Below are positions 1 to 46,451 of a stretch of 46,451 bases of DNA, in pieces; position 1 is the stretch's first letter, and each line of letters starts with the position of its first letter. The notes under the pieces were generated by a model. That model did not search any database and had not been told where the DNA came from. It was given only the letters and a program-made list of their open reading frames with translations. Position numbers and translations under genes: made by a program. The DNA comes from Thermoproteota archaeon (lineage in GTDB: Archaea > Korarchaeota > Korarchaeia > B14-G2), in the NCBI GenBank assembly GCA_003661385.1, contig QMWA01000002.1:1-46451 (forward strand). The letters are read 5' to 3'.

Positions 1-50
1 ATTAAGAGGAGAGAAAGGGGTGGGAACGAGAGTTGTAGTGGGGGGTTCTC

Positions 51-377
51 TTGAGAAAAAGAAGTAAGAGGCCTAGTATAGTGGAATATGTAATCTCTGA
101 GGTGTTCTATGGAGTGATGTTAGCTGCTATAGCTTTTGGAGTCTCTTTTGCGATCGGGGAGTATGGTATATGGGTTTCACAGCTCTGGATGCTGAGTAGA
201 GAAAAGACGATGAAAGTGTTCTATCTCCTTGTATGCATCATATCCTCATTCTTTCTAGCCATACCAGTATATAACAGGAGATATGTACAGCTTCTTGGAA
301 GCCTAATTGCTTTAGCAATCTTCTGGATGATAGTGCTTAGAACCCTAGATCCCATAGCGCTGATATTTGGAGGATAG
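51..377 (+). CDS. Small three-segment membrane protein of unknown function
   Basis: The 108-residue protein opens with a basic cytoplasmic-looking stretch (MRKRSKRP) followed by three hydrophobic segments at about residues 13-35, 52-72 and 80-98. I recognise no family motif. The start is a TTG with a run of G upstream. The stop lies directly against the 3' end of the opposite-strand tRNA-Glu. It lies near a membrane-anchored HerA/VirB4-like ATPase gene, so a link to that system is conceivable but not shown. Being a small membrane protein of unknown role is all the sequence supports. Confidence 0.65.
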   Translation: MRKRSKRPSIVEYVISEVFYGVMLAAIAFGVSFAIGEYGIWVSQLWMLSREKTMKVFYLLVCIISSFFLAIPVYNRRYVQLLGSLIALAIFWMIVLRTLDPIALIFGG

Positions 378-463
378 TGCTCCGGGCGGGATTCGAACCC
401 GCGCTAGCGGCTTTCTCCATGCTCGAGAGGCCGCCGTGCTTGGCCTGGCTACACTACCGGAGC
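378..463 (-). tRNA. tRNA-Glu(CTC) with one 11-nt intron at 37/38
   Basis: The minus strand folds as a cloverleaf with acceptor GCTCCGG/CCGGAGC and discriminator A. The spliced anticodon loop is CTCTCGA, giving anticodon CTC. The intron is 413-423. It is supported by a bulge-helix-bulge: loop bases CTCT pair with GGAG in the intron, with three-base bulges cut as CG|A and AA|A. At 11 nt this is about as short as archaeal tRNA introns get. CCA is not encoded. Confidence 0.93.
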
Positions 464-486
464 ACCACCTACTGTTGGGATGGGGG

Positions 487-495
487 TATTTTAAA
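487..495 (-). promoter_or_regulatory. Promoter TATA box of tRNA-Glu
   Basis: Read on the minus strand this is TTTAAAATA, 24-32 bases upstream of the mature tRNA-Glu 5' end, which is the usual archaeal TATA spacing. It sits too close to the TTG of the plus-strand kinase gene to be that gene's promoter. Confidence 0.6.
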
Positions 496-496
496 C

Positions 497-1084
497 TTGT
501 CGATAGCAATAAAGCGGCTCTGTATAACTGGAACACCGGGAGTTGGTAAGACTACCATCAGCCTCAAAATAGCGAAGATCATGGGAGCTAAATACATAGA
601 TCTTGGTAAGCTTGTCATTAAACAGGGGTGGATAAGTGGATACGACCATGCTAGGAGGAGCTTCATAGTTAGCGATGAGATTGCAGGGAAGCTTAAGCTG
701 TACCTTACAAAATTTGAGAAGTATGTAATAGACACCCACTACTGTGAGCTTGTGCCTTCAGAGTGTATTGATATGGTTGTAGTGCTTAGGCTCAGACCAG
801 ATGTGCTTTTTGAGAGGCTTAGCATGAGAGGCTATAGCAGCAAGAAGGTGTGTGAGAATACGCTAGCTGAGGTACTTGATTCATGCTTAATATCGGCTAT
901 AGAAGCTCATGGCAGAGATAGGGTCATAGAAGTAGATACTACTGGAAAGAGCGTGGATTGCATAGTAGAGGAGGTGCTTAAGCTGGTATCTAAGAGAGAG
1001 AGGCGGATTGGCGTAGTTAACTGGCTTCAGGAGATTGATTATGAATTTTTACTAAAGTTGGAGAGGGGGCTTCAGGGGCCTTAA
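497..1084 (+). CDS. Fap7/AK6-like adenylate kinase (NTPase of small-subunit biogenesis)
   Basis: The 195-residue protein carries a P-loop GTPGVGKT at residues 12-19 and the family's downstream RGYS..K..EN..AE segment. Fap7/hAK6 proteins are atypical adenylate kinases and ATPases that act on uS11 and on late 18S/16S rRNA maturation; that role is from family knowledge. The start is the TTG at 497, because reading further upstream would run through the opposite-strand tRNA-Glu. The 3' end overlaps the convergent HerA-like ATPase gene by 68 bases. Confidence 0.88.
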   Translation: MSIAIKRLCITGTPGVGKTTISLKIAKIMGAKYIDLGKLVIKQGWISGYDHARRSFIVSDEIAGKLKLYLTKFEKYVIDTHYCELVPSECIDMVVVLRLRPDVLFERLSMRGYSSKKVCENTLAEVLDSCLISAIEAHGRDRVIEVDTTGKSVDCIVEEVLKLVSKRERRIGVVNWLQEIDYEFLLKLERGLQGP

Positions 1085-2807
1085 TTAGAGCCCATCCAGT
1101 CTCCATGTTTACTAGCATCTTGGATACCGAGGTAGGAGCAGCTAGCACCTTAGATGCTGTTTTAATGTCATCTAGAGATGCTTGACGTAGGATTATCTTA
1201 GTCCCTGTATTCTGTAGTATAGCAGTAGAAAGCCTTGAAATGGACTGTGCGGTCATTATGATGCAGACTCCGAACTTTCTAGCCTCTGATACAAGGTAGT
1301 CTATTATTGAAAGGTCATTGCTGCTGTACTCTGGAGATATCTTCTCTACCTCCTCTAGAAGTACGGCTAGCTGTAAGCCAGACAGCCTACCAGATGCCTT
1401 TATGGCGTCATAGAGGTAGCGTAAAATCACGTAAACAAGAAGCTTTCTTACCTCATTAGAAACTACACTAGACAAGTCTATGACGCAGCATCCTGAAGAA
1501 AGAGCTTTCCAGTTCACCGGGTTTGATGAAAAAATCTCGGAGGCCTGTCCCCTGGTGAGTCTGGTAAGCTTACGGAGGAGAGCCATCTTAGTCTCGTACT
1601 CCGCATAGCTTCTAACCTTAAAGCTTTCCACAGCCTTGACTAGCCCCCTTATAGATGGGTTATCAGACTTTATTACCATCTCAAGAGCTTTAGATAGCAT
1701 GACAGACTGTGGAAGAGTTAGATCCAGGACTTCAGTAAACACATCTATTAAGAAATCTATGTAGTCATCGTTACATTCAGTAAATGGATTAGACAGCAAG
1801 TCTAGCTTGAGGGTGTTATCTCTCACAGACAGCCTTGTAAACCCCGGAATATTGGCATACTCTCCATGGAGATCGAAGACTAGCACGGGTATATTGAGCT
1901 TGGCAAGCTGTGTAATTATGTGTCTAGCGATAGTTGTTTTTCCAGCTCCTGTAGCCCCAGCTATTAGGACATGGGATAATAAGGATGATATAGGTACCAT
2001 ATAGCTCGCAGGAGAAGATATTACAGGAATGCACATGCCCAGGCTTATGGACGGGGAAGTTGGCTTAGGAGGAGGTGCTATCGTCCTAAACTTCCCTATA
2101 TCGGATAGCTTTGGGATAGACGCGTTTAATGGAAGCAGCAGATCTAGGTCTCTAGAGTTTATGAGGCTAGCATCCAATGAGGTACCTGACTGCATCAGAG
2201 GGCAAACCAGCCTCTGTATGTCTTCAGGAGGTATGAGCTCAAACTCAAATTCTGGATAGAATCCAGACATGACAGATAGCATTGAGTCTACAGCAGCTGA
2301 AACCTCCTCAACTGACCTAGGACTGCTGTATTTGGACCACATTATCAGGTATATATCCATACAGGCTACTCTTTCGCCTAATGTCTTCAGAAGACGCTTT
2401 GGAGATATCATAAGCATATATGCTATGTTTAAAGAGGATCTCTCAACAATTCTGATCATAGATGATAAGACTGGAGTCTTATCAGCGTATTTTTGCTGAT
2501 CCCCACTTACTTCACTTTGATTGCTTATAGAAGCAACGCGAATACCAGCTATGACATATTTCTTCCCATGAATGCTCAATACTGCAACATCACCAACCCC
2601 TCTGAGATGAAAGGACAGAAGAGGTACAGTATGGTAGATTTTCACCAAAGTAAAGATGAATAAAGCGCTCAGGGTCAGCAGGATGTATGGCAATGCTTCT
2701 CTAAGTCCAATATGCATGCGGAGCTTTGGAAGATGCACTGCTATAGCTATTATAACAAGCAAAGAAAGCACAGCTAGCTCCATCTTGCCTACTTCCTTTC
2801 GGGTCAA
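1017..2807 (-). CDS. Membrane-anchored HerA/VirB4-family ATPase (CedB-like?)
   Basis: This 596-residue protein has two N-terminal transmembrane segments (about 9-25 and 40-58), a soluble linker, then a HerA/FtsK-type ATPase core: Walker A GATGAGKT at 284-291, VFDLHGEY at 309-316, Walker B AVLLEEVEK at 481-489 and a TAQS sensor at 519-522. N-terminal membrane anchoring plus this core is the layout of CedB, the motor of crenarchaeal DNA import, and of VirB4-like motors. No nuclease NurA gene is adjacent, which argues against end-resection HerA. The TTG start forms a TTGA overlap with the stop of the upstream TFB paralog, implying translational coupling; ATG at 2783 with a GGAAG site is an alternative start. 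The CedB assignment is inference. Confidence 0.8.
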   Translation of the reverse strand: MTRKEVGKMELAVLSLLVIIAIAVHLPKLRMHIGLREALPYILLTLSALFIFTLVKIYHTVPLLSFHLRGVGDVAVLSIHGKKYVIAGIRVASISNQSEVSGDQQKYADKTPVLSSMIRIVERSSLNIAYMLMISPKRLLKTLGERVACMDIYLIMWSKYSSPRSVEEVSAAVDSMLSVMSGFYPEFEFELIPPEDIQRLVCPLMQSGTSLDASLINSRDLDLLLPLNASIPKLSDIGKFRTIAPPPKPTSPSISLGMCIPVISSPASYMVPISSLLSHVLIAGATGAGKTTIARHIITQLAKLNIPVLVFDLHGEYANIPGFTRLSVRDNTLKLDLLSNPFTECNDDYIDFLIDVFTEVLDLTLPQSVMLSKALEMVIKSDNPSIRGLVKAVESFKVRSYAEYETKMALLRKLTRLTRGQASEIFSSNPVNWKALSSGCCVIDLSSVVSNEVRKLLVYVILRYLYDAIKASGRLSGLQLAVLLEEVEKISPEYSSNDLSIIDYLVSEARKFGVCIIMTAQSISRLSTAILQNTGTKIILRQASLDDIKTASKVLAAPTSVSKMLVNMETGWALIKAPEAPSPTLVKIHNQSPEAS

Positions 2808-3637
2808 TGTGGCCCACTGCCTGCTATGATACTTGATATCGCCCTCATGTGGTCATGTAGAGAAGACACATGTAAGTCAGCTAACCTGCATAGCATGGAT
2901 TGTGTTACTATTCCCCGCTTTTTCCCCCTTAATCTCCTTAATACTGCTGAATATGCCAGGTATATCACTGCTGCCGCAACGGCGCTCGGCCTTTTGCCAA
3001 CATAGTATGACTTGGGGATCCTAGCTGCTATCTTGAATGCTTCCTCTCTAACTACAGGTAAAAGCTCGATATCATCATTAGAGCCTCTAGATGATACTAT
3101 GTGCTCAACCCTCAGGAGTAAGCTCTCGAGGTAGGATAGGAGCAGAGGAGGCCTTACTTTAGCAATTGAGCTATAAGTGAGAAGATTCCTCATTAAAGTT
3201 CTGACCTTGACTCTTTTCCCCATCTCTGAGACAAGAGCAACTATATTCGAGATCTTAACTGGATTAGATGGATCTACCTCCTTTACTGCAGCTAGCAGAG
3301 AAACAATAGCTATGTAAGTTGAGTTAGTAAACTTACTTTGGTGGTAAGTAATTAAGTAAGATGCTATCTCCATTGCTCTATCCCGTGCATTCTTAGATAT
3401 AGATAGAGATCTACATACATAGCCTATTATTGTATCAACTCTGTGAATAAGTTTCCTATAGCTGCTTTCTTGCATTCTGATGTTCTCACTCTCCGAAAGC
3501 TTACGATGGTTTATGTTAGAATACGACATGCTCGACATGCTGCACCTTAAGACTTCATCTACGACTAACCCACAGCTTGGACATATGATCTCAAACCCCT
3601 GCACCACACACTCTACGCTACAGTTTGGGCATATCAT
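2804..3637 (-). CDS. Divergent TFB (TFIIB) paralog
   Basis: The 277-residue protein begins with a zinc ribbon whose cysteines are C3, C6, C19 and C22 (CPNC and CPSC), as in archaeal transcription factor B. Residues about 58-155 and 170-270 resemble the two cyclin repeats of the TFB core. The B-reader region that normally follows the ribbon, with its GPEWR-type motif, is absent; a Ser/Asn-rich stretch stands in its place. The protein may therefore bind promoter complexes without the normal start-site function, as in specialised TFB paralogs. It overlaps the downstream ATPase by four bases and probably shares its transcript. Confidence 0.75.
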   Translation of the reverse strand: MICPNCSVECVVQGFEIICPSCGLVVDEVLRCSMSSMSYSNINHRKLSESENIRMQESSYRKLIHRVDTIIGYVCRSLSISKNARDRAMEIASYLITYHQSKFTNSTYIAIVSLLAAVKEVDPSNPVKISNIVALVSEMGKRVKVRTLMRNLLTYSSIAKVRPPLLLSYLESLLLRVEHIVSSRGSNDDIELLPVVREEAFKIAARIPKSYYVGKRPSAVAAAVIYLAYSAVLRRLRGKKRGIVTQSMLCRLADLHVSSLHDHMRAISSIIAGSGPH

Positions 3638-3765
3638 TCAGTTATACACCAGCTAGTGCTGCCTAGCAGGCTGCTTTAATTGATTTAGCAGGTTTTCTTC
3701 AGCAAATCTTGGGGTTTTATTCAGAAAAGAGAAATGGAAAGTAATAACGGCAGCATATCCTAGTA

Positions 3766-4143
3766 TTACGAGGATAAAGCTGCTAGAAGCCCTCCCTTTA
3801 AGGTCAGGTATACATATTCTCCTTCATTGAAATCACTAAGATCTAATTCGCCAATGGCTGAAAAGAGCAAGCCGCCTATAGATGCTAGCATGGTAAGCCT
3901 ACCTCCCTCACGTCTAATCTTGTAAATCATACCGCGGACGACTATTCTCTGCTCTGCACTAGGCTCAGGTCTTGTTTTACTCATGACAAGCTCACCTTGT
4001 TCACCTATCCTATAGCTAGCTAGGTTGCGAGGTAGCTCTAGCTTGAAGCTACAGGAGCCGTCCGGTGTTTTAAGGCTTAGAACATCAATATCATAGTCGG
4101 AAAGAGGTTCAATGCCATCCAGCACTACCTTCCATTTCATCAT
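3766..4143 (-). CDS. rpoG: RNA polymerase subunit Rpo8/RpoG (Rpb8 homolog)
   Basis: The 125-residue beta-rich protein matches the pattern of crenarchaeal Rpo8: a central segment GMIYKIRREGG followed by LTMLASIGGLLFSAI and a C-terminal EGEYVYLTLK strand, comparable to the end of Sulfolobus Rpo8. Rpo8 is an RNA-polymerase subunit restricted to TACK archaea and eukaryotes, so its presence places the organism. The ATG at 4143 follows a GTGGGG site; an upstream GTG at 4155 is possible. It is divergent from the SmAP3 gene. Confidence 0.85.
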   Translation of the reverse strand: MMKWKVVLDGIEPLSDYDIDVLSLKTPDGSCSFKLELPRNLASYRIGEQGELVMSKTRPEPSAEQRIVVRGMIYKIRREGGRLTMLASIGGLLFSAIGELDLSDFNEGEYVYLTLKGGLLAALSS

Positions 4144-4197
4144 CTGGAACCCCACAAGGTATTAATCTACAATAGCTAGTTACCTACTGGTGGTATC

Positions 4198-4626
4198 TTG
4201 GAAAGCCCAAGAAGAAGCTTCCTTAAAGAGCTTTTGCAACTAATAGGAGAGACTGTAACAGTGTTTACAGATAGTGGAGAGATAGAGGGGGTTCTCCTGG
4301 GAGTAGATACAGATAGCATGAGCGTCTGTCTGGCTAATGCTATGACAGAAAGAGGGAAATTCTACAGGCTCGTAGTGCCGGGAGGTAATATTAGAAGCAT
4401 AGCTAAAGTAGAGGCCTCCCTCAACATGAAGAGGCTATATGACGAGATTAAGAAGACATTTGACCCAGAACTTGTTGAATACGATCAGAGTAAGGGTGAA
4501 ATAAGGGTATTTCAGGGTAGAGTCATAGTCACAAGAAGAGGAGTGATAGCTGAGAAAAAGGATAGAGTGTATGAAATGGTTAAGAAAATATACGATAAAT
4601 TCGTTGAAGAGAGTGAAAGGAGCTGA
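4198..4626 (+). CDS. SmAP3-type Lsm protein with C-terminal extension
   Basis: The 142-residue protein has an Sm fold at residues about 10-75 (IGETVTVFTDSGEIEGVLLGVDTDSM, with a Sm2-like VVPGGNIRSIAKVE strand) followed by an alpha/beta domain of about 60 residues. That two-domain layout is known from crenarchaeal SmAP3, an Sm-like ring protein presumed to bind RNA. The TTG start is set by a GGTGG ribosome site five bases upstream. It is distinct from the ordinary single-domain Lsm at 5450-5707. Confidence 0.8.
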   Translation: MESPRRSFLKELLQLIGETVTVFTDSGEIEGVLLGVDTDSMSVCLANAMTERGKFYRLVVPGGNIRSIAKVEASLNMKRLYDEIKKTFDPELVEYDQSKGEIRVFQGRVIVTRRGVIAEKKDRVYEMVKKIYDKFVEESERS

Positions 4627-4632
4627 TTTACG

Positions 4633-4935
4633 TTATAGCCTAGTTTTTCCACTCTTTTTAATAAGATAAAGCTTTAACAGCTTCTCATCGAGTATTATCG
4701 TGTGAGATATCCTCTTAACGAGCTTGAATGGAATAAAGACGCACCCCTCTTTATCCCTCCTGAAGTAGGCAAGAATCTCAGCAGTTTCTGGCTCATCTAG
4801 CTCCGGTTCGCATACTATACTTAATATCTCCCCCGTAAGCTCATTTACAACAAGATCCCTCAGCCTACCTATCAGCCGGCCATCATCAGTTAAGATCTGA
4901 AGATCCTTTAATCGGCCAACAGAGAATCTTGGCAC
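4633..4935 (-). CDS. PRC-barrel domain protein
   Basis: The 100-residue protein is essentially one PRC-barrel: residues about 5-45 contain the RLKDLQILTDDGRLIGRLRDLVVN pattern and a following ILSIVCEP strand, with FIPFKLVKRISHTIILD in the second half. PRC-barrels are small beta-barrel modules found in RNA-metabolism and cell-division proteins; the partner here is unknown. The GTG start follows a GGAGGTG site. It is convergent with the SmAP3 gene and separated by six bases. Confidence 0.78.
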   Translation of the reverse strand: MPRFSVGRLKDLQILTDDGRLIGRLRDLVVNELTGEILSIVCEPELDEPETAEILAYFRRDKEGCVFIPFKLVKRISHTIILDEKLLKLYLIKKSGKTRL

Positions 4936-4957
4936 CCTCCACTACACCTCCATTGGA

Positions 4958-5043
4958 TGGGCCGGGAGGGACTCGAACCCTCGACCTCCGCCTCGTCAGG
5001 ACGGCCTTATCACAGCGGAGTCATACCCCTAGACCACCGGCCC
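4958..5043 (-). tRNA. tRNA-Val(GAC) with a 14-nt intron before the anticodon stem
   Basis: Acceptor GGGCCGG/CCGGCCC, discriminator A. The anticodon arm is CCGTC-CTGACGA-GGCGG, giving GAC. Fourteen extra bases (5006-5019) lie between the D-stem and base 26. The proposed cuts match those of tRNA-Val(TAC): AC|T and AG|G. Here the central helix is TATG with GATA, so one of the four pairs is G-G. After removal the tRNA is 72 nt including the discriminator. Confidence 0.9.
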
Positions 5044-5063
5044 TAAAACTTCCTAGCAAGCAT

Positions 5064-5071
5064 GTTAAAAA
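5064..5071 (-). promoter_or_regulatory. Promoter TATA box of tRNA-Val(GAC)
   Basis: TTTTTAAC on the minus strand, 21-28 bases upstream of the tRNA 5' end. Confidence 0.5.
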
Positions 5072-5108
5072 GGTTTCAGTTTAGAACTCTTCAGTTAAGA
5101 GTAGATGG

Positions 5109-5196
5109 TGGACCGGGCGGGATTTGAACCCGCAACCTCCGCGATCACGTCTACATGATGCCAACGCGGCGCGCTACCAGGTTGCGCCACCGGCCC
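5109..5196 (-). tRNA. tRNA-Ala(GGC) with a 14-nt intron, boundary uncertain
   Basis: The acceptor pairs GGGCCGG with CCGGTCC and so contains G3-U70, the identity element of alanine tRNA; the acceptor and T-arm are the same as in tRNA-Ala(CGC) of this window. The 5-base anticodon stem CCGCG/CGCGG encloses 21 bases, so about 14 (near 5145-5158) must be removed to leave TTGGCAT, anticodon GGC. I could not find a normal four-pair bulge-helix-bulge at any allowed junction; the intron itself forms a hairpin ATCATG/CGTGAT. The 3' CCA is encoded. Confidence 0.8.
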
Positions 5197-5216
5197 AGCA
5201 GATTACTGCAGAGAGG

Positions 5217-5225
5217 ATTTTAAAC
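5217..5225 (-). promoter_or_regulatory. Promoter TATA box of tRNA-Ala(GGC)
   Basis: GTTTAAAAT on the minus strand, 21-29 bases upstream of the tRNA 5' end. Confidence 0.6.
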
Positions 5226-5254
5226 TTTTCCCTGGTAGGATTAGGAGCTACAGG

Positions 5255-5446
5255 CTACCATAGCCTCTTTCTCGTCAATGTATCCTTGTTCTGCCACTTG
5301 TACCTCCTTATCCTCTTAAGCCTACCGTACCCACAAGCAGCACAAACCCTCTTTGTGACATGATACGCATGCCTACCACACCTCCTACATCTTATGTGAG
5401 TTCTGCCCTTGGACTTCTTCCCCATAGATGGAGTACCCTTTACCAT
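5255..5446 (-). CDS. rpl37e: Ribosomal protein L37e
   Basis: The 63-residue basic protein has the L37e zinc motif: CRRCG at residues 20-24 and CAACG at 34-38, within [12 protein letters not shown]-like and [10 protein letters not shown] flanks. It is a component of the large ribosomal subunit. It follows the Lsm gene by three bases, a pairing conserved in archaea. The ATG is preceded by GGGGTGA. Confidence 0.96.
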
Positions 5447-5449
5447 GCT

Positions 5450-5707
5450 TCACCCCTCAACAGGCGATACCAACACGACATTATCTCCTCTTATGATGAC
5501 TCTACCTAGAGGCCTAGAAGGATCTAGTGGCACGGGGTCTTCCCCAGGTCTCCCTACAGCTAGCTCTTCTGCCCTATCTAGTACTATGTTCAGGTGGTTA
5601 TCAAAGGACATGAAGAGCCCCCTTACAATACCACCACCTCTGAGCACCACTAGAACCTGTTTACCAGTGTAGGCTTCTAACTGGGTTGTTGGCTCACTCA
5701 AGTGCAC
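5450..5707 (-). CDS. Lsm/Sm-like RNA-binding protein (SmAP1 type)
   Basis: The 85-residue protein is a single Sm fold: Sm1 (VLVVLRGGGIVRGLFMSFDNHLNIVL) at residues about 18-43 and Sm2 with the diagnostic IIRGDNVVLVS at 70-80. It would form heptameric rings that bind U-rich RNA. The GTG at 5707 is chosen; a TTG at 5701 lies eight bases behind GGTG and is also possible. Cotranscribed with rpl37e downstream; a TTTATTAA-like box lies about 27-35 bases upstream. Confidence 0.93.
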   Translation of the reverse strand: MHLSEPTTQLEAYTGKQVLVVLRGGGIVRGLFMSFDNHLNIVLDRAEELAVGRPGEDPVPLDPSRPLGRVIIRGDNVVLVSPVEG

Positions 5708-5795
5708 TACACCAAGATCGGGGTCTTCAAGGATGTTAATAAACTAGAGGGATAGGAATTTAAGTAGCAAAGCACTAGCTGTAACGGCTGGAACA

Positions 5796-6164
5796 ATGGG
5801 GGTGCTTAAGAAGATCTTTTCAAGAAGAGAGGATGAGGCAAGAATTGAGGAGGAAAGAGAGGACAGCGCCATAGATCTTACATATGATGCGGTAGTAGTC
5901 ATTAAGCCAATGAAGCTAAGAGACATAACCGATGTAGATAGCATAGTAGAGGAGGTTAGGAATGGAAACATACTTCTAATAGACATAGCCCCGCTCGCAG
6001 AGAGAAACCCAGAAGAGCTGCAGAGCGCAGTAAAGCAGATTAAAACACTACTATCCACCATGGGAGGAGAACTCGTCGCCCACCAACATAAGTCAGACTA
6101 CCCGATCCTATTGGCCACACCATCCTTTGTCAAAGTATGGAGAAGTGGAAGAACGAGGGGCTAG
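5796..6164 (+). CDS. SepF-like (DUF552) protein
   Basis: The 122-residue protein has an acidic, charged N-terminal linker (about 1-28) after MGVLKKIF and then a SepF-like domain with the pattern VVIKPMKLRDITDVDSIVEEVRNG and ILLIDIAPLAERNPEEL. SepF anchors FtsZ to the membrane in bacteria and many archaea; the short MGVLKKIF start could be a membrane-binding amphipathic helix. No ftsZ lies in the window, so the role in this organism is open. The gene lies divergently from lsm and convergently to fttA, with which it overlaps by four bases. Confidence 0.75.
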   Translation: MGVLKKIFSRREDEARIEEEREDSAIDLTYDAVVVIKPMKLRDITDVDSIVEEVRNGNILLIDIAPLAERNPEELQSAVKQIKTLLSTMGGELVAHQHKSDYPILLATPSFVKVWRSGRTRG

Positions 6165-8113
6165 CGTCTATCTAACCTATATGTCTCCAGGTTATATGGA
6201 GCAGTAGCCCATATAACACCTTTAGCTCGCATTAGATGCCATAGGTCTCTCGAAAGCTCCATGGCCTTCTGAGCCTCACCATGAACTACCAGTATCTGCT
6301 GGGGGGTAGGCCTCAGCCCACCAACATAGGATAGCAGCTGTAGCCTATCACAGTGACCAGATAGACCATCTATGGAATAAACTCTCATCTTAATGTCGAC
6401 AAGCTTCTCAGTACCATCTGGTAACCTAATTCTGACGCTTCGTGACCCATCTCTTATAGCTCGGCCAATAGTTCCAGCAACCTGATAGCTGACGAACACA
6501 AGCGTATTTCTAGGATCATCGCTTAAAAGCGAGAAGTAGAGGAGAGATGGGCCTCCAGTAAGCATACCTGAGCTAGCGAGTAGTATGCAAGGGCCCCCGC
6601 CAACAACATCTAGCTTATCTCTCCCTAGTGCAGGCTCAAAGTAGTCACTCAATATGGGAAGCTCGCCAGTCTCTTTGAAGCTCTTCCTAACAGAGGATGA
6701 TAAGAAGTTTATGTAGTTTGCATAGATAAGTGAAGCCTGGTAGGTTAACCCGTCTATGTAGATTGGAACTCTGGATAGCTCGCCCTGAGATATTGCCTTG
6801 TGAAGGATAGACATAACTTCTTGGGCTCTTCCAACCGAAAGAACTGGTATAAGGACTTTACCACCATCCTTAAGGGTCTTGTCTACTATGGAGAGCAGCT
6901 GCTGTTCTGCTGTAGCCTGGTCTCTACGTGCATCTCGTCTACCTCCATATGTAGACTCCATTATTAAAGTCTCTATTTTCTTGAAATGTGTAGGAGACGA
7001 GGACAGCAGCCGAACTTTCCCAAACTTAAAGTCCCCAGTGTATAAGAGGTTGTGTTTTTCTTTACCCAGCTCAGCAGTCAGCAGCACCATCGCTGAACCT
7101 AGTATGTGACCAGCAGGGTAAAGCGTCATCTTAACATCTGGCGCTATGTCTAGAGTTGTATTATAGTCGACAGGTATCGTCTGGATAACAATAGAGTCTA
7201 CCTCTCTCTCTGAGAAAAATGCTGGAGCACCTTCACGCTTACATACACTGAGATAGTCCTTAAACAGGAGAAGCATCAAGTCTCTTGTTGGCTGTGTGCA
7301 GTATATTGGGCCTCTATAGCCATACTTGATTAGCAGAGGAAGGCCGCCACAGTGGTCCAGATGAGCATGAGATATTATCACAGCATCTAGATACTCTGCT
7401 AAAAAGGGAAGCCTAGAGAATAGGGGGAACTTCTCTCTATAGGACCCCACGTTTATCCCACAATCCAACATGATAGTTGATGATGGCGTTTGCACAAGGA
7501 TACAGCTCCTCCCAACCTCTCTCGCTCCTCCAAGGAAAGTAGTGGTAATCCAGCGGTTATCTGACAGCACTGGCCTGTGTACCAGCGTTGCAGCATTAGA
7601 TAAGAAGCTACTTCTATCTGAGTAAGCTGACATGAGGACTTTACAGGAGTATTCTAGAGGGAGAAGAGCCTTTTTGGCTCGAGGTAGAATGTAATATACC
7701 TCAGGGAACCACCCTGTCTCTATTAGTAGTTCCTGGCGGCCATTTTCAGCTAGATATGAGTAAAGTTTAGGGCTCCACGTCAAAATAACAACCGTAGAAT
7801 CAGGAAGCATGTATATTGCCTTGAAAAGCTTCTCCCTCTGCGGGTCTACTTTGGCTGTGGCTGCTTTTAGATACCTTTCAACCTCCTCAGGTTTCTTAAG
7901 GACCGATTGCTCACATCTCACCACTATCTTCTTTCTTATGGACTTTGCAAGCGCAGCTACTTCACTGCGATTCTCAACAAAGTACTTCATATTCTTCGAA
8001 AAAACCTTCACAATAGCTCCTTCTACTATCACCTTAGTTATCTCAGCTTCAGGAGGAAAATGATCAAGAACCCTCCTCTCAATTTCAGGTACGGTAGCTG
8101 TGAGAGCTTCCAT
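6161..8113 (-). CDS. fttA: FttA/aCPSF1: KH-domain metallo-beta-lactamase/beta-CASP ribonuclease
   Basis: The 650-residue protein has KH-like domains over about residues 1-150, a metallo-beta-lactamase core with HAHLDH at 249-254 and GGAREVGRSC just before it, a beta-CASP domain, and the C-terminal SGHCDR and VVHGEA histidine motifs. aCPSF1/FttA is the conserved archaeal transcription-termination ribonuclease, homologous to eukaryotic CPSF73. All metal-binding motifs are present. Its ATG overlaps the stop of psmB by one base (TAATG), an arrangement suggesting coupled translation. Confidence 0.95.
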   Translation of the reverse strand: MEALTATVPEIERRVLDHFPPEAEITKVIVEGAIVKVFSKNMKYFVENRSEVAALAKSIRKKIVVRCEQSVLKKPEEVERYLKAATAKVDPQREKLFKAIYMLPDSTVVILTWSPKLYSYLAENGRQELLIETGWFPEVYYILPRAKKALLPLEYSCKVLMSAYSDRSSFLSNAATLVHRPVLSDNRWITTTFLGGAREVGRSCILVQTPSSTIMLDCGINVGSYREKFPLFSRLPFLAEYLDAVIISHAHLDHCGGLPLLIKYGYRGPIYCTQPTRDLMLLLFKDYLSVCKREGAPAFFSEREVDSIVIQTIPVDYNTTLDIAPDVKMTLYPAGHILGSAMVLLTAELGKEKHNLLYTGDFKFGKVRLLSSSPTHFKKIETLIMESTYGGRRDARRDQATAEQQLLSIVDKTLKDGGKVLIPVLSVGRAQEVMSILHKAISQGELSRVPIYIDGLTYQASLIYANYINFLSSSVRKSFKETGELPILSDYFEPALGRDKLDVVGGGPCILLASSGMLTGGPSLLYFSLLSDDPRNTLVFVSYQVAGTIGRAIRDGSRSVRIRLPDGTEKLVDIKMRVYSIDGLSGHCDRLQLLSYVGGLRPTPQQILVVHGEAQKAMELSRDLWHLMRAKGVIWATAPYNLETYRLDRR

Positions 8114-8769
8114 TATGATTCCCTTTCTTCAACAAGCTCTCCTTTAACAGTGAATCTCAAGGTCCTGATACCCTTTCTAGTTATCACTGTGACATCTATG
8201 CCGTCGCCTGTACCTGTATCTCTAGATATCGCAGCTTTAACAGCATCTACAGCTAGCTTAATAGCTTGTTCCTCAGTCAACTCAGGTGTGTAGCCCTTTT
8301 CGAGTATGGAGAATGCCAGAAGAGAACCTGATCCTGTCGACAGGTACTTTTCCTCACTGACCATTCCCAATAAGTCTACATTGAGTAGCTGAGGAGATCC
8401 ATCCTCTGAAAAACCAGCTATGATCAGATGTGTGATGTATAGAAATGGGCGCGCATAGAACAGCCTGTGGGATAAGTACACAGCAACTTCTCTTGGGGAT
8501 AGCCTGTGCTTGTTCTCATAAAGCTCATAGCCTGCTACGGCGGCAGCTAGCTGCGTTAAGAACTGAGCATCAGCTACTAAGCCAGAAATTGTAGCATAAA
8601 CGTCATCAGATATTCTAATAGTCTTTCTAGCAACCTTACTTGATACAAGCATACCTCTGGAAGCCCTTCTATCGGAAGCTAATACTACACCATCAGAGTA
8701 CACGAGCCCTACAGTCGTTGTCTTCGACTCTAGCAGCGTAGAAGCCTTATCTGACCTGAGCTCTAGCAT
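8113..8769 (-). CDS. psmB: 20S proteasome beta subunit
   Basis: The 218-residue protein has a 16-residue propeptide and then TTTVGLVYSDG, with catalytic Thr as residue 17. Relative to that Thr1, Asp17 (ASDRR) and Lys33 (VARK) are present, and GSGS and GDGID motifs follow, so it looks catalytically complete. Unusually, the residue before Thr1 is Lys, not the typical Gly. Start is ATG 8769, seven bases after GGTG; a GTG at 8784 is an alternative. It is the first gene of an operon with fttA. Confidence 0.93.
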   Translation of the reverse strand: MLELRSDKASTLLESKTTTVGLVYSDGVVLASDRRASRGMLVSSKVARKTIRISDDVYATISGLVADAQFLTQLAAAVAGYELYENKHRLSPREVAVYLSHRLFYARPFLYITHLIIAGFSEDGSPQLLNVDLLGMVSEEKYLSTGSGSLLAFSILEKGYTPELTEEQAIKLAVDAVKAAISRDTGTGDGIDVTVITRKGIRTLRFTVKGELVEERES

Positions 8770-8824
8770 GTTACAGCACCTCACCTGACTTTAAAGAGCA
8801 GCCCCCAAGTGGTGTGGACCCAAC

Positions 8825-9253
8825 ATGGGGAAGGTTACCCTCATAGGCAAGCTACAGGCTAGAGTAGGCTGGGAATTTATATTTCTTGGGGAGGCAACAG
8901 CATGCAAGAGATGCAGACTTAGGGCAGTATGTGTCGAAAGCCTTCAGCCAGAGCGGAGGTACACGATTAAAAACGTGAAGAGGAGGGTATTCAAGTGCCA
9001 GCTGCATGGAGAAGTTGTGGCAGTAGAGGTTGAGCCTTCACCACTTGAGGTAGCGATGGAAAGCAGAAGTGTTCACGAGGGCGCAGTTACCCAGTTCATA
9101 GAGCAGAACTGCGGCATCGCGTGCTGGAATAAGAGCCTGTGTAAGCCTGTTGGACTGCCTTCTGGGACCAAAGTCAAGGTAGAAAGTGACCTAGGAGAAA
9201 TCGACTGCCCTCTTGGAAGAAGTTTGAGAAAATGCCGGGTAATCCCTCTTTAG
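8825..9253 (+). CDS. UPF0179 cysteine-rich protein
   Basis: The 142-residue protein matches archaeal UPF0179: it starts MGKVTLIGKLQARVGWEFIFLG and carries cysteine pairs CKRC (about 27-30), C35, a CQLHGE segment, and C-terminal CGIACW, CKP, DCPLG and KCRVIPL. The cysteines suggest a bound metal or cluster. The biochemical function is unknown. A GTGGTG site lies upstream of the ATG. It is convergent with the FKBP gene, with no gap. Confidence 0.88.
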   Translation: MGKVTLIGKLQARVGWEFIFLGEATACKRCRLRAVCVESLQPERRYTIKNVKRRVFKCQLHGEVVAVEVEPSPLEVAMESRSVHEGAVTQFIEQNCGIACWNKSLCKPVGLPSGTKVKVESDLGEIDCPLGRSLRKCRVIPL

Positions 9254-9973
9254 TTACCTTGCAAGCTCATAAACCTCAGTTAACTCCAGCTTAGATACCT
9301 CCCGGAGGTACCTGCTAACTAAAGCAAGGAAATACGCCTTTCTCGCAGCAAGCTCGCTTATCGTCTCTGGAGAAGCTAGGGTTCTTACCTTAACACAGCC
9401 ATCCTCTACTTTAAGAAGCTCAGGCTTGGAGCCATATGCCTTCTCGAACACTGCACTAGCTTTTTCCTCAGGGCTCTCAAGGATCTTTCTGAGAATTACC
9501 CTGTACTTTAGGGTCTTAGATGCCAGCGGATGATTAAAGTTTACTCTAACTCTACCTCCACTCACCGACTCTATAACACCTCTAACTCCATTTATCTCAA
9601 CTTCCTCTCCTGGCACCAGCCTTGCGCCAGATCTTCTAATTCTACGCTCTGGAAACATCCTCACCTTAGAAGGATCTCTTTTACCATACGCCTTTTCAGG
9701 AGGAACCTCAAAAACTCTCTCCTCGCCCTCATACATCCCCAATATCCCCTCATCAAGGCCCCGAGTAACCCATCTAGCGCCTAAGATCAGTAGTACAGGC
9801 TTATATTCCCGGTTCTCATCGAGCTTACCCTCCCTTTCAGCTGTCTCTCTCATTGTAGTCTCAAGCAGCTCGTCAGTATCCTTAATCCAACAGTCGTAGT
9901 CTACTAGGACAAAGTCCCCTAGCTTAGCAGCCTTACTCTGCTTCTCTACAACCTCAGCTTTAGCAGCAGCCAT
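9254..9973 (-). CDS. FKBP-type peptidyl-prolyl isomerase (SlyD-like, long archaeal form)
   Basis: The 239-residue protein has the FKBP/IF-domain arrangement: DFVLVDYDCWIKDT near residue 20, LILGARWVTRGLDEGILGM (the chaperone-like active site), PPEKAYGKRDPSKV, an inserted IF domain, and NFNHPLASKTLKYRV. A C-terminal extension of about 75 residues marks the long archaeal class. It would be a cytoplasmic prolyl isomerase and chaperone. A TTTTTAAA box about 18-26 bases before the ATG suggests a leaderless message. Confidence 0.93.
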   Translation of the reverse strand: MAAAKAEVVEKQSKAAKLGDFVLVDYDCWIKDTDELLETTMRETAEREGKLDENREYKPVLLILGARWVTRGLDEGILGMYEGEERVFEVPPEKAYGKRDPSKVRMFPERRIRRSGARLVPGEEVEINGVRGVIESVSGGRVRVNFNHPLASKTLKYRVILRKILESPEEKASAVFEKAYGSKPELLKVEDGCVKVRTLASPETISELAARKAYFLALVSRYLREVSKLELTEVYELAR

Positions 9974-10027
9974 AGGAAGGCAGGGGCTTACGCCTTTAAA
10001 AATAGTGCCTTAAGTCTTAGTAGTAGG

Positions 10028-10855
10028 ATGTACAGCAGAAAAAGGCAGCTACCAGAGATAAAAGACGGCATTAAGCCGATTACCAAGCTCTCTCAGAGGT
10101 TCATGGTAGATAAAGGTGTGCTTGAGTTCATAGCTAGAGCAGCAAATATATCTGAGAGGGATATAGTGCTTGAAATAGGAGGAGGCTTAGGTTCACTTAC
10201 CCAAGTAATCTTGCAACATAACCCTTGTAAACTCATAGTTGTAGAGAAGGATGCAAGGCTCTATGCTATCCTTAGACAAAAGTTTACTGGGCAGAGTAAT
10301 GTTCACGTGATCTTAGGAGATATATTGGAATACACACCCCCATTAAGCCTTACGAAGGTGGTTTCAAACCCACCATACCACATAATCTCAAGCCTACTCA
10401 CTAAGATGTTAGAATGGCCCTTTAAGGTGGCAGTCCTTACAGTACAGAGGGAGATAGGATATAGGCTTGTATCTAAGCCTGGGACGAAGAGCTATGGTAG
10501 ATTATCAGTTTTATATAGGCTGGGACACGACATTGAGCTGCTGCGAGCTGTACCTGCTAGGTGCTTCTATCCAAAGCCGAAGGTAAGCTCGGTAGTAGTG
10601 AGGATAGCAAGAACAAGAGAACTAAACTTGAACTACGGGGAGTTTTCTATGTTTCTCAAGCAACTTTTTGCCCATAGAAGAAAGAAGCTGAAAAATAGCT
10701 TGAGGAGTATCGGGCTAAAGAGACAAGAGCTTGAACACCTATTAAAGGCCATTAAAGGAGACAAGCTATGTGAGAGGGTTGATAAGTTAAGCCCTAATGA
10801 ACTCTTAGAGATATATGAGGAGTATAAGAAAGCAGCTAAAAAGGAGTTAACATAA
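10028..10855 (+). CDS. rsmA: 16S rRNA dimethyladenosine transferase RsmA/KsgA/Dim1
   Basis: The 275-residue methyltransferase has the SAM motif LEIGGGLGSLT near residue 54, the acidic VVEKD loop, GDILEY and the catalytic NPPYHI motif. It dimethylates two adjacent adenosines near the 3' end of 16S rRNA. The C-terminal HRRKKLKNSL helix region is intact. The ATG follows GTAGTAGG. Its last 20 bases overlap a small convergent zinc-finger gene. Confidence 0.96.
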   Translation: MYSRKRQLPEIKDGIKPITKLSQRFMVDKGVLEFIARAANISERDIVLEIGGGLGSLTQVILQHNPCKLIVVEKDARLYAILRQKFTGQSNVHVILGDILEYTPPLSLTKVVSNPPYHIISSLLTKMLEWPFKVAVLTVQREIGYRLVSKPGTKSYGRLSVLYRLGHDIELLRAVPARCFYPKPKVSSVVVRIARTRELNLNYGEFSMFLKQLFAHRRKKLKNSLRSIGLKRQELEHLLKAIKGDKLCERVDKLSPNELLEIYEEYKKAAKKELT

Positions 10856-11036
10856 TTTTTCTAAGCTTCTTAGCTTTATTATAGTGTTCCCTACAAAGCC
10901 ATATAGCCCCTGCTTTGACATCGATAGAAAACCCAAGCTGCTGCAAGAAAGGTATTAATGAGCGGCTAGCTTTCTTAGCAGCAGGCTTTCCACAACCAAC
11001 TACAGCACACTTCTTGGCAGTATCACTCAAGACCAT
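10836..11036 (-). CDS. Small zinc-finger protein, unknown role
   Basis: A 66-residue basic protein with CAVVGC in the N-terminal part and WLCREHYNKAKK near the C-terminus, so Cys-Cys-Cys-His could bind one zinc. It starts from ATG 11036 and its end overlaps rsmA by 20 bases. The metal-site pattern and basic composition suggest a small nucleic-acid or ribosome-associated protein; no family is recognised with confidence. The tRNA-Gly gene begins immediately upstream. Confidence 0.6.
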   Translation of the reverse strand: MVLSDTAKKCAVVGCGKPAAKKASRSLIPFLQQLGFSIDVKAGAIWLCREHYNKAKKLRKIMLTPF

Positions 11037-11047
11037 CCCTTAGTGAG

Positions 11048-11122
11048 TGCGGCCGCCGGGATTCGAACCCGGGTCACCGGCTCGGGAGGCCGATGTCCTA
11101 GACCAGGCTAGACGACGGCCGC
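11048..11122 (-). tRNA. tRNA-Gly(CCC), intronless
   Basis: Acceptor GCGGCCG/CGGCCGC, discriminator A, anticodon arm TCGGC-CTCCCGA-GCCGG giving CCC, T-loop TTCGAAT. At 75 nt with no insertion it is the only tRNA in the window without an intron. CCA is not encoded. Confidence 0.96.
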
Positions 11123-11143
11123 CACACCAAACCTAGTCTACAG

Positions 11144-11153
11144 GTTTAATAAA
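11144..11153 (-). promoter_or_regulatory. Promoter TATA box of tRNA-Gly
   Basis: TTTATTAAA on the minus strand, about 23-31 bases upstream of the tRNA 5' end. Confidence 0.55.
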
Positions 11154-11188
11154 GATTAGCACTGAAACTTAGAGTGTTGTAGGAGTGG

Positions 11189-11288
11189 TGCCGTGGGCCG
11201 GACTCTCACTGCATTTTTGAACCGGCGACAACGCGGTCTTCAGCTACGCGTTACCATCGCGCGCTCTCCCAGGCTGAGCTACCACGGC
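11189..11288 (-). tRNA. tRNA-Phe(GAA) with two 13-nt introns (30/31 and T-loop 59/60)
   Basis: Acceptor GCCGTGG/CCACGGC, discriminator A, encoded CCA. Intron 1 (11245-11257) splits the anticodon stem between 30 and 31; its bulge-helix-bulge has the helix CGCG:CGCG with cuts CG|A and TA|G, and splicing gives stem CGCGG/CCGCG and loop CTGAAGA. Intron 2 (11203-11215) interrupts the T-loop at 59/60; helix TTCA:TGAG, cuts AA|A and AG|T, giving loop TTCAAAT. Without both removals neither arm folds. The spliced tRNA is 74 nt. Confidence 0.95.
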
Positions 11289-11313
11289 ACCGAGTATAGG
11301 TCGGTAAAGCCAA

Positions 11314-11321
11314 CTAATAAA
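11314..11321 (-). promoter_or_regulatory. Promoter TATA box of tRNA-Phe
   Basis: TTTATTAG on the minus strand, 26-33 bases upstream of the tRNA 5' end. Confidence 0.5.
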
Positions 11322-11379
11322 CTCTTCTATTGGTGCATAACCACACTGTAACAAGGAAATGATTAGAGAATGAAGCTGG

Positions 11380-11464
11380 TGGGCCGGGAGGGACTCGAAC
11401 CCTCGACCTCCGCCTCGTAAGGGCGGCCTTATGCTAGTGAGTCATACCCCTAGACCACCGGCCC
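11380..11464 (-). tRNA. tRNA-Val(TAC) with a 13-nt intron before the anticodon stem
   Basis: Acceptor GGGCCGG/CCGGCCC, discriminator A, encoded CCA. Anticodon arm CCGCC-CTTACGA-GGCGG gives TAC. The intron is 11428-11440, just after the D-stem; the bulge-helix-bulge has the helix TATG:CATA with cuts AC|T and AG|G. The mature 5' end lies two bases after the rpl40e stop codon, so the tRNA is probably released from a joint transcript or from a promoter inside rpl40e. Confidence 0.94.
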
Positions 11465-11466
11465 GG

Positions 11467-11631
11467 CTACCTACTCTTGGGCTTCTCATGCTTTGGTCTT
11501 AAGTTTTTAGACTTGCACCTTCTGCACTTAGTTGCACCATAGAAGTTGCGTGCTCCGCATTCTCTGCATATCTTGTATCTCAGCAGAGCTCTCATCGCTA
11601 TCTGCCTTTTAAATGGGTCTTCTATAGGCAT
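11467..11631 (-). CDS. rpl40e: Ribosomal protein L40e
   Basis: A 54-residue protein starting MPIEDPFKRQIAMRALLRYK followed by CRECGARN and CRRCKSKNLRP, the L40e zinc ribbon with CxxC...CxxC. It is basic and ends KPKSR, a normal length for archaeal L40e, a large-subunit protein. The start is the ATG at 11631; a later in-frame ATG at codon 13 would truncate the conserved N-terminus. Only two bases separate the stop from tRNA-Val(TAC). Confidence 0.94.
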   Translation of the reverse strand: MPIEDPFKRQIAMRALLRYKICRECGARNFYGATKCRRCKSKNLRPKHEKPKSR

Positions 11632-11695
11632 ACGAGGTCTACTTCCTCACAGCTACCTAACATATAAAAGGGTTCTTACATTGATTGTGGGGAGC

Positions 11696-11941
11696 ATGGA
11701 GAGCAACCAAGATCTGGAAATCAAGATTCTATCGATTGTAGAGAGCAGGGATGGAGTTCATTTAAGAGAGCTGCTTACAGCCATTAGAGTGGGATTTAGT
11801 AGGTTAAGACAAGTGTTAGAGGCACTTGAGGAGAAGGGAGAAATCGTGATCAAGAAGCATGGAGGCTATACGTTTGTTGCCATCACAGATAATGGAAGGA
11901 AAAGGCTGCTGGAAGCTAGAGGCGAGGTGGAGGAGGCCTAA
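11696..11941 (+). CDS. Small winged-helix DNA-binding protein
   Basis: The 81-residue protein is a single winged helix-turn-helix domain: helix ILSIVESRDGVHLRELLTAI, recognition helix SRLRQVLEALEEKG, then a wing EIVIKKHGGYTFVAITDNG. It resembles small ArsR/MarR-like archaeal regulators. The ATG at 11696 is preceded by GGGGAG and a CATATAAAA box about 30 bases upstream. Target genes are not evident; it is divergent from rpl40e. Confidence 0.75.
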   Translation: MESNQDLEIKILSIVESRDGVHLRELLTAIRVGFSRLRQVLEALEEKGEIVIKKHGGYTFVAITDNGRKRLLEARGEVEEA

Positions 11942-12028
11942 GCTGAAGTGATGCAGCCTCTATGAAAAGTGTTTAATAGTAAAGGAGCTGGCAAGGTGTA
12001 GAGTGCTGTAGCAGTGGAAGTGGTACCA

Positions 12029-12520
12029 ATGAAGTTTCCACTTGACGTGTTATGTGTGAGAACAGGGACATTCTGCCCAGTATGTAGAGCGAAGATACAG
12101 GAAGGAAAGGTAACTCAGACAGATATTGATGTTATTAAGGTCTTAATAGACATCCCTGAAGCATCGAAGATGGAAGGAGAGTATGTGAAGAGTATAAAGA
12201 CAGAAAGGGGGATTTGGGTCGTCATAAAGGGAGATATAAGCGAAGCGCAGGCTAGATCTCTTGGCAGATCCATGAGTAGAAGGCTAAAAAGCAGGGTTAG
12301 AGTCATTAGATACAAGGAGGGGGAGATAGAGAAGCTAATTGCAAGCATCCTTGCACCACATCAAATAGTGGGGATGAGTAGGAGGTATATTTTCGAGGAC
12401 CTCGTGATACTAAAGATCTTCGTGAGGTTGAAGGGGAGAAAGAGCAGGAGAAGCTTAGATGAGGAGAGGGAGATCATTAGCCAGCTTATTGGGATGCCTA
12501 TCTTGATAGAGGAGGTTTAA
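12029..12520 (+). CDS. Zinc-finger/KH NusA-like transcription protein
   Basis: The 163-residue protein begins MKFPLDVLCVRTGTFCPVC with Cys9, Cys16 and Cys19 as a possible metal site, followed by a region resembling an archaeal NusA-related or KH RNA-binding protein (IDIPEASKMEGEYVKSIKTERGIWVVIKGD and GEIEKLIASILAP). Crenarchaeal genomes have short proteins of this kind annotated as NusA-like elongation factors; the exact role is unproven. A GTG at 12014 could extend it by five residues. The 3' end overlaps truD by 23 bases. Confidence 0.65.
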   Translation: MKFPLDVLCVRTGTFCPVCRAKIQEGKVTQTDIDVIKVLIDIPEASKMEGEYVKSIKTERGIWVVIKGDISEAQARSLGRSMSRRLKSRVRVIRYKEGEIEKLIASILAPHQIVGMSRRYIFEDLVILKIFVRLKGRKSRRSLDEEREIISQLIGMPILIEEV

Positions 12521-13742
12521 GGCCGCCTTCATAGTCTTCTATGTGGCTGCTTTTCATGAACTCCCTGAGTACGATGCTTGCATATCCTCCTCGCTCTAGA
12601 TAGAAGGATAGAACTACTGAGTTTCTATCCACATCAACTTCTAGGAATTTAGGCCATAAGACTGCAGACCTGATCGCTCCAGCTAGCTGGGAGGGCCAGC
12701 GCTTCACGTCAGCATGGGAGAGCCCTGCTTCCCTTAAAGCCTGGCTTAACGCCTGGGATAATGGACCTCGGTAGAGTTTGAGCGTGCTGTAGCCAGGAAT
12801 CGGTACACAGATAGATGCAATCCCAGATGAGCATAGCTTAGTGAGTTTAGCTGCATCCCATGAAGTCCTTGCTACAACATACCTCTCAAAGATCTTCACT
12901 ATGGTACCAGGCCTTACTCTGGTGAAGTTAAAGCCGTTATCAGCTAGTATAGACAGTACTCTGTTAAATAGGTAGGCTTGATAGCTCTGCAGAATTATGG
13001 AAAGAACTCTTGGCGGTAGTGCGGATATCGCCCTTGAGATGCCTCCCCTCCTGTCTTTGAGCCTCCTAATAACCTTGGCTTCATATGAGAACGGTGTGGC
13101 ATACGGGGACTCTTTTATAGCTTGCTCTAAAAGCTGGAGATCTGCCTGGAGTACAGCTTTGGCAATAAGCAGATTAACTGGGGTGGGTATTCCAAATCTC
13201 TGATAGCCAAAGTAGTTCAGGCACCCCGACTCCCTTAGCTCAGCTGCTAGCTGCTGGATCCGCTTTGAAGAAGCTCCTATGATCCTGATTCTGAATACAT
13301 TCCCCTTCAGCTCTCTGGTAGCTATGTGATGGCTAGAGTAGCCTATGTACCTCACCTTTATGCCCTGAGGCAGGCTCTGAGAGGTTATTCTAGAGGCAGC
13401 TGGAATTGTTACTATCTGATGTGATATAGCTCTCTTGTCCTTAATTCCAGCATATCGGATAGCATCCACACTTATTTTAGCAGCTTTAGCGAGTTGAGCT
13501 GCAGCATACATCGTCGTGTGCCCTATCTTGGAGAGAACATAGCATCTGTATCTTCCAGCCCTCAGATGAGTTGACTGCAGCAAGCTAGCTCTGATAAACG
13601 GGGGATAAACTTCGTCGACAACAAAGTCCCAAGGATACAGCTTAGCTACTCCACCTGCCCCAGGAGGACTTGTTGAATAGAAGTTTAAACCTATTTCTGT
13701 CTCATATGTGGAACTCGTAGGGACTAGCCGCATCACCATCAC
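12498..13742 (-). CDS. truD: tRNA pseudouridine synthase TruD/Pus7
   Basis: The 414-residue protein has the TruD catalytic motif GIKDKRA at 99-105 (Asp102) and the downstream ELKGNVFRIRI, NYFGYQRFG and QSYQAYLFNR segments. It would make pseudouridine in tRNA, in archaea typically at position 13 and sometimes at 35. Its start overlaps the pth2 stop by four bases, implying coupled translation, so pth2 and truD form a tRNA-related operon with the upstream glycosyltransferase gene. Confidence 0.94.
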   Translation of the reverse strand: MMVMRLVPTSSTYETEIGLNFYSTSPPGAGGVAKLYPWDFVVDEVYPPFIRASLLQSTHLRAGRYRCYVLSKIGHTTMYAAAQLAKAAKISVDAIRYAGIKDKRAISHQIVTIPAASRITSQSLPQGIKVRYIGYSSHHIATRELKGNVFRIRIIGASSKRIQQLAAELRESGCLNYFGYQRFGIPTPVNLLIAKAVLQADLQLLEQAIKESPYATPFSYEAKVIRRLKDRRGGISRAISALPPRVLSIILQSYQAYLFNRVLSILADNGFNFTRVRPGTIVKIFERYVVARTSWDAAKLTKLCSSGIASICVPIPGYSTLKLYRGPLSQALSQALREAGLSHADVKRWPSQLAGAIRSAVLWPKFLEVDVDRNSVVLSFYLERGGYASIVLREFMKSSHIEDYEGGLKPPLSR

Positions 13743-14107
13743 AGCAGCTTAAGGTGGCCAGTTATCTTATCTACCTCCTCTTCTCTAGCTGGACCTATCG
13801 CAGCCGCAGTTATGGTTCCAGGGGGGACTTCCGTGAGACCTGCGTCCCTTATTAGTGATGCTGGTAGGCCAGCTTTCTTAGCTTTATTATAGTACTCGGT
13901 GAGCTCGTTTTCCCCGCTGCACCTGAGAACGACTTTCTTGCCGCCCTCCTTTCTCCACAATCTGTACGCCTCTGGGTATAGCTTACGGGCCTCCTCGGCT
14001 GCCTCAAGTGAAGCATGACAAGCCTGTGCTATTATCTTCCCAATAGACATTTTTAGGTCTACTCTAATCAGTATGCATTGCTTAAACCTGAACTTTCTCA
14101 GATGCAT
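13739..14107 (-). CDS. pth2: Peptidyl-tRNA hydrolase Pth2
   Basis: The 122-residue protein has the Pth2 pattern FKQCILIRVDLKMSIGKIIAQACHASLEA, VVLRCSGENEL, and AGLTEVPPGTITAAAIGP. It releases tRNA from stalled peptidyl-tRNA. The ATG at 14107 directly follows GGTG; a GTG lies one codon earlier. It overlaps the upstream glycosyltransferase gene by 26 bases and truD by four. Confidence 0.95.
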   Translation of the reverse strand: MHLRKFRFKQCILIRVDLKMSIGKIIAQACHASLEAAEEARKLYPEAYRLWRKEGGKKVVLRCSGENELTEYYNKAKKAGLPASLIRDAGLTEVPPGTITAAAIGPAREEEVDKITGHLKLL

Positions 14108-15221
14108 CACCTAGAATGTGTGTGAAAAGCCTTAGATACCTTTTTGCTGTCAGTTCCCAGGTGAACTTTCTCGCGATGCTAATAGCTCTCTTAACGATGT
14201 ACTCAGCTAGGCTAGGGTCTTCTAAAATGGCTTTTATGGCGTTAGCCAGCTCTAAGCAGGAGTGAGGGTTGACTACTATAGCATGACGCCAGTTTACTAA
14301 GACATCAGAGACGCCAGCGAATCTAGAGACAATGACTGGCGTGCCGACAGCCATCGCCTCCAGTACAGTCAACCCCCAAGCTTCTCTAGTTGATGGCACA
14401 ACAAGGACGTCTGCAGACCTCAGCACATACGGGACCTTATCCCTAGAGACCTCAGGAATGAGAGCAACACGGCTCCCTACCTTGAGACCTGAGGCTTCTT
14501 TCAATATTTCCCTAGCCAGCGGCCCTCTTCCGCAGTACACTAGATAAGTGTCCTGCAAGCTCCTAACCAGCTTCTTAAATGCAGGAAGAAGCACTAGAGG
14601 GTTTTTATATGGGATTAGAGGAGCCATAAACAGTATTATCCTCGCGTGCACAGGCAAGCCCACAGCCCTTCTGGCTTCCTCACGAGGGATCTTAGCAATA
14701 GAGGAGAGCCCCTTGAAGTCTACCCCGCCAGGTATCACTGTGATTCTCTCCCTCGGAAAACCAAGAGCAGCAAGCTCGCAAGCTAACCTTCTGCTCACAG
14801 CAACGTAGAATGTGCATGATAAAAGTAATGGAACTAAGGGGCGCATGACTCCCTTTAATAGAGCTACATCAGAGCCGTGGAAGGTAAGAACCTTGGGAGC
14901 GCGGAGTTTCGCTAGAGAGACAGCGACCCCTGATGTCACAGCGTAGTGGGCGTTCACCACATCAACTCCCCTAAGAAGGGATAAGATTGAAGCTGCAGCT
15001 GAAGCTGAAGCCGTAAAAGTTAGCCCTCTTAGTAAGGGGAGAGAGACTGTGGGCATTCTGTATACAGTCTCCATACCAGCTTTCTTGGATTCAAGATAGG
15101 ATATGACCTCCACCCTCACTCCAGTTCTTGCAAGGCGGGTAGCTACCTCTGTAGCATAGACCTCCACACCAGCTGGAGTAGGATTATATGGGGCTACAAG
15201 CAGAACTGAAGAGAGGAGCAT
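14082..15221 (-). CDS. Glycosyltransferase family 4 (GT-B)
   Basis: The 379-residue GT-B enzyme starts LLSSVLLVAPYNPTPAGVEVYATEVATRLA, with the donor-binding C-terminal motif EAWGLTVLEAMAVGTPVIV (the EX7E signature). NAHYAVTSG and LTFHGSD are typical of the acceptor half. It would transfer a sugar from a nucleotide sugar in lipid or protein glycosylation; donor and acceptor cannot be read from sequence. There is no predicted signal or membrane span. It is first in a tight three-gene run with pth2 and truD. Confidence 0.88.
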   Translation of the reverse strand: MLLSSVLLVAPYNPTPAGVEVYATEVATRLARTGVRVEVISYLESKKAGMETVYRMPTVSLPLLRGLTFTASASAAASILSLLRGVDVVNAHYAVTSGVAVSLAKLRAPKVLTFHGSDVALLKGVMRPLVPLLLSCTFYVAVSRRLACELAALGFPRERITVIPGGVDFKGLSSIAKIPREEARRAVGLPVHARIILFMAPLIPYKNPLVLLPAFKKLVRSLQDTYLVYCGRGPLAREILKEASGLKVGSRVALIPEVSRDKVPYVLRSADVLVVPSTREAWGLTVLEAMAVGTPVIVSRFAGVSDVLVNWRHAIVVNPHSCLELANAIKAILEDPSLAEYIVKRAISIARKFTWELTAKRYLRLFTHILGDASEKVQV

Positions 15222-15291
15222 CTACTGATCAGTGGACACACATGTGAAAGACTGTTTAATAAGTTGATGAAGCATATAGCAGGGACCTAAT

Positions 15292-16323
15292 TTGGGGGTG
15301 AAACTTACCCCTCTAGTGAAGGGGGAGACTTGCGAGTTAGAGGAGCTTTCAGGGAGGGTGCTGGCTATAGACGCATACAACTTTTTCTACCAGTTCCTGG
15401 CTTCAATAAGGCAGCCAGATGGAACTCCTCTGATGGATAGTAAGGGGAGAGTAACCTCAGCCCACTCTGGGACATTTTACAGGACTGCTAACATGCTTAA
15501 GATTGGAATAAAGCCTGTGTTCGTGTTTGATGGAGAACCTAGTCCTCTAAAGAAGGCTACATTAGAGGCCAGAAGGAAGACCAGAGAGGAAGCCATGGAA
15601 AAGTGGATGAAGGCATTAAGAGAAGGCAGAATAGAGGAGGCAAGGAAATATGCCCAAGCAGCAATCGCACTAGATGAGGAAATGGTAAAAGACTTGGAGA
15701 AGCTTATAACAGCCTTAGGAGTACCTGTGGTACACGCGCCAAGCGAGGGAGAAGCACAGTCAGCTTACATGTGTAGCAGAGGAGATGTTTGGGCTACCGC
15801 ATCTCAGGACTATGATTCTCTTGTATTCGGAAGCCCTAGGCTAGTAAGAAACCTAGCTATAGTCGGAAGGCGGAAGCTCCCTGGGAAACAGGTGTATGTC
15901 AAGGTTTCACCGGAAGTGTTTGAGCTGGAGAAGATGCTTAAGGAGCTCGGTATAGGCAGAGAGCAGCTAGTTGCACTGGCAATACTCGTTGGGACAGACT
16001 ATAACCCAGGAGGGGTACCTGGCATAGGACCTAAGAGAGCTTTGAGCATAGTCAGAAAGCATAAGGACATAGATAGGGTATTCAGGGAGGTAAAGTGGGA
16101 GTTTGAGGTAGATCCCATGGAGATAGCGAGGATCTTTCTTGAACCTGATGTCACCAGCAATTATACACTTGAGTGGAAGCCCGTAGATAGAGACAGGGTG
16201 CTAAGAATCCTAGTAGACGAGCATGATTTCAGCTTTGAAAGGGTAAGCAAGGCACTTGATGAGATAGAGGCTGCAGTAGAGAGGGCTAAGAAGAGGAGGA
16301 GTCTAGAAGCCTGGTTCAAATGA
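15292..16323 (+). CDS. fen: Flap endonuclease FEN1
   Basis: The 343-residue nuclease starts MGVKLTPLV, needed for the conserved N-terminal Gly2. It has LAIDAYNF (Asp27), VFVFDGE, PSEGEAQSAYM, the ATASQDYDSL acidic cluster and VGTDYNPGGVPGIGPKRA (helix-hairpin-helix). The C-terminus ends SLEAWFK, a PCNA-interacting (PIP) peptide. It removes 5' flaps in replication and repair. Start is a TTG; a TTTAATAA-like box lies about 39 bases upstream. Confidence 0.96.
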   Translation: MGVKLTPLVKGETCELEELSGRVLAIDAYNFFYQFLASIRQPDGTPLMDSKGRVTSAHSGTFYRTANMLKIGIKPVFVFDGEPSPLKKATLEARRKTREEAMEKWMKALREGRIEEARKYAQAAIALDEEMVKDLEKLITALGVPVVHAPSEGEAQSAYMCSRGDVWATASQDYDSLVFGSPRLVRNLAIVGRRKLPGKQVYVKVSPEVFELEKMLKELGIGREQLVALAILVGTDYNPGGVPGIGPKRALSIVRKHKDIDRVFREVKWEFEVDPMEIARIFLEPDVTSNYTLEWKPVDRDRVLRILVDEHDFSFERVSKALDEIEAAVERAKKRRSLEAWFK

Positions 16324-16545
16324 AAGCTCTCCATGCCTTGTGAGTTCAGCAACCAGGGCGTCGTTTCTTCCCCTATACACCACGACCAGATCCATGAGCT
16401 CCAGCTTCAGGAGAACAGCTCTCAGCTCAGTTTGAGTAACCTCCTTTAGGCAGGTCTTGCGTAGTTCCCTCAGTAAGTCAGCTTCACTAGCCCTCTTGAG
16501 CCGAGATAACACGCTGATAACAGCAGACTCTAAAAGCGAAATCAA
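16303..16545 (-). CDS. Small winged-helix protein
   Basis: The 80-residue protein looks like a small winged helix: AVISVLSRLKRASEADLLRELRKTC then TQTELRAVLLKLELMDLVVVYRGRNDALVAEL. No further domain is present and I do not recognise a named family. It starts from TTG, with a TAATAAAAC box about 18-29 bases upstream suggesting a leaderless message. It overlaps the end of fen by 21 bases. Confidence 0.6.
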   Translation of the reverse strand: MISLLESAVISVLSRLKRASEADLLRELRKTCLKEVTQTELRAVLLKLELMDLVVVYRGRNDALVAELTRHGELSFEPGF

Positions 16546-16637
16546 GATCTCAGACCAGTAGGTGTTTTATTACTGAAATTCCAGCTACAGATATGTGCTC
16601 GCAACCTTTTAAAAGGGTAGCGCCCTGCTAACAGGAC

Positions 16638-16811
16638 TTGAAGTGCAGTAGATGTGGCAGGGAGACAGGGTATCTTAGTACATGCATTCTATGCGGTAAG
16701 TCTTACTGTACAAGCTGCTTCATACCGATGATGGGAGTCTGCAAGAACTGTGCACCCAATTACGATAAGCTAGCTAGAGCTAGAGTACGCGAGTCACTCT
16801 CTCGATGTTAA
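16638..16811 (+). CDS. 57-residue double zinc-finger protein
   Basis: The small gene reads from TTG 16638 to TAA 16811. Ten cysteines are arranged as CSRC, CILC, CTSC and CKNC, which could hold two zinc ions in an interleaved (cross-brace) manner, followed by a basic tail (KLARARVRESL). A palindromic CCTTTTAAAAGG box at 16605-16616 is at promoter distance for a leaderless transcript. It overlaps the convergent aEF1B gene by 32 bases. The function is unknown. Confidence 0.6.
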   Translation: MKCSRCGRETGYLSTCILCGKSYCTSCFIPMMGVCKNCAPNYDKLARARVRESLSRC

Positions 16812-17043
16812 AGCTGCTTAGCCCTGAGATCTCTCCAAGCGCCCTCTCAACAGGCTCTGTCCCAAGAGACTCATCCACAATAAGCCTTACTGCTATGGCA
16901 CTCAACCCAAATGCTATTGGCCTCTCTGAGACATCAACTATCTCTGCTACCTCAGCAAGCTTTGACTGCAGTGATGACCTCACAGAGTCTAGGACATCTG
17001 CGCTCTCCGGGTAGAGCACCACCTCAAGCAGCACGCGCCCCAA
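16780..17043 (-). CDS. ef1b: Translation elongation factor aEF1B (EF-1 beta)
   Basis: The 87-residue protein is the archaeal nucleotide-exchange factor for EF1A: GRVLLEVVLYPESADVLDSVRSSL, PIAFGLSAIAVRLIVDE and GTEPVERALGEISG are the conserved parts. The TTG start is five bases behind GGTG. It follows the zinc-ribbon gene at 17053-17229, an arrangement conserved in archaea. Confidence 0.94.
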   Translation of the reverse strand: MGRVLLEVVLYPESADVLDSVRSSLQSKLAEVAEIVDVSERPIAFGLSAIAVRLIVDESLGTEPVERALGEISGLSSFNIERVTRVL

Positions 17044-17052
17044 ACCATCACC

Positions 17053-17229
17053 TCAAGGCCCTACGAAGGAACAAGAAGGGCAGACGTACTCTCTTCCATA
17101 CTGCCTACAGGTGTAGCACCTTATGATTCTAGTGGTACCACAGTTTGGACAGTAGAATGCGACCGCCCTAAGAGTGGGAGAGATTCTTCTGCCACAGGAT
17201 ACACATGTAAGCTGCTCTTTAGCCAACAC
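17053..17229 (-). CDS. Small zinc-ribbon protein upstream of aEF1B
   Basis: A 58-residue protein with four CxxC-like knuckles (CVSC, CPNC, CYTC, CPSC) in the order typical of the short zinc-ribbon RNA-binding proteins (DUF1610-like) encoded next to aEF1B in many archaea. The C-terminus ends SFVGP. A GTG at 17229 with GGTGAG upstream is taken as start; the next codon is a TTG that could also serve. The stop lies nine bases upstream of the aEF1B start, so the two are cotranscribed. Exact function unknown. Confidence 0.85.
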   Translation of the reverse strand: MLAKEQLTCVSCGRRISPTLRAVAFYCPNCGTTRIIRCYTCRQYGREYVCPSCSFVGP

Positions 17230-17233
17230 GCAC

Positions 17234-18238
17234 TCACCCTTGAAGGTCGCTTGAGATCCTTAGCATATAGGTTTTTCCCACCTTCTCTCTTACCAGCAGC
17301 CCCCTGTCAACGAGAGAGTTCACAAGCCTAGATACCTTAGGCCTATTAAACCCTGTCATAGCAGGCAAATCTTCTTGTTTAACTCCCCCCGCCTTGGCTA
17401 CAGACTCTAGTATGGCCCTCTCCTCAGGATCTAGGTAGTTAAGGATGAGAGAAAGCTTAGCTGACACACGCTCTCTGGACAAATGTAGTACTAAATATGA
17501 TGCAAGCACACCCATGATAGCCGCTGAAAGGTGGGTTAGTACTGCCTTCCACGACACTCTTAGCCTAGGTCTTGGGAAAGGTGGCATATAAGTCCCTTTC
17601 CTGAGCTCTACTAGCTTGCATTCTACTCCAACAGCCTTCAGCTCCTCAGACACCGTAGCAAAGTGCTCGCTTAAGCCTACAACATAGCATTCGTCTGGCT
17701 GGATCAGCCCGTCCCTTATTGCCTGCAGGAGGACCAGAGGAACAGGTTCTGTTTTAGAGGAGAAAATTATTGGGGCATCAAGCTCTCTTGAGAGAACAAG
17801 ACAGGGCAGGTATACGGAGGAGTCCCAGCCATCAGCTAGTATTATGCGGCTTGCATCAGGCCATAGTCTCCAAGTAAAGTCCACTGAAGTCTCTATTCTG
17901 CGGACTCCTGCTATCCTAACCACATCAAGCCCTAACTCAGAGAGCTCCTCCTCCACGCTGCTGGATATAGCCAGAGTATCTCCTACTATGAGGACCCTGC
18001 CACCACCTAGTCTAGCTAGGCCTCCCAATAGCTCCTTTGTCTCGCTAGTAAGCACAGACCTCTCAACAACTGTAAGAACTGGGATCCCCTGTCTTTGAGC
18101 ATATGCCATAGCAATTACCCAGTCGGGGTATATGTCGCCTCTAACGAGGATTGCCGAAAAAGGCGGCTGAAAGCTTGGGTATACTGCGATCAGAGTGGAT
18201 GTGAGGGTAAAAAGGGAGAAAACAGAGAGAAGTCTCAT
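17234..18238 (-). CDS. Membrane-bound HTH regulator with CWB2-like external domain
   Basis: The 334-residue protein begins with a signal or anchor segment (about 1-19), then an outward-facing domain of about 200 residues with repeats such as SAILVRGDIYPDWVIA, GGGRVLIVGDTLA and ASRIILADGWDSSVYLP, resembling the cell-wall-binding repeat 2 fold. A transmembrane segment lies at about 231-253, and a C-terminal winged helix (about 265-332; ERAILESVAKAGGVKQEDLPAMTG, SRLVNSLVDRGLLV) would face the cytoplasm. It may sense the envelope and act directly on DNA; this is inferred from layout alone. Confidence 0.75.
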   Translation of the reverse strand: MRLLSVFSLFTLTSTLIAVYPSFQPPFSAILVRGDIYPDWVIAMAYAQRQGIPVLTVVERSVLTSETKELLGGLARLGGGRVLIVGDTLAISSSVEEELSELGLDVVRIAGVRRIETSVDFTWRLWPDASRIILADGWDSSVYLPCLVLSRELDAPIIFSSKTEPVPLVLLQAIRDGLIQPDECYVVGLSEHFATVSEELKAVGVECKLVELRKGTYMPPFPRPRLRVSWKAVLTHLSAAIMGVLASYLVLHLSRERVSAKLSLILNYLDPEERAILESVAKAGGVKQEDLPAMTGFNRPKVSRLVNSLVDRGLLVREKVGKTYMLRISSDLQG

Positions 18239-18278
18239 GACGACCCCAACAAGTAAGTGGTACAGGATAAACTTAATG

Positions 18279-18376
18279 CGGGCCCGGAGGGACTCGAACC
18301 CTCGACCCCCGGGTCTGGGTTTGAAACTCCCCCACTGCTAAGAGCCCGGTGCTCTACCCAACTGAGCTACGGGCCC
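18279..18376 (-). tRNA. tRNA-Lys(CTT) with about 24 intron bases, splice sites unresolved
   Basis: Acceptor GGGCCCG/CGGGCCC with discriminator G fits archaeal lysine tRNA. The stem CCGGG/CCCGG encloses CTCTTA plus 24 extra bases (about 18315-18338). CTCT pairs with GGAG inside the insert, with bulges cut TA|G and TT|T, as for a canonical 37/38 intron, but that would leave ten bases too many before CCCGG. A second intron or a relaxed motif is needed. A reading as tRNA-Trp(CCA) is possible but G73 argues against it. Confidence 0.8.
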
Positions 18377-18400
18377 TGGCTTGTTCCAAGATAAGGCTGC

Positions 18401-18408
18401 TTAAAAAG
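18401..18408 (-). promoter_or_regulatory. Promoter TATA box of tRNA-Lys
   Basis: CTTTTTAA on the minus strand, 25-32 bases upstream of the tRNA 5' end. Confidence 0.5.
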
Positions 18409-18415
18409 TTATTGA

Positions 18416-18513
18416 TGGACCGGGCGGGATTTGAACCCGCGACCTCCGCGTCTCTCAGGGTAGATGCGACACCGCTACCAGCGCGGCGATCTACCAGACT
18501 GATCTACCGGCCC
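18416..18513 (-). tRNA. tRNA-Ala(CGC) with two introns (32/33 and 37/38)
   Basis: Acceptor GGGCCGG/CCGGTCC contains G3-U70; T-arm GCGGG-TTCAAAT-CCCGC. Intron 1 (18470-18480, 11 nt) at 32/33 has the helix CCGC:GCGG with cuts GC|T and TG|T. Intron 2 (18452-18464, 13 nt) at 37/38 has the helix CTCG:TGAG with cuts CA|T and AG|A, but that helix needs C32, which is only next to T33 after intron 1 is gone. Spliced loop CTCGCAA, 74 nt. CCA is not encoded. Confidence 0.93.
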
Positions 18514-18534
18514 TACCTCTGGACTGCTAGTGGG

Positions 18535-18544
18535 GGTATAAATA
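18535..18544 (-). promoter_or_regulatory. Promoter TATA box of tRNA-Ala(CGC)
   Basis: TATTTATACC on the minus strand, 22-31 bases upstream of the tRNA 5' end; it lies between this tRNA and the prf1 stop. Confidence 0.6.
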
Positions 18545-18548
18545 GTTG

Positions 18549-19751
18549 CTACTCTATAGCGTATCGGAGTATAGCAGCAATCCCACCTAGCTTCTGTAGC
18601 TGTTCTCCCCATTCAGTTTTGTCTGTTACAATGACTAAGGTAGCCTTAGTTTGCGCTGCCTCTTCCTCTATCTTCTCCAGGAACTCTTCTCCTTTAGCCT
18701 CTGCTATGTCTGAGCCGCCACACTGAGGGCATCTTGGGCTTCTGTCTGGTTTAAAGAAGAAGCCGCAGCTGTTACATCGCGCAAGAACCTCGTCTGCAAG
18801 AGACTCCAAGACTACAAGCCTGTCAGCAGCTCTAACTAGGAGCGCCTTCTCTACAGGGACTATCCCGTAGGCAACAAGCCTGCTATCTTTAGATAGCCTC
18901 TCAAATACCTCTTGAACAGCTTCACGCTCCTTGTATATTCTAGCATCTGATAGCAGCGACCTGGACTTATAGATGGCCTCTCTGACACCAGTTTCTCCTG
19001 TGTATGCTGTATCAACGAGACCTATCACCTTCTGCTTTAACATGTAGTTCAAGTAGTCACCGTTAGCGAACTCCTCCTTAGCATCACCTGGGCCAGCTAT
19101 GATAATATGCTTGAGCTCCTTTATCGGAAGTAGCATCTTGTTTGCATGCTCACCAAGCCTGACATAATACCTCTTGACAGCCTCCTCCCTTCCTCTTTCA
19201 AACCTTCTCTGAGACTGGCCTCCAGCTCTGTGCTTACTCGGCACATCTGAGTTTAGCTCGTCAACTATCTTGTATGAAGCCCCCTTTATGACAGCTATTG
19301 CTGCACCACCTCTGTCCATGACTATCACAGCATAAACCTCCTTTTCCTCGAGCTGGGCTTCCAGAGGTTCTAGGTAGAACTCTGAGCTACACCTGTAAAT
19401 GAAAGACGTGATGGGTTCAGGGGGCTCTATCGCAATAAGCTCTATCTTCTCCTCTCCACGGACGTTACCATAGGATACTGCCCCACAGAATATCGCTAGA
19501 CCATTTTCTGGAGTCGATCTATAGAGCTTGAGGTGCTGGAGTATCGACTTAATTGCAGCCTGCACATTCTTCCTGGTATTCTTGTCCTTTATGTTAGCAG
19601 CTTGGCTGTACTCAAATCTCAGGTACCTGGTGACTTCATGTAGGTTCCTTCCAGCAGGTATGTACAGCGATATGAGCTCTGTTCCCCACCCTCTCTTGGA
19701 CTTAAGCTCCTTCAGCAACCTCTTTAGGTGGAGCTTGCTGACCCTGGTCAT
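18549..19751 (-). CDS. prf1: Peptide chain release factor aRF1
   Basis: The 400-residue factor has the eRF1/aRF1 domains: the N domain with codon-recognition loop (NIKD at 53-56 in place of the usual NIKS), the M domain with catalytic GGQ at 177-179 (RAGGQSQRRFERGREE), and a C domain with zinc-like CNSCGFFF and CPQCGG. The ATG at 19751 is set by GGTGAG just upstream; extending to 19811 would overlap another gene. It terminates translation at all three stop codons. Confidence 0.94.
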   Translation of the reverse strand: MTRVSKLHLKRLLKELKSKRGWGTELISLYIPAGRNLHEVTRYLRFEYSQAANIKDKNTRKNVQAAIKSILQHLKLYRSTPENGLAIFCGAVSYGNVRGEEKIELIAIEPPEPITSFIYRCSSEFYLEPLEAQLEEKEVYAVIVMDRGGAAIAVIKGASYKIVDELNSDVPSKHRAGGQSQRRFERGREEAVKRYYVRLGEHANKMLLPIKELKHIIIAGPGDAKEEFANGDYLNYMLKQKVIGLVDTAYTGETGVREAIYKSRSLLSDARIYKEREAVQEVFERLSKDSRLVAYGIVPVEKALLVRAADRLVVLESLADEVLARCNSCGFFFKPDRSPRCPQCGGSDIAEAKGEEFLEKIEEEAAQTKATLVIVTDKTEWGEQLQKLGGIAAILRYAIE

Positions 19752-19797
19752 CTCACCTCTACCTTCTACAGCCCTACTTGGTACCTCTATGTGTACC

Positions 19798-19989
19798 TTA
19801 AAAGCTAGCACTCAGCTTACGAGCCAGCAGAGGAAGAAGGAAGCCGACGAGAATCATCACATCGACTACAAGATAGAGTAGCCTGAGCTCTGGCCGGTGT
19901 CTTAGCATTTCGAGCTGATACTTCAGTAGGAGGACAAACAGTGCAACGAAAGCAATGGATATGAAGACTCTAACATCCTCTACCTTCAT
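19798..19989 (-). CDS. Two-segment small membrane protein
   Basis: A 63-residue protein with two hydrophobic stretches (about residues 7-24 and 37-56; FISIAFVALFVLLL and YLVVDVMILVGFLLPLL) joined by a basic loop (KYQLEMLRHRPELR). Start taken at ATG 19989 behind GGTG; a GTG at 19995 is alternative. It precedes prf1 in the same direction but I recognise no family and infer no function. Confidence 0.55.
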   Translation of the reverse strand: MKVEDVRVFISIAFVALFVLLLKYQLEMLRHRPELRLLYLVVDVMILVGFLLPLLARKLSASF

Positions 19990-20059
19990 ACACACCCTCG
20001 TGAGGTCTACTCTGAATGTTTATTACCTCTCAGTTAAGCGAAAATATAGGGTGGTGGTA

Positions 20060-20230
20060 ATGGAAACCAGATGCCCATGGTGTGGGGCGTCTATATCGGT
20101 TTCACCATCAGTAACGAAGTTCTGCCCAGTGTGCAGGATGCCGATAATAGTCAAGGTGGTTAAGGGAGCTGGAGGAACCTTCTCGATAGTAGTACAGCAG
20201 GACAGAAGACCCTCTAGGGCAAGGAGGTAG
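20060..20230 (+). CDS. Small zinc-ribbon protein
   Basis: A 56-residue protein with two knuckles, CPWCG at 5-9 and CPVCR at 23-27, then a basic tail ending RRPSRARR. ATG at 20060 lies behind GGTGGT. It ends six bases before uppS, so the two may be cotranscribed. The fold suggests a nucleic-acid or ribosome partner, without a recognised family. Confidence 0.65.
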   Translation: METRCPWCGASISVSPSVTKFCPVCRMPIIVKVVKGAGGTFSIVVQQDRRPSRARR

Positions 20231-20236
20231 AGCTGG

Positions 20237-21052
20237 GTGAGGATAAGGAAACGAGACATAGCCTACCACATAGGAAAAATAGCATATAGAATAGCGACCA
20301 TAGGAATACCACTCTATGAGAGATATCTGCTCGGCAAGATAGAAAGGAGAGGGGAGCTGCCCAATCACATCGGGATCATTCCAGATGGAAATAGAAGGTA
20401 TGCTAGAGAAGCCGGGATACCTCTGAAGGAAGCCTACGAGAAGGGAGCAGAGAAGCTTAGAGAAGTCCTTGAATGGTGCCTGGAGCTGGGGATAAAATGC
20501 GTGACAGTCTATGCCTTCTCAACAGAAAACTTCCAGAGGCCTAGGGATCAGGTGGAGACGGTAATGGAGCTCTTAACTGAAAAGATAGTCGAGGTTGCAG
20601 ACCACCCACTCGTACACAAGAACAGGGTGAGAATTAAGGTCATTGGGAGGAGAGATATCCTTCCAGAGAAGCTCAGGGAGGCTATAGGATACGCTGAGAA
20701 CAAGACAAGAGACTATAGTGACAGATATCTGAACATAGCAATAGGATATGGTGGGAGAGCTGAGCTGGTTGATGCTGTGAGAAAGATAGCTGAAGATGTG
20801 AAGAGAGGTATGCTCAGCCCCAACCAAATAGACGAGGAAGTGGTCAGCAAGTACCTTTATACGGCAGGGCTTCCGGATCCAGACCTGATAATAAGGACAT
20901 CTGGAGAAGAGAGGCTCTCTGGGTTCCTGCTCTGGCAGTCAGCTTACTCTGAGCTATACTTCTGCGATGTCTACATACCTAAGTTCAGGAAGATCGACTT
21001 TCTGCGAGCAATACGAGTTTATCAGCAGAGGCACAGGAGATTCGGTAGATAG
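20237..21052 (+). CDS. uppS: cis-Prenyltransferase (undecaprenyl diphosphate synthase family)
   Basis: The 271-residue enzyme has the five cis-prenyltransferase signatures: IPDGNRRYA at 48-56, TVYAFSTENFQRP, NIAIGYGGRAE, and DLIIRTSGEERLSGFLLWQSAYSELYF near the C-terminus. It adds isopentenyl units to make long polyprenyl diphosphates, here presumably the dolichol-like carriers of glycosylation. The GTG start lies behind GGTAGAGCTGGGTGA. The family-specific catalytic Asp (in PDGN) is present. Confidence 0.95.
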   Translation: MRIRKRDIAYHIGKIAYRIATIGIPLYERYLLGKIERRGELPNHIGIIPDGNRRYAREAGIPLKEAYEKGAEKLREVLEWCLELGIKCVTVYAFSTENFQRPRDQVETVMELLTEKIVEVADHPLVHKNRVRIKVIGRRDILPEKLREAIGYAENKTRDYSDRYLNIAIGYGGRAELVDAVRKIAEDVKRGMLSPNQIDEEVVSKYLYTAGLPDPDLIIRTSGEERLSGFLLWQSAYSELYFCDVYIPKFRKIDFLRAIRVYQQRHRRFGR

Positions 21053-21084
21053 CTAAAATTACTGGAGCAGTTAGAAGCGGTGGG

Positions 21085-21456
21085 ATGACCATGGCAGCCA
21101 CTTCAGTTCCACACGAACTCCAGGAGAAGTATAAGAAGGTTGAAGATCTGGCCAGGCAACTCAGGAACATGACTGCCACTCTCAGAATGGTGCAGGAAAA
21201 CCTAGAACAGCTTGAGAACACGCTTGCTAGGCTTGAGGAGACACCAGAGGATGCTAGGATCTTCGAGAGCATAGGCAGCTTCCTAGTAGAGACGGAGAAA
21301 AGCAAGGCTGTAGCCAAGCTTAGAGAGCAGATTGAGAAGTATAGAGCGTATATAAAGGGGCTTAAGAAGAGAATTAAGGAAGCTGAAAAGGAGTATAATA
21401 CGCTCGCACAAGAGCTCATAACAAGGGAAACAGCTCCACCAACTACTGCTGGATAA
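21085..21456 (+). CDS. pfdB: Prefoldin subunit beta
   Basis: The 123-residue protein is a coiled coil of two long helices (VPHELQEKYKKVEDLARQLRNM and AVAKLREQIEKYRAYIKGLKKRIKEAEKEY) joined by a beta-hairpin segment (VQENLEQLENTLARLEE, VYESIGSF-like). That is the beta prefoldin layout; with alpha it forms the hexameric cochaperone feeding the thermosome. In other archaea this gene is often in the exosome superoperon; here it is not. It overlaps the convergent DHH gene by 14 bases. Confidence 0.9.
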   Translation: MTMAATSVPHELQEKYKKVEDLARQLRNMTATLRMVQENLEQLENTLARLEETPEDARIFESIGSFLVETEKSKAVAKLREQIEKYRAYIKGLKKRIKEAEKEYNTLAQELITRETAPPTTAG

Positions 21457-22855
21457 GCCTCTCTAGCGCTTCTTCGAACATCTCCATGAACTTCTCAGCT
21501 AGAGCGTGGGGTATTTGGCCGCCAGCAGCCTGAGCATGCCCTCCTCCCTCCCCACCTAGCCTACTGCATACCTCACGCATTATTGCCCCGAGATTTGGAG
21601 CTGTTCTGCTGGGGGTAAGCCGAGCAGATATCTTCACTTTGCCATCGTCTGATCTCGCCAGCCCTACTACAGCAACTGCATAGCTGAATTCTCTGAACCC
21701 GCTCATTATGGTCGTTACTGTGCTTATTATAGTATCTCTTATATCTGAGGCCCCTAGCAGGAACACAGCTTTAGCAGCCTTCACTATCCTGCTCTCCCTA
21801 TTGGACATGAGGAGGGATATGGCTTTCCTGAGATCTTCCCTGTATGATGACATGATCTCTCGGCATCTATCTGCATAGAGGCCTGGAGATATGGATGCTA
21901 GGATAGCTAAAGCCCCATGCCCCATTTTACCACATGCGTTTAATGTCTCACTCATGCTCCTCAAGTCATGAAAGATGTTAAAGCTGGATTTTTCGGTTAT
22001 TGGATAGGTGTATCCGAATATGCTCTTTGCCTCCTCTTCGCTTAGACCTACAGCTATCATGTACTTTACCAACTCTGTTGCAAGCCTCTTCTTCTCAGAG
22101 TCGCTTAAGTCCGACAGCTTTGTCCACCTTTCCTCTCTAAATGGCTGTATCCCGAGGTCGTATAGGAACTTGTAGCACCTGCTTTCGTCTCCAGTTAAGC
22201 CAGGTATGAACGGGTTACTTGTGTTTAGTAGAGCGAAAAGGAGGGGAGTATCGCTTCCTCCAGATAGTCTAAGGTCTAGCTTCTGCCTAACAACGCCTAG
22301 CCTCATGCATTCCTCTAGTATCTCCCTGTTTACACCGAGGAAGCTCCCTTTCTCGCCTTTATCCTGCAAATCTCCCATGGCACCTGCTAAGGCCAGTACA
22401 GCGCTATCGGGATCGCTCTGCAGGCTGGAGAAGATCAGATACGTGAGCCCTGAGCTACTTACCTCTAATCCGCCATTTACACTATACATCCAGGCATTGA
22501 CATGGACCACATTCTCTGGCTGGCTTAAGTTAGGTACCTGATGGTGGTCTATGACTATAACCGGCTTATTCACACTCGACAGAGCATCCACATGTGCAGA
22601 TCCCAAGTCTAAGAGCATGACGACATCATATGCTGACGACTCTACTGAAGCTAGAGACGAGACCATGCTTCTCTCAAGCTGCTTGAGGGGGGTGTAGTGG
22701 AAGAAAACTCCTCTCTTGAACAAGTACCGGCAGGCTATTCCAGCTGAAGATAGGCCATCAGCATCTATGTGAGATAACACTCTGACGCATGCTGCTTCAC
22801 TCAGTATACTCTCGACTTTAGACACAGCGTCTGCTAGCTGGTCTCTTATATCCAT
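21443..22855 (-). CDS. DHH-family (RecJ-like) phosphoesterase
   Basis: The 470-residue protein has an intact DHH core: VLSHIDADGLSSAG near residue 26 (metal-binding D-D), MLLDLGSAH, VIDHHQVPN (DHH) and, in the C-terminal DHHA1 domain, GGEGGGHAQAAGG. Archaeal members are RecJ-like 5'-3' exonucleases, GAN-type nucleases bound to GINS, or inactive Cdc45-like relatives; the complete motifs here favour an active nuclease. It follows rps15 in the same direction, a linkage seen in other archaea. Confidence 0.92.
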   Translation of the reverse strand: MDIRDQLADAVSKVESILSEAACVRVLSHIDADGLSSAGIACRYLFKRGVFFHYTPLKQLERSMVSSLASVESSAYDVVMLLDLGSAHVDALSSVNKPVIVIDHHQVPNLSQPENVVHVNAWMYSVNGGLEVSSSGLTYLIFSSLQSDPDSAVLALAGAMGDLQDKGEKGSFLGVNREILEECMRLGVVRQKLDLRLSGGSDTPLLFALLNTSNPFIPGLTGDESRCYKFLYDLGIQPFREERWTKLSDLSDSEKKRLATELVKYMIAVGLSEEEAKSIFGYTYPITEKSSFNIFHDLRSMSETLNACGKMGHGALAILASISPGLYADRCREIMSSYREDLRKAISLLMSNRESRIVKAAKAVFLLGASDIRDTIISTVTTIMSGFREFSYAVAVVGLARSDDGKVKISARLTPSRTAPNLGAIMREVCSRLGGEGGGHAQAAGGQIPHALAEKFMEMFEEALERLIQQ

Positions 22856-22870
22856 GTAGGATCCTCGAAG

Positions 22871-23314
22871 CTAGATGGTCAGGTACCGCTTCAGATCCCA
22901 GTCTGGTGGAAGCACACCTTCACGCTTGTAGTACTTGACTAGCCTTCTTATCTTGGCTTCTACTAGCTGGAGGTTCCTCTTATTGTGGATGTCTTTCTTA
23001 TGCTCCTTGAGGTGCCTCATTATTCTCTTTGCCTTGTTTATGAGGTTGGAAAGGTCCTCAGGAATAGGAGGAGCTAAGCCGTGCTTCTCCAGTATTCTGG
23101 TGAGTTTAACCCCGAGTACCCTCTTAACCAGAGGTACACCATAGCTGTCTCTTAGGATAAGGCCTATCTGCGAGGGAGGAACGCCTCTCTTAGCTAGATC
23201 TACGATTATCTCCTCTATCTCTGCAGCTTTTATCCTAGTCCAGTTGGGGACTACTGTTGGAGGCGGCCTGTTGGAGTGAGATTGCCCTTTTCTCCTAGCA
23301 TGCATTCTGCCCAT
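22871..23314 (-). CDS. rps15: Ribosomal protein S15
   Basis: The 147-residue protein starts MGRMHARRKGQSHSNRPP, the archaeal/eukaryotic S15 N-terminus, and has the core EEIIVDLAKRGVPPSQIGLILRDSYGVP and the C-terminal RLVKYYKREGVLPPDWDL segment. The ATG at 23314 follows GGTGAGGG; a GTG four codons earlier is less likely. It is a small-subunit protein and lies between the ITPase and DHH genes. Confidence 0.96.
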   Translation of the reverse strand: MGRMHARRKGQSHSNRPPPTVVPNWTRIKAAEIEEIIVDLAKRGVPPSQIGLILRDSYGVPLVKRVLGVKLTRILEKHGLAPPIPEDLSNLINKAKRIMRHLKEHKKDIHNKRNLQLVEAKIRRLVKYYKREGVLPPDWDLKRYLTI

Positions 23315-23326
23315 TCTTTCCCTCAC

Positions 23327-23896
23327 CTAGCCTTGTGTCCACGAGGATATATATTCTGCTAGCTTTCTCAGAGCTTTTGCTCTGTGGGATACCCTGTTCT
23401 TTTGAGGCCCCATCTCAGCGTAGGTTTCTCCAGACCCCTCTAGTGGGGCAAATATCGGGTCAAATCCCCATCCCGTGTTCCCACGCTCCTCTAGCGTAAT
23501 GTACCCGCTTACCTCAGCCTCCACTATGTGAACTCTATCAGAGGAATCTACCAGAGCCAGTACAGACCTGAACTTAGCTCGTCTATCCTTTACTCCGCTC
23601 ATAAGCTTTAGGATACCCCTACACCCGAGGGTCTTGTATACATAGGAGGAGTATGGGCCAGGAAACCCCCTTAACACGTGGATCTCTAGCGCAGAGTCCT
23701 CTATGAAAAATGGACGGTAGCTTAACTCTCTTGACAGCATCCTAGCACTCTCTGCTGCAACTTCTCTCACATTGCTCCTCTGAACCTCAGTATACTCTTT
23801 TAGACAGATGTCTACAGGAACTCCTAGAGAAGCTAAGATCTGTTTACACTCACTAGCCTTATTCTTATTTGAGGTGATAAACAAGAGAGGCCTCAA
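23327..23896 (-). CDS. Non-canonical purine NTP pyrophosphatase (ITPase/RdgB/HAM1)
   Basis: The 189-residue enzyme has the HAM1 signature: ITSNKNKASEC at the N-terminus (substrate binding), FFIEDSALEI, LRGFPGPYSSYV, and NTGWGFDPIFAP with a C-terminal SHRAKALRKL segment. It clears dITP/XTP from the nucleotide pool. Its start overlaps the bud32 stop by four bases (ATGA type), an operon pairing conserved in archaea. Confidence 0.94.
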   Translation of the reverse strand: MRPLLFITSNKNKASECKQILASLGVPVDICLKEYTEVQRSNVREVAAESARMLSRELSYRPFFIEDSALEIHVLRGFPGPYSSYVYKTLGCRGILKLMSGVKDRRAKFRSVLALVDSSDRVHIVEAEVSGYITLEERGNTGWGFDPIFAPLEGSGETYAEMGPQKNRVSHRAKALRKLAEYISSWTQG

Positions 23897-24519
23897 GCTC
23901 TATACCTCCCTCTGCTATAGATTTCACCTGCCCTCTTCAAGACAGGGGCTGCAGCAGCCCCTCTAACCTCCGTGTAGCCTTTGTTAAATAGGGACACCCC
24001 ATCATGGTAGATGTTGGGGTGAGTAGAGTCTATGCAACGGTAGAGGAGGTGTATGTCCTCACCTTGGTCCTCAATCCTATTAGAGTAGAAGCTAAGCCCA
24101 AAGTCTATCAGATAGAGCCTTCCTCTGGATAATATGACGTTTGATGTGGTTAGATCGCCGTGAATTATTCCAACAGAGTGGAGCTTACCGATCATCGCCC
24201 CGAGATCTCTTAGAAGGAAGGTATTCTTGCTAGACAGTGTATTCCTTAGGGTTAAGCCTGGAATGTGCTCCATTACTATGGTAGCCTCATCTAAATCGAC
24301 ATAGAGGACAGCTGGACAGAGGACACCAGCTTGCTTTGCGTCACGCATGATCTTAGCTTCTAGCATGGTTCTATGTCTTCTTAGCTGTTCATCTAGCTCC
24401 TTTAACCTGTAGCCCTTAGGCTTTCTCACCTTGAAAACAGATGGAATCCCCAGGAAGACTCCCCTGATAAGTATAGCTTCGGCACCAGCAGCTATAACTT
24501 CATGCCTAGCTATCTCCAA
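23893..24519 (-). CDS. bud32: KEOPS kinase Bud32 (PRPK)
   Basis: The 208-residue protein has the small kinase fold of Bud32: EAILIRG and VFKVRKPKGYR (nucleotide-binding Lys), VMEHIPG hinge, catalytic HGDLTTSNVIL and LIDFGLSF, then a C-terminal segment ending RGRYRA. In KEOPS it acts with Kae1, Cgi121 and Pcc1 to make t6A37 of tRNA; Pcc1 is encoded at 43934-44308. The TTG start overlaps pcm by ten bases. Confidence 0.95.
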   Translation of the reverse strand: MEIARHEVIAAGAEAILIRGVFLGIPSVFKVRKPKGYRLKELDEQLRRHRTMLEAKIMRDAKQAGVLCPAVLYVDLDEATIVMEHIPGLTLRNTLSSKNTFLLRDLGAMIGKLHSVGIIHGDLTTSNVILSRGRLYLIDFGLSFYSNRIEDQGEDIHLLYRCIDSTHPNIYHDGVSLFNKGYTEVRGAAAAPVLKRAGEIYSRGRYRA

Positions 24520-25213
24520 CCTTCTCTCCCTCTTAGCGGGACAAATGCCACAGCACCAGCCTTCTTGGTCGAAACGGATCCCTTAAGATCCTTCCTGACC
24601 ACGAGCAGCTCTTGGCCCCAGAGGGAGTGAGGAGGGCCTATTGGTATAACCATCAGACCACCAGGTGCCAACTGATCGACCAGAGGAGGAGGAACCCTTG
24701 GTGCAGCAGCAGTAACCAGAATCCTATCGTATGGAGCGTGAGGGGGATACCCAACACTTCCATCACCAACTATCACAACGACTCTATCTGAATATCCCGC
24801 AGATTTGAGGTTCTGGATTGCACGTTGGGCTAATATCTCATCTATCTCTATGGAGTACACCTTACCCCACTTAGATCTATCTACATCGAGGGGGGCTACT
24901 ATCTCAGCTATTGTGGCAGCATGGTATCCACTTCCAGTCCCAACCTCCAGCACCTTCATTCCCACGTCAAGCTCTAGGAGCTCATTCATCAGGCAAACCA
25001 TGTCTCGCCCGGCTTACAGCCGTGTGGCGCACTTATGGTTTGCCCTCTCCCTATGGGGAGCGGAATGTCATCGTAAGCCTGCTCTCTTAGGTCTTCTGGG
25101 ACGAAAAGCTCTCGCCTAACCCTTAGGAATGCCTTCTTGACCCTCTCAGTCTTTATAAAGCCTTCGGCCTGCAGTAGCCTGCATAGCTCAGCTCTCCTCT
25201 TATCAAAGCTCAC
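24510..25213 (-). CDS. pcm: L-isoaspartyl O-methyltransferase, gene interrupted by a BHB intron
   Basis: Exon 1 runs 25213-25024 and exon 2 25003-24510. Joined they encode 227 residues, normal for Pcm: [16 protein letters not shown] joins to [14 protein letters not shown], then [17 protein letters not shown] (SAM site) and [20 protein letters not shown]. Unspliced, exon 1 runs into TGA soon after GQTISAPH and exon 2 has no N-terminus. The 20-base insertion shifts the frame but is bounded by a complete bulge-helix-bulge. Pcm repairs isoaspartyl sites in aged proteins. GTG start at 25213 follows GGGGGTG. Alternatives: assembly error, pseudogene, or split gene. Confidence 0.85.
24992..25044. repeat. 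Ten-base perfect inverted repeat enclosing the pcm intron
   Basis: GGCAAACCAT and ATGGTTTGCC lie on either side of the bulge-helix-bulge, in exons 1 and 2. They can pair as an outer stem around the splice motif, with the left strand leaving AAGTG and the right strand AGAC unpaired or partly paired. Both arms are coding (the conserved GQT and MVCL of Pcm). Confidence 0.85.
25004..25023 (-). other. Predicted pre-mRNA bulge-helix-bulge intron in pcm
   Basis: On the minus strand the exon/intron region reads GTG-CGCC-ACA-CGGCT-GTA-AGCCG-GGCG-AGA-CAT. Central helix CGCC:GGCG has four pairs; the left bulge ACA and right bulge AGA have three bases; inner helix CGGCT:AGCCG has five pairs with a GTA loop; outer helix GTG:CAT has three. 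Cutting after the second base of each bulge (AC|A, AG|A) removes exactly these 20 bases and makes the codons CCA-CAC-ATG continuous. Confidence 0.85.
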
Positions 25214-25259
25214 ATACACCCCCAGAATCTTTATGTGTATGCCTAAAATATTACCTGAG

Positions 25260-25676
25260 ATGCTGAAGGAGGAGATAATAGCCTGGGGACACCCTAACAT
25301 AACAGCAAGACATAGAACAACGTTTCAGGTGACAAAGGACCCTGAAATAACCAAGAGAGCAGACTGTGTGATAGGAGTTAAGGCTAATAAGGCATGTGCA
25401 GACCTTAGTGATGAGATGAAGCAGCACATAAAAGCAGGGAGGCTGCTGAGAATAAGAATACAGGCTGGAGGAGTTACCGATGAGATAATAGCGAGAGGAG
25501 CTAGAGGCGCTTCCCTCGCTAGTGAAAGAGACCTTGTAGTGAGGAAGTCAGCTTACATAGATGACAGGACGCTAGCAATCAAAGCCAATAAAGCTGCCAG
25601 AGAGATCGATAGGAGGATAATCAGACTAGTTAGGAGCCCAAATACAGTGATCAGGATCATAGTAGAGGCTATCTAG
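25260..25676 (+). CDS. DUF371 protein
   Basis: The 138-residue protein begins [30 protein letters not shown] and continues [23 protein letters not shown], then [23 protein letters not shown]. This is the DUF371 pattern, a conserved archaeal protein of unknown function. The ATG at 25260 fits a TTTATGTG box about 26 bases upstream (leaderless); upstream ATGs at 25233 and 25239 would extend it. Divergent from pcm. Confidence 0.82.
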
Positions 25677-25707
25677 CAGTGAACAAGAGATACATGCTGG
25701 GTGCTAA

Positions 25708-25717
25708 GCTTTAAAAC
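25708..25717 (+). promoter_or_regulatory. Promoter TATA box of tRNA-Ile
   Basis: GCTTTAAAAC, 23-32 bases upstream of the tRNA-Ile 5' end. Confidence 0.6.
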
Positions 25718-25739
25718 CTACAGGTACTGGTAGCTAAGT

Positions 25740-25860
25740 GGGCCCGTAGCTCAGCCTGGGCGGTGGGGCAGTTAGAGCGCCCGATGTGTGAGGTGTAGCT
25801 GATAACCGGGAGTGTACTATACGTACACCGAGGTCGAGGGTTCAAGTCCCTCCGGGCCCA
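25740..25860 (+). tRNA. tRNA-Ile(GAT) with three introns
   Basis: Acceptor GGGCCCG/CGGGCCC, discriminator A. Intron A (25760-25771, 12 nt) sits in the D-loop; helix GCCT:GGGC, cuts GG|G and AG|T. Intron B (25784-25797, 14 nt) is at 30/31; helix CGCC:GGTG, cuts CG|A and TA|G. Intron C (25813-25832, 20 nt) is in the variable region near 45/46; helix CGGG with ACCG has one mismatch, and a GTAC hairpin lies inside. Spliced: stem CCCGG, loop CTGATAA, 75 nt. CCA not encoded. Confidence 0.94.
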
Positions 25861-25863
25861 CTG

Positions 25864-26280
25864 GTGTCGGCATTGAGGTCAGGGAAGTTGCTTATAATAG
25901 ACTCCAGCCTCCTTATGGCCATAGCTGAGAAGAGAGGCTTGAGCTTAGATAGATTGTTCGAAGATACGCTCTACAAGTTTGAGCTCGCAACCACATCCTC
26001 TGTCCTGAATGAGCTGAAGAAGATGGCATCCAGTAAAGGAGGAAAGGCCTTAAAGGCCAGAGCTGCCCTCTCAATTGCTGAGAAACTTAGGATAGTTGAT
26101 AGCGTGACAGAGGATGTTGACACAGATGTCATAGAAGTAGCTGCGAAGTTAAGAGGCATTGTAGCAACATGTGACTTGGAGCTGAGGAGAAAAGCTATGA
26201 GAAGAGGGGTGCCTACACTGTTCCTCAGGAGTAGAAAAAGACTTATGGTCAACAGCCCGGTGGGAGGCTACCTCCCTTAG
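25864..26280 (+). CDS. PIN-domain nuclease (Fcf1/Utp24-like)
   Basis: The 138-residue protein is a PIN domain: KLLIIDSSLLMAIAEKRG, ELATTSSVLNELKKM, and VIEVAAKLRGIVATCDLELRRKAMRRGVPTLFL, with the acidic catalytic positions in place. In archaea a gene of this kind precedes rpoE and is annotated as an Fcf1-like rRNA-processing nuclease. GTG 25864 lies only four bases after tRNA-Ile, so the tRNA and this gene may share a transcript. A later TTG at 25873 could be the start. Confidence 0.8.
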   Translation: MSALRSGKLLIIDSSLLMAIAEKRGLSLDRLFEDTLYKFELATTSSVLNELKKMASSKGGKALKARAALSIAEKLRIVDSVTEDVDTDVIEVAAKLRGIVATCDLELRRKAMRRGVPTLFLRSRKRLMVNSPVGGYLP

Positions 26281-26294
26281 ATCGGGTGTAGAAG

Positions 26295-26831
26295 ATGTTT
26301 CACATAGCAACATTCAGAGATACAGTCGAGGTAGAGCCTCACGAGCTCGGGGAAGAACTCGATAAGGTCGTGTTAGAGAGGCTTAGAAAAAGGTATTCAG
26401 ACAAGTTCATTCCAGGAATAGGGTATGTTGTTGAGGTATTAGGTGCAAAGAGGGAGAAGCTTGGGAGAGCTTCTCCTTTCGACGGAAACATATATTTCAG
26501 AGTACTCTTTGAAGCGCTTGTGTTCATGCCTGAGCTCATGGAGATAGTTGAAGGGGAAATCGTCTCAGTAGTAGACTATGGGATATTCGTGAATCTTGGG
26601 GCTGTACGCGCCCTAGTGCACATATCTCAGCTTGCAGACGACTACTTCAGCTACGATGGAAAGAACCTAGTAGGGAAGAAAGTTACCTTTAGCGTCGGGG
26701 ATATTGTGAGGGGGCGCGTCATAGCCATATCTAAATCCCGTGAAAGAGGAGAGAAAGTAAGGCTTAGAGTCAATCTCACATGTAGGCAGCCTGGACTAGG
26801 CAAGGTAAAAGGTGAACAGAGTGAGGCTTAA
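26295..26831 (+). CDS. rpo7: RNA polymerase subunit Rpo7 (RpoE')
   Basis: The 178-residue subunit begins MFHIATFRDTVEVEPHELGEELDKVV, the RNP-fold part, and carries an S1/OB domain (EGEIVSVVDYGIFVNLGAVRALVHISQL) typical of Rpo7/Rpb7. With Rpo4 it forms the polymerase stalk. It overlaps spt4 by 20 bases and belongs to the PIN-rpo7-spt4-rps24e-rps27ae operon. Confidence 0.96.
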   Translation: MFHIATFRDTVEVEPHELGEELDKVVLERLRKRYSDKFIPGIGYVVEVLGAKREKLGRASPFDGNIYFRVLFEALVFMPELMEIVEGEIVSVVDYGIFVNLGAVRALVHISQLADDYFSYDGKNLVGKKVTFSVGDIVRGRVIAISKSRERGEKVRLRVNLTCRQPGLGKVKGEQSEA

Positions 26832-27009
26832 GGCATGTAAGTCCTGTAGAGCAATAGTAATAGAGGGGGATAAGTGCAGCAGGTGTGGTTCTACACAGCT
26901 CACACATAACTGGGACGTGCTCTTTATATTACTTGACTCAGATAGGTCTGAGCTTGCTAAGAGGCTTGATGTAGACACGGAAGGAGCATACGCCCTGCTG
27001 GTGAAGTAA
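26812..27009 (+). CDS. spt4: Transcription elongation factor Spt4
   Basis: The 65-residue protein has the zinc knuckles CKSC and CSRCG and ends DVDTEGAYALLVK, matching archaeal Spt4 (formerly RpoE''). It partners Spt5. The GTG at 26812 overlaps rpo7 by 20 bases; GTG 26821 three codons later would give a start at RLKAC. Confidence 0.95.
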   Translation: MNRVRLKACKSCRAIVIEGDKCSRCGSTQLTHNWDVLFILLDSDRSELAKRLDVDTEGAYALLVK

Positions 27010-27010
27010 G

Positions 27011-27331
27011 ATGGAGGAAGCCATAGAAGTAGTCAGTAAGGTTAGTAGGAAGTCAATTCCCAGGAGGGAATACGAGATAAAGGTGAAGCATGCAGGTAGA
27101 GGGATTCCGAGCAGAGCTGAGCTGAGGAAGATGCTGATACCGAATTTAAGGGAGAATCCGGACACGACTGTGATAGTCAAGATACTCGGTGAGACAGGGC
27201 TTCAGGAATCTAAAGTTATCGTTCATGCCTATGACGACAGAGGAGTAATGGAGCTCTTTGAGCCGGGTCACGTCCTTAGAAAGAACTTTCAGATAGAAGA
27301 GAAGGAGGGAGAGGAGGGTGACAAAGGGTAA
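27011..27331 (+). CDS. rps24e: Ribosomal protein S24e
   Basis: The 106-residue protein has the S24e core [45 protein letters not shown] and VIVHAYDD, with an acidic C-terminus ([11 protein letters not shown]). It starts ATG one base after the spt4 stop and overlaps rps27ae by 14 bases. Confidence 0.96.
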
Positions 27332-27488
27332 AAAGACCAGCGCATACAGATACTATAAGATGGAGGGGGGCAAGCTCATTAGGCTGAATAAGAAGTGCCC
27401 TAGATGCGGGAGCTTCCTAGCAGAACACAGAGACAGAAGATCCTGTGGGAAGTGCGGATACACGGAATTCAAGCAGACAGAAGCATAG
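27318..27488 (+). CDS. rps27ae: Ribosomal protein S27ae
   Basis: A 56-residue protein: [20 protein letters not shown], then [25 protein letters not shown], the S27ae zinc site with CxxC...CxxC. It has no ubiquitin-like fusion, as usual in archaea. GTG start overlaps the end of rps24e by 14 bases. Last gene of the operon, followed by tRNA-Arg. Confidence 0.95.
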
Positions 27489-27497
27489 CACCAATAA

Positions 27498-27506
27498 GCT
27501 TAAAAC
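27498..27506 (+). promoter_or_regulatory. Promoter TATA box of tRNA-Arg
   Basis: GCTTAAAAC, 23-31 bases upstream of the tRNA-Arg 5' end, between rps27ae and the tRNA. Confidence 0.55.
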
Positions 27507-27528
27507 AACAGAAGCAGCTCTCTAAAGT

Positions 27529-27639
27529 GGGCCCGTAGCTCAGCTCGGATAGGCTCCTGAGGAGAGCGCCGAGGTTACGTGCAGGCCTGCGGAGAGAGTA
27601 GCGAGCCGGAGGCCGAGGGTTCAAGTCCCTCCGGGCCCG
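27529..27639 (+). tRNA. tRNA-Arg(GCG) with three introns
   Basis: Acceptor GGGCCCG/CGGGCCC, discriminator G. Intron 1 (27551-27562, 12 nt) near 20a/21 in the D-loop; helix TCGG:CTGA, cuts AT|A and GG|A. Intron 2 (27572-27584, 13 nt) at 29/30; helix GCGC:GTGC, cuts CG|A and AG|G. Intron 3 (27593-27603, 11 nt) at 37/38; helix CTGC:GTAG, cuts GG|A and CG|A. Spliced: stem CCGGC/GCCGG, loop CTGCGGA, 75 nt. CCA not encoded. Confidence 0.94.
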
Positions 27640-27641
27640 TC

Positions 27642-28340
27642 TTATGTTATAGGAGGCACGACTAGAGTCACTTGATCTCCATCCTTAAGGCTAAGAGCGG
27701 CACGTAAGTTCTTTGGGGAGATTACCTCGACTATTCCTCGTGGGTGATGGGTCCTCTCAGGCTTGACTATGTGCACCCGCTCAGACCTGTTGAGAGAGGC
27801 AAGATAGCAGTAAACAGCACCATACCTCCTACCTTCATGTGTAAACCCTGGAATAACTATTGGAGACAGCAGTCGCTCGATGGCTATTAGCTTCGGTAGG
27901 TCTCTCTCATGTAGCCTAATGTTGAGTGTCCCAGGATATGGTGTATAGCCCAGCTTCTCCTTGAAAGATGAGAGGTATCTGGGGAGAGACATGTAATATC
28001 TGCCTTCACCGAGGCCTGAGACTACATTCCCATGTAAAACAGCTGGGATCGACATGTCAAGAAGAGCCTTAGAGAGAGTGGAATATAGCTCCTCTAGTAT
28101 AGCGACTGCCTGTCTACTTAGCTTTAACCTAAGCTCCCCTCTCTCCCTCCTCAGCTCGATGAGCCCATGCTGAGACAGCTCTGATATCCAGCGGTATGCT
28201 GTCTGCCGTGGGATGCCTACTTTAGATGCAACATCCCTCGGAGTAAGGTAGCTGCTGATGCCGCTCTCAGATAGCTTAATCAGAGCATAGAGCAGTCTAG
28301 GTGGTAGATCGCTGTATGACAGCAAACAGGCACCAACCAT
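27642..28340 (-). CDS. ribK: CTP-dependent riboflavin kinase with N-terminal HTH
   Basis: The 232-residue protein has an N-terminal winged helix (about 12-85; LTPRDVASKVGIPRQTAYRWISEL) fused to the archaeal DUF120 riboflavin kinase: VVSGLGEGRYYMSLPRY, LGYTPYPGTLNIRL and RTHHPRGIVEVISPKNLR. RibK makes FMN from riboflavin using CTP; the HTH suggests it also represses genes. Its ATG 28340 overlaps the 5' end of endonuclease V; a TTG at 28325 fits a TATATTAA box better. Confidence 0.93.
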   Translation of the reverse strand: MVGACLLSYSDLPPRLLYALIKLSESGISSYLTPRDVASKVGIPRQTAYRWISELSQHGLIELRRERGELRLKLSRQAVAILEELYSTLSKALLDMSIPAVLHGNVVSGLGEGRYYMSLPRYLSSFKEKLGYTPYPGTLNIRLHERDLPKLIAIERLLSPIVIPGFTHEGRRYGAVYCYLASLNRSERVHIVKPERTHHPRGIVEVISPKNLRAALSLKDGDQVTLVVPPIT

Positions 28341-29047
28341 ACAAGTGTAGGGGGGTTAATATAGCTAGAGCAATACAAGCACAGAAACTGCTTGCTAGGA
28401 AAGTCGTAACAAGGGACTTAGGTGGCGAGGTCAGGAGAGTCGCAGGAGTCGATGTAAGCTACCCATGTGAGAAGAAAGCTCTAGCCTGCCTAGTTGTCTA
28501 CGACTTGGAGTTAGGTAGAGCTACTGAGGCAAGCTGTGCACTATGTGAAGTCAGGGTCCCATACATCCCTGGGCTTCTAGCTTTTCGAGAGCTTAAGCCT
28601 ATGCTTATGGCTGTGAGGGAAGCTGGCAGCTTTGATGCTATTATAGTGAATGGCTGTGGTGTAAACCACCCTAGAAGGCTTGGGCTTGCATCTCACCTCG
28701 GCATCGTGGCAGGAGTCAGAAGCATTGGAGTAACTAAAAGAAGCCTCATCAAGGAAGGCATTCTAGAGGAGAGAAGCGGGTACGTAGTCAGAGTAGTTGA
28801 TGGTGAAGCCGTTGAAGCGATATTAAGAGCCAAGACCGGAGGCCGTCTTGTAGTCGGGGTAGGGCATGGCTTCTCGTTGGAGACGGCAGTATCCGTGGTG
28901 AGAGAGCTACTTGGTTGGAGGAGGTTTCCACTCCCACTTGCTGAGGCTCACATGCTCTCGTCTAAGATGGCGCGGTTGCTGAGGGCAGAAGCAAGCTTAG
29001 CAGACAGAAAATCTGACCTACACCTATCTAACAGTCCTCTTATGTAG
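28316..29047 (+). CDS. nfi: Endonuclease V with altered active site
   Basis: The 243-residue protein has the endonuclease V pattern: GVDVSYP (first Asp), PGLLAFRE (Glu), IGVTKRSL (Lys) and VGVGHGFSLETA. The expected VDG.G-HPRR motif reads VNGCGVNHPRRLGLASHLG, so the metal-binding Asp (Asp110 in Thermotoga enzyme numbering) is Asn. The enzyme cuts near inosine in DNA. Start is uncertain: ATG 28316 (or GTG 28301) lies inside the start of ribK and no canonical start follows it before the conserved domain. The 3' end overlaps translin by 100 bases. Confidence 0.85.
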   Translation: MTANRHQPYKCRGVNIARAIQAQKLLARKVVTRDLGGEVRRVAGVDVSYPCEKKALACLVVYDLELGRATEASCALCEVRVPYIPGLLAFRELKPMLMAVREAGSFDAIIVNGCGVNHPRRLGLASHLGIVAGVRSIGVTKRSLIKEGILEERSGYVVRVVDGEAVEAILRAKTGGRLVVGVGHGFSLETAVSVVRELLGWRRFPLPLAEAHMLSSKMARLLRAEASLADRKSDLHLSNSPLM

Positions 29048-29565
29048 TCTACCTTGGGCCTTATGGGAATGAGCGCCTCAGGGTAAACCAGCGTTGACAG
29101 AGAGCTGTATATATCGTCTATGAGCTCAATGCATCTTTCAGCGTACTCTAAGTCTCCACTTAGCATCTTGGTTAGCATGATCCTCCTTAGCTCACCTGCT
29201 ACATCAGCTAAGCCGAGAAGGTACTCTCTAGAGGGGATACCGAGGTCGGCATGAGTTGGAATGGGGTCCCCCTTTAGTATAGCGAGTAGGATAGCGGCTT
29301 CAGCCAACTCCTGAGAGACGCTGCTCAGATACCTCTCTACCAGAGCTGTGCTCCTAGAATCCCAGCAGCTTCTCAAAGCTAACCTGTACCTCTCCAGCGA
29401 GCTGGTGATAAGCTGCTGAGCTTCTTCTAAGGCGCCCCTGACTAGCAAGCTTATAGCTCTCTTGATGCTACGCTGAAGGTCTCTAGCTAGCTTAAACACC
29501 TTCTCTCGGATCTCATCATACCTGTCAAGCTCTTTCCTAGCTTCCTCAACAGCAGCAGAGAACAT
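28948..29565 (-). CDS. Translin-family RNA-binding protein
   Basis: The 205-residue helical protein ends with YPEALIPIRPKVDYIRGLLDRCRSDFL, the translin family's C-terminal signature, preceded by long amphipathic helices (EVRKELDRYDEIREKVFKLARDLQRSIKRAI). Archaeal translins form octameric shells that degrade or bind single-stranded RNA. The last 100 bases overlap the convergent endonuclease V gene; the overlap covers the last 33 or so residues of each. Confidence 0.85.
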   Translation of the reverse strand: MFSAAVEEARKELDRYDEIREKVFKLARDLQRSIKRAISLLVRGALEEAQQLITSSLERYRLALRSCWDSRSTALVERYLSSVSQELAEAAILLAILKGDPIPTHADLGIPSREYLLGLADVAGELRRIMLTKMLSGDLEYAERCIELIDDIYSSLSTLVYPEALIPIRPKVDYIRGLLDRCRSDFLSAKLASALSNRAILDESM

Positions 29566-29622
29566 GAAGCTCTTAGGAAGTTGGGTTTAAAAACATGGAG
29601 CTGAAGGTACTTTGGGTGTAGG

Positions 29623-30585
29623 ATGGTAGAGATTCCACCTGATGTCAGGAAAATACTCAGAAAGCAAGGGTATCAGATTGTGCTGAGGCATTCTGGAGTG
29701 AAGCTGTGCTATTGGCTTAGAAGAGCGCTCCTTGATGGAAGGACATGCTACAAGCACAAGTTCTATGGTATAAGGTCTTGGAGATGTATACAGATGAGCC
29801 CAGCTGTCATATACTGCCCCAACTCATGTCTTTACTGTTGGAGAGTCCAGCAGGGGGACATAGAGGGCTTGAGTTGGAGCAAGCATACACCAGAGGCTCC
29901 TGAAGCATGGGATGACCCTGAGGAGATAGCCAAAGAGAGCATTAAAGCTCAGAGGACGTGCATAACAGGGTACAGGGGTGTTAATGCGATAATGAAGAGG
30001 GTAGAGGAGGCGATGGACCCCAAGCATGTTGCAATCTCACTTAGTGGAGAGCCTACGCTATACCCTAGGCTGGGAGAGCTCATAGAAGTCTATAAGAAGA
30101 TGGGAATGACAGTCTTCTTAGTTACAAATGGGCTTTACCCTGAGAAGCTGCTGTCACTTGAAAGCGAGCCAACCCAACTCTATGTCACTATACCTGCCCC
30201 AAACAGCGAGGTCTATAGAAAGCTCTGCAGGCCATCCCTAAGAGACTATTGGAGCAGGCTAATGAGGACTGTGGAGGCCCTGAGCTCCTTTAGCTGCCCA
30301 ACAGTTATGAGGCTAACTCTGGTGAGAGGCATTAACATGATAGATCCAGAGAGCTATGCTGGAATAATAGCTGCAGGCAACCCTACTTACGTCGAGCCAA
30401 AAGCCTACATGCATGTAGGGTACTCGAGACTTAGGTTAACATTCGCACACATGCCCACTCACGAGGATATAAGAGAGTTCTCAGAGAAGCTGGCAGCAGC
30501 ATCAGGATATGACATCATAGATGAGTCTGCTGATAGCAGAGTCGTGCTACTCAGCAGGCTAAAGAAGCCAATCAGGTTCACATAG
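29623..30585 (+). CDS. taw1: tRNA wyosine synthase Taw1 (radical SAM)
   Basis: The 320-residue enzyme has the radical-SAM cluster motif CPNSCLYC (Cys65, Cys69, Cys72), preceded by CYWLRRALLDGRTCYKHKFYG with extra cysteines for the second cluster, and ISLSGEPTLYPRLGEL and RLTLVRGINM downstream. It builds the tricyclic imidazopurine from N1-methylguanosine at position 37 of tRNA-Phe; tRNA-Phe is encoded at 11189-11288. The end overlaps the ecfT gene by eight bases. Confidence 0.96.
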   Translation: MVEIPPDVRKILRKQGYQIVLRHSGVKLCYWLRRALLDGRTCYKHKFYGIRSWRCIQMSPAVIYCPNSCLYCWRVQQGDIEGLSWSKHTPEAPEAWDDPEEIAKESIKAQRTCITGYRGVNAIMKRVEEAMDPKHVAISLSGEPTLYPRLGELIEVYKKMGMTVFLVTNGLYPEKLLSLESEPTQLYVTIPAPNSEVYRKLCRPSLRDYWSRLMRTVEALSSFSCPTVMRLTLVRGINMIDPESYAGIIAAGNPTYVEPKAYMHVGYSRLRLTFAHMPTHEDIREFSEKLAAASGYDIIDESADSRVVLLSRLKKPIRFT

Positions 30586-31315
30586 AGGCTAGCAGGATGA
30601 CTGCGGCTGACTGAGCAACGGAAGCTGCTAAGAACATCCAGTCAGTCTTAGACATCGGAGGAAGCCCATATGCCATGGTCCTCTTCTTAGTGTACCCGAA
30701 GCACCTAGACTCCAATGCTTCAGCCAGCTGGTAGCTCCTCCTTATAGCACACACAAGTATTGGAACGAGGAGAGGTATGTAGTTCTTTAGCCTCCTCAAC
30801 AGAGACCCCCTCTCCAGCTCCAACCCCCTTGAAGCCTGCGCATCCATTATCTCCTGGGCCTCCATTGCAAGCGTTGGTATGAATCTTATAGCGGTTGTGA
30901 AGGTGAATGTCACATAGAATGGTATCCTGAGCTTGGTCATGAGGTCGCTTAGCTCAGATGTGTGTGTAGACCTAAAGAAGCTAGCGAAGCAGACTACTAA
31001 GATCACAAGACGAAGGCCCATTGCAAGTGAAAAGCTGAGGTCTCTTGTGAAAACGTAGTTGAGACCGAAAACCATAGCAAAGAGCAGCGAGGTCGACTTT
31101 AAGAGCGAAAGTACCACGGAAGCCACTCCTCCGAGAGCTATAACCGGCAGAACCATTATGACAGCTATCAGGAGCTGAGCTTTTAGGCTAGAGTACGCTA
31201 TTGAAAGCACCATGGCAGCTACCAGCCATATGAGCTTAGGCCGAGGATCTACTCTGCTAAGCCTTGACAGCTTACCCTCATACTCAAATGCTGCCAGAAA
31301 CGACAGAGCTACCAC
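30578..31315 (-). CDS. ecfT: ECF transporter transmembrane component EcfT
   Basis: The 245-residue integral membrane protein has five to six hydrophobic segments and two coupling motifs in its cytoplasmic loop, AQASRGLELE and ALESRCFG (the family's A-R-G pair, the second degenerate). It couples ATP hydrolysis by two EcfA subunits to substrate-binding S components. It overlaps the upstream ATPase gene by 32 bases. No S component lies in the window. Confidence 0.92.
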   Translation of the reverse strand: MVALSFLAAFEYEGKLSRLSRVDPRPKLIWLVAAMVLSIAYSSLKAQLLIAVIMVLPVIALGGVASVVLSLLKSTSLLFAMVFGLNYVFTRDLSFSLAMGLRLVILVVCFASFFRSTHTSELSDLMTKLRIPFYVTFTFTTAIRFIPTLAMEAQEIMDAQASRGLELERGSLLRRLKNYIPLLVPILVCAIRRSYQLAEALESRCFGYTKKRTMAYGLPPMSKTDWMFLAASVAQSAAVILLASM

Positions 31316-32129
31316 CTAGCTTGAGAGCTATGCTCTCGGCAAGCACCCCGTAGTCAAGAGACCTCGGTACAGAGAACCCTCTCTTGGATAGGTGGGCGTA
31401 TAGGTCTACAGATACCGGAGGAACCAAGTTACATGACTTAAGAAGGGTATAGTTGAAGAATATGTCTTCAGGAACACCTTCAGCTATCACTTTACCCTTA
31501 GACAGGAGAACAACCTTATCAGCACCTAGCTCGGATGCCCACTCGACATCGTGTGTTATCACAAGCACAGCTTTCCCCTCAGCCTTCATGCCGAAAATCA
31601 GGTCTATAAGAGCCTTCTTCTGCTTTGCATCTTGGCCTATGGTCGGCTCATCTAAGATCAAGTACTTTGGCTGCATCGCATACACAGAAGCTATCGACAG
31701 ACGCTTCATCTCCCCGCCACTAAGCTGCCACGGCGGTGTTGAAGCATATCTCTCCAAGCCAAACTTCCTTAGGACAGAGAGAGCCTCGTCTAAGGCCTCC
31801 TTATCGCCTAATCCTAGATTCCTCAGGCCAAAGGCAACTTCCTCAGCAGCGTTCTCAGCAAAAAACTGGTGCTCAGGGTTCTGAGGCACATAGCCGACTA
31901 TCCTACAGAGCTCTGCTACGCTATGCTCTCGGGTATCTAGGCCATCTACCACAACACGGCCTGACTTAGGCTTCAGCAACCCATTCAATAACTTAGCTAA
32001 GGTAGTTTTACCAGAGCCATTCTCCCCCATCAGAAGAACCACATCCCCATCGCTTATAGTCAGCGATACATCATCTAACACAGTGGCCCCCCTGCTGTAC
32101 CAGAAACAGACTCTTTCAACGGAGATCAA
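31284..32129 (-). CDS. ecfA2: ECF transporter ATPase EcfA2
   Basis: The 281-residue ABC ATPase has Walker A GENGSGKT near residue 36, the Q-loop VPQNPEHQ, signature LSGGEMKR, Walker B YLILDEPT and H-loop VITHDVEW. It lies between ecfA1 and ecfT, overlapping both (14 and 32 bases), as expected of one operon. It forms a heterodimer with EcfA1 energising vitamin or metal import. Confidence 0.93.
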   Translation of the reverse strand: MISVERVCFWYSRGATVLDDVSLTISDGDVVLLMGENGSGKTTLAKLLNGLLKPKSGRVVVDGLDTREHSVAELCRIVGYVPQNPEHQFFAENAAEEVAFGLRNLGLGDKEALDEALSVLRKFGLERYASTPPWQLSGGEMKRLSIASVYAMQPKYLILDEPTIGQDAKQKKALIDLIFGMKAEGKAVLVITHDVEWASELGADKVVLLSKGKVIAEGVPEDIFFNYTLLKSCNLVPPVSVDLYAHLSKRGFSVPRSLDYGVLAESIALKLGGSSVVSGSI

Positions 32130-32976
32130 GGCTACTCACCGCAGATGAAAGCTGATCCACCAGAGAGGAAACTGTCAGGGCTTTGATCGGCAGCTTAATC
32201 CCAAGCTCCTCAAGCTTCAGCTGAAGCTGCACTACACGCGGCGTCGATACCCCAAGAGAACTCAAGTTCGAATCAAATAGCACTTCCTCTGGTGGCCCGT
32301 CTCGCACAAGCTGACCCTCGCTGAAAACCAGGATCCTGGTAGCTAAAGGAGTGAAGACATCAAGCCTATGCTCTACTATCACAATGGTGGTCTCCATCTC
32401 TCTTAGCTGGCTTAGCATTAGAGCAAGCTGGAGAGCGCTCATTGGATCTAACTCAGCAGTAGGCTCATCTAGGACAAGAAGAAGCGGCCGCATAGCGACC
32501 ACAGCTGCTAGAGCTGTCCTCTGCTTCTCTCCACCAGATAGCTTGTATGGGGGGACATCACGTAGGCGGTCGAGGCCAAAGTACTTCAGTATGAACTCTG
32601 TTCTCTTGATTATCTCCTCCCTTGGAAGGCCTAGGTTCTCAAGGCCAAAAGCTATCTCCCTCTCTACTGAAAGAGAGACCAGCTGGTTATCAGGATTCTG
32701 AAACACCAAGCCCACATCCTTAGAGAGAACATACACGGGAATCGTCCTAGTGTCAACTCCATTAATGAAAACACAACCCGAGAACTCACCTTCATAGAAG
32801 TGAGGGATTAAGCCGTTTAGGAGCCTGCAGAACGTCGACTTCCCTGAGCCGCTTGCACCTGTGACCAGTACCACTTCTCCTCTCTTAATTTGCAAACTCA
32901 CGTCTACTATGGCAGGAGCGCTGCTTCCAGCATACTTGAATGTAACATTCTGGATGTCAACTATAGGCTCTGGCAT
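32116..32976 (-). CDS. ecfA1: ECF transporter ATPase EcfA1
   Basis: The 286-residue ABC ATPase has Walker A GASGSGKS near residue 40, Q-loop VFQNPDNQ, signature LSGGEKQR, Walker B LLVLDEPTAELDP and H-loop VEHRLDV. It starts the three-gene operon ecfA1-ecfA2-ecfT. Which vitamin or metal is moved depends on an S component elsewhere. Confidence 0.93.
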   Translation of the reverse strand: MPEPIVDIQNVTFKYAGSSAPAIVDVSLQIKRGEVVLVTGASGSGKSTFCRLLNGLIPHFYEGEFSGCVFINGVDTRTIPVYVLSKDVGLVFQNPDNQLVSLSVEREIAFGLENLGLPREEIIKRTEFILKYFGLDRLRDVPPYKLSGGEKQRTALAAVVAMRPLLLVLDEPTAELDPMSALQLALMLSQLREMETTIVIVEHRLDVFTPLATRILVFSEGQLVRDGPPEEVLFDSNLSSLGVSTPRVVQLQLKLEELGIKLPIKALTVSSLVDQLSSAVSSLDLR

Positions 32977-33047
32977 GCATAGCTCAACACTTAAGTGTCC
33001 ATCATGTACCTATTTTTAACCTAATCCAAGCGCGGTGAGAGGAGAGC

Positions 33048-33638
33048 ATGTCCTCAAGAAAAAGGGGGAAGAGAAGGATACCGAAGCAGTGGATGCCTGT
33101 CATTGCTTTAGATGTGTTTAAGGGTAAGACAATAGGCACAGTCCTTGTAGGGAAGCCAAAGTCCGCTGTGGGCAGGATCCTAGAGGTTACCCTCAGAGAT
33201 TTGACTGGAAGCTTTGAACATGAGAAATACAAGCTTTACTACAGGATAACAGAAGCCAAAGACAGCACAGTTTATGGAAGATTCTGTAAAGCGGCGATAA
33301 GCCGAGATTTTAGGGCATCGATGATAAGGAGGAGAAGCAGCTTGGTAGAGCTGTTCGTCGATTCTAAGACGAGCGATGAGATCCCAGTGAGGCACTTCCA
33401 CACCATAGTAACTAGGTACAGGATCCGAACCAGCATGAAGAAGGCAATAAGGAAGCTTGTCTCAGAGAAGCTGCTAGAGATAATCCCAACACTGACTCTA
33501 GAGGAGTACATAAAGTCAGTGCTCTTCGGCAGCCCAGTCAAGCTAAATGAAGAACTTGCACAGGTCTCCAGGAAGATATGCCCCATAAAGAACGTTGATC
33601 TAAGGAAGCTGCTGAGAACAGACATGATAAGAAGGTAG
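33048..33638 (+). CDS. rps3ae: Ribosomal protein S3ae (eS1)
   Basis: The 196-residue protein starts MSSRKRGKRRIPKQWMPVIALDVFKGKTIGTV and has the S3ae core GRILEVTLRDLTGSF, DEIPVRHFHTIVTRYRIRTSMKKAIRKLV and PIKNVDLRKL. Small-subunit protein eS1. A TTTTTAACC element lies upstream, though its orientation relative to the divergent ecfA1 is unclear. Confidence 0.96.
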   Translation: MSSRKRGKRRIPKQWMPVIALDVFKGKTIGTVLVGKPKSAVGRILEVTLRDLTGSFEHEKYKLYYRITEAKDSTVYGRFCKAAISRDFRASMIRRRSSLVELFVDSKTSDEIPVRHFHTIVTRYRIRTSMKKAIRKLVSEKLLEIIPTLTLEEYIKSVLFGSPVKLNEELAQVSRKICPIKNVDLRKLLRTDMIRR

Positions 33639-33644
33639 TCCTGT

Positions 33645-34649
33645 GTGGAGGCAGTAGTGCTGGCAGCAGGAATAGGCAAAAGACTGAGGCCTATAACACT
33701 TAGTAGGCCAAAGGTCATGATAGAAATCGCTGGAAAGCCCATACTAGAGCACAACCTGGAGGCTCTCAAATCAATAGGAGTAGATAGAGTGGTTGTTGTA
33801 GTAGGCTATAAGGCAGCAGACATCATCAGATATTTTAGCAGAAAGGAGGAATGGAAAAGAATCGAGTTCATAGTACAGGAGAAACAGCTTGGAACAGGTC
33901 ACGCGCTAGCATGTGCGCAAGAAAAACTGAGAGAAGACGCCACAATAGTCTACTATGGTGATGTCTTGGCAGATATACAGTCATTATGCAAGTTTGCTGA
34001 CAAGGCATCCAGCGGAGAGGCTGCTATAGCAGTCTACGAGGTGGAAAGGCCATGGGAGTATGGTGTATGCATTATAAGAGGGGGGGAGCTGGCAGGAATC
34101 GTAGAAAAACCCAGACCAGGGGAAGCTCCAGGAAAGCATGTTTTCGCTGGAATAGTGGTTGCAGACAAGCAGATCATTAGCAAGCTAAGGGAGCTTAAGC
34201 CATCTAAGAGGGGGGAGATCGAGCTCACAGATGCACTCATCAAGGCAGCATACAGCACTAGAATAGAGGCTATAAAGCTAGACAAATGGGTGGATATTGG
34301 CAGAGCACATAACCTCATAAAGTCCATTGAGATCATAGCTGAGAACACGGAATACAAGGGATTTGATAGAGGTAGAGTAGCATATGTAGACAGCGAAGCA
34401 GATGTCAAGGGAGAGATAGGCCCCCTAGTATCTATATCAGAGGGGGCATACGTCGGAGAGGGCAGCACCATAAGGCGAGCAGTTGTTTTAAAGTACAGCA
34501 GCATAGGCGCCTCGTGCCTAATAGAGAACACCGTCATCGGTGAGAGGGCTCATATATCAGCCAACTGCAAGCTAATAGGGAGAGAAGACAGTGCTCTGAT
34601 AGTTGGAGACGAGAGCAAGCTGGGCAGCAATACCCATATTAGAGTATAA
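33645..34649 (+). CDS. Sugar-phosphate nucleotidyltransferase with left-handed beta-helix
   Basis: The 334-residue enzyme starts VVLAAGIGKRLRPITLSRPKVMIEIAGKPILEH, the nucleotidyltransferase signature, has the VDIGRAHNL metal-site motif near 220, and a C-terminal hexapeptide-repeat tail (ISEGAYVGEGSTIRRAVVLKYSSIGASC). It would make a nucleotide sugar (glucose-1-phosphate thymidylyl- or GlcNAc-1-phosphate uridylyl-type). GTG start overlaps nothing; it follows rps3ae by six bases. It could feed the GT4 enzyme at 14082-15221, which is inference. Confidence 0.88.
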   Translation: MEAVVLAAGIGKRLRPITLSRPKVMIEIAGKPILEHNLEALKSIGVDRVVVVVGYKAADIIRYFSRKEEWKRIEFIVQEKQLGTGHALACAQEKLREDATIVYYGDVLADIQSLCKFADKASSGEAAIAVYEVERPWEYGVCIIRGGELAGIVEKPRPGEAPGKHVFAGIVVADKQIISKLRELKPSKRGEIELTDALIKAAYSTRIEAIKLDKWVDIGRAHNLIKSIEIIAENTEYKGFDRGRVAYVDSEADVKGEIGPLVSISEGAYVGEGSTIRRAVVLKYSSIGASCLIENTVIGERAHISANCKLIGREDSALIVGDESKLGSNTHIRV

Positions 34650-34670
34650 GGACAGAATACGGGAGCTAAG

Positions 34671-36137
34671 GTGCGAGTAGTAGTATGCTATCCAGCACCC
34701 TATAGGGTTGGGTTCAGTGGAGCAACAGTGCCGCTCTTGTATAGCTTATTTGAAGCACAAGGTGTAGAATGTGAGCTTGCCTTCCTAGATACGATACCAG
34801 TTAGCTTAGAAGGCAAGAGAAACCTAAGGGACTTTGACATCATAGCGTTTACTGTGCAGTATGAGTGGGAGTACGTGAACCTCGTCAAGATGCTGTTAGC
34901 CTCTGGGATAAAGCCCACTAAGCCCAGGAAAGGGCCTATCATAGTTGGTGGAGGGCCCTGCATCACCTCGAATCCCGAGCCTCTAGCAAACATACTCGAT
35001 GTAGCTGTGGTGGGAGACGCTGAGGAAGCCATTCCCAGGCTATGTGAAGCTGCTGCCGAGGGACTAAGCGGAATTGATTCACTCATGGGAGAGGAAGGAT
35101 TCTATTTTTTCAGCGAGAAGTGTAGGAGAGCTGTCTCGAGCGAGATAGCTGAGGCCAAGCTCCCCAGCGTGGCATCTGAGAGGATAGAAGCTACAGTCTA
35201 TGGGAGAGCAGCTAGAGTAGAAGTGGTCCGAGGATGCCCTATGCTCTGCAGATACTGCCTCATCGGGTGGACAGCTAAGCCCTATAGGGAAAAGCCCATA
35301 GAAAAAGCTATATCGGAGATAAGAGAGCAGGCAGAGAGCGTACAGGCCAAAAAGGCTGTGCTAATCGGAGCCGGGCTGACATTCTACAGCAGATTTGAGG
35401 AAATCTGTGAGAGAATAGGGACGCTGGGAGTAGAGGGGAGCATGGCTTCCATTAGACCAGAGCTCATAAACAGAGAGAAGCTGATAGCTATGAGAAGACT
35501 TGGCCAGAAAACTCTCACAATGGGTGTTGAAACAGGGTCAGACAAGCTTAGGGACGCCATTGGAAGAGGAGGTAGCTCCGAGGACGTGCTGGCGGCGGTT
35601 CAAGAAGCTGTAGAAGCTGGCTTCAGCAAGGTGAAGGTGTACCTGCTGGTTGGTTTGCCCGGGGAGAGAGAGGAAGATCTAGCTGAGACAGCCAAGCTTG
35701 TTGAGGAAATTAGAAGGCTAAATGTCAGAGTGCAGGCTTCAATAAACCCGCTTATACCGAAGGCCCATACACCATCTCAGTACTGGGGCTTTATCGGCTA
35801 TAGGGAGGCCAGCGTGAGAGCTAGGAAGCTAGCAGCTATGCTGAGGAAGGTAGGCGTGAAAGCAGCACCTGGCATAAGCCCCTCTGAGGCAACCATACAG
35901 GCAATGCTCTCACTGGGAGGAAGGGAGCTGGGGGACATGATAGTGAAGGCTGCTGAAGCTGGTAGGGGAGCAGGAGGATGGAGGAGGGTTCTAAGAGCAT
36001 ACGGGATCAAGCTTGAAGAAATCAAGCCCAAAGTAGATGTAGGAGAGGAAGCCCCATGGGACAGGATAGATGTCGGAGGCACAGAAAAGCTAGTGCTGAA
36101 GGAGTACTATGAGAGCATGAATGCCCTCAGGACCTAG
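34671..36137 (+). CDS. Radical SAM protein with B12-binding-like N-domain
   Basis: The 488-residue protein has an N-terminal domain of about 150 residues resembling the cobalamin-binding fold (VVCYPAPYRVGFSGATVPLLYSLFEAQG, GPIIVGGGPCITSNPEPL), then the radical-SAM motif RGCPMLCRYC (Cys189, Cys193, Cys196) and LTMGVETGSD, VKVYLLVGLPGE. It belongs with methylthiotransferase-like archaeal proteins of unknown substrate. The end overlaps ychF by 11 bases. Confidence 0.85.
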   Translation: MRVVVCYPAPYRVGFSGATVPLLYSLFEAQGVECELAFLDTIPVSLEGKRNLRDFDIIAFTVQYEWEYVNLVKMLLASGIKPTKPRKGPIIVGGGPCITSNPEPLANILDVAVVGDAEEAIPRLCEAAAEGLSGIDSLMGEEGFYFFSEKCRRAVSSEIAEAKLPSVASERIEATVYGRAARVEVVRGCPMLCRYCLIGWTAKPYREKPIEKAISEIREQAESVQAKKAVLIGAGLTFYSRFEEICERIGTLGVEGSMASIRPELINREKLIAMRRLGQKTLTMGVETGSDKLRDAIGRGGSSEDVLAAVQEAVEAGFSKVKVYLLVGLPGEREEDLAETAKLVEEIRRLNVRVQASINPLIPKAHTPSQYWGFIGYREASVRARKLAAMLRKVGVKAAPGISPSEATIQAMLSLGGRELGDMIVKAAEAGRGAGGWRRVLRAYGIKLEEIKPKVDVGEEAPWDRIDVGGTEKLVLKEYYESMNALRT

Positions 36138-37332
36138 CGACTATCTTCACCACAGCACCTGATGGAAGCGGCTCTGTCGACGGGAGCCTAACTTTCCTTA
36201 GCACATCAATCGCGTGCTTAAATGACTCACCTATCTCACTGTGTATGGCGTATGCTAGGTCTATTGGAGTAGCCCCGGGAGGCATGAGATAGACATCAGG
36301 CAGCACCCTTCCCTCCTGGTCGGATAACTTGCCTTCATTCTCCACAGGGAACACAGGCTTATACCCAAGTACATCGAATACAAGAGACTCCAACGCCTGC
36401 TGTACACCTGTGCTCCCGTAGACATCTAACACCATCCTTTTAACAGCCTTAAGCGCAGCCGCTTGAGCTGGAGTAAGCCTCGAGTGGTCCAGTATCTTGA
36501 AGGAGCTAGCACCAGGAAGGTAATCTATCAGCCCTTCTGATGAAGCCTTCTTCAATATGAGCTCAGCTTCGGCTGAAGTCGGGACGACCACATACCTCCC
36601 AGCCATAAGGCTCCTAAGCCGCTCTATGTTCCTCCTAGCAGAGGGCATGTCAGCCTTATTAGCCGCAACGACCATCGGCATGCATAGCCCCCTTAGAGCC
36701 CTGGAGAAGCTTAGTATGCTGTCATCATCCCATGTTGCTACAGCCTTCAAGTCTAGCTTAGCTCTAGCAGCAGCCTCAAGCACGCTAGACTTATCAACAG
36801 ACAAGCCAGACAACTGCGTTGCAAGCACCTGAGCCGCTTCAGCTACCGACTTTGGGGGGATGCGCCTCAGCTTGTGCATTGCCTTCTCCACTATAGAAGC
36901 CACCCAATACACAAGCTCCTCTTCAACAAGCTCCACATCTCCCTCGGGGGGATATGACCCCGGCTGAGCAGGCTCTCCATCAGGGCTGGTGGAGCCAGAG
37001 GCGTCTACCACAAGGATACTGCCAGTAGCTCTCCTGAGGTCGTCTAGGAACCTATTCCCTAGACCTCGACCTTTATGAGCTCCTGGAACTAGGCCAGCTA
37101 TGTCAAGAAGCTTAACTGGGGTAAATCTAGTTCCCCTTATACACATCCCATAGCGTGGATCACACTGAACACCTAAGTGGACACAGGGGCACTTCACCCT
37201 CACATAAGCTACACCCTCATTTGGGTTTATGGTTGTGAAAGGCCTGTTGCTGACCTCAGCTGACGCCATGCAGGCAGCATTGAAGAAGGTAGACTTCCCG
37301 ACGTTGGTCTTCCCACATACGCCGATCAGCAA
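36127..37332 (-). CDS. ychF: Obg-family P-loop protein YchF
   Basis: The 401-residue protein has the YchF pattern: ICGVTNVGKST-like P-loop (GVCGKTNVGKS), FTTINPNEGVAYV, LLDIAGLVPGAHKGRGLGN, then a coiled-coil insertion and a C-terminal TGS domain (LPDVYLMPPGATPIDLAYAIHSEIG). The archaeal paralog binds ATP or GTP and associates with the ribosome. A TTG start follows GGTGAGCTT; a TTTAAAAG box about 17 bases upstream fits it. Confidence 0.94.
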   Translation of the reverse strand: MLIGVCGKTNVGKSTFFNAACMASAEVSNRPFTTINPNEGVAYVRVKCPCVHLGVQCDPRYGMCIRGTRFTPVKLLDIAGLVPGAHKGRGLGNRFLDDLRRATGSILVVDASGSTSPDGEPAQPGSYPPEGDVELVEEELVYWVASIVEKAMHKLRRIPPKSVAEAAQVLATQLSGLSVDKSSVLEAAARAKLDLKAVATWDDDSILSFSRALRGLCMPMVVAANKADMPSARRNIERLRSLMAGRYVVVPTSAEAELILKKASSEGLIDYLPGASSFKILDHSRLTPAQAAALKAVKRMVLDVYGSTGVQQALESLVFDVLGYKPVFPVENEGKLSDQEGRVLPDVYLMPPGATPIDLAYAIHSEIGESFKHAIDVLRKVRLPSTEPLPSGAVVKIVARS

Positions 37333-37389
37333 AAGCTCACCCTTTTAAAGTAGAGCATGAGGGTTATATTAGCTAGTGGTGACCAAGCT

Positions 37390-37908
37390 ATGCCAACAGC
37401 GCTAGAAGCTACCTGGCGAAATAGGTTCAAGGATCCAGTGCTTGTGGAGCTATGGAGGAAAAGGCTTGCAGTCTGGAGAAAGCAGCCTGCAGTAGTCAGG
37501 CTGAAGGGGCCAACTAGACCAGATAAGGCTAGGAGGCTAGGATACAAGGCGAAGCAAGGGGTAATAGTAGTGAGAGTTAGAGTCAGGAAGGGAGGAAGAA
37601 GAAAGGGCAGGCCTAGAGCAGGAAGGAAGCCAGCTGGGCTGGGAGTAAGGAAGCTCACACCAGCTAAGAGCATAAGGTGGATTGCAGAAGAGAGAGCAGC
37701 AAGAAAGTACCCGAACCTCGAGGTTCTCAACTCTTACTACATAGCTGAGGATGGTAAGTACAAGTACTATGAGGTCATACTGGTAGACCCACACCACCCA
37801 GCTATAGCATCAGATCCCCAGCTCAACTGGATAACAAGGCCAGCACACAGAGGTAGAGTATTCAGAGGGCTTACAAGCGCGGGAAAAAAGAGCCGAGGAT
37901 TAAGGTAA
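37390..37908 (+). CDS. rpl15e: Ribosomal protein L15e
   Basis: The 172-residue protein reads [33 protein letters not shown], with [38 protein letters not shown] and an RGL-containing basic C-terminus, all L15e features. The ATG at 37390 is set by GGTGACC upstream; an earlier ATG at 37357 adds 11 residues not expected for the family. First gene of the exosome superoperon. Confidence 0.96.
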
Positions 37909-37909
37909 C

Positions 37910-38386
37910 ATGGCCTTTAAGCGTGCCACAATAGAGACTTATGCTTACCCAACAGAGGATCCAAGCAAGGTAAGGAAGGCCCTGCTATCCCTGATACCAG
38001 AGCACCTCAGAGAGGAAGTAAAGCTGAGACACGAGAAGCTCAGAGGGCAGTTCGGATATAGCATTGAGAAGTACACCATCACAGTGAGAGGAAGGAAAAA
38101 AGCCACTGAGGTAGCTAGAAGAATAATCCAGAGCCTGCCCAAGAAAGACCTAGAGCAGCTTCTCGAGAGAATAGACCTACATATGGATGGAGGAACCCTC
38201 TACATAAGGGTAAGCAAGCAGAAGGCACTTGAGGGAGTAATCGAACTAGAGGAAGGAGGAGACATTATAAGAGTAGTACTAGAAGGCAGCAGCAAAAGAG
38301 CAGTGATTAACGCGATCACGAGGGGAGCTCATAGAGATGAGCAGAATGAAAGGTGCCCTGATAGGATTATACGCCAGAGACTCTAA
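37910..38386 (+). CDS. COG1325 RNA-binding protein of the exosome cluster
   Basis: The 158-residue protein has an ETYAYPTEDPSKVRKALLSLIPEHLREEVKLRHEKLRGQFGYSI start and an IDLHMDGGTLYIRVSKQKAL C-terminal half, the COG1325 pattern, an archaeal RNA-binding protein encoded with exosome and RNase P genes. One base separates it from rpl15e. The last 50 bases overlap the start of rnp3. Confidence 0.88.
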   Translation: MAFKRATIETYAYPTEDPSKVRKALLSLIPEHLREEVKLRHEKLRGQFGYSIEKYTITVRGRKKATEVARRIIQSLPKKDLEQLLERIDLHMDGGTLYIRVSKQKALEGVIELEEGGDIIRVVLEGSSKRAVINAITRGAHRDEQNERCPDRIIRQRL

Positions 38387-39029
38387 GAGGATAGTAGAGC
38401 TTGCCGGCGAAGCAACAAACCTGGGGTATTCCATAGTGGCAGTGATGGCTAATACTGCAGGCTCGCTTAAAGTACTCAGAGAAGCACTGCCTGAAAGCAA
38501 GCACATAAAGCTTGGAGCCCACATAGCTTGTGTAGAAGACTGGAGGACAGAGATAGGAGAGGCCAGGAGATATGCTGACATAATAGTTGCAGAGCCTAAA
38601 AGCCTCCAAAGCTGTAGAGCTGCAACAAGCCATAGGGGAATCGACCTGATAGCTCTCAGGGTAGCGGAGAGGAAGCTGTACTTTGACGACGTCTCAGCTA
38701 GGCAAGCACAAGAAAGAGGAGCTGCAGTAATAGTGTATGTATCAGATCTATGGGGCAAGGGAACTAGAGAACTCCAATATGGCCTCAGGGTCCTGAAAAC
38801 TGAGCTTAAAATAGCATCAACTAGAAGGGTACCGGTGCTCCTGGGAGCGGAGGTGAGAACTCGCTGGGACCTCCGGAGCCCTAGAGTGCTCATGGCTTTA
38901 GCTACTGTGATGCTTAACTTGGATCCGCCGATGGCAGCCAATGCAATAACAGTATTCCCGAGGGTTATGTTGGAGAGAGGAAGGGAGCTGGCCTTGCTCA
39001 AGGTCAGGGGGGTCAGGGCTGCGGGCTAA
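38337..39029 (+). CDS. rnp3: RNase P protein subunit p30
   Basis: The 230-residue protein has the Rpp30 TIM-barrel features VAVMANTAGSLKVLREALPESKHIKLGAHIACVEDW, HRGIDLIALRV and AEVRTRWDLRSPRVLMALATVMLN. It is one of the archaeal RNase P proteins that help mature tRNA 5' ends. It overlaps the COG1325 gene by 50 bases and its stop lies 11 bases into the downstream Pop5 reading frame. Confidence 0.94.
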   Translation: MSRMKGALIGLYARDSKRIVELAGEATNLGYSIVAVMANTAGSLKVLREALPESKHIKLGAHIACVEDWRTEIGEARRYADIIVAEPKSLQSCRAATSHRGIDLIALRVAERKLYFDDVSARQAQERGAAVIVYVSDLWGKGTRELQYGLRVLKTELKIASTRRVPVLLGAEVRTRWDLRSPRVLMALATVMLNLDPPMAANAITVFPRVMLERGRELALLKVRGVRAAG

Positions 39030-39405
39030 GATCCCGATCAAGGCTAGGTGGAGAAGAAGATACATCCTCTTCAGGTACCTCGGAAAGCAGACAATAACCA
39101 CGAGAGAACTCAGCAGCCTCCTTTACAGCACAGCCCTGAGAGTAGGGGGAGTAACTATGCTATCAAGCAGCATACTAGAGCTAATTTACTTCGAGCAGGA
39201 CACTGGACTGGGAGTTCTGATGACAGACCACAAGAGCCTAGACTATGCCCTATGCACAATGGGGCTCATATCAGAGTATAGGGGATCTAGATGCAGACTG
39301 GACATAGCTAAGATAGGAAACACATTGAGATCGCTAGGGCTGAGCATAGAGCAGCTTAAGGCAGCAGCTAAGGCAGCAGCTAGGCTGGCGTTGCAGCTTC
39401 AGTAG
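39019..39405 (+). CDS. rnp2: RNase P protein subunit Pop5, no canonical start codon
   Basis: The frame reads LRAKIPIKARWRRRYILFRYLGKQ, then TITTRELSSLLYSTALRVGGVTML and LIYFEQDTGLGVLMTDHKSLDYALCTMGLI, the Pop5 pattern with conserved basic N-terminus. No in-frame ATG, GTG or TTG precedes this part back to a stop at 38947-38949. The most likely start is CTG 39019 right after GGGGGGTCAGGG, overlapping rnp3 by 11 bases; the first ATG (39157) would delete about a third of the protein. The protein is 128 residues from the CTG, a normal length. Confidence 0.85.
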   Translation: MRAKIPIKARWRRRYILFRYLGKQTITTRELSSLLYSTALRVGGVTMLSSSILELIYFEQDTGLGVLMTDHKSLDYALCTMGLISEYRGSRCRLDIAKIGNTLRSLGLSIEQLKAAAKAAARLALQLQ

Positions 39406-39459
39406 GCTTTTAAATGGCATAGCATACTACTTCAGCTAGCGGAGTGAGAGGTGAACCAT

Positions 39460-40170
39460 GTGTTCCCAATGGCAGGAGGATACGACAGGGCAATAACCGT
39501 CTTCAACCCAGAGGGTAGGCTTCTACAGGTAGAGTACGCTCTGACTGCAACCAAGCAGTCAGCCATATGCTTCGGGATGAAGTGTATAGATGGGGTCATA
39601 CTTGGCGCAAGAAAGGGTGTTACCTCACCGCTAATGGAGGAAGCTGAGAAAGTCTTCAAGATAGACGAACACATAGGAGCAGTCTTCGCAGGGCTCAGAA
39701 GCGACGGAAGAGTGCTAGTGGCAAGAGGGAGGCTGGAGGCGCAGATAAACAGGCTTACATTCGGTGAGCCAATAACAGTAGAGGCTTTAGCAAACAGGAT
39801 AGCAGAGTATGAGCAAGTACACACCCAGTATGCTGGATCCAGGCCATTTGGGGTTCTAATGATAATAGGGGGAGTGGATACAAAGCCCAGGCTCATGATG
39901 ACACACCTAAGCGGCTTTTACCTCCCATATAAGGCTTATGCTGTTGGTATGGGCAGCCAGACAGCTAGACAAGTCTTCGAGGAGGAATACAGAGACGACA
40001 TGAACATAGACGACGGGATGAAGCTAGCCATAAAAGCGGTGCAGAAAGCAGCTGAGAAGAAGGTCCCACCAGACGACCTTGAGATAGCGGTGATCAGAGT
40101 AGAGGACAAGAAGTTCACGAGATTGACACCGGAGGAGGTGAAGAAGTACTTTAGAGCAGCAGGGTACTGA
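39460..40170 (+). CDS. psmA: 20S proteasome alpha subunit
   Basis: The 236-residue protein begins FPMAGGYDRAITVFNPEGRLLQVEYALTATKQS, the alpha-subunit signature with the N-terminal gate region, and has RPFGVLMIIGG and the usual C-terminal charged tail ending AAGY. The start is taken as GTG 39460, six bases after GGTG; a GTG at 39451 adds three residues. With PsmB (8113-8769) it forms the 20S core. Confidence 0.95.
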   Translation: MFPMAGGYDRAITVFNPEGRLLQVEYALTATKQSAICFGMKCIDGVILGARKGVTSPLMEEAEKVFKIDEHIGAVFAGLRSDGRVLVARGRLEAQINRLTFGEPITVEALANRIAEYEQVHTQYAGSRPFGVLMIIGGVDTKPRLMMTHLSGFYLPYKAYAVGMGSQTARQVFEEEYRDDMNIDDGMKLAIKAVQKAAEKKVPPDDLEIAVIRVEDKKFTRLTPEEVKKYFRAAGY

Positions 40171-40180
40171 GGGGGCGCTT

Positions 40181-40858
40181 GTGACAGAAGCCATAATCGC
40201 TAGAATCAGGAGAGGAAGACACCGCTTCGAGATACTTGTGAAGCCAAATGAAGCCTACAAGGTGCTAGAGAGGAAGCCAGTGGACATAAAGGAGGCTCTA
40301 GTGGCTGAGATAGTATACAAGGATTCCAAAAAGGGGATCCAAGCCTCCCAAAGCGAGCTCAAAGAAGGCTTCGGCACAGATGACATCTACAAGATAGCAG
40401 AGACCATACTCAAAAAAGGAGAAATACAGATAACAACAGAGTATAGAAGAGAGCTTATCGAAAGAAGAAAGAGGCAGATAATCGACTATCTGTGCACTTA
40501 TAGCGTAGACCCGAGGACAAACAAGCCACACCCAAGAGCGAGGATAGAGAAAGCACTGGAGCAAGCTAAAGTCAGGATAGACCCATTTAAACCAGCAGAA
40601 GAGCAGGTAAAAGACATACTGCCAGCACTATCCCAGGTGATACCCCTTAAGGTAGGCAGGACAGTGATTAAAGCCAGGTTCCCAGCCTCAACAGCAGCCA
40701 AAGCCAGAGGAATCTTAGGCAGGTACGGTGATGTAAGGTTTGAGGAATGGCTAGAAGACGGAAGCCTGCAGCTAGAGGTGGAGATCCCATCAGGGCTCTC
40801 AACCAAGGTAATAGAGCTGGTAAGTAAGATGAACGGTGAGATAATCCATGCCAAGTAG
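40181..40858 (+). CDS. sbds: SBDS/Sdo1 ribosome-maturation protein
   Basis: The 225-residue protein has the three-domain SBDS layout: ILVKPNEAYKVLERKPVDIKEALVAEIVYKDSKKGIQASQSELKEGFG (FYSH domain), a helical middle and an EGVEVPSGL-type C-domain (LEVEIPSGLSTKVIEL). It clears the aIF6 factor from the large subunit in eukaryotes; the archaeal role is presumed similar. It overlaps rrp4 by 11 bases. Confidence 0.95.
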   Translation: MTEAIIARIRRGRHRFEILVKPNEAYKVLERKPVDIKEALVAEIVYKDSKKGIQASQSELKEGFGTDDIYKIAETILKKGEIQITTEYRRELIERRKRQIIDYLCTYSVDPRTNKPHPRARIEKALEQAKVRIDPFKPAEEQVKDILPALSQVIPLKVGRTVIKARFPASTAAKARGILGRYGDVRFEEWLEDGSLQLEVEIPSGLSTKVIELVSKMNGEIIHAK

Positions 40859-41543
40859 CAGAAAAATCCTCTTCGAGAACAGGAGCATAGTAGTGCCAGG
40901 CGAGGTTGTAGCGATCGGAAACTACAAGCTGAGCACAGGAGTATTCAGAGAAAGAGATGCCGTGAAAGCAAGCAAAGTAGGGCTACTAGACGTCAAAGGA
41001 GATAAGATAGGTGTGATCCCCCTTGAAGGAAGCTATATACCATCAGTAGGCGACGAGGTGATAGGAAAGGTCATAGATGAAGGAGTAAACATGTACCTAG
41101 TAGAGATTAAAGCCCCCTACAATGGAGTCCTACTCAAGAAGATCCAGCCAGATAAGCCTACTAAAGGAGAGCTAAGGATAGGAGAGACAGTAATGGCTAA
41201 AATCATAAGGTTTGATAGGGGAGCCAACCCGCTCCTGAGCATAGACGGGCCAGGGCTAGGTCCACTTAGAAAAGGCATGATACTTGAGGTAGAGCCCAGC
41301 AAGGTCCCAAGGATAATAGGAAAGAAGGGATCAATGATAAAGATGCTCAAGGAGCTAACTGGCTGCGATATAAGAGTAGGAAGAAATGGGCTAGTATGGG
41401 TGTCCTGCAAAGACCCCAGGATCCTAGCGGTCTTAGCTAAGGCCATAAGAAAGATAGAGCTGGAATCACATGTCTCAGGTCTAAGCGACAGAGTTAAAGC
41501 AATGCTCGAAGAGGAGTTAACTAAGGTGAGAGAGGGGAGCTAG
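40848..41543 (+). CDS. rrp4: Exosome cap protein Rrp4 (S1-KH)
   Basis: The 231-residue protein has an N-terminal region SSRKILFENRSIVVPGEVVAIGNYKLSTGVFRE, an S1 domain (ISVGDEVIGKVIDEGVNMYLVEIKAPY) and a KH-like GLGPLRKGMILEVEPSKVPRIIGKKGSMIKML motif. It is an RNA-binding cap of the exosome with Rrp41 and Rrp42 directly downstream. Confidence 0.95.
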   Translation: MPSSRKILFENRSIVVPGEVVAIGNYKLSTGVFRERDAVKASKVGLLDVKGDKIGVIPLEGSYIPSVGDEVIGKVIDEGVNMYLVEIKAPYNGVLLKKIQPDKPTKGELRIGETVMAKIIRFDRGANPLLSIDGPGLGPLRKGMILEVEPSKVPRIIGKKGSMIKMLKELTGCDIRVGRNGLVWVSCKDPRILAVLAKAIRKIELESHVSGLSDRVKAMLEEELTKVREGS

Positions 41544-42305
41544 TTGTCCATTTTTATAGAAAAACCTCCCGAAAAGCTAATCGATGAAGACGGCACGCGA
41601 ATAGACGGCAGGAAACCTGATGAAATGAGGCCGGTAAGGATAGAAGTTGGAATACTCGAGAATGCTGATGGTTCAGCTTACATAGAGTGGGGAGGAAATA
41701 GGATCCTCGCAGCAGTCTACGGGCCAAGAGAACTACACCCAAAGCACCTAGCTCAGCCGGACAAGGCCGTGTTGAGATGCAGATATAACATGGCTCCGTT
41801 CTCGACATCAACCAGGAAGAAGCCTGGGCCAGACAGGAGGAGCATAGAGCTCTCAAAGGTCATCAGAGAAGCCTTAGAGCCAAGCCTGTTCCTCCACGAG
41901 TTCCCAGGAACTACAATAGATGTGTTCGTTGAGGTACTTAGGTCAGATGCAGGAACTAGAGTAGCAGGGACGACAGCAGCATCCGTAGCCCTAGCAGACG
42001 CAGGAATCCCCATGAGAGGGCTCGTCTCAGCATGCACAGTCGGAAGAGTGGGGGATGTACTCGTCCTAGATGTAGGGCATGAGGAAGACCAGTGGGGAGA
42101 CGCTGACCTAGCGCTCTCCATGCTAGTAGACTACAATGAGATAACACTTCTCCAAATGGATGGGACGCTCACACCACAGCAGCTCAAGCAAGCCATAGGC
42201 ATGGCCATGGACGCCTGCAAGAAGATACATGAGCTGCAGAAGCAGGCTATAAGAGAGAAGTACTTGAAAATCGTGAGGGAGATCGCAGGTGAGACCAGCA
42301 CATAG
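41544..42305 (+). CDS. rrp41: Exosome catalytic RNase PH-like subunit Rrp41
   Basis: The 253-residue protein has RIDGRKPDEMRPVRIEVGILENADGSAYIEWGGNRILAAVYGPRE and STRKKPGPDRRSIELSKVIREALEP, AGTRVAGTTAASVALADAGIPM and DVGHEEDQWGDADLALS, the active RNase PH motif set. It is the phosphorolytic subunit of the archaeal exosome. TTG start abuts the rrp4 stop; the end overlaps rrp42 by 17 bases. Confidence 0.96.
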   Translation: MSIFIEKPPEKLIDEDGTRIDGRKPDEMRPVRIEVGILENADGSAYIEWGGNRILAAVYGPRELHPKHLAQPDKAVLRCRYNMAPFSTSTRKKPGPDRRSIELSKVIREALEPSLFLHEFPGTTIDVFVEVLRSDAGTRVAGTTAASVALADAGIPMRGLVSACTVGRVGDVLVLDVGHEEDQWGDADLALSMLVDYNEITLLQMDGTLTPQQLKQAIGMAMDACKKIHELQKQAIREKYLKIVREIAGETST

Positions 42306-43143
42306 GCGTGTAATATCACTCTTAAAGAAGGAGTACATAAAGACCATAATCAAGGAAGACAAGATTAGAGAAGATGGAAGGCACCCACTGGACTACAGGA
42401 AGATCGAAATCAAGGCAAGAGGAGGGTTCACGAAGGGAGAAGGTGAGGCATGGGTCAGGCTAGGAAGGACACAGGTGCTAGCAGGAGTGAAGATAGATGT
42501 AGGAGACCCATACCCAGATTCACCTGACACAGGTGTGCTAATAACCCATGAGGAGCCGCTTCCACTGGCATCACCTACATTCGAGCCAGGGCCACCAGAT
42601 GAGAACGCAATAGAGCTCGCTAGGGTAGTGGATAGAGGAATAAGAAGCGCCGAGGCAGTAGACTTAAAGCAGCTTGTAATACCACACCCCACTGATCCAG
42701 GTAGGAATAAGGTATACCTCATCTTCCTGGATATACATATACTAGACCACGATGGAAACCTACAAGATGCATCAGCACTAGCTGGAATAGCTGCGCTAAT
42801 GACCACAGTGATACCTGAGGTCAAGATGACAGAGGATGGGAAGCTCGAGGCAAACTTAGAGAAGCTTAAGCCCCTGCCAACGAAGGCCATACCAGTCAGC
42901 GTGACCATAGCCAAGATCGGAGACACCTTAATAGTCGACCCCAACCTCACAGAAGAGGAAGTAGCAGATTCCAGAATAACAATAACAGTGGATGACCATA
43001 ATAGAGTCTGTGCCATCCAGATGCTTGGAGGAAGCTTCACGCCAGCAGAGCTAGAGCTTGCTATAGACATAGCAACAGTTAAAAGTAGGGAGCTTATAGA
43101 GAAGGTCAAAGCTGCAGTAAAAGAGGCTGAAGCGAATGCCTAA
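42289..43143 (+). CDS. rrp42: Exosome structural RNase PH-like subunit Rrp42
   Basis: The 284-residue protein has IREDGRHPLDYRKIEIKARGGFTKGEGEAWVRLGRTQVLAGVKIDVG, ENAIELARVVDRGIRSAEAVDLKQLV and DGNLQDASALAGIAALMTTVIPEV. Rrp42 is the catalytically inactive partner of Rrp41 in the hexameric ring. The GTG start overlaps rrp41 by 17 bases; the C-terminus overlaps rpl37ae by eight. Confidence 0.96.
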   Translation: MRPAHRRVISLLKKEYIKTIIKEDKIREDGRHPLDYRKIEIKARGGFTKGEGEAWVRLGRTQVLAGVKIDVGDPYPDSPDTGVLITHEEPLPLASPTFEPGPPDENAIELARVVDRGIRSAEAVDLKQLVIPHPTDPGRNKVYLIFLDIHILDHDGNLQDASALAGIAALMTTVIPEVKMTEDGKLEANLEKLKPLPTKAIPVSVTIAKIGDTLIVDPNLTEEEVADSRITITVDDHNRVCAIQMLGGSFTPAELELAIDIATVKSRELIEKVKAAVKEAEANA

Positions 43144-43375
43144 GATAATCAAGGCCCCCAGATATGGTAAGACCGTCAGAGACAGGTACAATGAGGCGGT
43201 TAGGAAAGCTAAGGCAACGTATGAGTGCCCAAGATGCAGAATGAAGAGAGTAAGACAAGTGATGGCAGGAATCTGGAGGTGCAGAAAATGCGGAGCAACA
43301 TTCACAGGAGGAGCATGGACCCCTAGAACAGACATGGGGTCTGAGAGAAGAGTGCTGCCACCAAGCGCAAAATGA
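43136..43375 (+). CDS. rpl37ae: Ribosomal protein L37Ae (eL43)
   Basis: The 79-residue protein has the L37Ae zinc site CPRC...CRKC within YECPRCRMKRVRQVMAGIWRCRKCGATFTGGAWTP. It overlaps rrp42 and the Brix gene by eight and four bases. In many archaea an rpoP gene follows here; none lies between this gene and the Brix gene. Confidence 0.96.
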   Translation: MPKIIKAPRYGKTVRDRYNEAVRKAKATYECPRCRMKRVRQVMAGIWRCRKCGATFTGGAWTPRTDMGSERRVLPPSAK

Positions 43376-43947
43376 TCCTGATAACAACATCTAGAAGACC
43401 AACCCAAAGGATAAGAAGCTTCATAAAAGACCTAGCCAGATCAATACCGAATGCAGTCAAGAGAAACAGAGGCAAAGCTTCCACTGAAGACCTCTGCATC
43501 GAAGCTGTCGCAAGAGGACTACCCAGAGTGCTTATAGTGGAGAGATGGAAAGGAAACCCAGGAATGCTGAGGTTTATCCTAGCAGCACCAAGACTATGTG
43601 AACAGATAAGAATAGCATTCATACTGAAGGGAATAACCCTATCGAGGGAAATAGGGCTGAAAAGCAGGAGGAAAACAGACAAAAGAGAACTCATCATAGC
43701 AGCCCCATCTAACGCAGGCAAAGAGAGCCAAACCCTATGTGAAGAACTCGCTTTTTGCCTAGGAGAGCACATAGCAGTCGAGCACATAAACATAAGCAGG
43801 AAGCCAGAGGGATATGAGGAGTACTCCGTGCTCGCTCTGACAGCATGGAATCAAGGCTGGAAATTCACCTTCTACGATGGGGAGACCTGGGATGAGACCG
43901 GCCCAAGGTTCACAATCAAAGGGGTTTGGACCTTTGGTAAGGCTTAG
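43372..43947 (+). CDS. Brix-domain (Imp4-like) rRNA-biogenesis protein
   Basis: The 191-residue protein starts ILITTSRRPTQRIRSFIKDLARSIPNAVKRNRGKASTEDLCIEAVARG and has RVLIVERWKGNPG and PRFTIKGVW near the end, the pattern of archaeal Brix proteins. In eukaryotes Imp4-family proteins act in U3-dependent 18S rRNA processing. It overlaps rpl37ae by four bases. Confidence 0.92.
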   Translation: MILITTSRRPTQRIRSFIKDLARSIPNAVKRNRGKASTEDLCIEAVARGLPRVLIVERWKGNPGMLRFILAAPRLCEQIRIAFILKGITLSREIGLKSRRKTDKRELIIAAPSNAGKESQTLCEELAFCLGEHIAVEHINISRKPEGYEEYSVLALTAWNQGWKFTFYDGETWDETGPRFTIKGVWTFGKA

Positions 43948-44308
43948 AGCCGAGATAAAGCTTGAGGGGAGGCCTCAGGAGGTCAAAGCGATTAAAGCCG
44001 CGCTTAAGCCTGAAGTAAACAGGATGGGTATCCGAGGAGCTGAAATCAAGATGCTAGAGTCGGAAAGAGAGGTTATAATCGTGATAGAGAGCAGTAGCCT
44101 GACGAAAACGAGAGCTGTCTTGGACTCAATCATCAAGTGGAGCATAATAGTTTTAAAGACATATAATGCCCTGACGAAAGCTGCGGTGAGCCCCTTTGGG
44201 CACACTAGAGGAGAAAATATCAGCAGCAATACTAAAGAACCCAAGCTCCCTGAAGATACTCAGGAAGAAGGCAGGAGTAACACAAAGGGAGCTAGCCAGA
44301 GAAGTTAA
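43934..44308 (+). CDS. pcc1: KEOPS subunit Pcc1 with C-terminal tail
   Basis: The first 80 residues (VRLRAEIKLEGRPQEVKAIKAALKPEVNRM, EREVIIVIESSSLTKTRAVLDSIIKWSIIVLKTYNAL) match Pcc1, the dimer-forming KEOPS subunit. TTG 43934 is the likely start, giving 124 residues. The last 35-40, rich in Ser, Gly, Glu and Lys, exceed the normal Pcc1 length and lie wholly within the overlap with the next gene. The tail may be an artefact of reading-frame overlap. Confidence 0.82.
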   Translation: MVRLRAEIKLEGRPQEVKAIKAALKPEVNRMGIRGAEIKMLESEREVIIVIESSSLTKTRAVLDSIIKWSIIVLKTYNALTKAAVSPFGHTRGENISSNTKEPKLPEDTQEEGRSNTKGASQRS

Positions 44309-44789
44309 CGTATCACAGAGCTTGATAAGCAAGATAGAGAGAGGAAGGACGACGCCTTCACCAGGTCTTCTATCTGAGATATCCAAGATAATAGCTAGCA
44401 AGCTCCAAAGCATAGAGATAAGAGCAAGCGATATCATGGGAGATCTAACTGAGGTAGATCCATCAGACAGCTTAGATAAGGTATGTGAGCTGCTCCTAAA
44501 GGGGAAGAGAGTAATCCTCGGGAGAAAGTGCATAACGCATAGGTCCTTGATCAAAGCTGCAATAGAAAACCCAGAGACACCACTGACTGCGATACCAGCA
44601 ATAGACGCAGCAGAGGAAGCAGCTCTGGTAGAGGAGGACGAGCCGGTTATGAGGATAGCAGAGCTGCTATTGAAAAACGAGGTAGTAGCAGTGGCTAGAG
44701 GGGAAATTATAGTGGGTATCATAACGAGAGAGGATGTAGTGAAGGCAATAAGGAAGTTTATGGGGATACCAGCTAAGGGTGGAATATGA
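44196..44789 (+). CDS. HTH and CBS-domain regulator
   Basis: The 197-residue protein begins with a Xre/lambda-like helix-turn-helix (LKILRKKAGVTQRELAREVNVSQSLISKIERGRTTPSPGLLSEISKIIA, about residues 19-70) followed by a CBS-like pair (about 85-190; DSLDKVCELLLKGKRVILG, RIAELLLKNEVVAVARGEIIVGIITREDVVKAI). CBS pairs bind adenylate ligands, so this looks like a ligand-sensing transcription regulator. The TTG start makes the gene overlap pcc1 by 113 bases. Confidence 0.85.
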   Translation: MGTLEEKISAAILKNPSSLKILRKKAGVTQRELAREVNVSQSLISKIERGRTTPSPGLLSEISKIIASKLQSIEIRASDIMGDLTEVDPSDSLDKVCELLLKGKRVILGRKCITHRSLIKAAIENPETPLTAIPAIDAAEEAALVEEDEPVMRIAELLLKNEVVAVARGEIIVGIITREDVVKAIRKFMGIPAKGGI

Positions 44790-45331
44790 AGGCAGCTGGA
44801 ATAGATCTCACTGGATCGGAGAGCAAAGCAACCTCAATTGCAATAGTCTCAGGCGGCAAGATCAGGCTTTACAGGGCTACAGCAGATCATGAAATCATAG
44901 AAGTGGTATCCAGAGAGAAGCCAGACGTAATTGCCATAGACGCCCCCCTAACCAAGCCACACGAAGGGTATCTCAGGAAACTAGAGAGAAAAGCCGCCAA
45001 AGAAGGCATCAAGCTGCTTCCACCGATGCTAAGAGGGATGAGAAAGCTCACAGAGAGAGGAGTAAGGCTTAGAAGAGCCCTAGAAGAGAGGGGATTCAAC
45101 GTAATAGAAGTTCACCCCACATCTAGCAGAAAGATCCTGGGAATCTCAGGCAGCTTAGAAGAGGCTTGGAAGAACGCGCTCGGCATAGCTAAGGTGAGCA
45201 CCTCACCCGATATAAAGCCCAGCAGAGACGACTTAGATGCCCTTCTGGCAGCAATCACTGGAATATACTACCTAAAGGGTAAGTATAGGTCAATTAAGGG
45301 AGAGGGAGAGCTTATACTCCCATCACCATAG
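44786..45331 (+). CDS. DUF429 RNase H-like protein
   Basis: The 181-residue protein starts KAAGIDLTGSESKATSIAIVSGG and has DVIAIDAPLTKPHEGYLRKLERKAAKEG, PTSSRKILG and SRDDLDALLAAITGIYYLKG. These are the acidic positions of the DUF429 RNase H-like family, thought to be nucleases. It overlaps the HTH-CBS gene by four bases. Exact role unknown. Confidence 0.85.
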   Translation: MKAAGIDLTGSESKATSIAIVSGGKIRLYRATADHEIIEVVSREKPDVIAIDAPLTKPHEGYLRKLERKAAKEGIKLLPPMLRGMRKLTERGVRLRRALEERGFNVIEVHPTSSRKILGISGSLEEAWKNALGIAKVSTSPDIKPSRDDLDALLAAITGIYYLKGKYRSIKGEGELILPSP

Positions 45332-45332
45332 C

Positions 45333-46451
45333 TTACAGAGATATCCTATACCTATCCCTCAGCTCTCTGAGTTTACCTGAGTTCCAGCCTTCTACATTGC
45401 TATAGTACCCTGTTATCCTACTCCAGTATGTGACAGCCTTACTACCACAATGTGGACAAGACTCGTTTAGCAGAGGAGATACACGGTGGCAGCTCTTACA
45501 TATAGTGAAGTCCTTAGTGTAAGCAAAGTAGCCTATCTGAGACCCCAGGGCTATCTTCTTTGTGAGCCCCCACAGCGCCTCTGGGTCAGGGTGGGCTTCT
45601 CCAAGCCATATGTGGAACATGTTCCCCCCTTCACCGAGTATCGGGAAGAACTTCTGTTCTATCTCTATCTTCCTGGCTAGAGGGATCCTAGCCCCGACGT
45701 ACACGTGTGTACCATTAGAGTAGTACACAGGTAGGTTGCGGCGTTCACCAGCTGCTATGGAAGCTGCAGCAGTCTCAACATCACCTTTAACAACAGACTT
45801 AGCCTTCTCCCTGAACTTCCTGTTCACTAGATCAGCTATAGCAAGCCTCTGTGCAGCAGACTCAGCTGGTGTCCTAGCGAGGACCAAAGGGAGCCCAGTC
45901 TCCTCTCGGAGCTCCTTCACAATCTCTCTAAGCTGCAGAATGGTCTTCACTAGGAAGCGTACAGCCTCCTTGCTCTCATGAAGCTGGTACCCAGTATGGT
46001 ACTGAGCCATCTCATTGCCTCCAAGCACACCTATCGTGTAAACAAGAGAGTCCATGTCAACTAGAGGCGGAAGCTTCTCGCCAGTAACAGGATCTCTAGG
46101 CCTGTATTGAGCGAATGGAATCCCGTAGTTCTCGAGCTGCTTCCTGAGCCACTTCTCCTTGACTTCAAACACCTTCACTATCTTAGAGACAACTTCTCTA
46201 AGCAGCTCAGGCACTAGAGCATCGTTGCCATTCGCTCTATAAGCTATCCTCGGGAGATTGACAGTCACAACCTGCTTTCCACCTAAGCTAAAGTGCTCCC
46301 CACCTTCAAGGTAGAGCTTATCATAGAACTTTGGATCCGACTCTGGACCTGATGTAAAGGTATATGCACAGCACTGGTAGCATGAGACCCCACGGCCATA
46401 CATCCTGTAGGGAGGCACCATGTTGTCTATGTAGCTTCCACCGAACTTAGC
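45333..46451 (-). CDS. nrdD: Anaerobic ribonucleoside-triphosphate reductase (partial, C-terminal part)
   Basis: The reading frame is open across the window edge, so the N-terminus is missing. Seen here: GVSCYQCCAYTFTSGPES, HTGYQLHESKEAVRFLVKTILQL, VYYSNGTHVYVGARIPLARKIEIEQKFFPILGEGGNMFHIWLGEAHP, a zinc ribbon CKSCHRVSPLLNESCPHC and a C-terminal SRITGYYSN glycyl-radical segment. It reduces ribonucleotides to deoxyribonucleotides under anoxia. Window end is not a gene end. Confidence 0.93.
   Translation of the reverse strand, partial: AKFGGSYIDNMVPPYRMYGRGVSCYQCCAYTFTSGPESDPKFYDKLYLEGGEHFSLGGKQVVTVNLPRIAYRANGNDALVPELLREVVSKIVKVFEVKEKWLRKQLENYGIPFAQYRPRDPVTGEKLPPLVDMDSLVYTIGVLGGNEMAQYHTGYQLHESKEAVRFLVKTILQLREIVKELREETGLPLVLARTPAESAAQRLAIADLVNRKFREKAKSVVKGDVETAAASIAAGERRNLPVYYSNGTHVYVGARIPLARKIEIEQKFFPILGEGGNMFHIWLGEAHPDPEALWGLTKKIALGSQIGYFAYTKDFTICKSCHRVSPLLNESCPHCGSKAVTYWSRITGYYSNVEGWNSGKLRELRDRYRISL

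What the first reader, a model, noticed from the sequence alone, without database searches (positions are those of the whole stretch)
24510..25213. pcm is interrupted by what looks like a spliced pre-mRNA bulge-helix-bulge intron
Seen directly: exon 1 of L-isoaspartyl methyltransferase ends in a frameshift, and 20 bases (25004-25023) inside the broken spot form a full bulge-helix-bulge (central helix CGCC:GGCG, bulges ACA and AGA, inner hairpin CGGCT-GTA-AGCCG). Cutting after the second base of each bulge gives a 227-residue protein with the conserved ...SAPHMV... junction in frame. Known: archaeal splicing endonuclease removes BHB introns from tRNAs and, in a few cases (cbf5 in crenarchaea), from mRNAs. 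I do not know of one in pcm, so this may be an undescribed intron-bearing gene.
Basis: partly seen in the sequence, partly recalled or inferred. Interest (0 to 1): 0.93.

Follow-up and report, generated by a model that had tools for sequence, protein, structure and literature searches.

The report
Short spliced intron in archaeal pcm
A 20-base hairpin that breaks a protein-repair gene in a korarchaeal genome is almost certainly a tiny intron cut out of the messenger RNA by the cell's tRNA-splicing enzymes; the same intron sits at the same spot in 7 korarchaeal and 14 Asgard copies of the gene, whereas only two archaeal mRNAs had been reported with introns of this kind in the papers I could read.

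Summary
On the minus strand, 25023-25004 is a 20-nt insert in pcm (L-isoaspartyl methyltransferase). It has a 4-bp central helix (CGCC:GGCG), 3-nt bulges (ACA, AGA) and a 5-bp inner hairpin. Cutting by the BHB rule gives a 227-aa PCMT (Pfam 220.7 bits; the halves score 54.4 and 150.2). The same phase-1 site (CCA C|AC ATG, motif SAPHM) carries 20-32 nt BHB inserts in 7 Korarchaeia and 14 Asgard genes (6 families). Helices in the 15 aligned introns are 100% paired, with 27 compensatory cells against 7.4±2.2 by shuffle. Insert lengths fall in all three mod-3 classes, even within one genus, and exon dN/dS is 0.05-0.24, so frameshifting, pseudogene and assembly error fail. Korarchaeum, its sister genus and all other archaeal genes detected by the model have the uninterrupted 43-nt junction. 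The genome encodes EndA (with the crenarchaeal loop lysine) and RtcB. Known mRNA BHB introns in the papers read are only crenarchaeal cbf5 and a Haloferax 5'UTR. In passing, rtcB in one Asgard family carries a stop-containing BHB-like insert. The outer helix is weak (relaxed BHB).

The parts
25024..25213 (-). pcm exon 1 (63 codons plus first base of the His codon); start codon (GTG at 25213) not verified
   Evidence: Translation and Pfam PF01135 positions 3-60
25004..25023 (-). 20-nt BHB intron ACGGCTGTAAGCCGGGCGAG, phase 1
   Evidence: BHB cut rule, fold, 20 further genes with an insert at the same site
24510..25003 (-). pcm exon 2 (rest of His codon, 163 aa including AdoMet motif [12 protein letters not shown], stop)
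   Evidence: Pfam PF01135 positions 60/61-209
25026..25029 (-). central helix, exon-1 strand CGCC
   Evidence: Pairs with 25006-25009; compensatory CACC:GGUG in two Asgard genes
25023..25025 (-). 5' bulge ACA, predicted cut after second base
25010..25022 (-). inner hairpin CGGCT-GTA-AGCCG
   Evidence: 5 bp, all five positions show double changes across 15 genes
25006..25009 (-). central helix, intron strand GGCG
25003..25005 (-). 3' bulge AGA, predicted cut after second base
23893..24519 (-). downstream kinase gene (Bud32/RIO type) overlapping the end of pcm; a Bud32-like frame also follows pcm in intron-plus and intron-less korarchaeal relatives (by eye)
25137..25676 (+). divergent neighbour, DUF371 (true start probably about 25251)

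Best explanation
The insert is an archaeal pre-mRNA intron of the bulge-helix-bulge type. In the pcm transcript, exon bases CGCC pair with intron bases GGCG beside the inner hairpin, giving the BHB core. The splicing endonuclease EndA cuts between the second and third base of each bulge, and RtcB (or an equivalent ligase) joins the exons, giving CCA CAC ATG (P-H-M) and a full methyltransferase. The 20-nt intron may be released as a small circle. Shown: sequence, structure, restored frame, conservation, covariation, presence of EndA and RtcB genes. Inferred: cleavage, ligation, and the spliced mRNA as the translated form. Within Korarchaeia the most economical history is an intron present in the common ancestor and lost once, precisely, in the Korarchaeum plus sister-genus clade.
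For: Restored ORF and Pfam gain, 220.7 bits spliced versus 54.4 and 150.2. Same-site inserts in 7 Korarchaeia and 14 Asgard genes, each restored in frame by the BHB rule. Covariation: 100% of 135 cells paired, 27 double changes versus 7.4±2.2, score 0.606 versus 0.217±0.033; slid registers pair 26-47%. Six inserts outside the model's training set fit. Lengths 20-32 nt, mod-3 counts 15/4/2 for remainders 2/1/0; sister genomes G159 (31 nt) and G167 (30 nt) differ by one base, yet exon dN/dS is 0.09. All other covariance-model hits counted as intronless are exactly the 43-nt exon junction. EndA with Tyr/His/Lys and the crenarchaea-specific-loop Lys, and RtcB, occur in the genome. Several tRNAs on the same contig have intron-like inserts of 11-24 nt.
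Against: No RNA evidence. The host is a 206-contig draft assembly. The outer helix is only 1-3 bp across the family, and in several members the unconstrained minimum-energy fold is not the BHB. The own-genome RtcB gene is on a contig end and carries a one-base frameshift.
Confidence: 0.93

Rival explanations
1. Programmed ribosomal frameshifting or bypassing over the hairpin, with the insert staying in the mRNA.
For: A stable hairpin at a frame break resembles recoding signals; 15 of 21 inserts have the same length class, 2 mod 3.
Against: Lengths fall in all three mod-3 classes, including one-base differences between sister genomes. Stops lie inside inserts of length 0 mod 3. The covarying central helix joins exon to intron exactly as BHB cleavage needs. 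A bypass would not need cut positions at the second base of both bulges.
Confidence: 0.02
2. The gene is really two genes: separate N- and C-terminal polypeptides, the second starting at the ATG just after the insert, that assemble.
For: Exon 2 begins with ACATGG in most species, so an ATG lies at the junction; any insert length would be tolerated.
Against: That Met is conserved in uninterrupted relatives too. G007 has ATT there. It does not explain the exon-intron compensatory helix or exact-excision relatives.
Confidence: 0.02
3. A pseudogene, or an assembly or sequencing error.
For: The host genome is a draft; its rtcB has a probable one-base error.
Against: Nineteen other assemblies share the insert site with different sequences, some in large contigs. 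Exons are under purifying selection, dN/dS 0.05-0.24. A random error would not yield a BHB.
Confidence: 0.01
4. The insert is real and cut as BHB RNA, but mainly as a regulatory cleavage that destroys the mRNA rather than splicing it.
For: EndA cleavage without productive ligation is possible; the Haloferax case (PMC7714728) links EndA cleavage to expression level.
Against: In-frame joining at exactly the conserved P-H-M codons in all 21 genes, and purifying selection on exon 2, imply that the joined product is used.
Confidence: 0.02

Closest known systems
cbf5 pre-mRNA intron of Crenarchaeota (Watanabe 2002; Yokobori 2009, PMC2738675)
   Same: BHB-type intron in a coding sequence, 16-44 nt, often relaxed motif, cut predicted between second and third base of each bulge, lineage-specific loss, hetero-oligomeric EndA with broad specificity.
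   Different: Different gene (pcm), Korarchaeia and Asgard instead of Desulfurococcales/Sulfolobales; splicing of cbf5 was shown with cDNA, here not.
HVO_1309 5'UTR BHB intron in Haloferax (PMC7714728)
   Same: mRNA substrate of the splicing endonuclease.
   Different: Lies in an untranslated region, while the pcm intron interrupts the coding frame at a conserved motif.
Archaeal tRNA BHB introns
   Same: Same motif, same size class (11-24 nt on this contig), presumably same enzymes.
   Different: Outer helix is a tRNA stem there; here it is 1-3 bp, presumably because codons constrain it.

Membership tests
Archaeal BHB pre-mRNA intron | Two 3-nt bulges separated by a 4-bp central helix | tested here: met
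   Present in the window and, by cut register, in all 21 inserts; inner pairing of one (G200) is shifted
Archaeal BHB pre-mRNA intron | Removal by the bulge rule restores the protein exactly | tested here: met
   All 21 genes give SAPH[MI] in frame and full-length PCMT
Archaeal BHB pre-mRNA intron | Outer helix adjacent to the bulges (needed for the canonical subtype only) | tested here: not met
   Only 1-3 bp, not conserved; relaxed motifs are common in cbf5 introns and accepted by broad-specificity EndA (PMC2738675, PMC12397907), so this excludes the canonical subtype, not the family
Archaeal BHB pre-mRNA intron | Structure kept by compensatory change | tested here: met
Archaeal BHB pre-mRNA intron | Host encodes splicing endonuclease and RtcB ligase | tested here: met
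   EndA; RtcB (window genome's copy has a one-base frameshift at a contig end)
Archaeal BHB pre-mRNA intron | Spliced mRNA or circular intron seen | not testable with these tools
   No RNA data
PCMT (PF01135) gene | Full-length profile match after excision | tested here: met
   2.4e-65, profile 3-209 of 210; PDB 2yxe at 1.5e-55

The most novel reading that the evidence does not exclude
The pcm intron is one homologous intron inherited from a common ancestor of Korarchaeia and Asgard archaea and lost in most descendants. These lineages hold a wider, overlooked set of spliced messages, including that of RtcB, the ligase that would have to splice its own mRNA.
Probability: 0.35. Interest if true: 0.88.

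Novelty: new member of a known kind. Interest (0 to 1): 0.78.

Why it matters
Archaeal mRNA splicing has rested on essentially one coding gene (cbf5). A second coding-sequence intron, at an identical site in two phyla including relatives of eukaryotes, shows that the tRNA-type route to mRNA introns is older or more easily established than thought. It gives a natural series of intron-plus and intron-less genes to study gain and loss, and warns that gene callers split such genes. The rtcB insert suggests a testable feedback loop.

Tried and rejected
A named-genome search for the window's exon 2 returned only bacteria, so names of the hosts are inferred. The own-genome rtcB break was checked as a possible intron and rejected: a single missing base in a G run. 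The BHB-like site 31317-31338 was considered a second intron and rejected as likely chance, since it would fuse two separate transporter genes; 43374-43392 lies in a frame without recognisable protein. tRNA synthetases were tested as a gauge of intron frequency; nearly all are uninterrupted, so introns are not everywhere. The 64-nt model hit in G579 is false. Recent transfer of the gene between the phyla is not supported: korarchaeal pcm genes form one clade, 100/91.

Full report
What is there. The minus strand from 25213 to 24510 encodes protein-L-isoaspartate methyltransferase in two frames. The first frame runs to ...QTISAPH and is then out of frame; the second resumes at MVCLMNELL. Between them lie 20 bases, 25023-25004. 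They form, with the flanking exon, the central helix CGCC:GGCG, the bulges ACA and AGA, and the hairpin CGGCT-GTA-AGCCG. Cutting after the second base of each bulge leaves CCA CAC ATG and a 227-residue protein. Pfam PCMT scores 220.7 bits on the joined protein and 54.4 and 150.2 on the pieces, and the best solved relative is 2yxe. The 61-nt region folds with z -4.5.

How unusual it is in the window. A scan of both strands for a 4-bp central helix, 3-nt bulges and an inner hairpin found 146 sites. Three would join open frames, and only this one joins halves of one protein.

Relatives. A PCMT profile over 150 related genomes showed the same break at profile position 60 in six other genomes of the same class and in one genome of a distant phylum. 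Each break is an insert at the same phase-1 position. The bulge rule restores SAPH[MI] in every case. The single-contig genome G002 has 1,590,757 bases, which from my memory is Korarchaeum cryptofilum OPF8. The distant genomes carry full-length eukaryote-type actin (E 1e-117 to 1e-138; none of the four named archaeal control genomes matches), so I call them Asgard archaea.

Census. A DNA pattern over 195 Asgard-phylum genomes (read) and a covariance model over 227 found 14 interrupted pcm genes in 13 genomes of six families. Six of these (G156, G188, G194, G166, G150, G200) were not used to build the model and fit it, spliced in frame. The 5' bulge bases differ in three of them (TCT, ACG, ACT), so structure rather than sequence is kept. 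In 394 relatives across the archaea, every other listed model hit is exactly 43 nt, the uninterrupted exon junction. An earlier pattern search of 394 relatives gave only these genomes plus hits without a hairpin, by inspection. Genomes in which the model found no pcm hit are not informative.

Structure under selection. On 15 aligned introns all 135 base-pair cells are standard pairs, 27 carry changes on both sides against 7.4±2.2 in shuffles, and no shuffle reaches the covariation score; registers slid by 1-3 columns pair 26-47%. The exon-intron central helix itself has a compensatory change (CGCC:GGCG to CACC:GGUG) in two Asgard genes. The outer helix is only 1-3 bp, so the motif is a relaxed BHB.

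Why splicing and not recoding or decay. Insert lengths are 20-32 nt with 15, 4 and 2 in the classes 2, 1 and 0 modulo 3. Sister genomes G159 and G167 have 31 and 30 nt, and G020 and G025 have 28 and 29. Both exons in these pairs are under strong purifying selection, dN/dS 0.07-0.10. The two inserts of length 0 mod 3 contain stop codons (for G167, for G156). A fixed frameshift cannot serve all of these.

Machinery. The genome has one EndA gene, a fusion of a degenerate and a catalytic domain, closest to Aeropyrum pernix EndA (3p1z, 3ajv; organism from my own knowledge). The catalytic Tyr, His and Lys and the lysine that aligns with Lys44 of the crenarchaea-specific loop are present (role of the loop lysine in relaxed recognition: PMC12397907). 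RtcB is present, with a probable one-base assembly error. Four of the five Rfam tRNA hits on this contig hold intron-like inserts, and one, at 378-463, fits a canonical BHB.

History. In a tree of 64 PCMT proteins, spliced where needed, the korarchaeal genes form one clade (100/91). The window gene branches first, then G021, then an intron-bearing and an intron-less clade (97/91). The simplest reading is presence in the korarchaeal ancestor and one exact loss. The Asgard genes fall elsewhere, so a recent transfer of the gene is not supported. Whether the identical site reflects one ancient intron or repeated gain is open. Korarchaeal and Asgard introns share bases beyond the pairing (ACGGCT...CGGGCGAG in the window and in G210), which leans to common origin.

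Literature. PMC7714728 states that cbf5 was the only additional BHB intron reported, besides its own HVO_1309 5'UTR case; PMC2738675 describes cbf5. Searches joining isoaspartate with BHB or splicing endonuclease, and Asgard with BHB, found no prior pcm or Asgard mRNA case. The library lacks most subscription papers.

Limits. No transcript was seen; cleavage, ligation and use of the joined mRNA are inferred.

Noticed in passing
L113, L146, L147, L148 (rtcB of Asgard family f77: G158, G200, G174, G181): All four rtcB genes hold a 30-nt in-frame insert with a stop codon at LPD|AHQGYG, BHB-like (e.g. CCCG[AUC]CAUAAGAGG..CCUCCUAUG CGGG[AAG]); in G158 the bulge rule restores LPDAHQGYG. Probable second intron-bearing gene, and it is the splicing ligase. 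G200 and G174 fit less perfectly.
   Followed up: partly
L115 (actin gene of G158): An insert of about 34 nt at SVW|IGGS with a BHB-like fold; actins of the sister genomes G174, G181, G200 are intact. Intron or assembly error.
   Followed up: partly
G200:C32:282378-286744 and G158:C391 (L116): An actin paralogue is interrupted after profile position 59 by about 3.3 kb with a long open frame, intein-like or another mobile element.
   Followed up: no
window 378-463, 5109-5196, 18279-18376, 18416-18513 (minus): Four of five Rfam tRNA hits hold inserts of about 11-24 nt in the anticodon loop region; the one at 378-463 fits a canonical 11-nt BHB intron.
   Followed up: partly
window 31317-31338 (minus): Perfect BHB-like hairpin at the join between an ECF-type ATPase frame and the following transmembrane frame; excision would fuse them. 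Probably chance.
   Followed up: partly
G000:C7:17484-18314 (L070): EndA is a single fused two-domain protein whose catalytic half resembles the crenarchaeal EndA of 3p1z/3ajv, including the loop lysine.
   Followed up: partly
G000:C181 (L112): rtcB of the window's genome is broken by one missing base in a GGG run at a contig end, likely an assembly error.
   Followed up: yes
G210:C132 (L081), G210:C172 (L090), G210:C160:36012-37716: G210 (12% contamination) carries two distinct pcm genes, both with the intron, and a tRNA-synthetase gene split by a stop.
   Followed up: no
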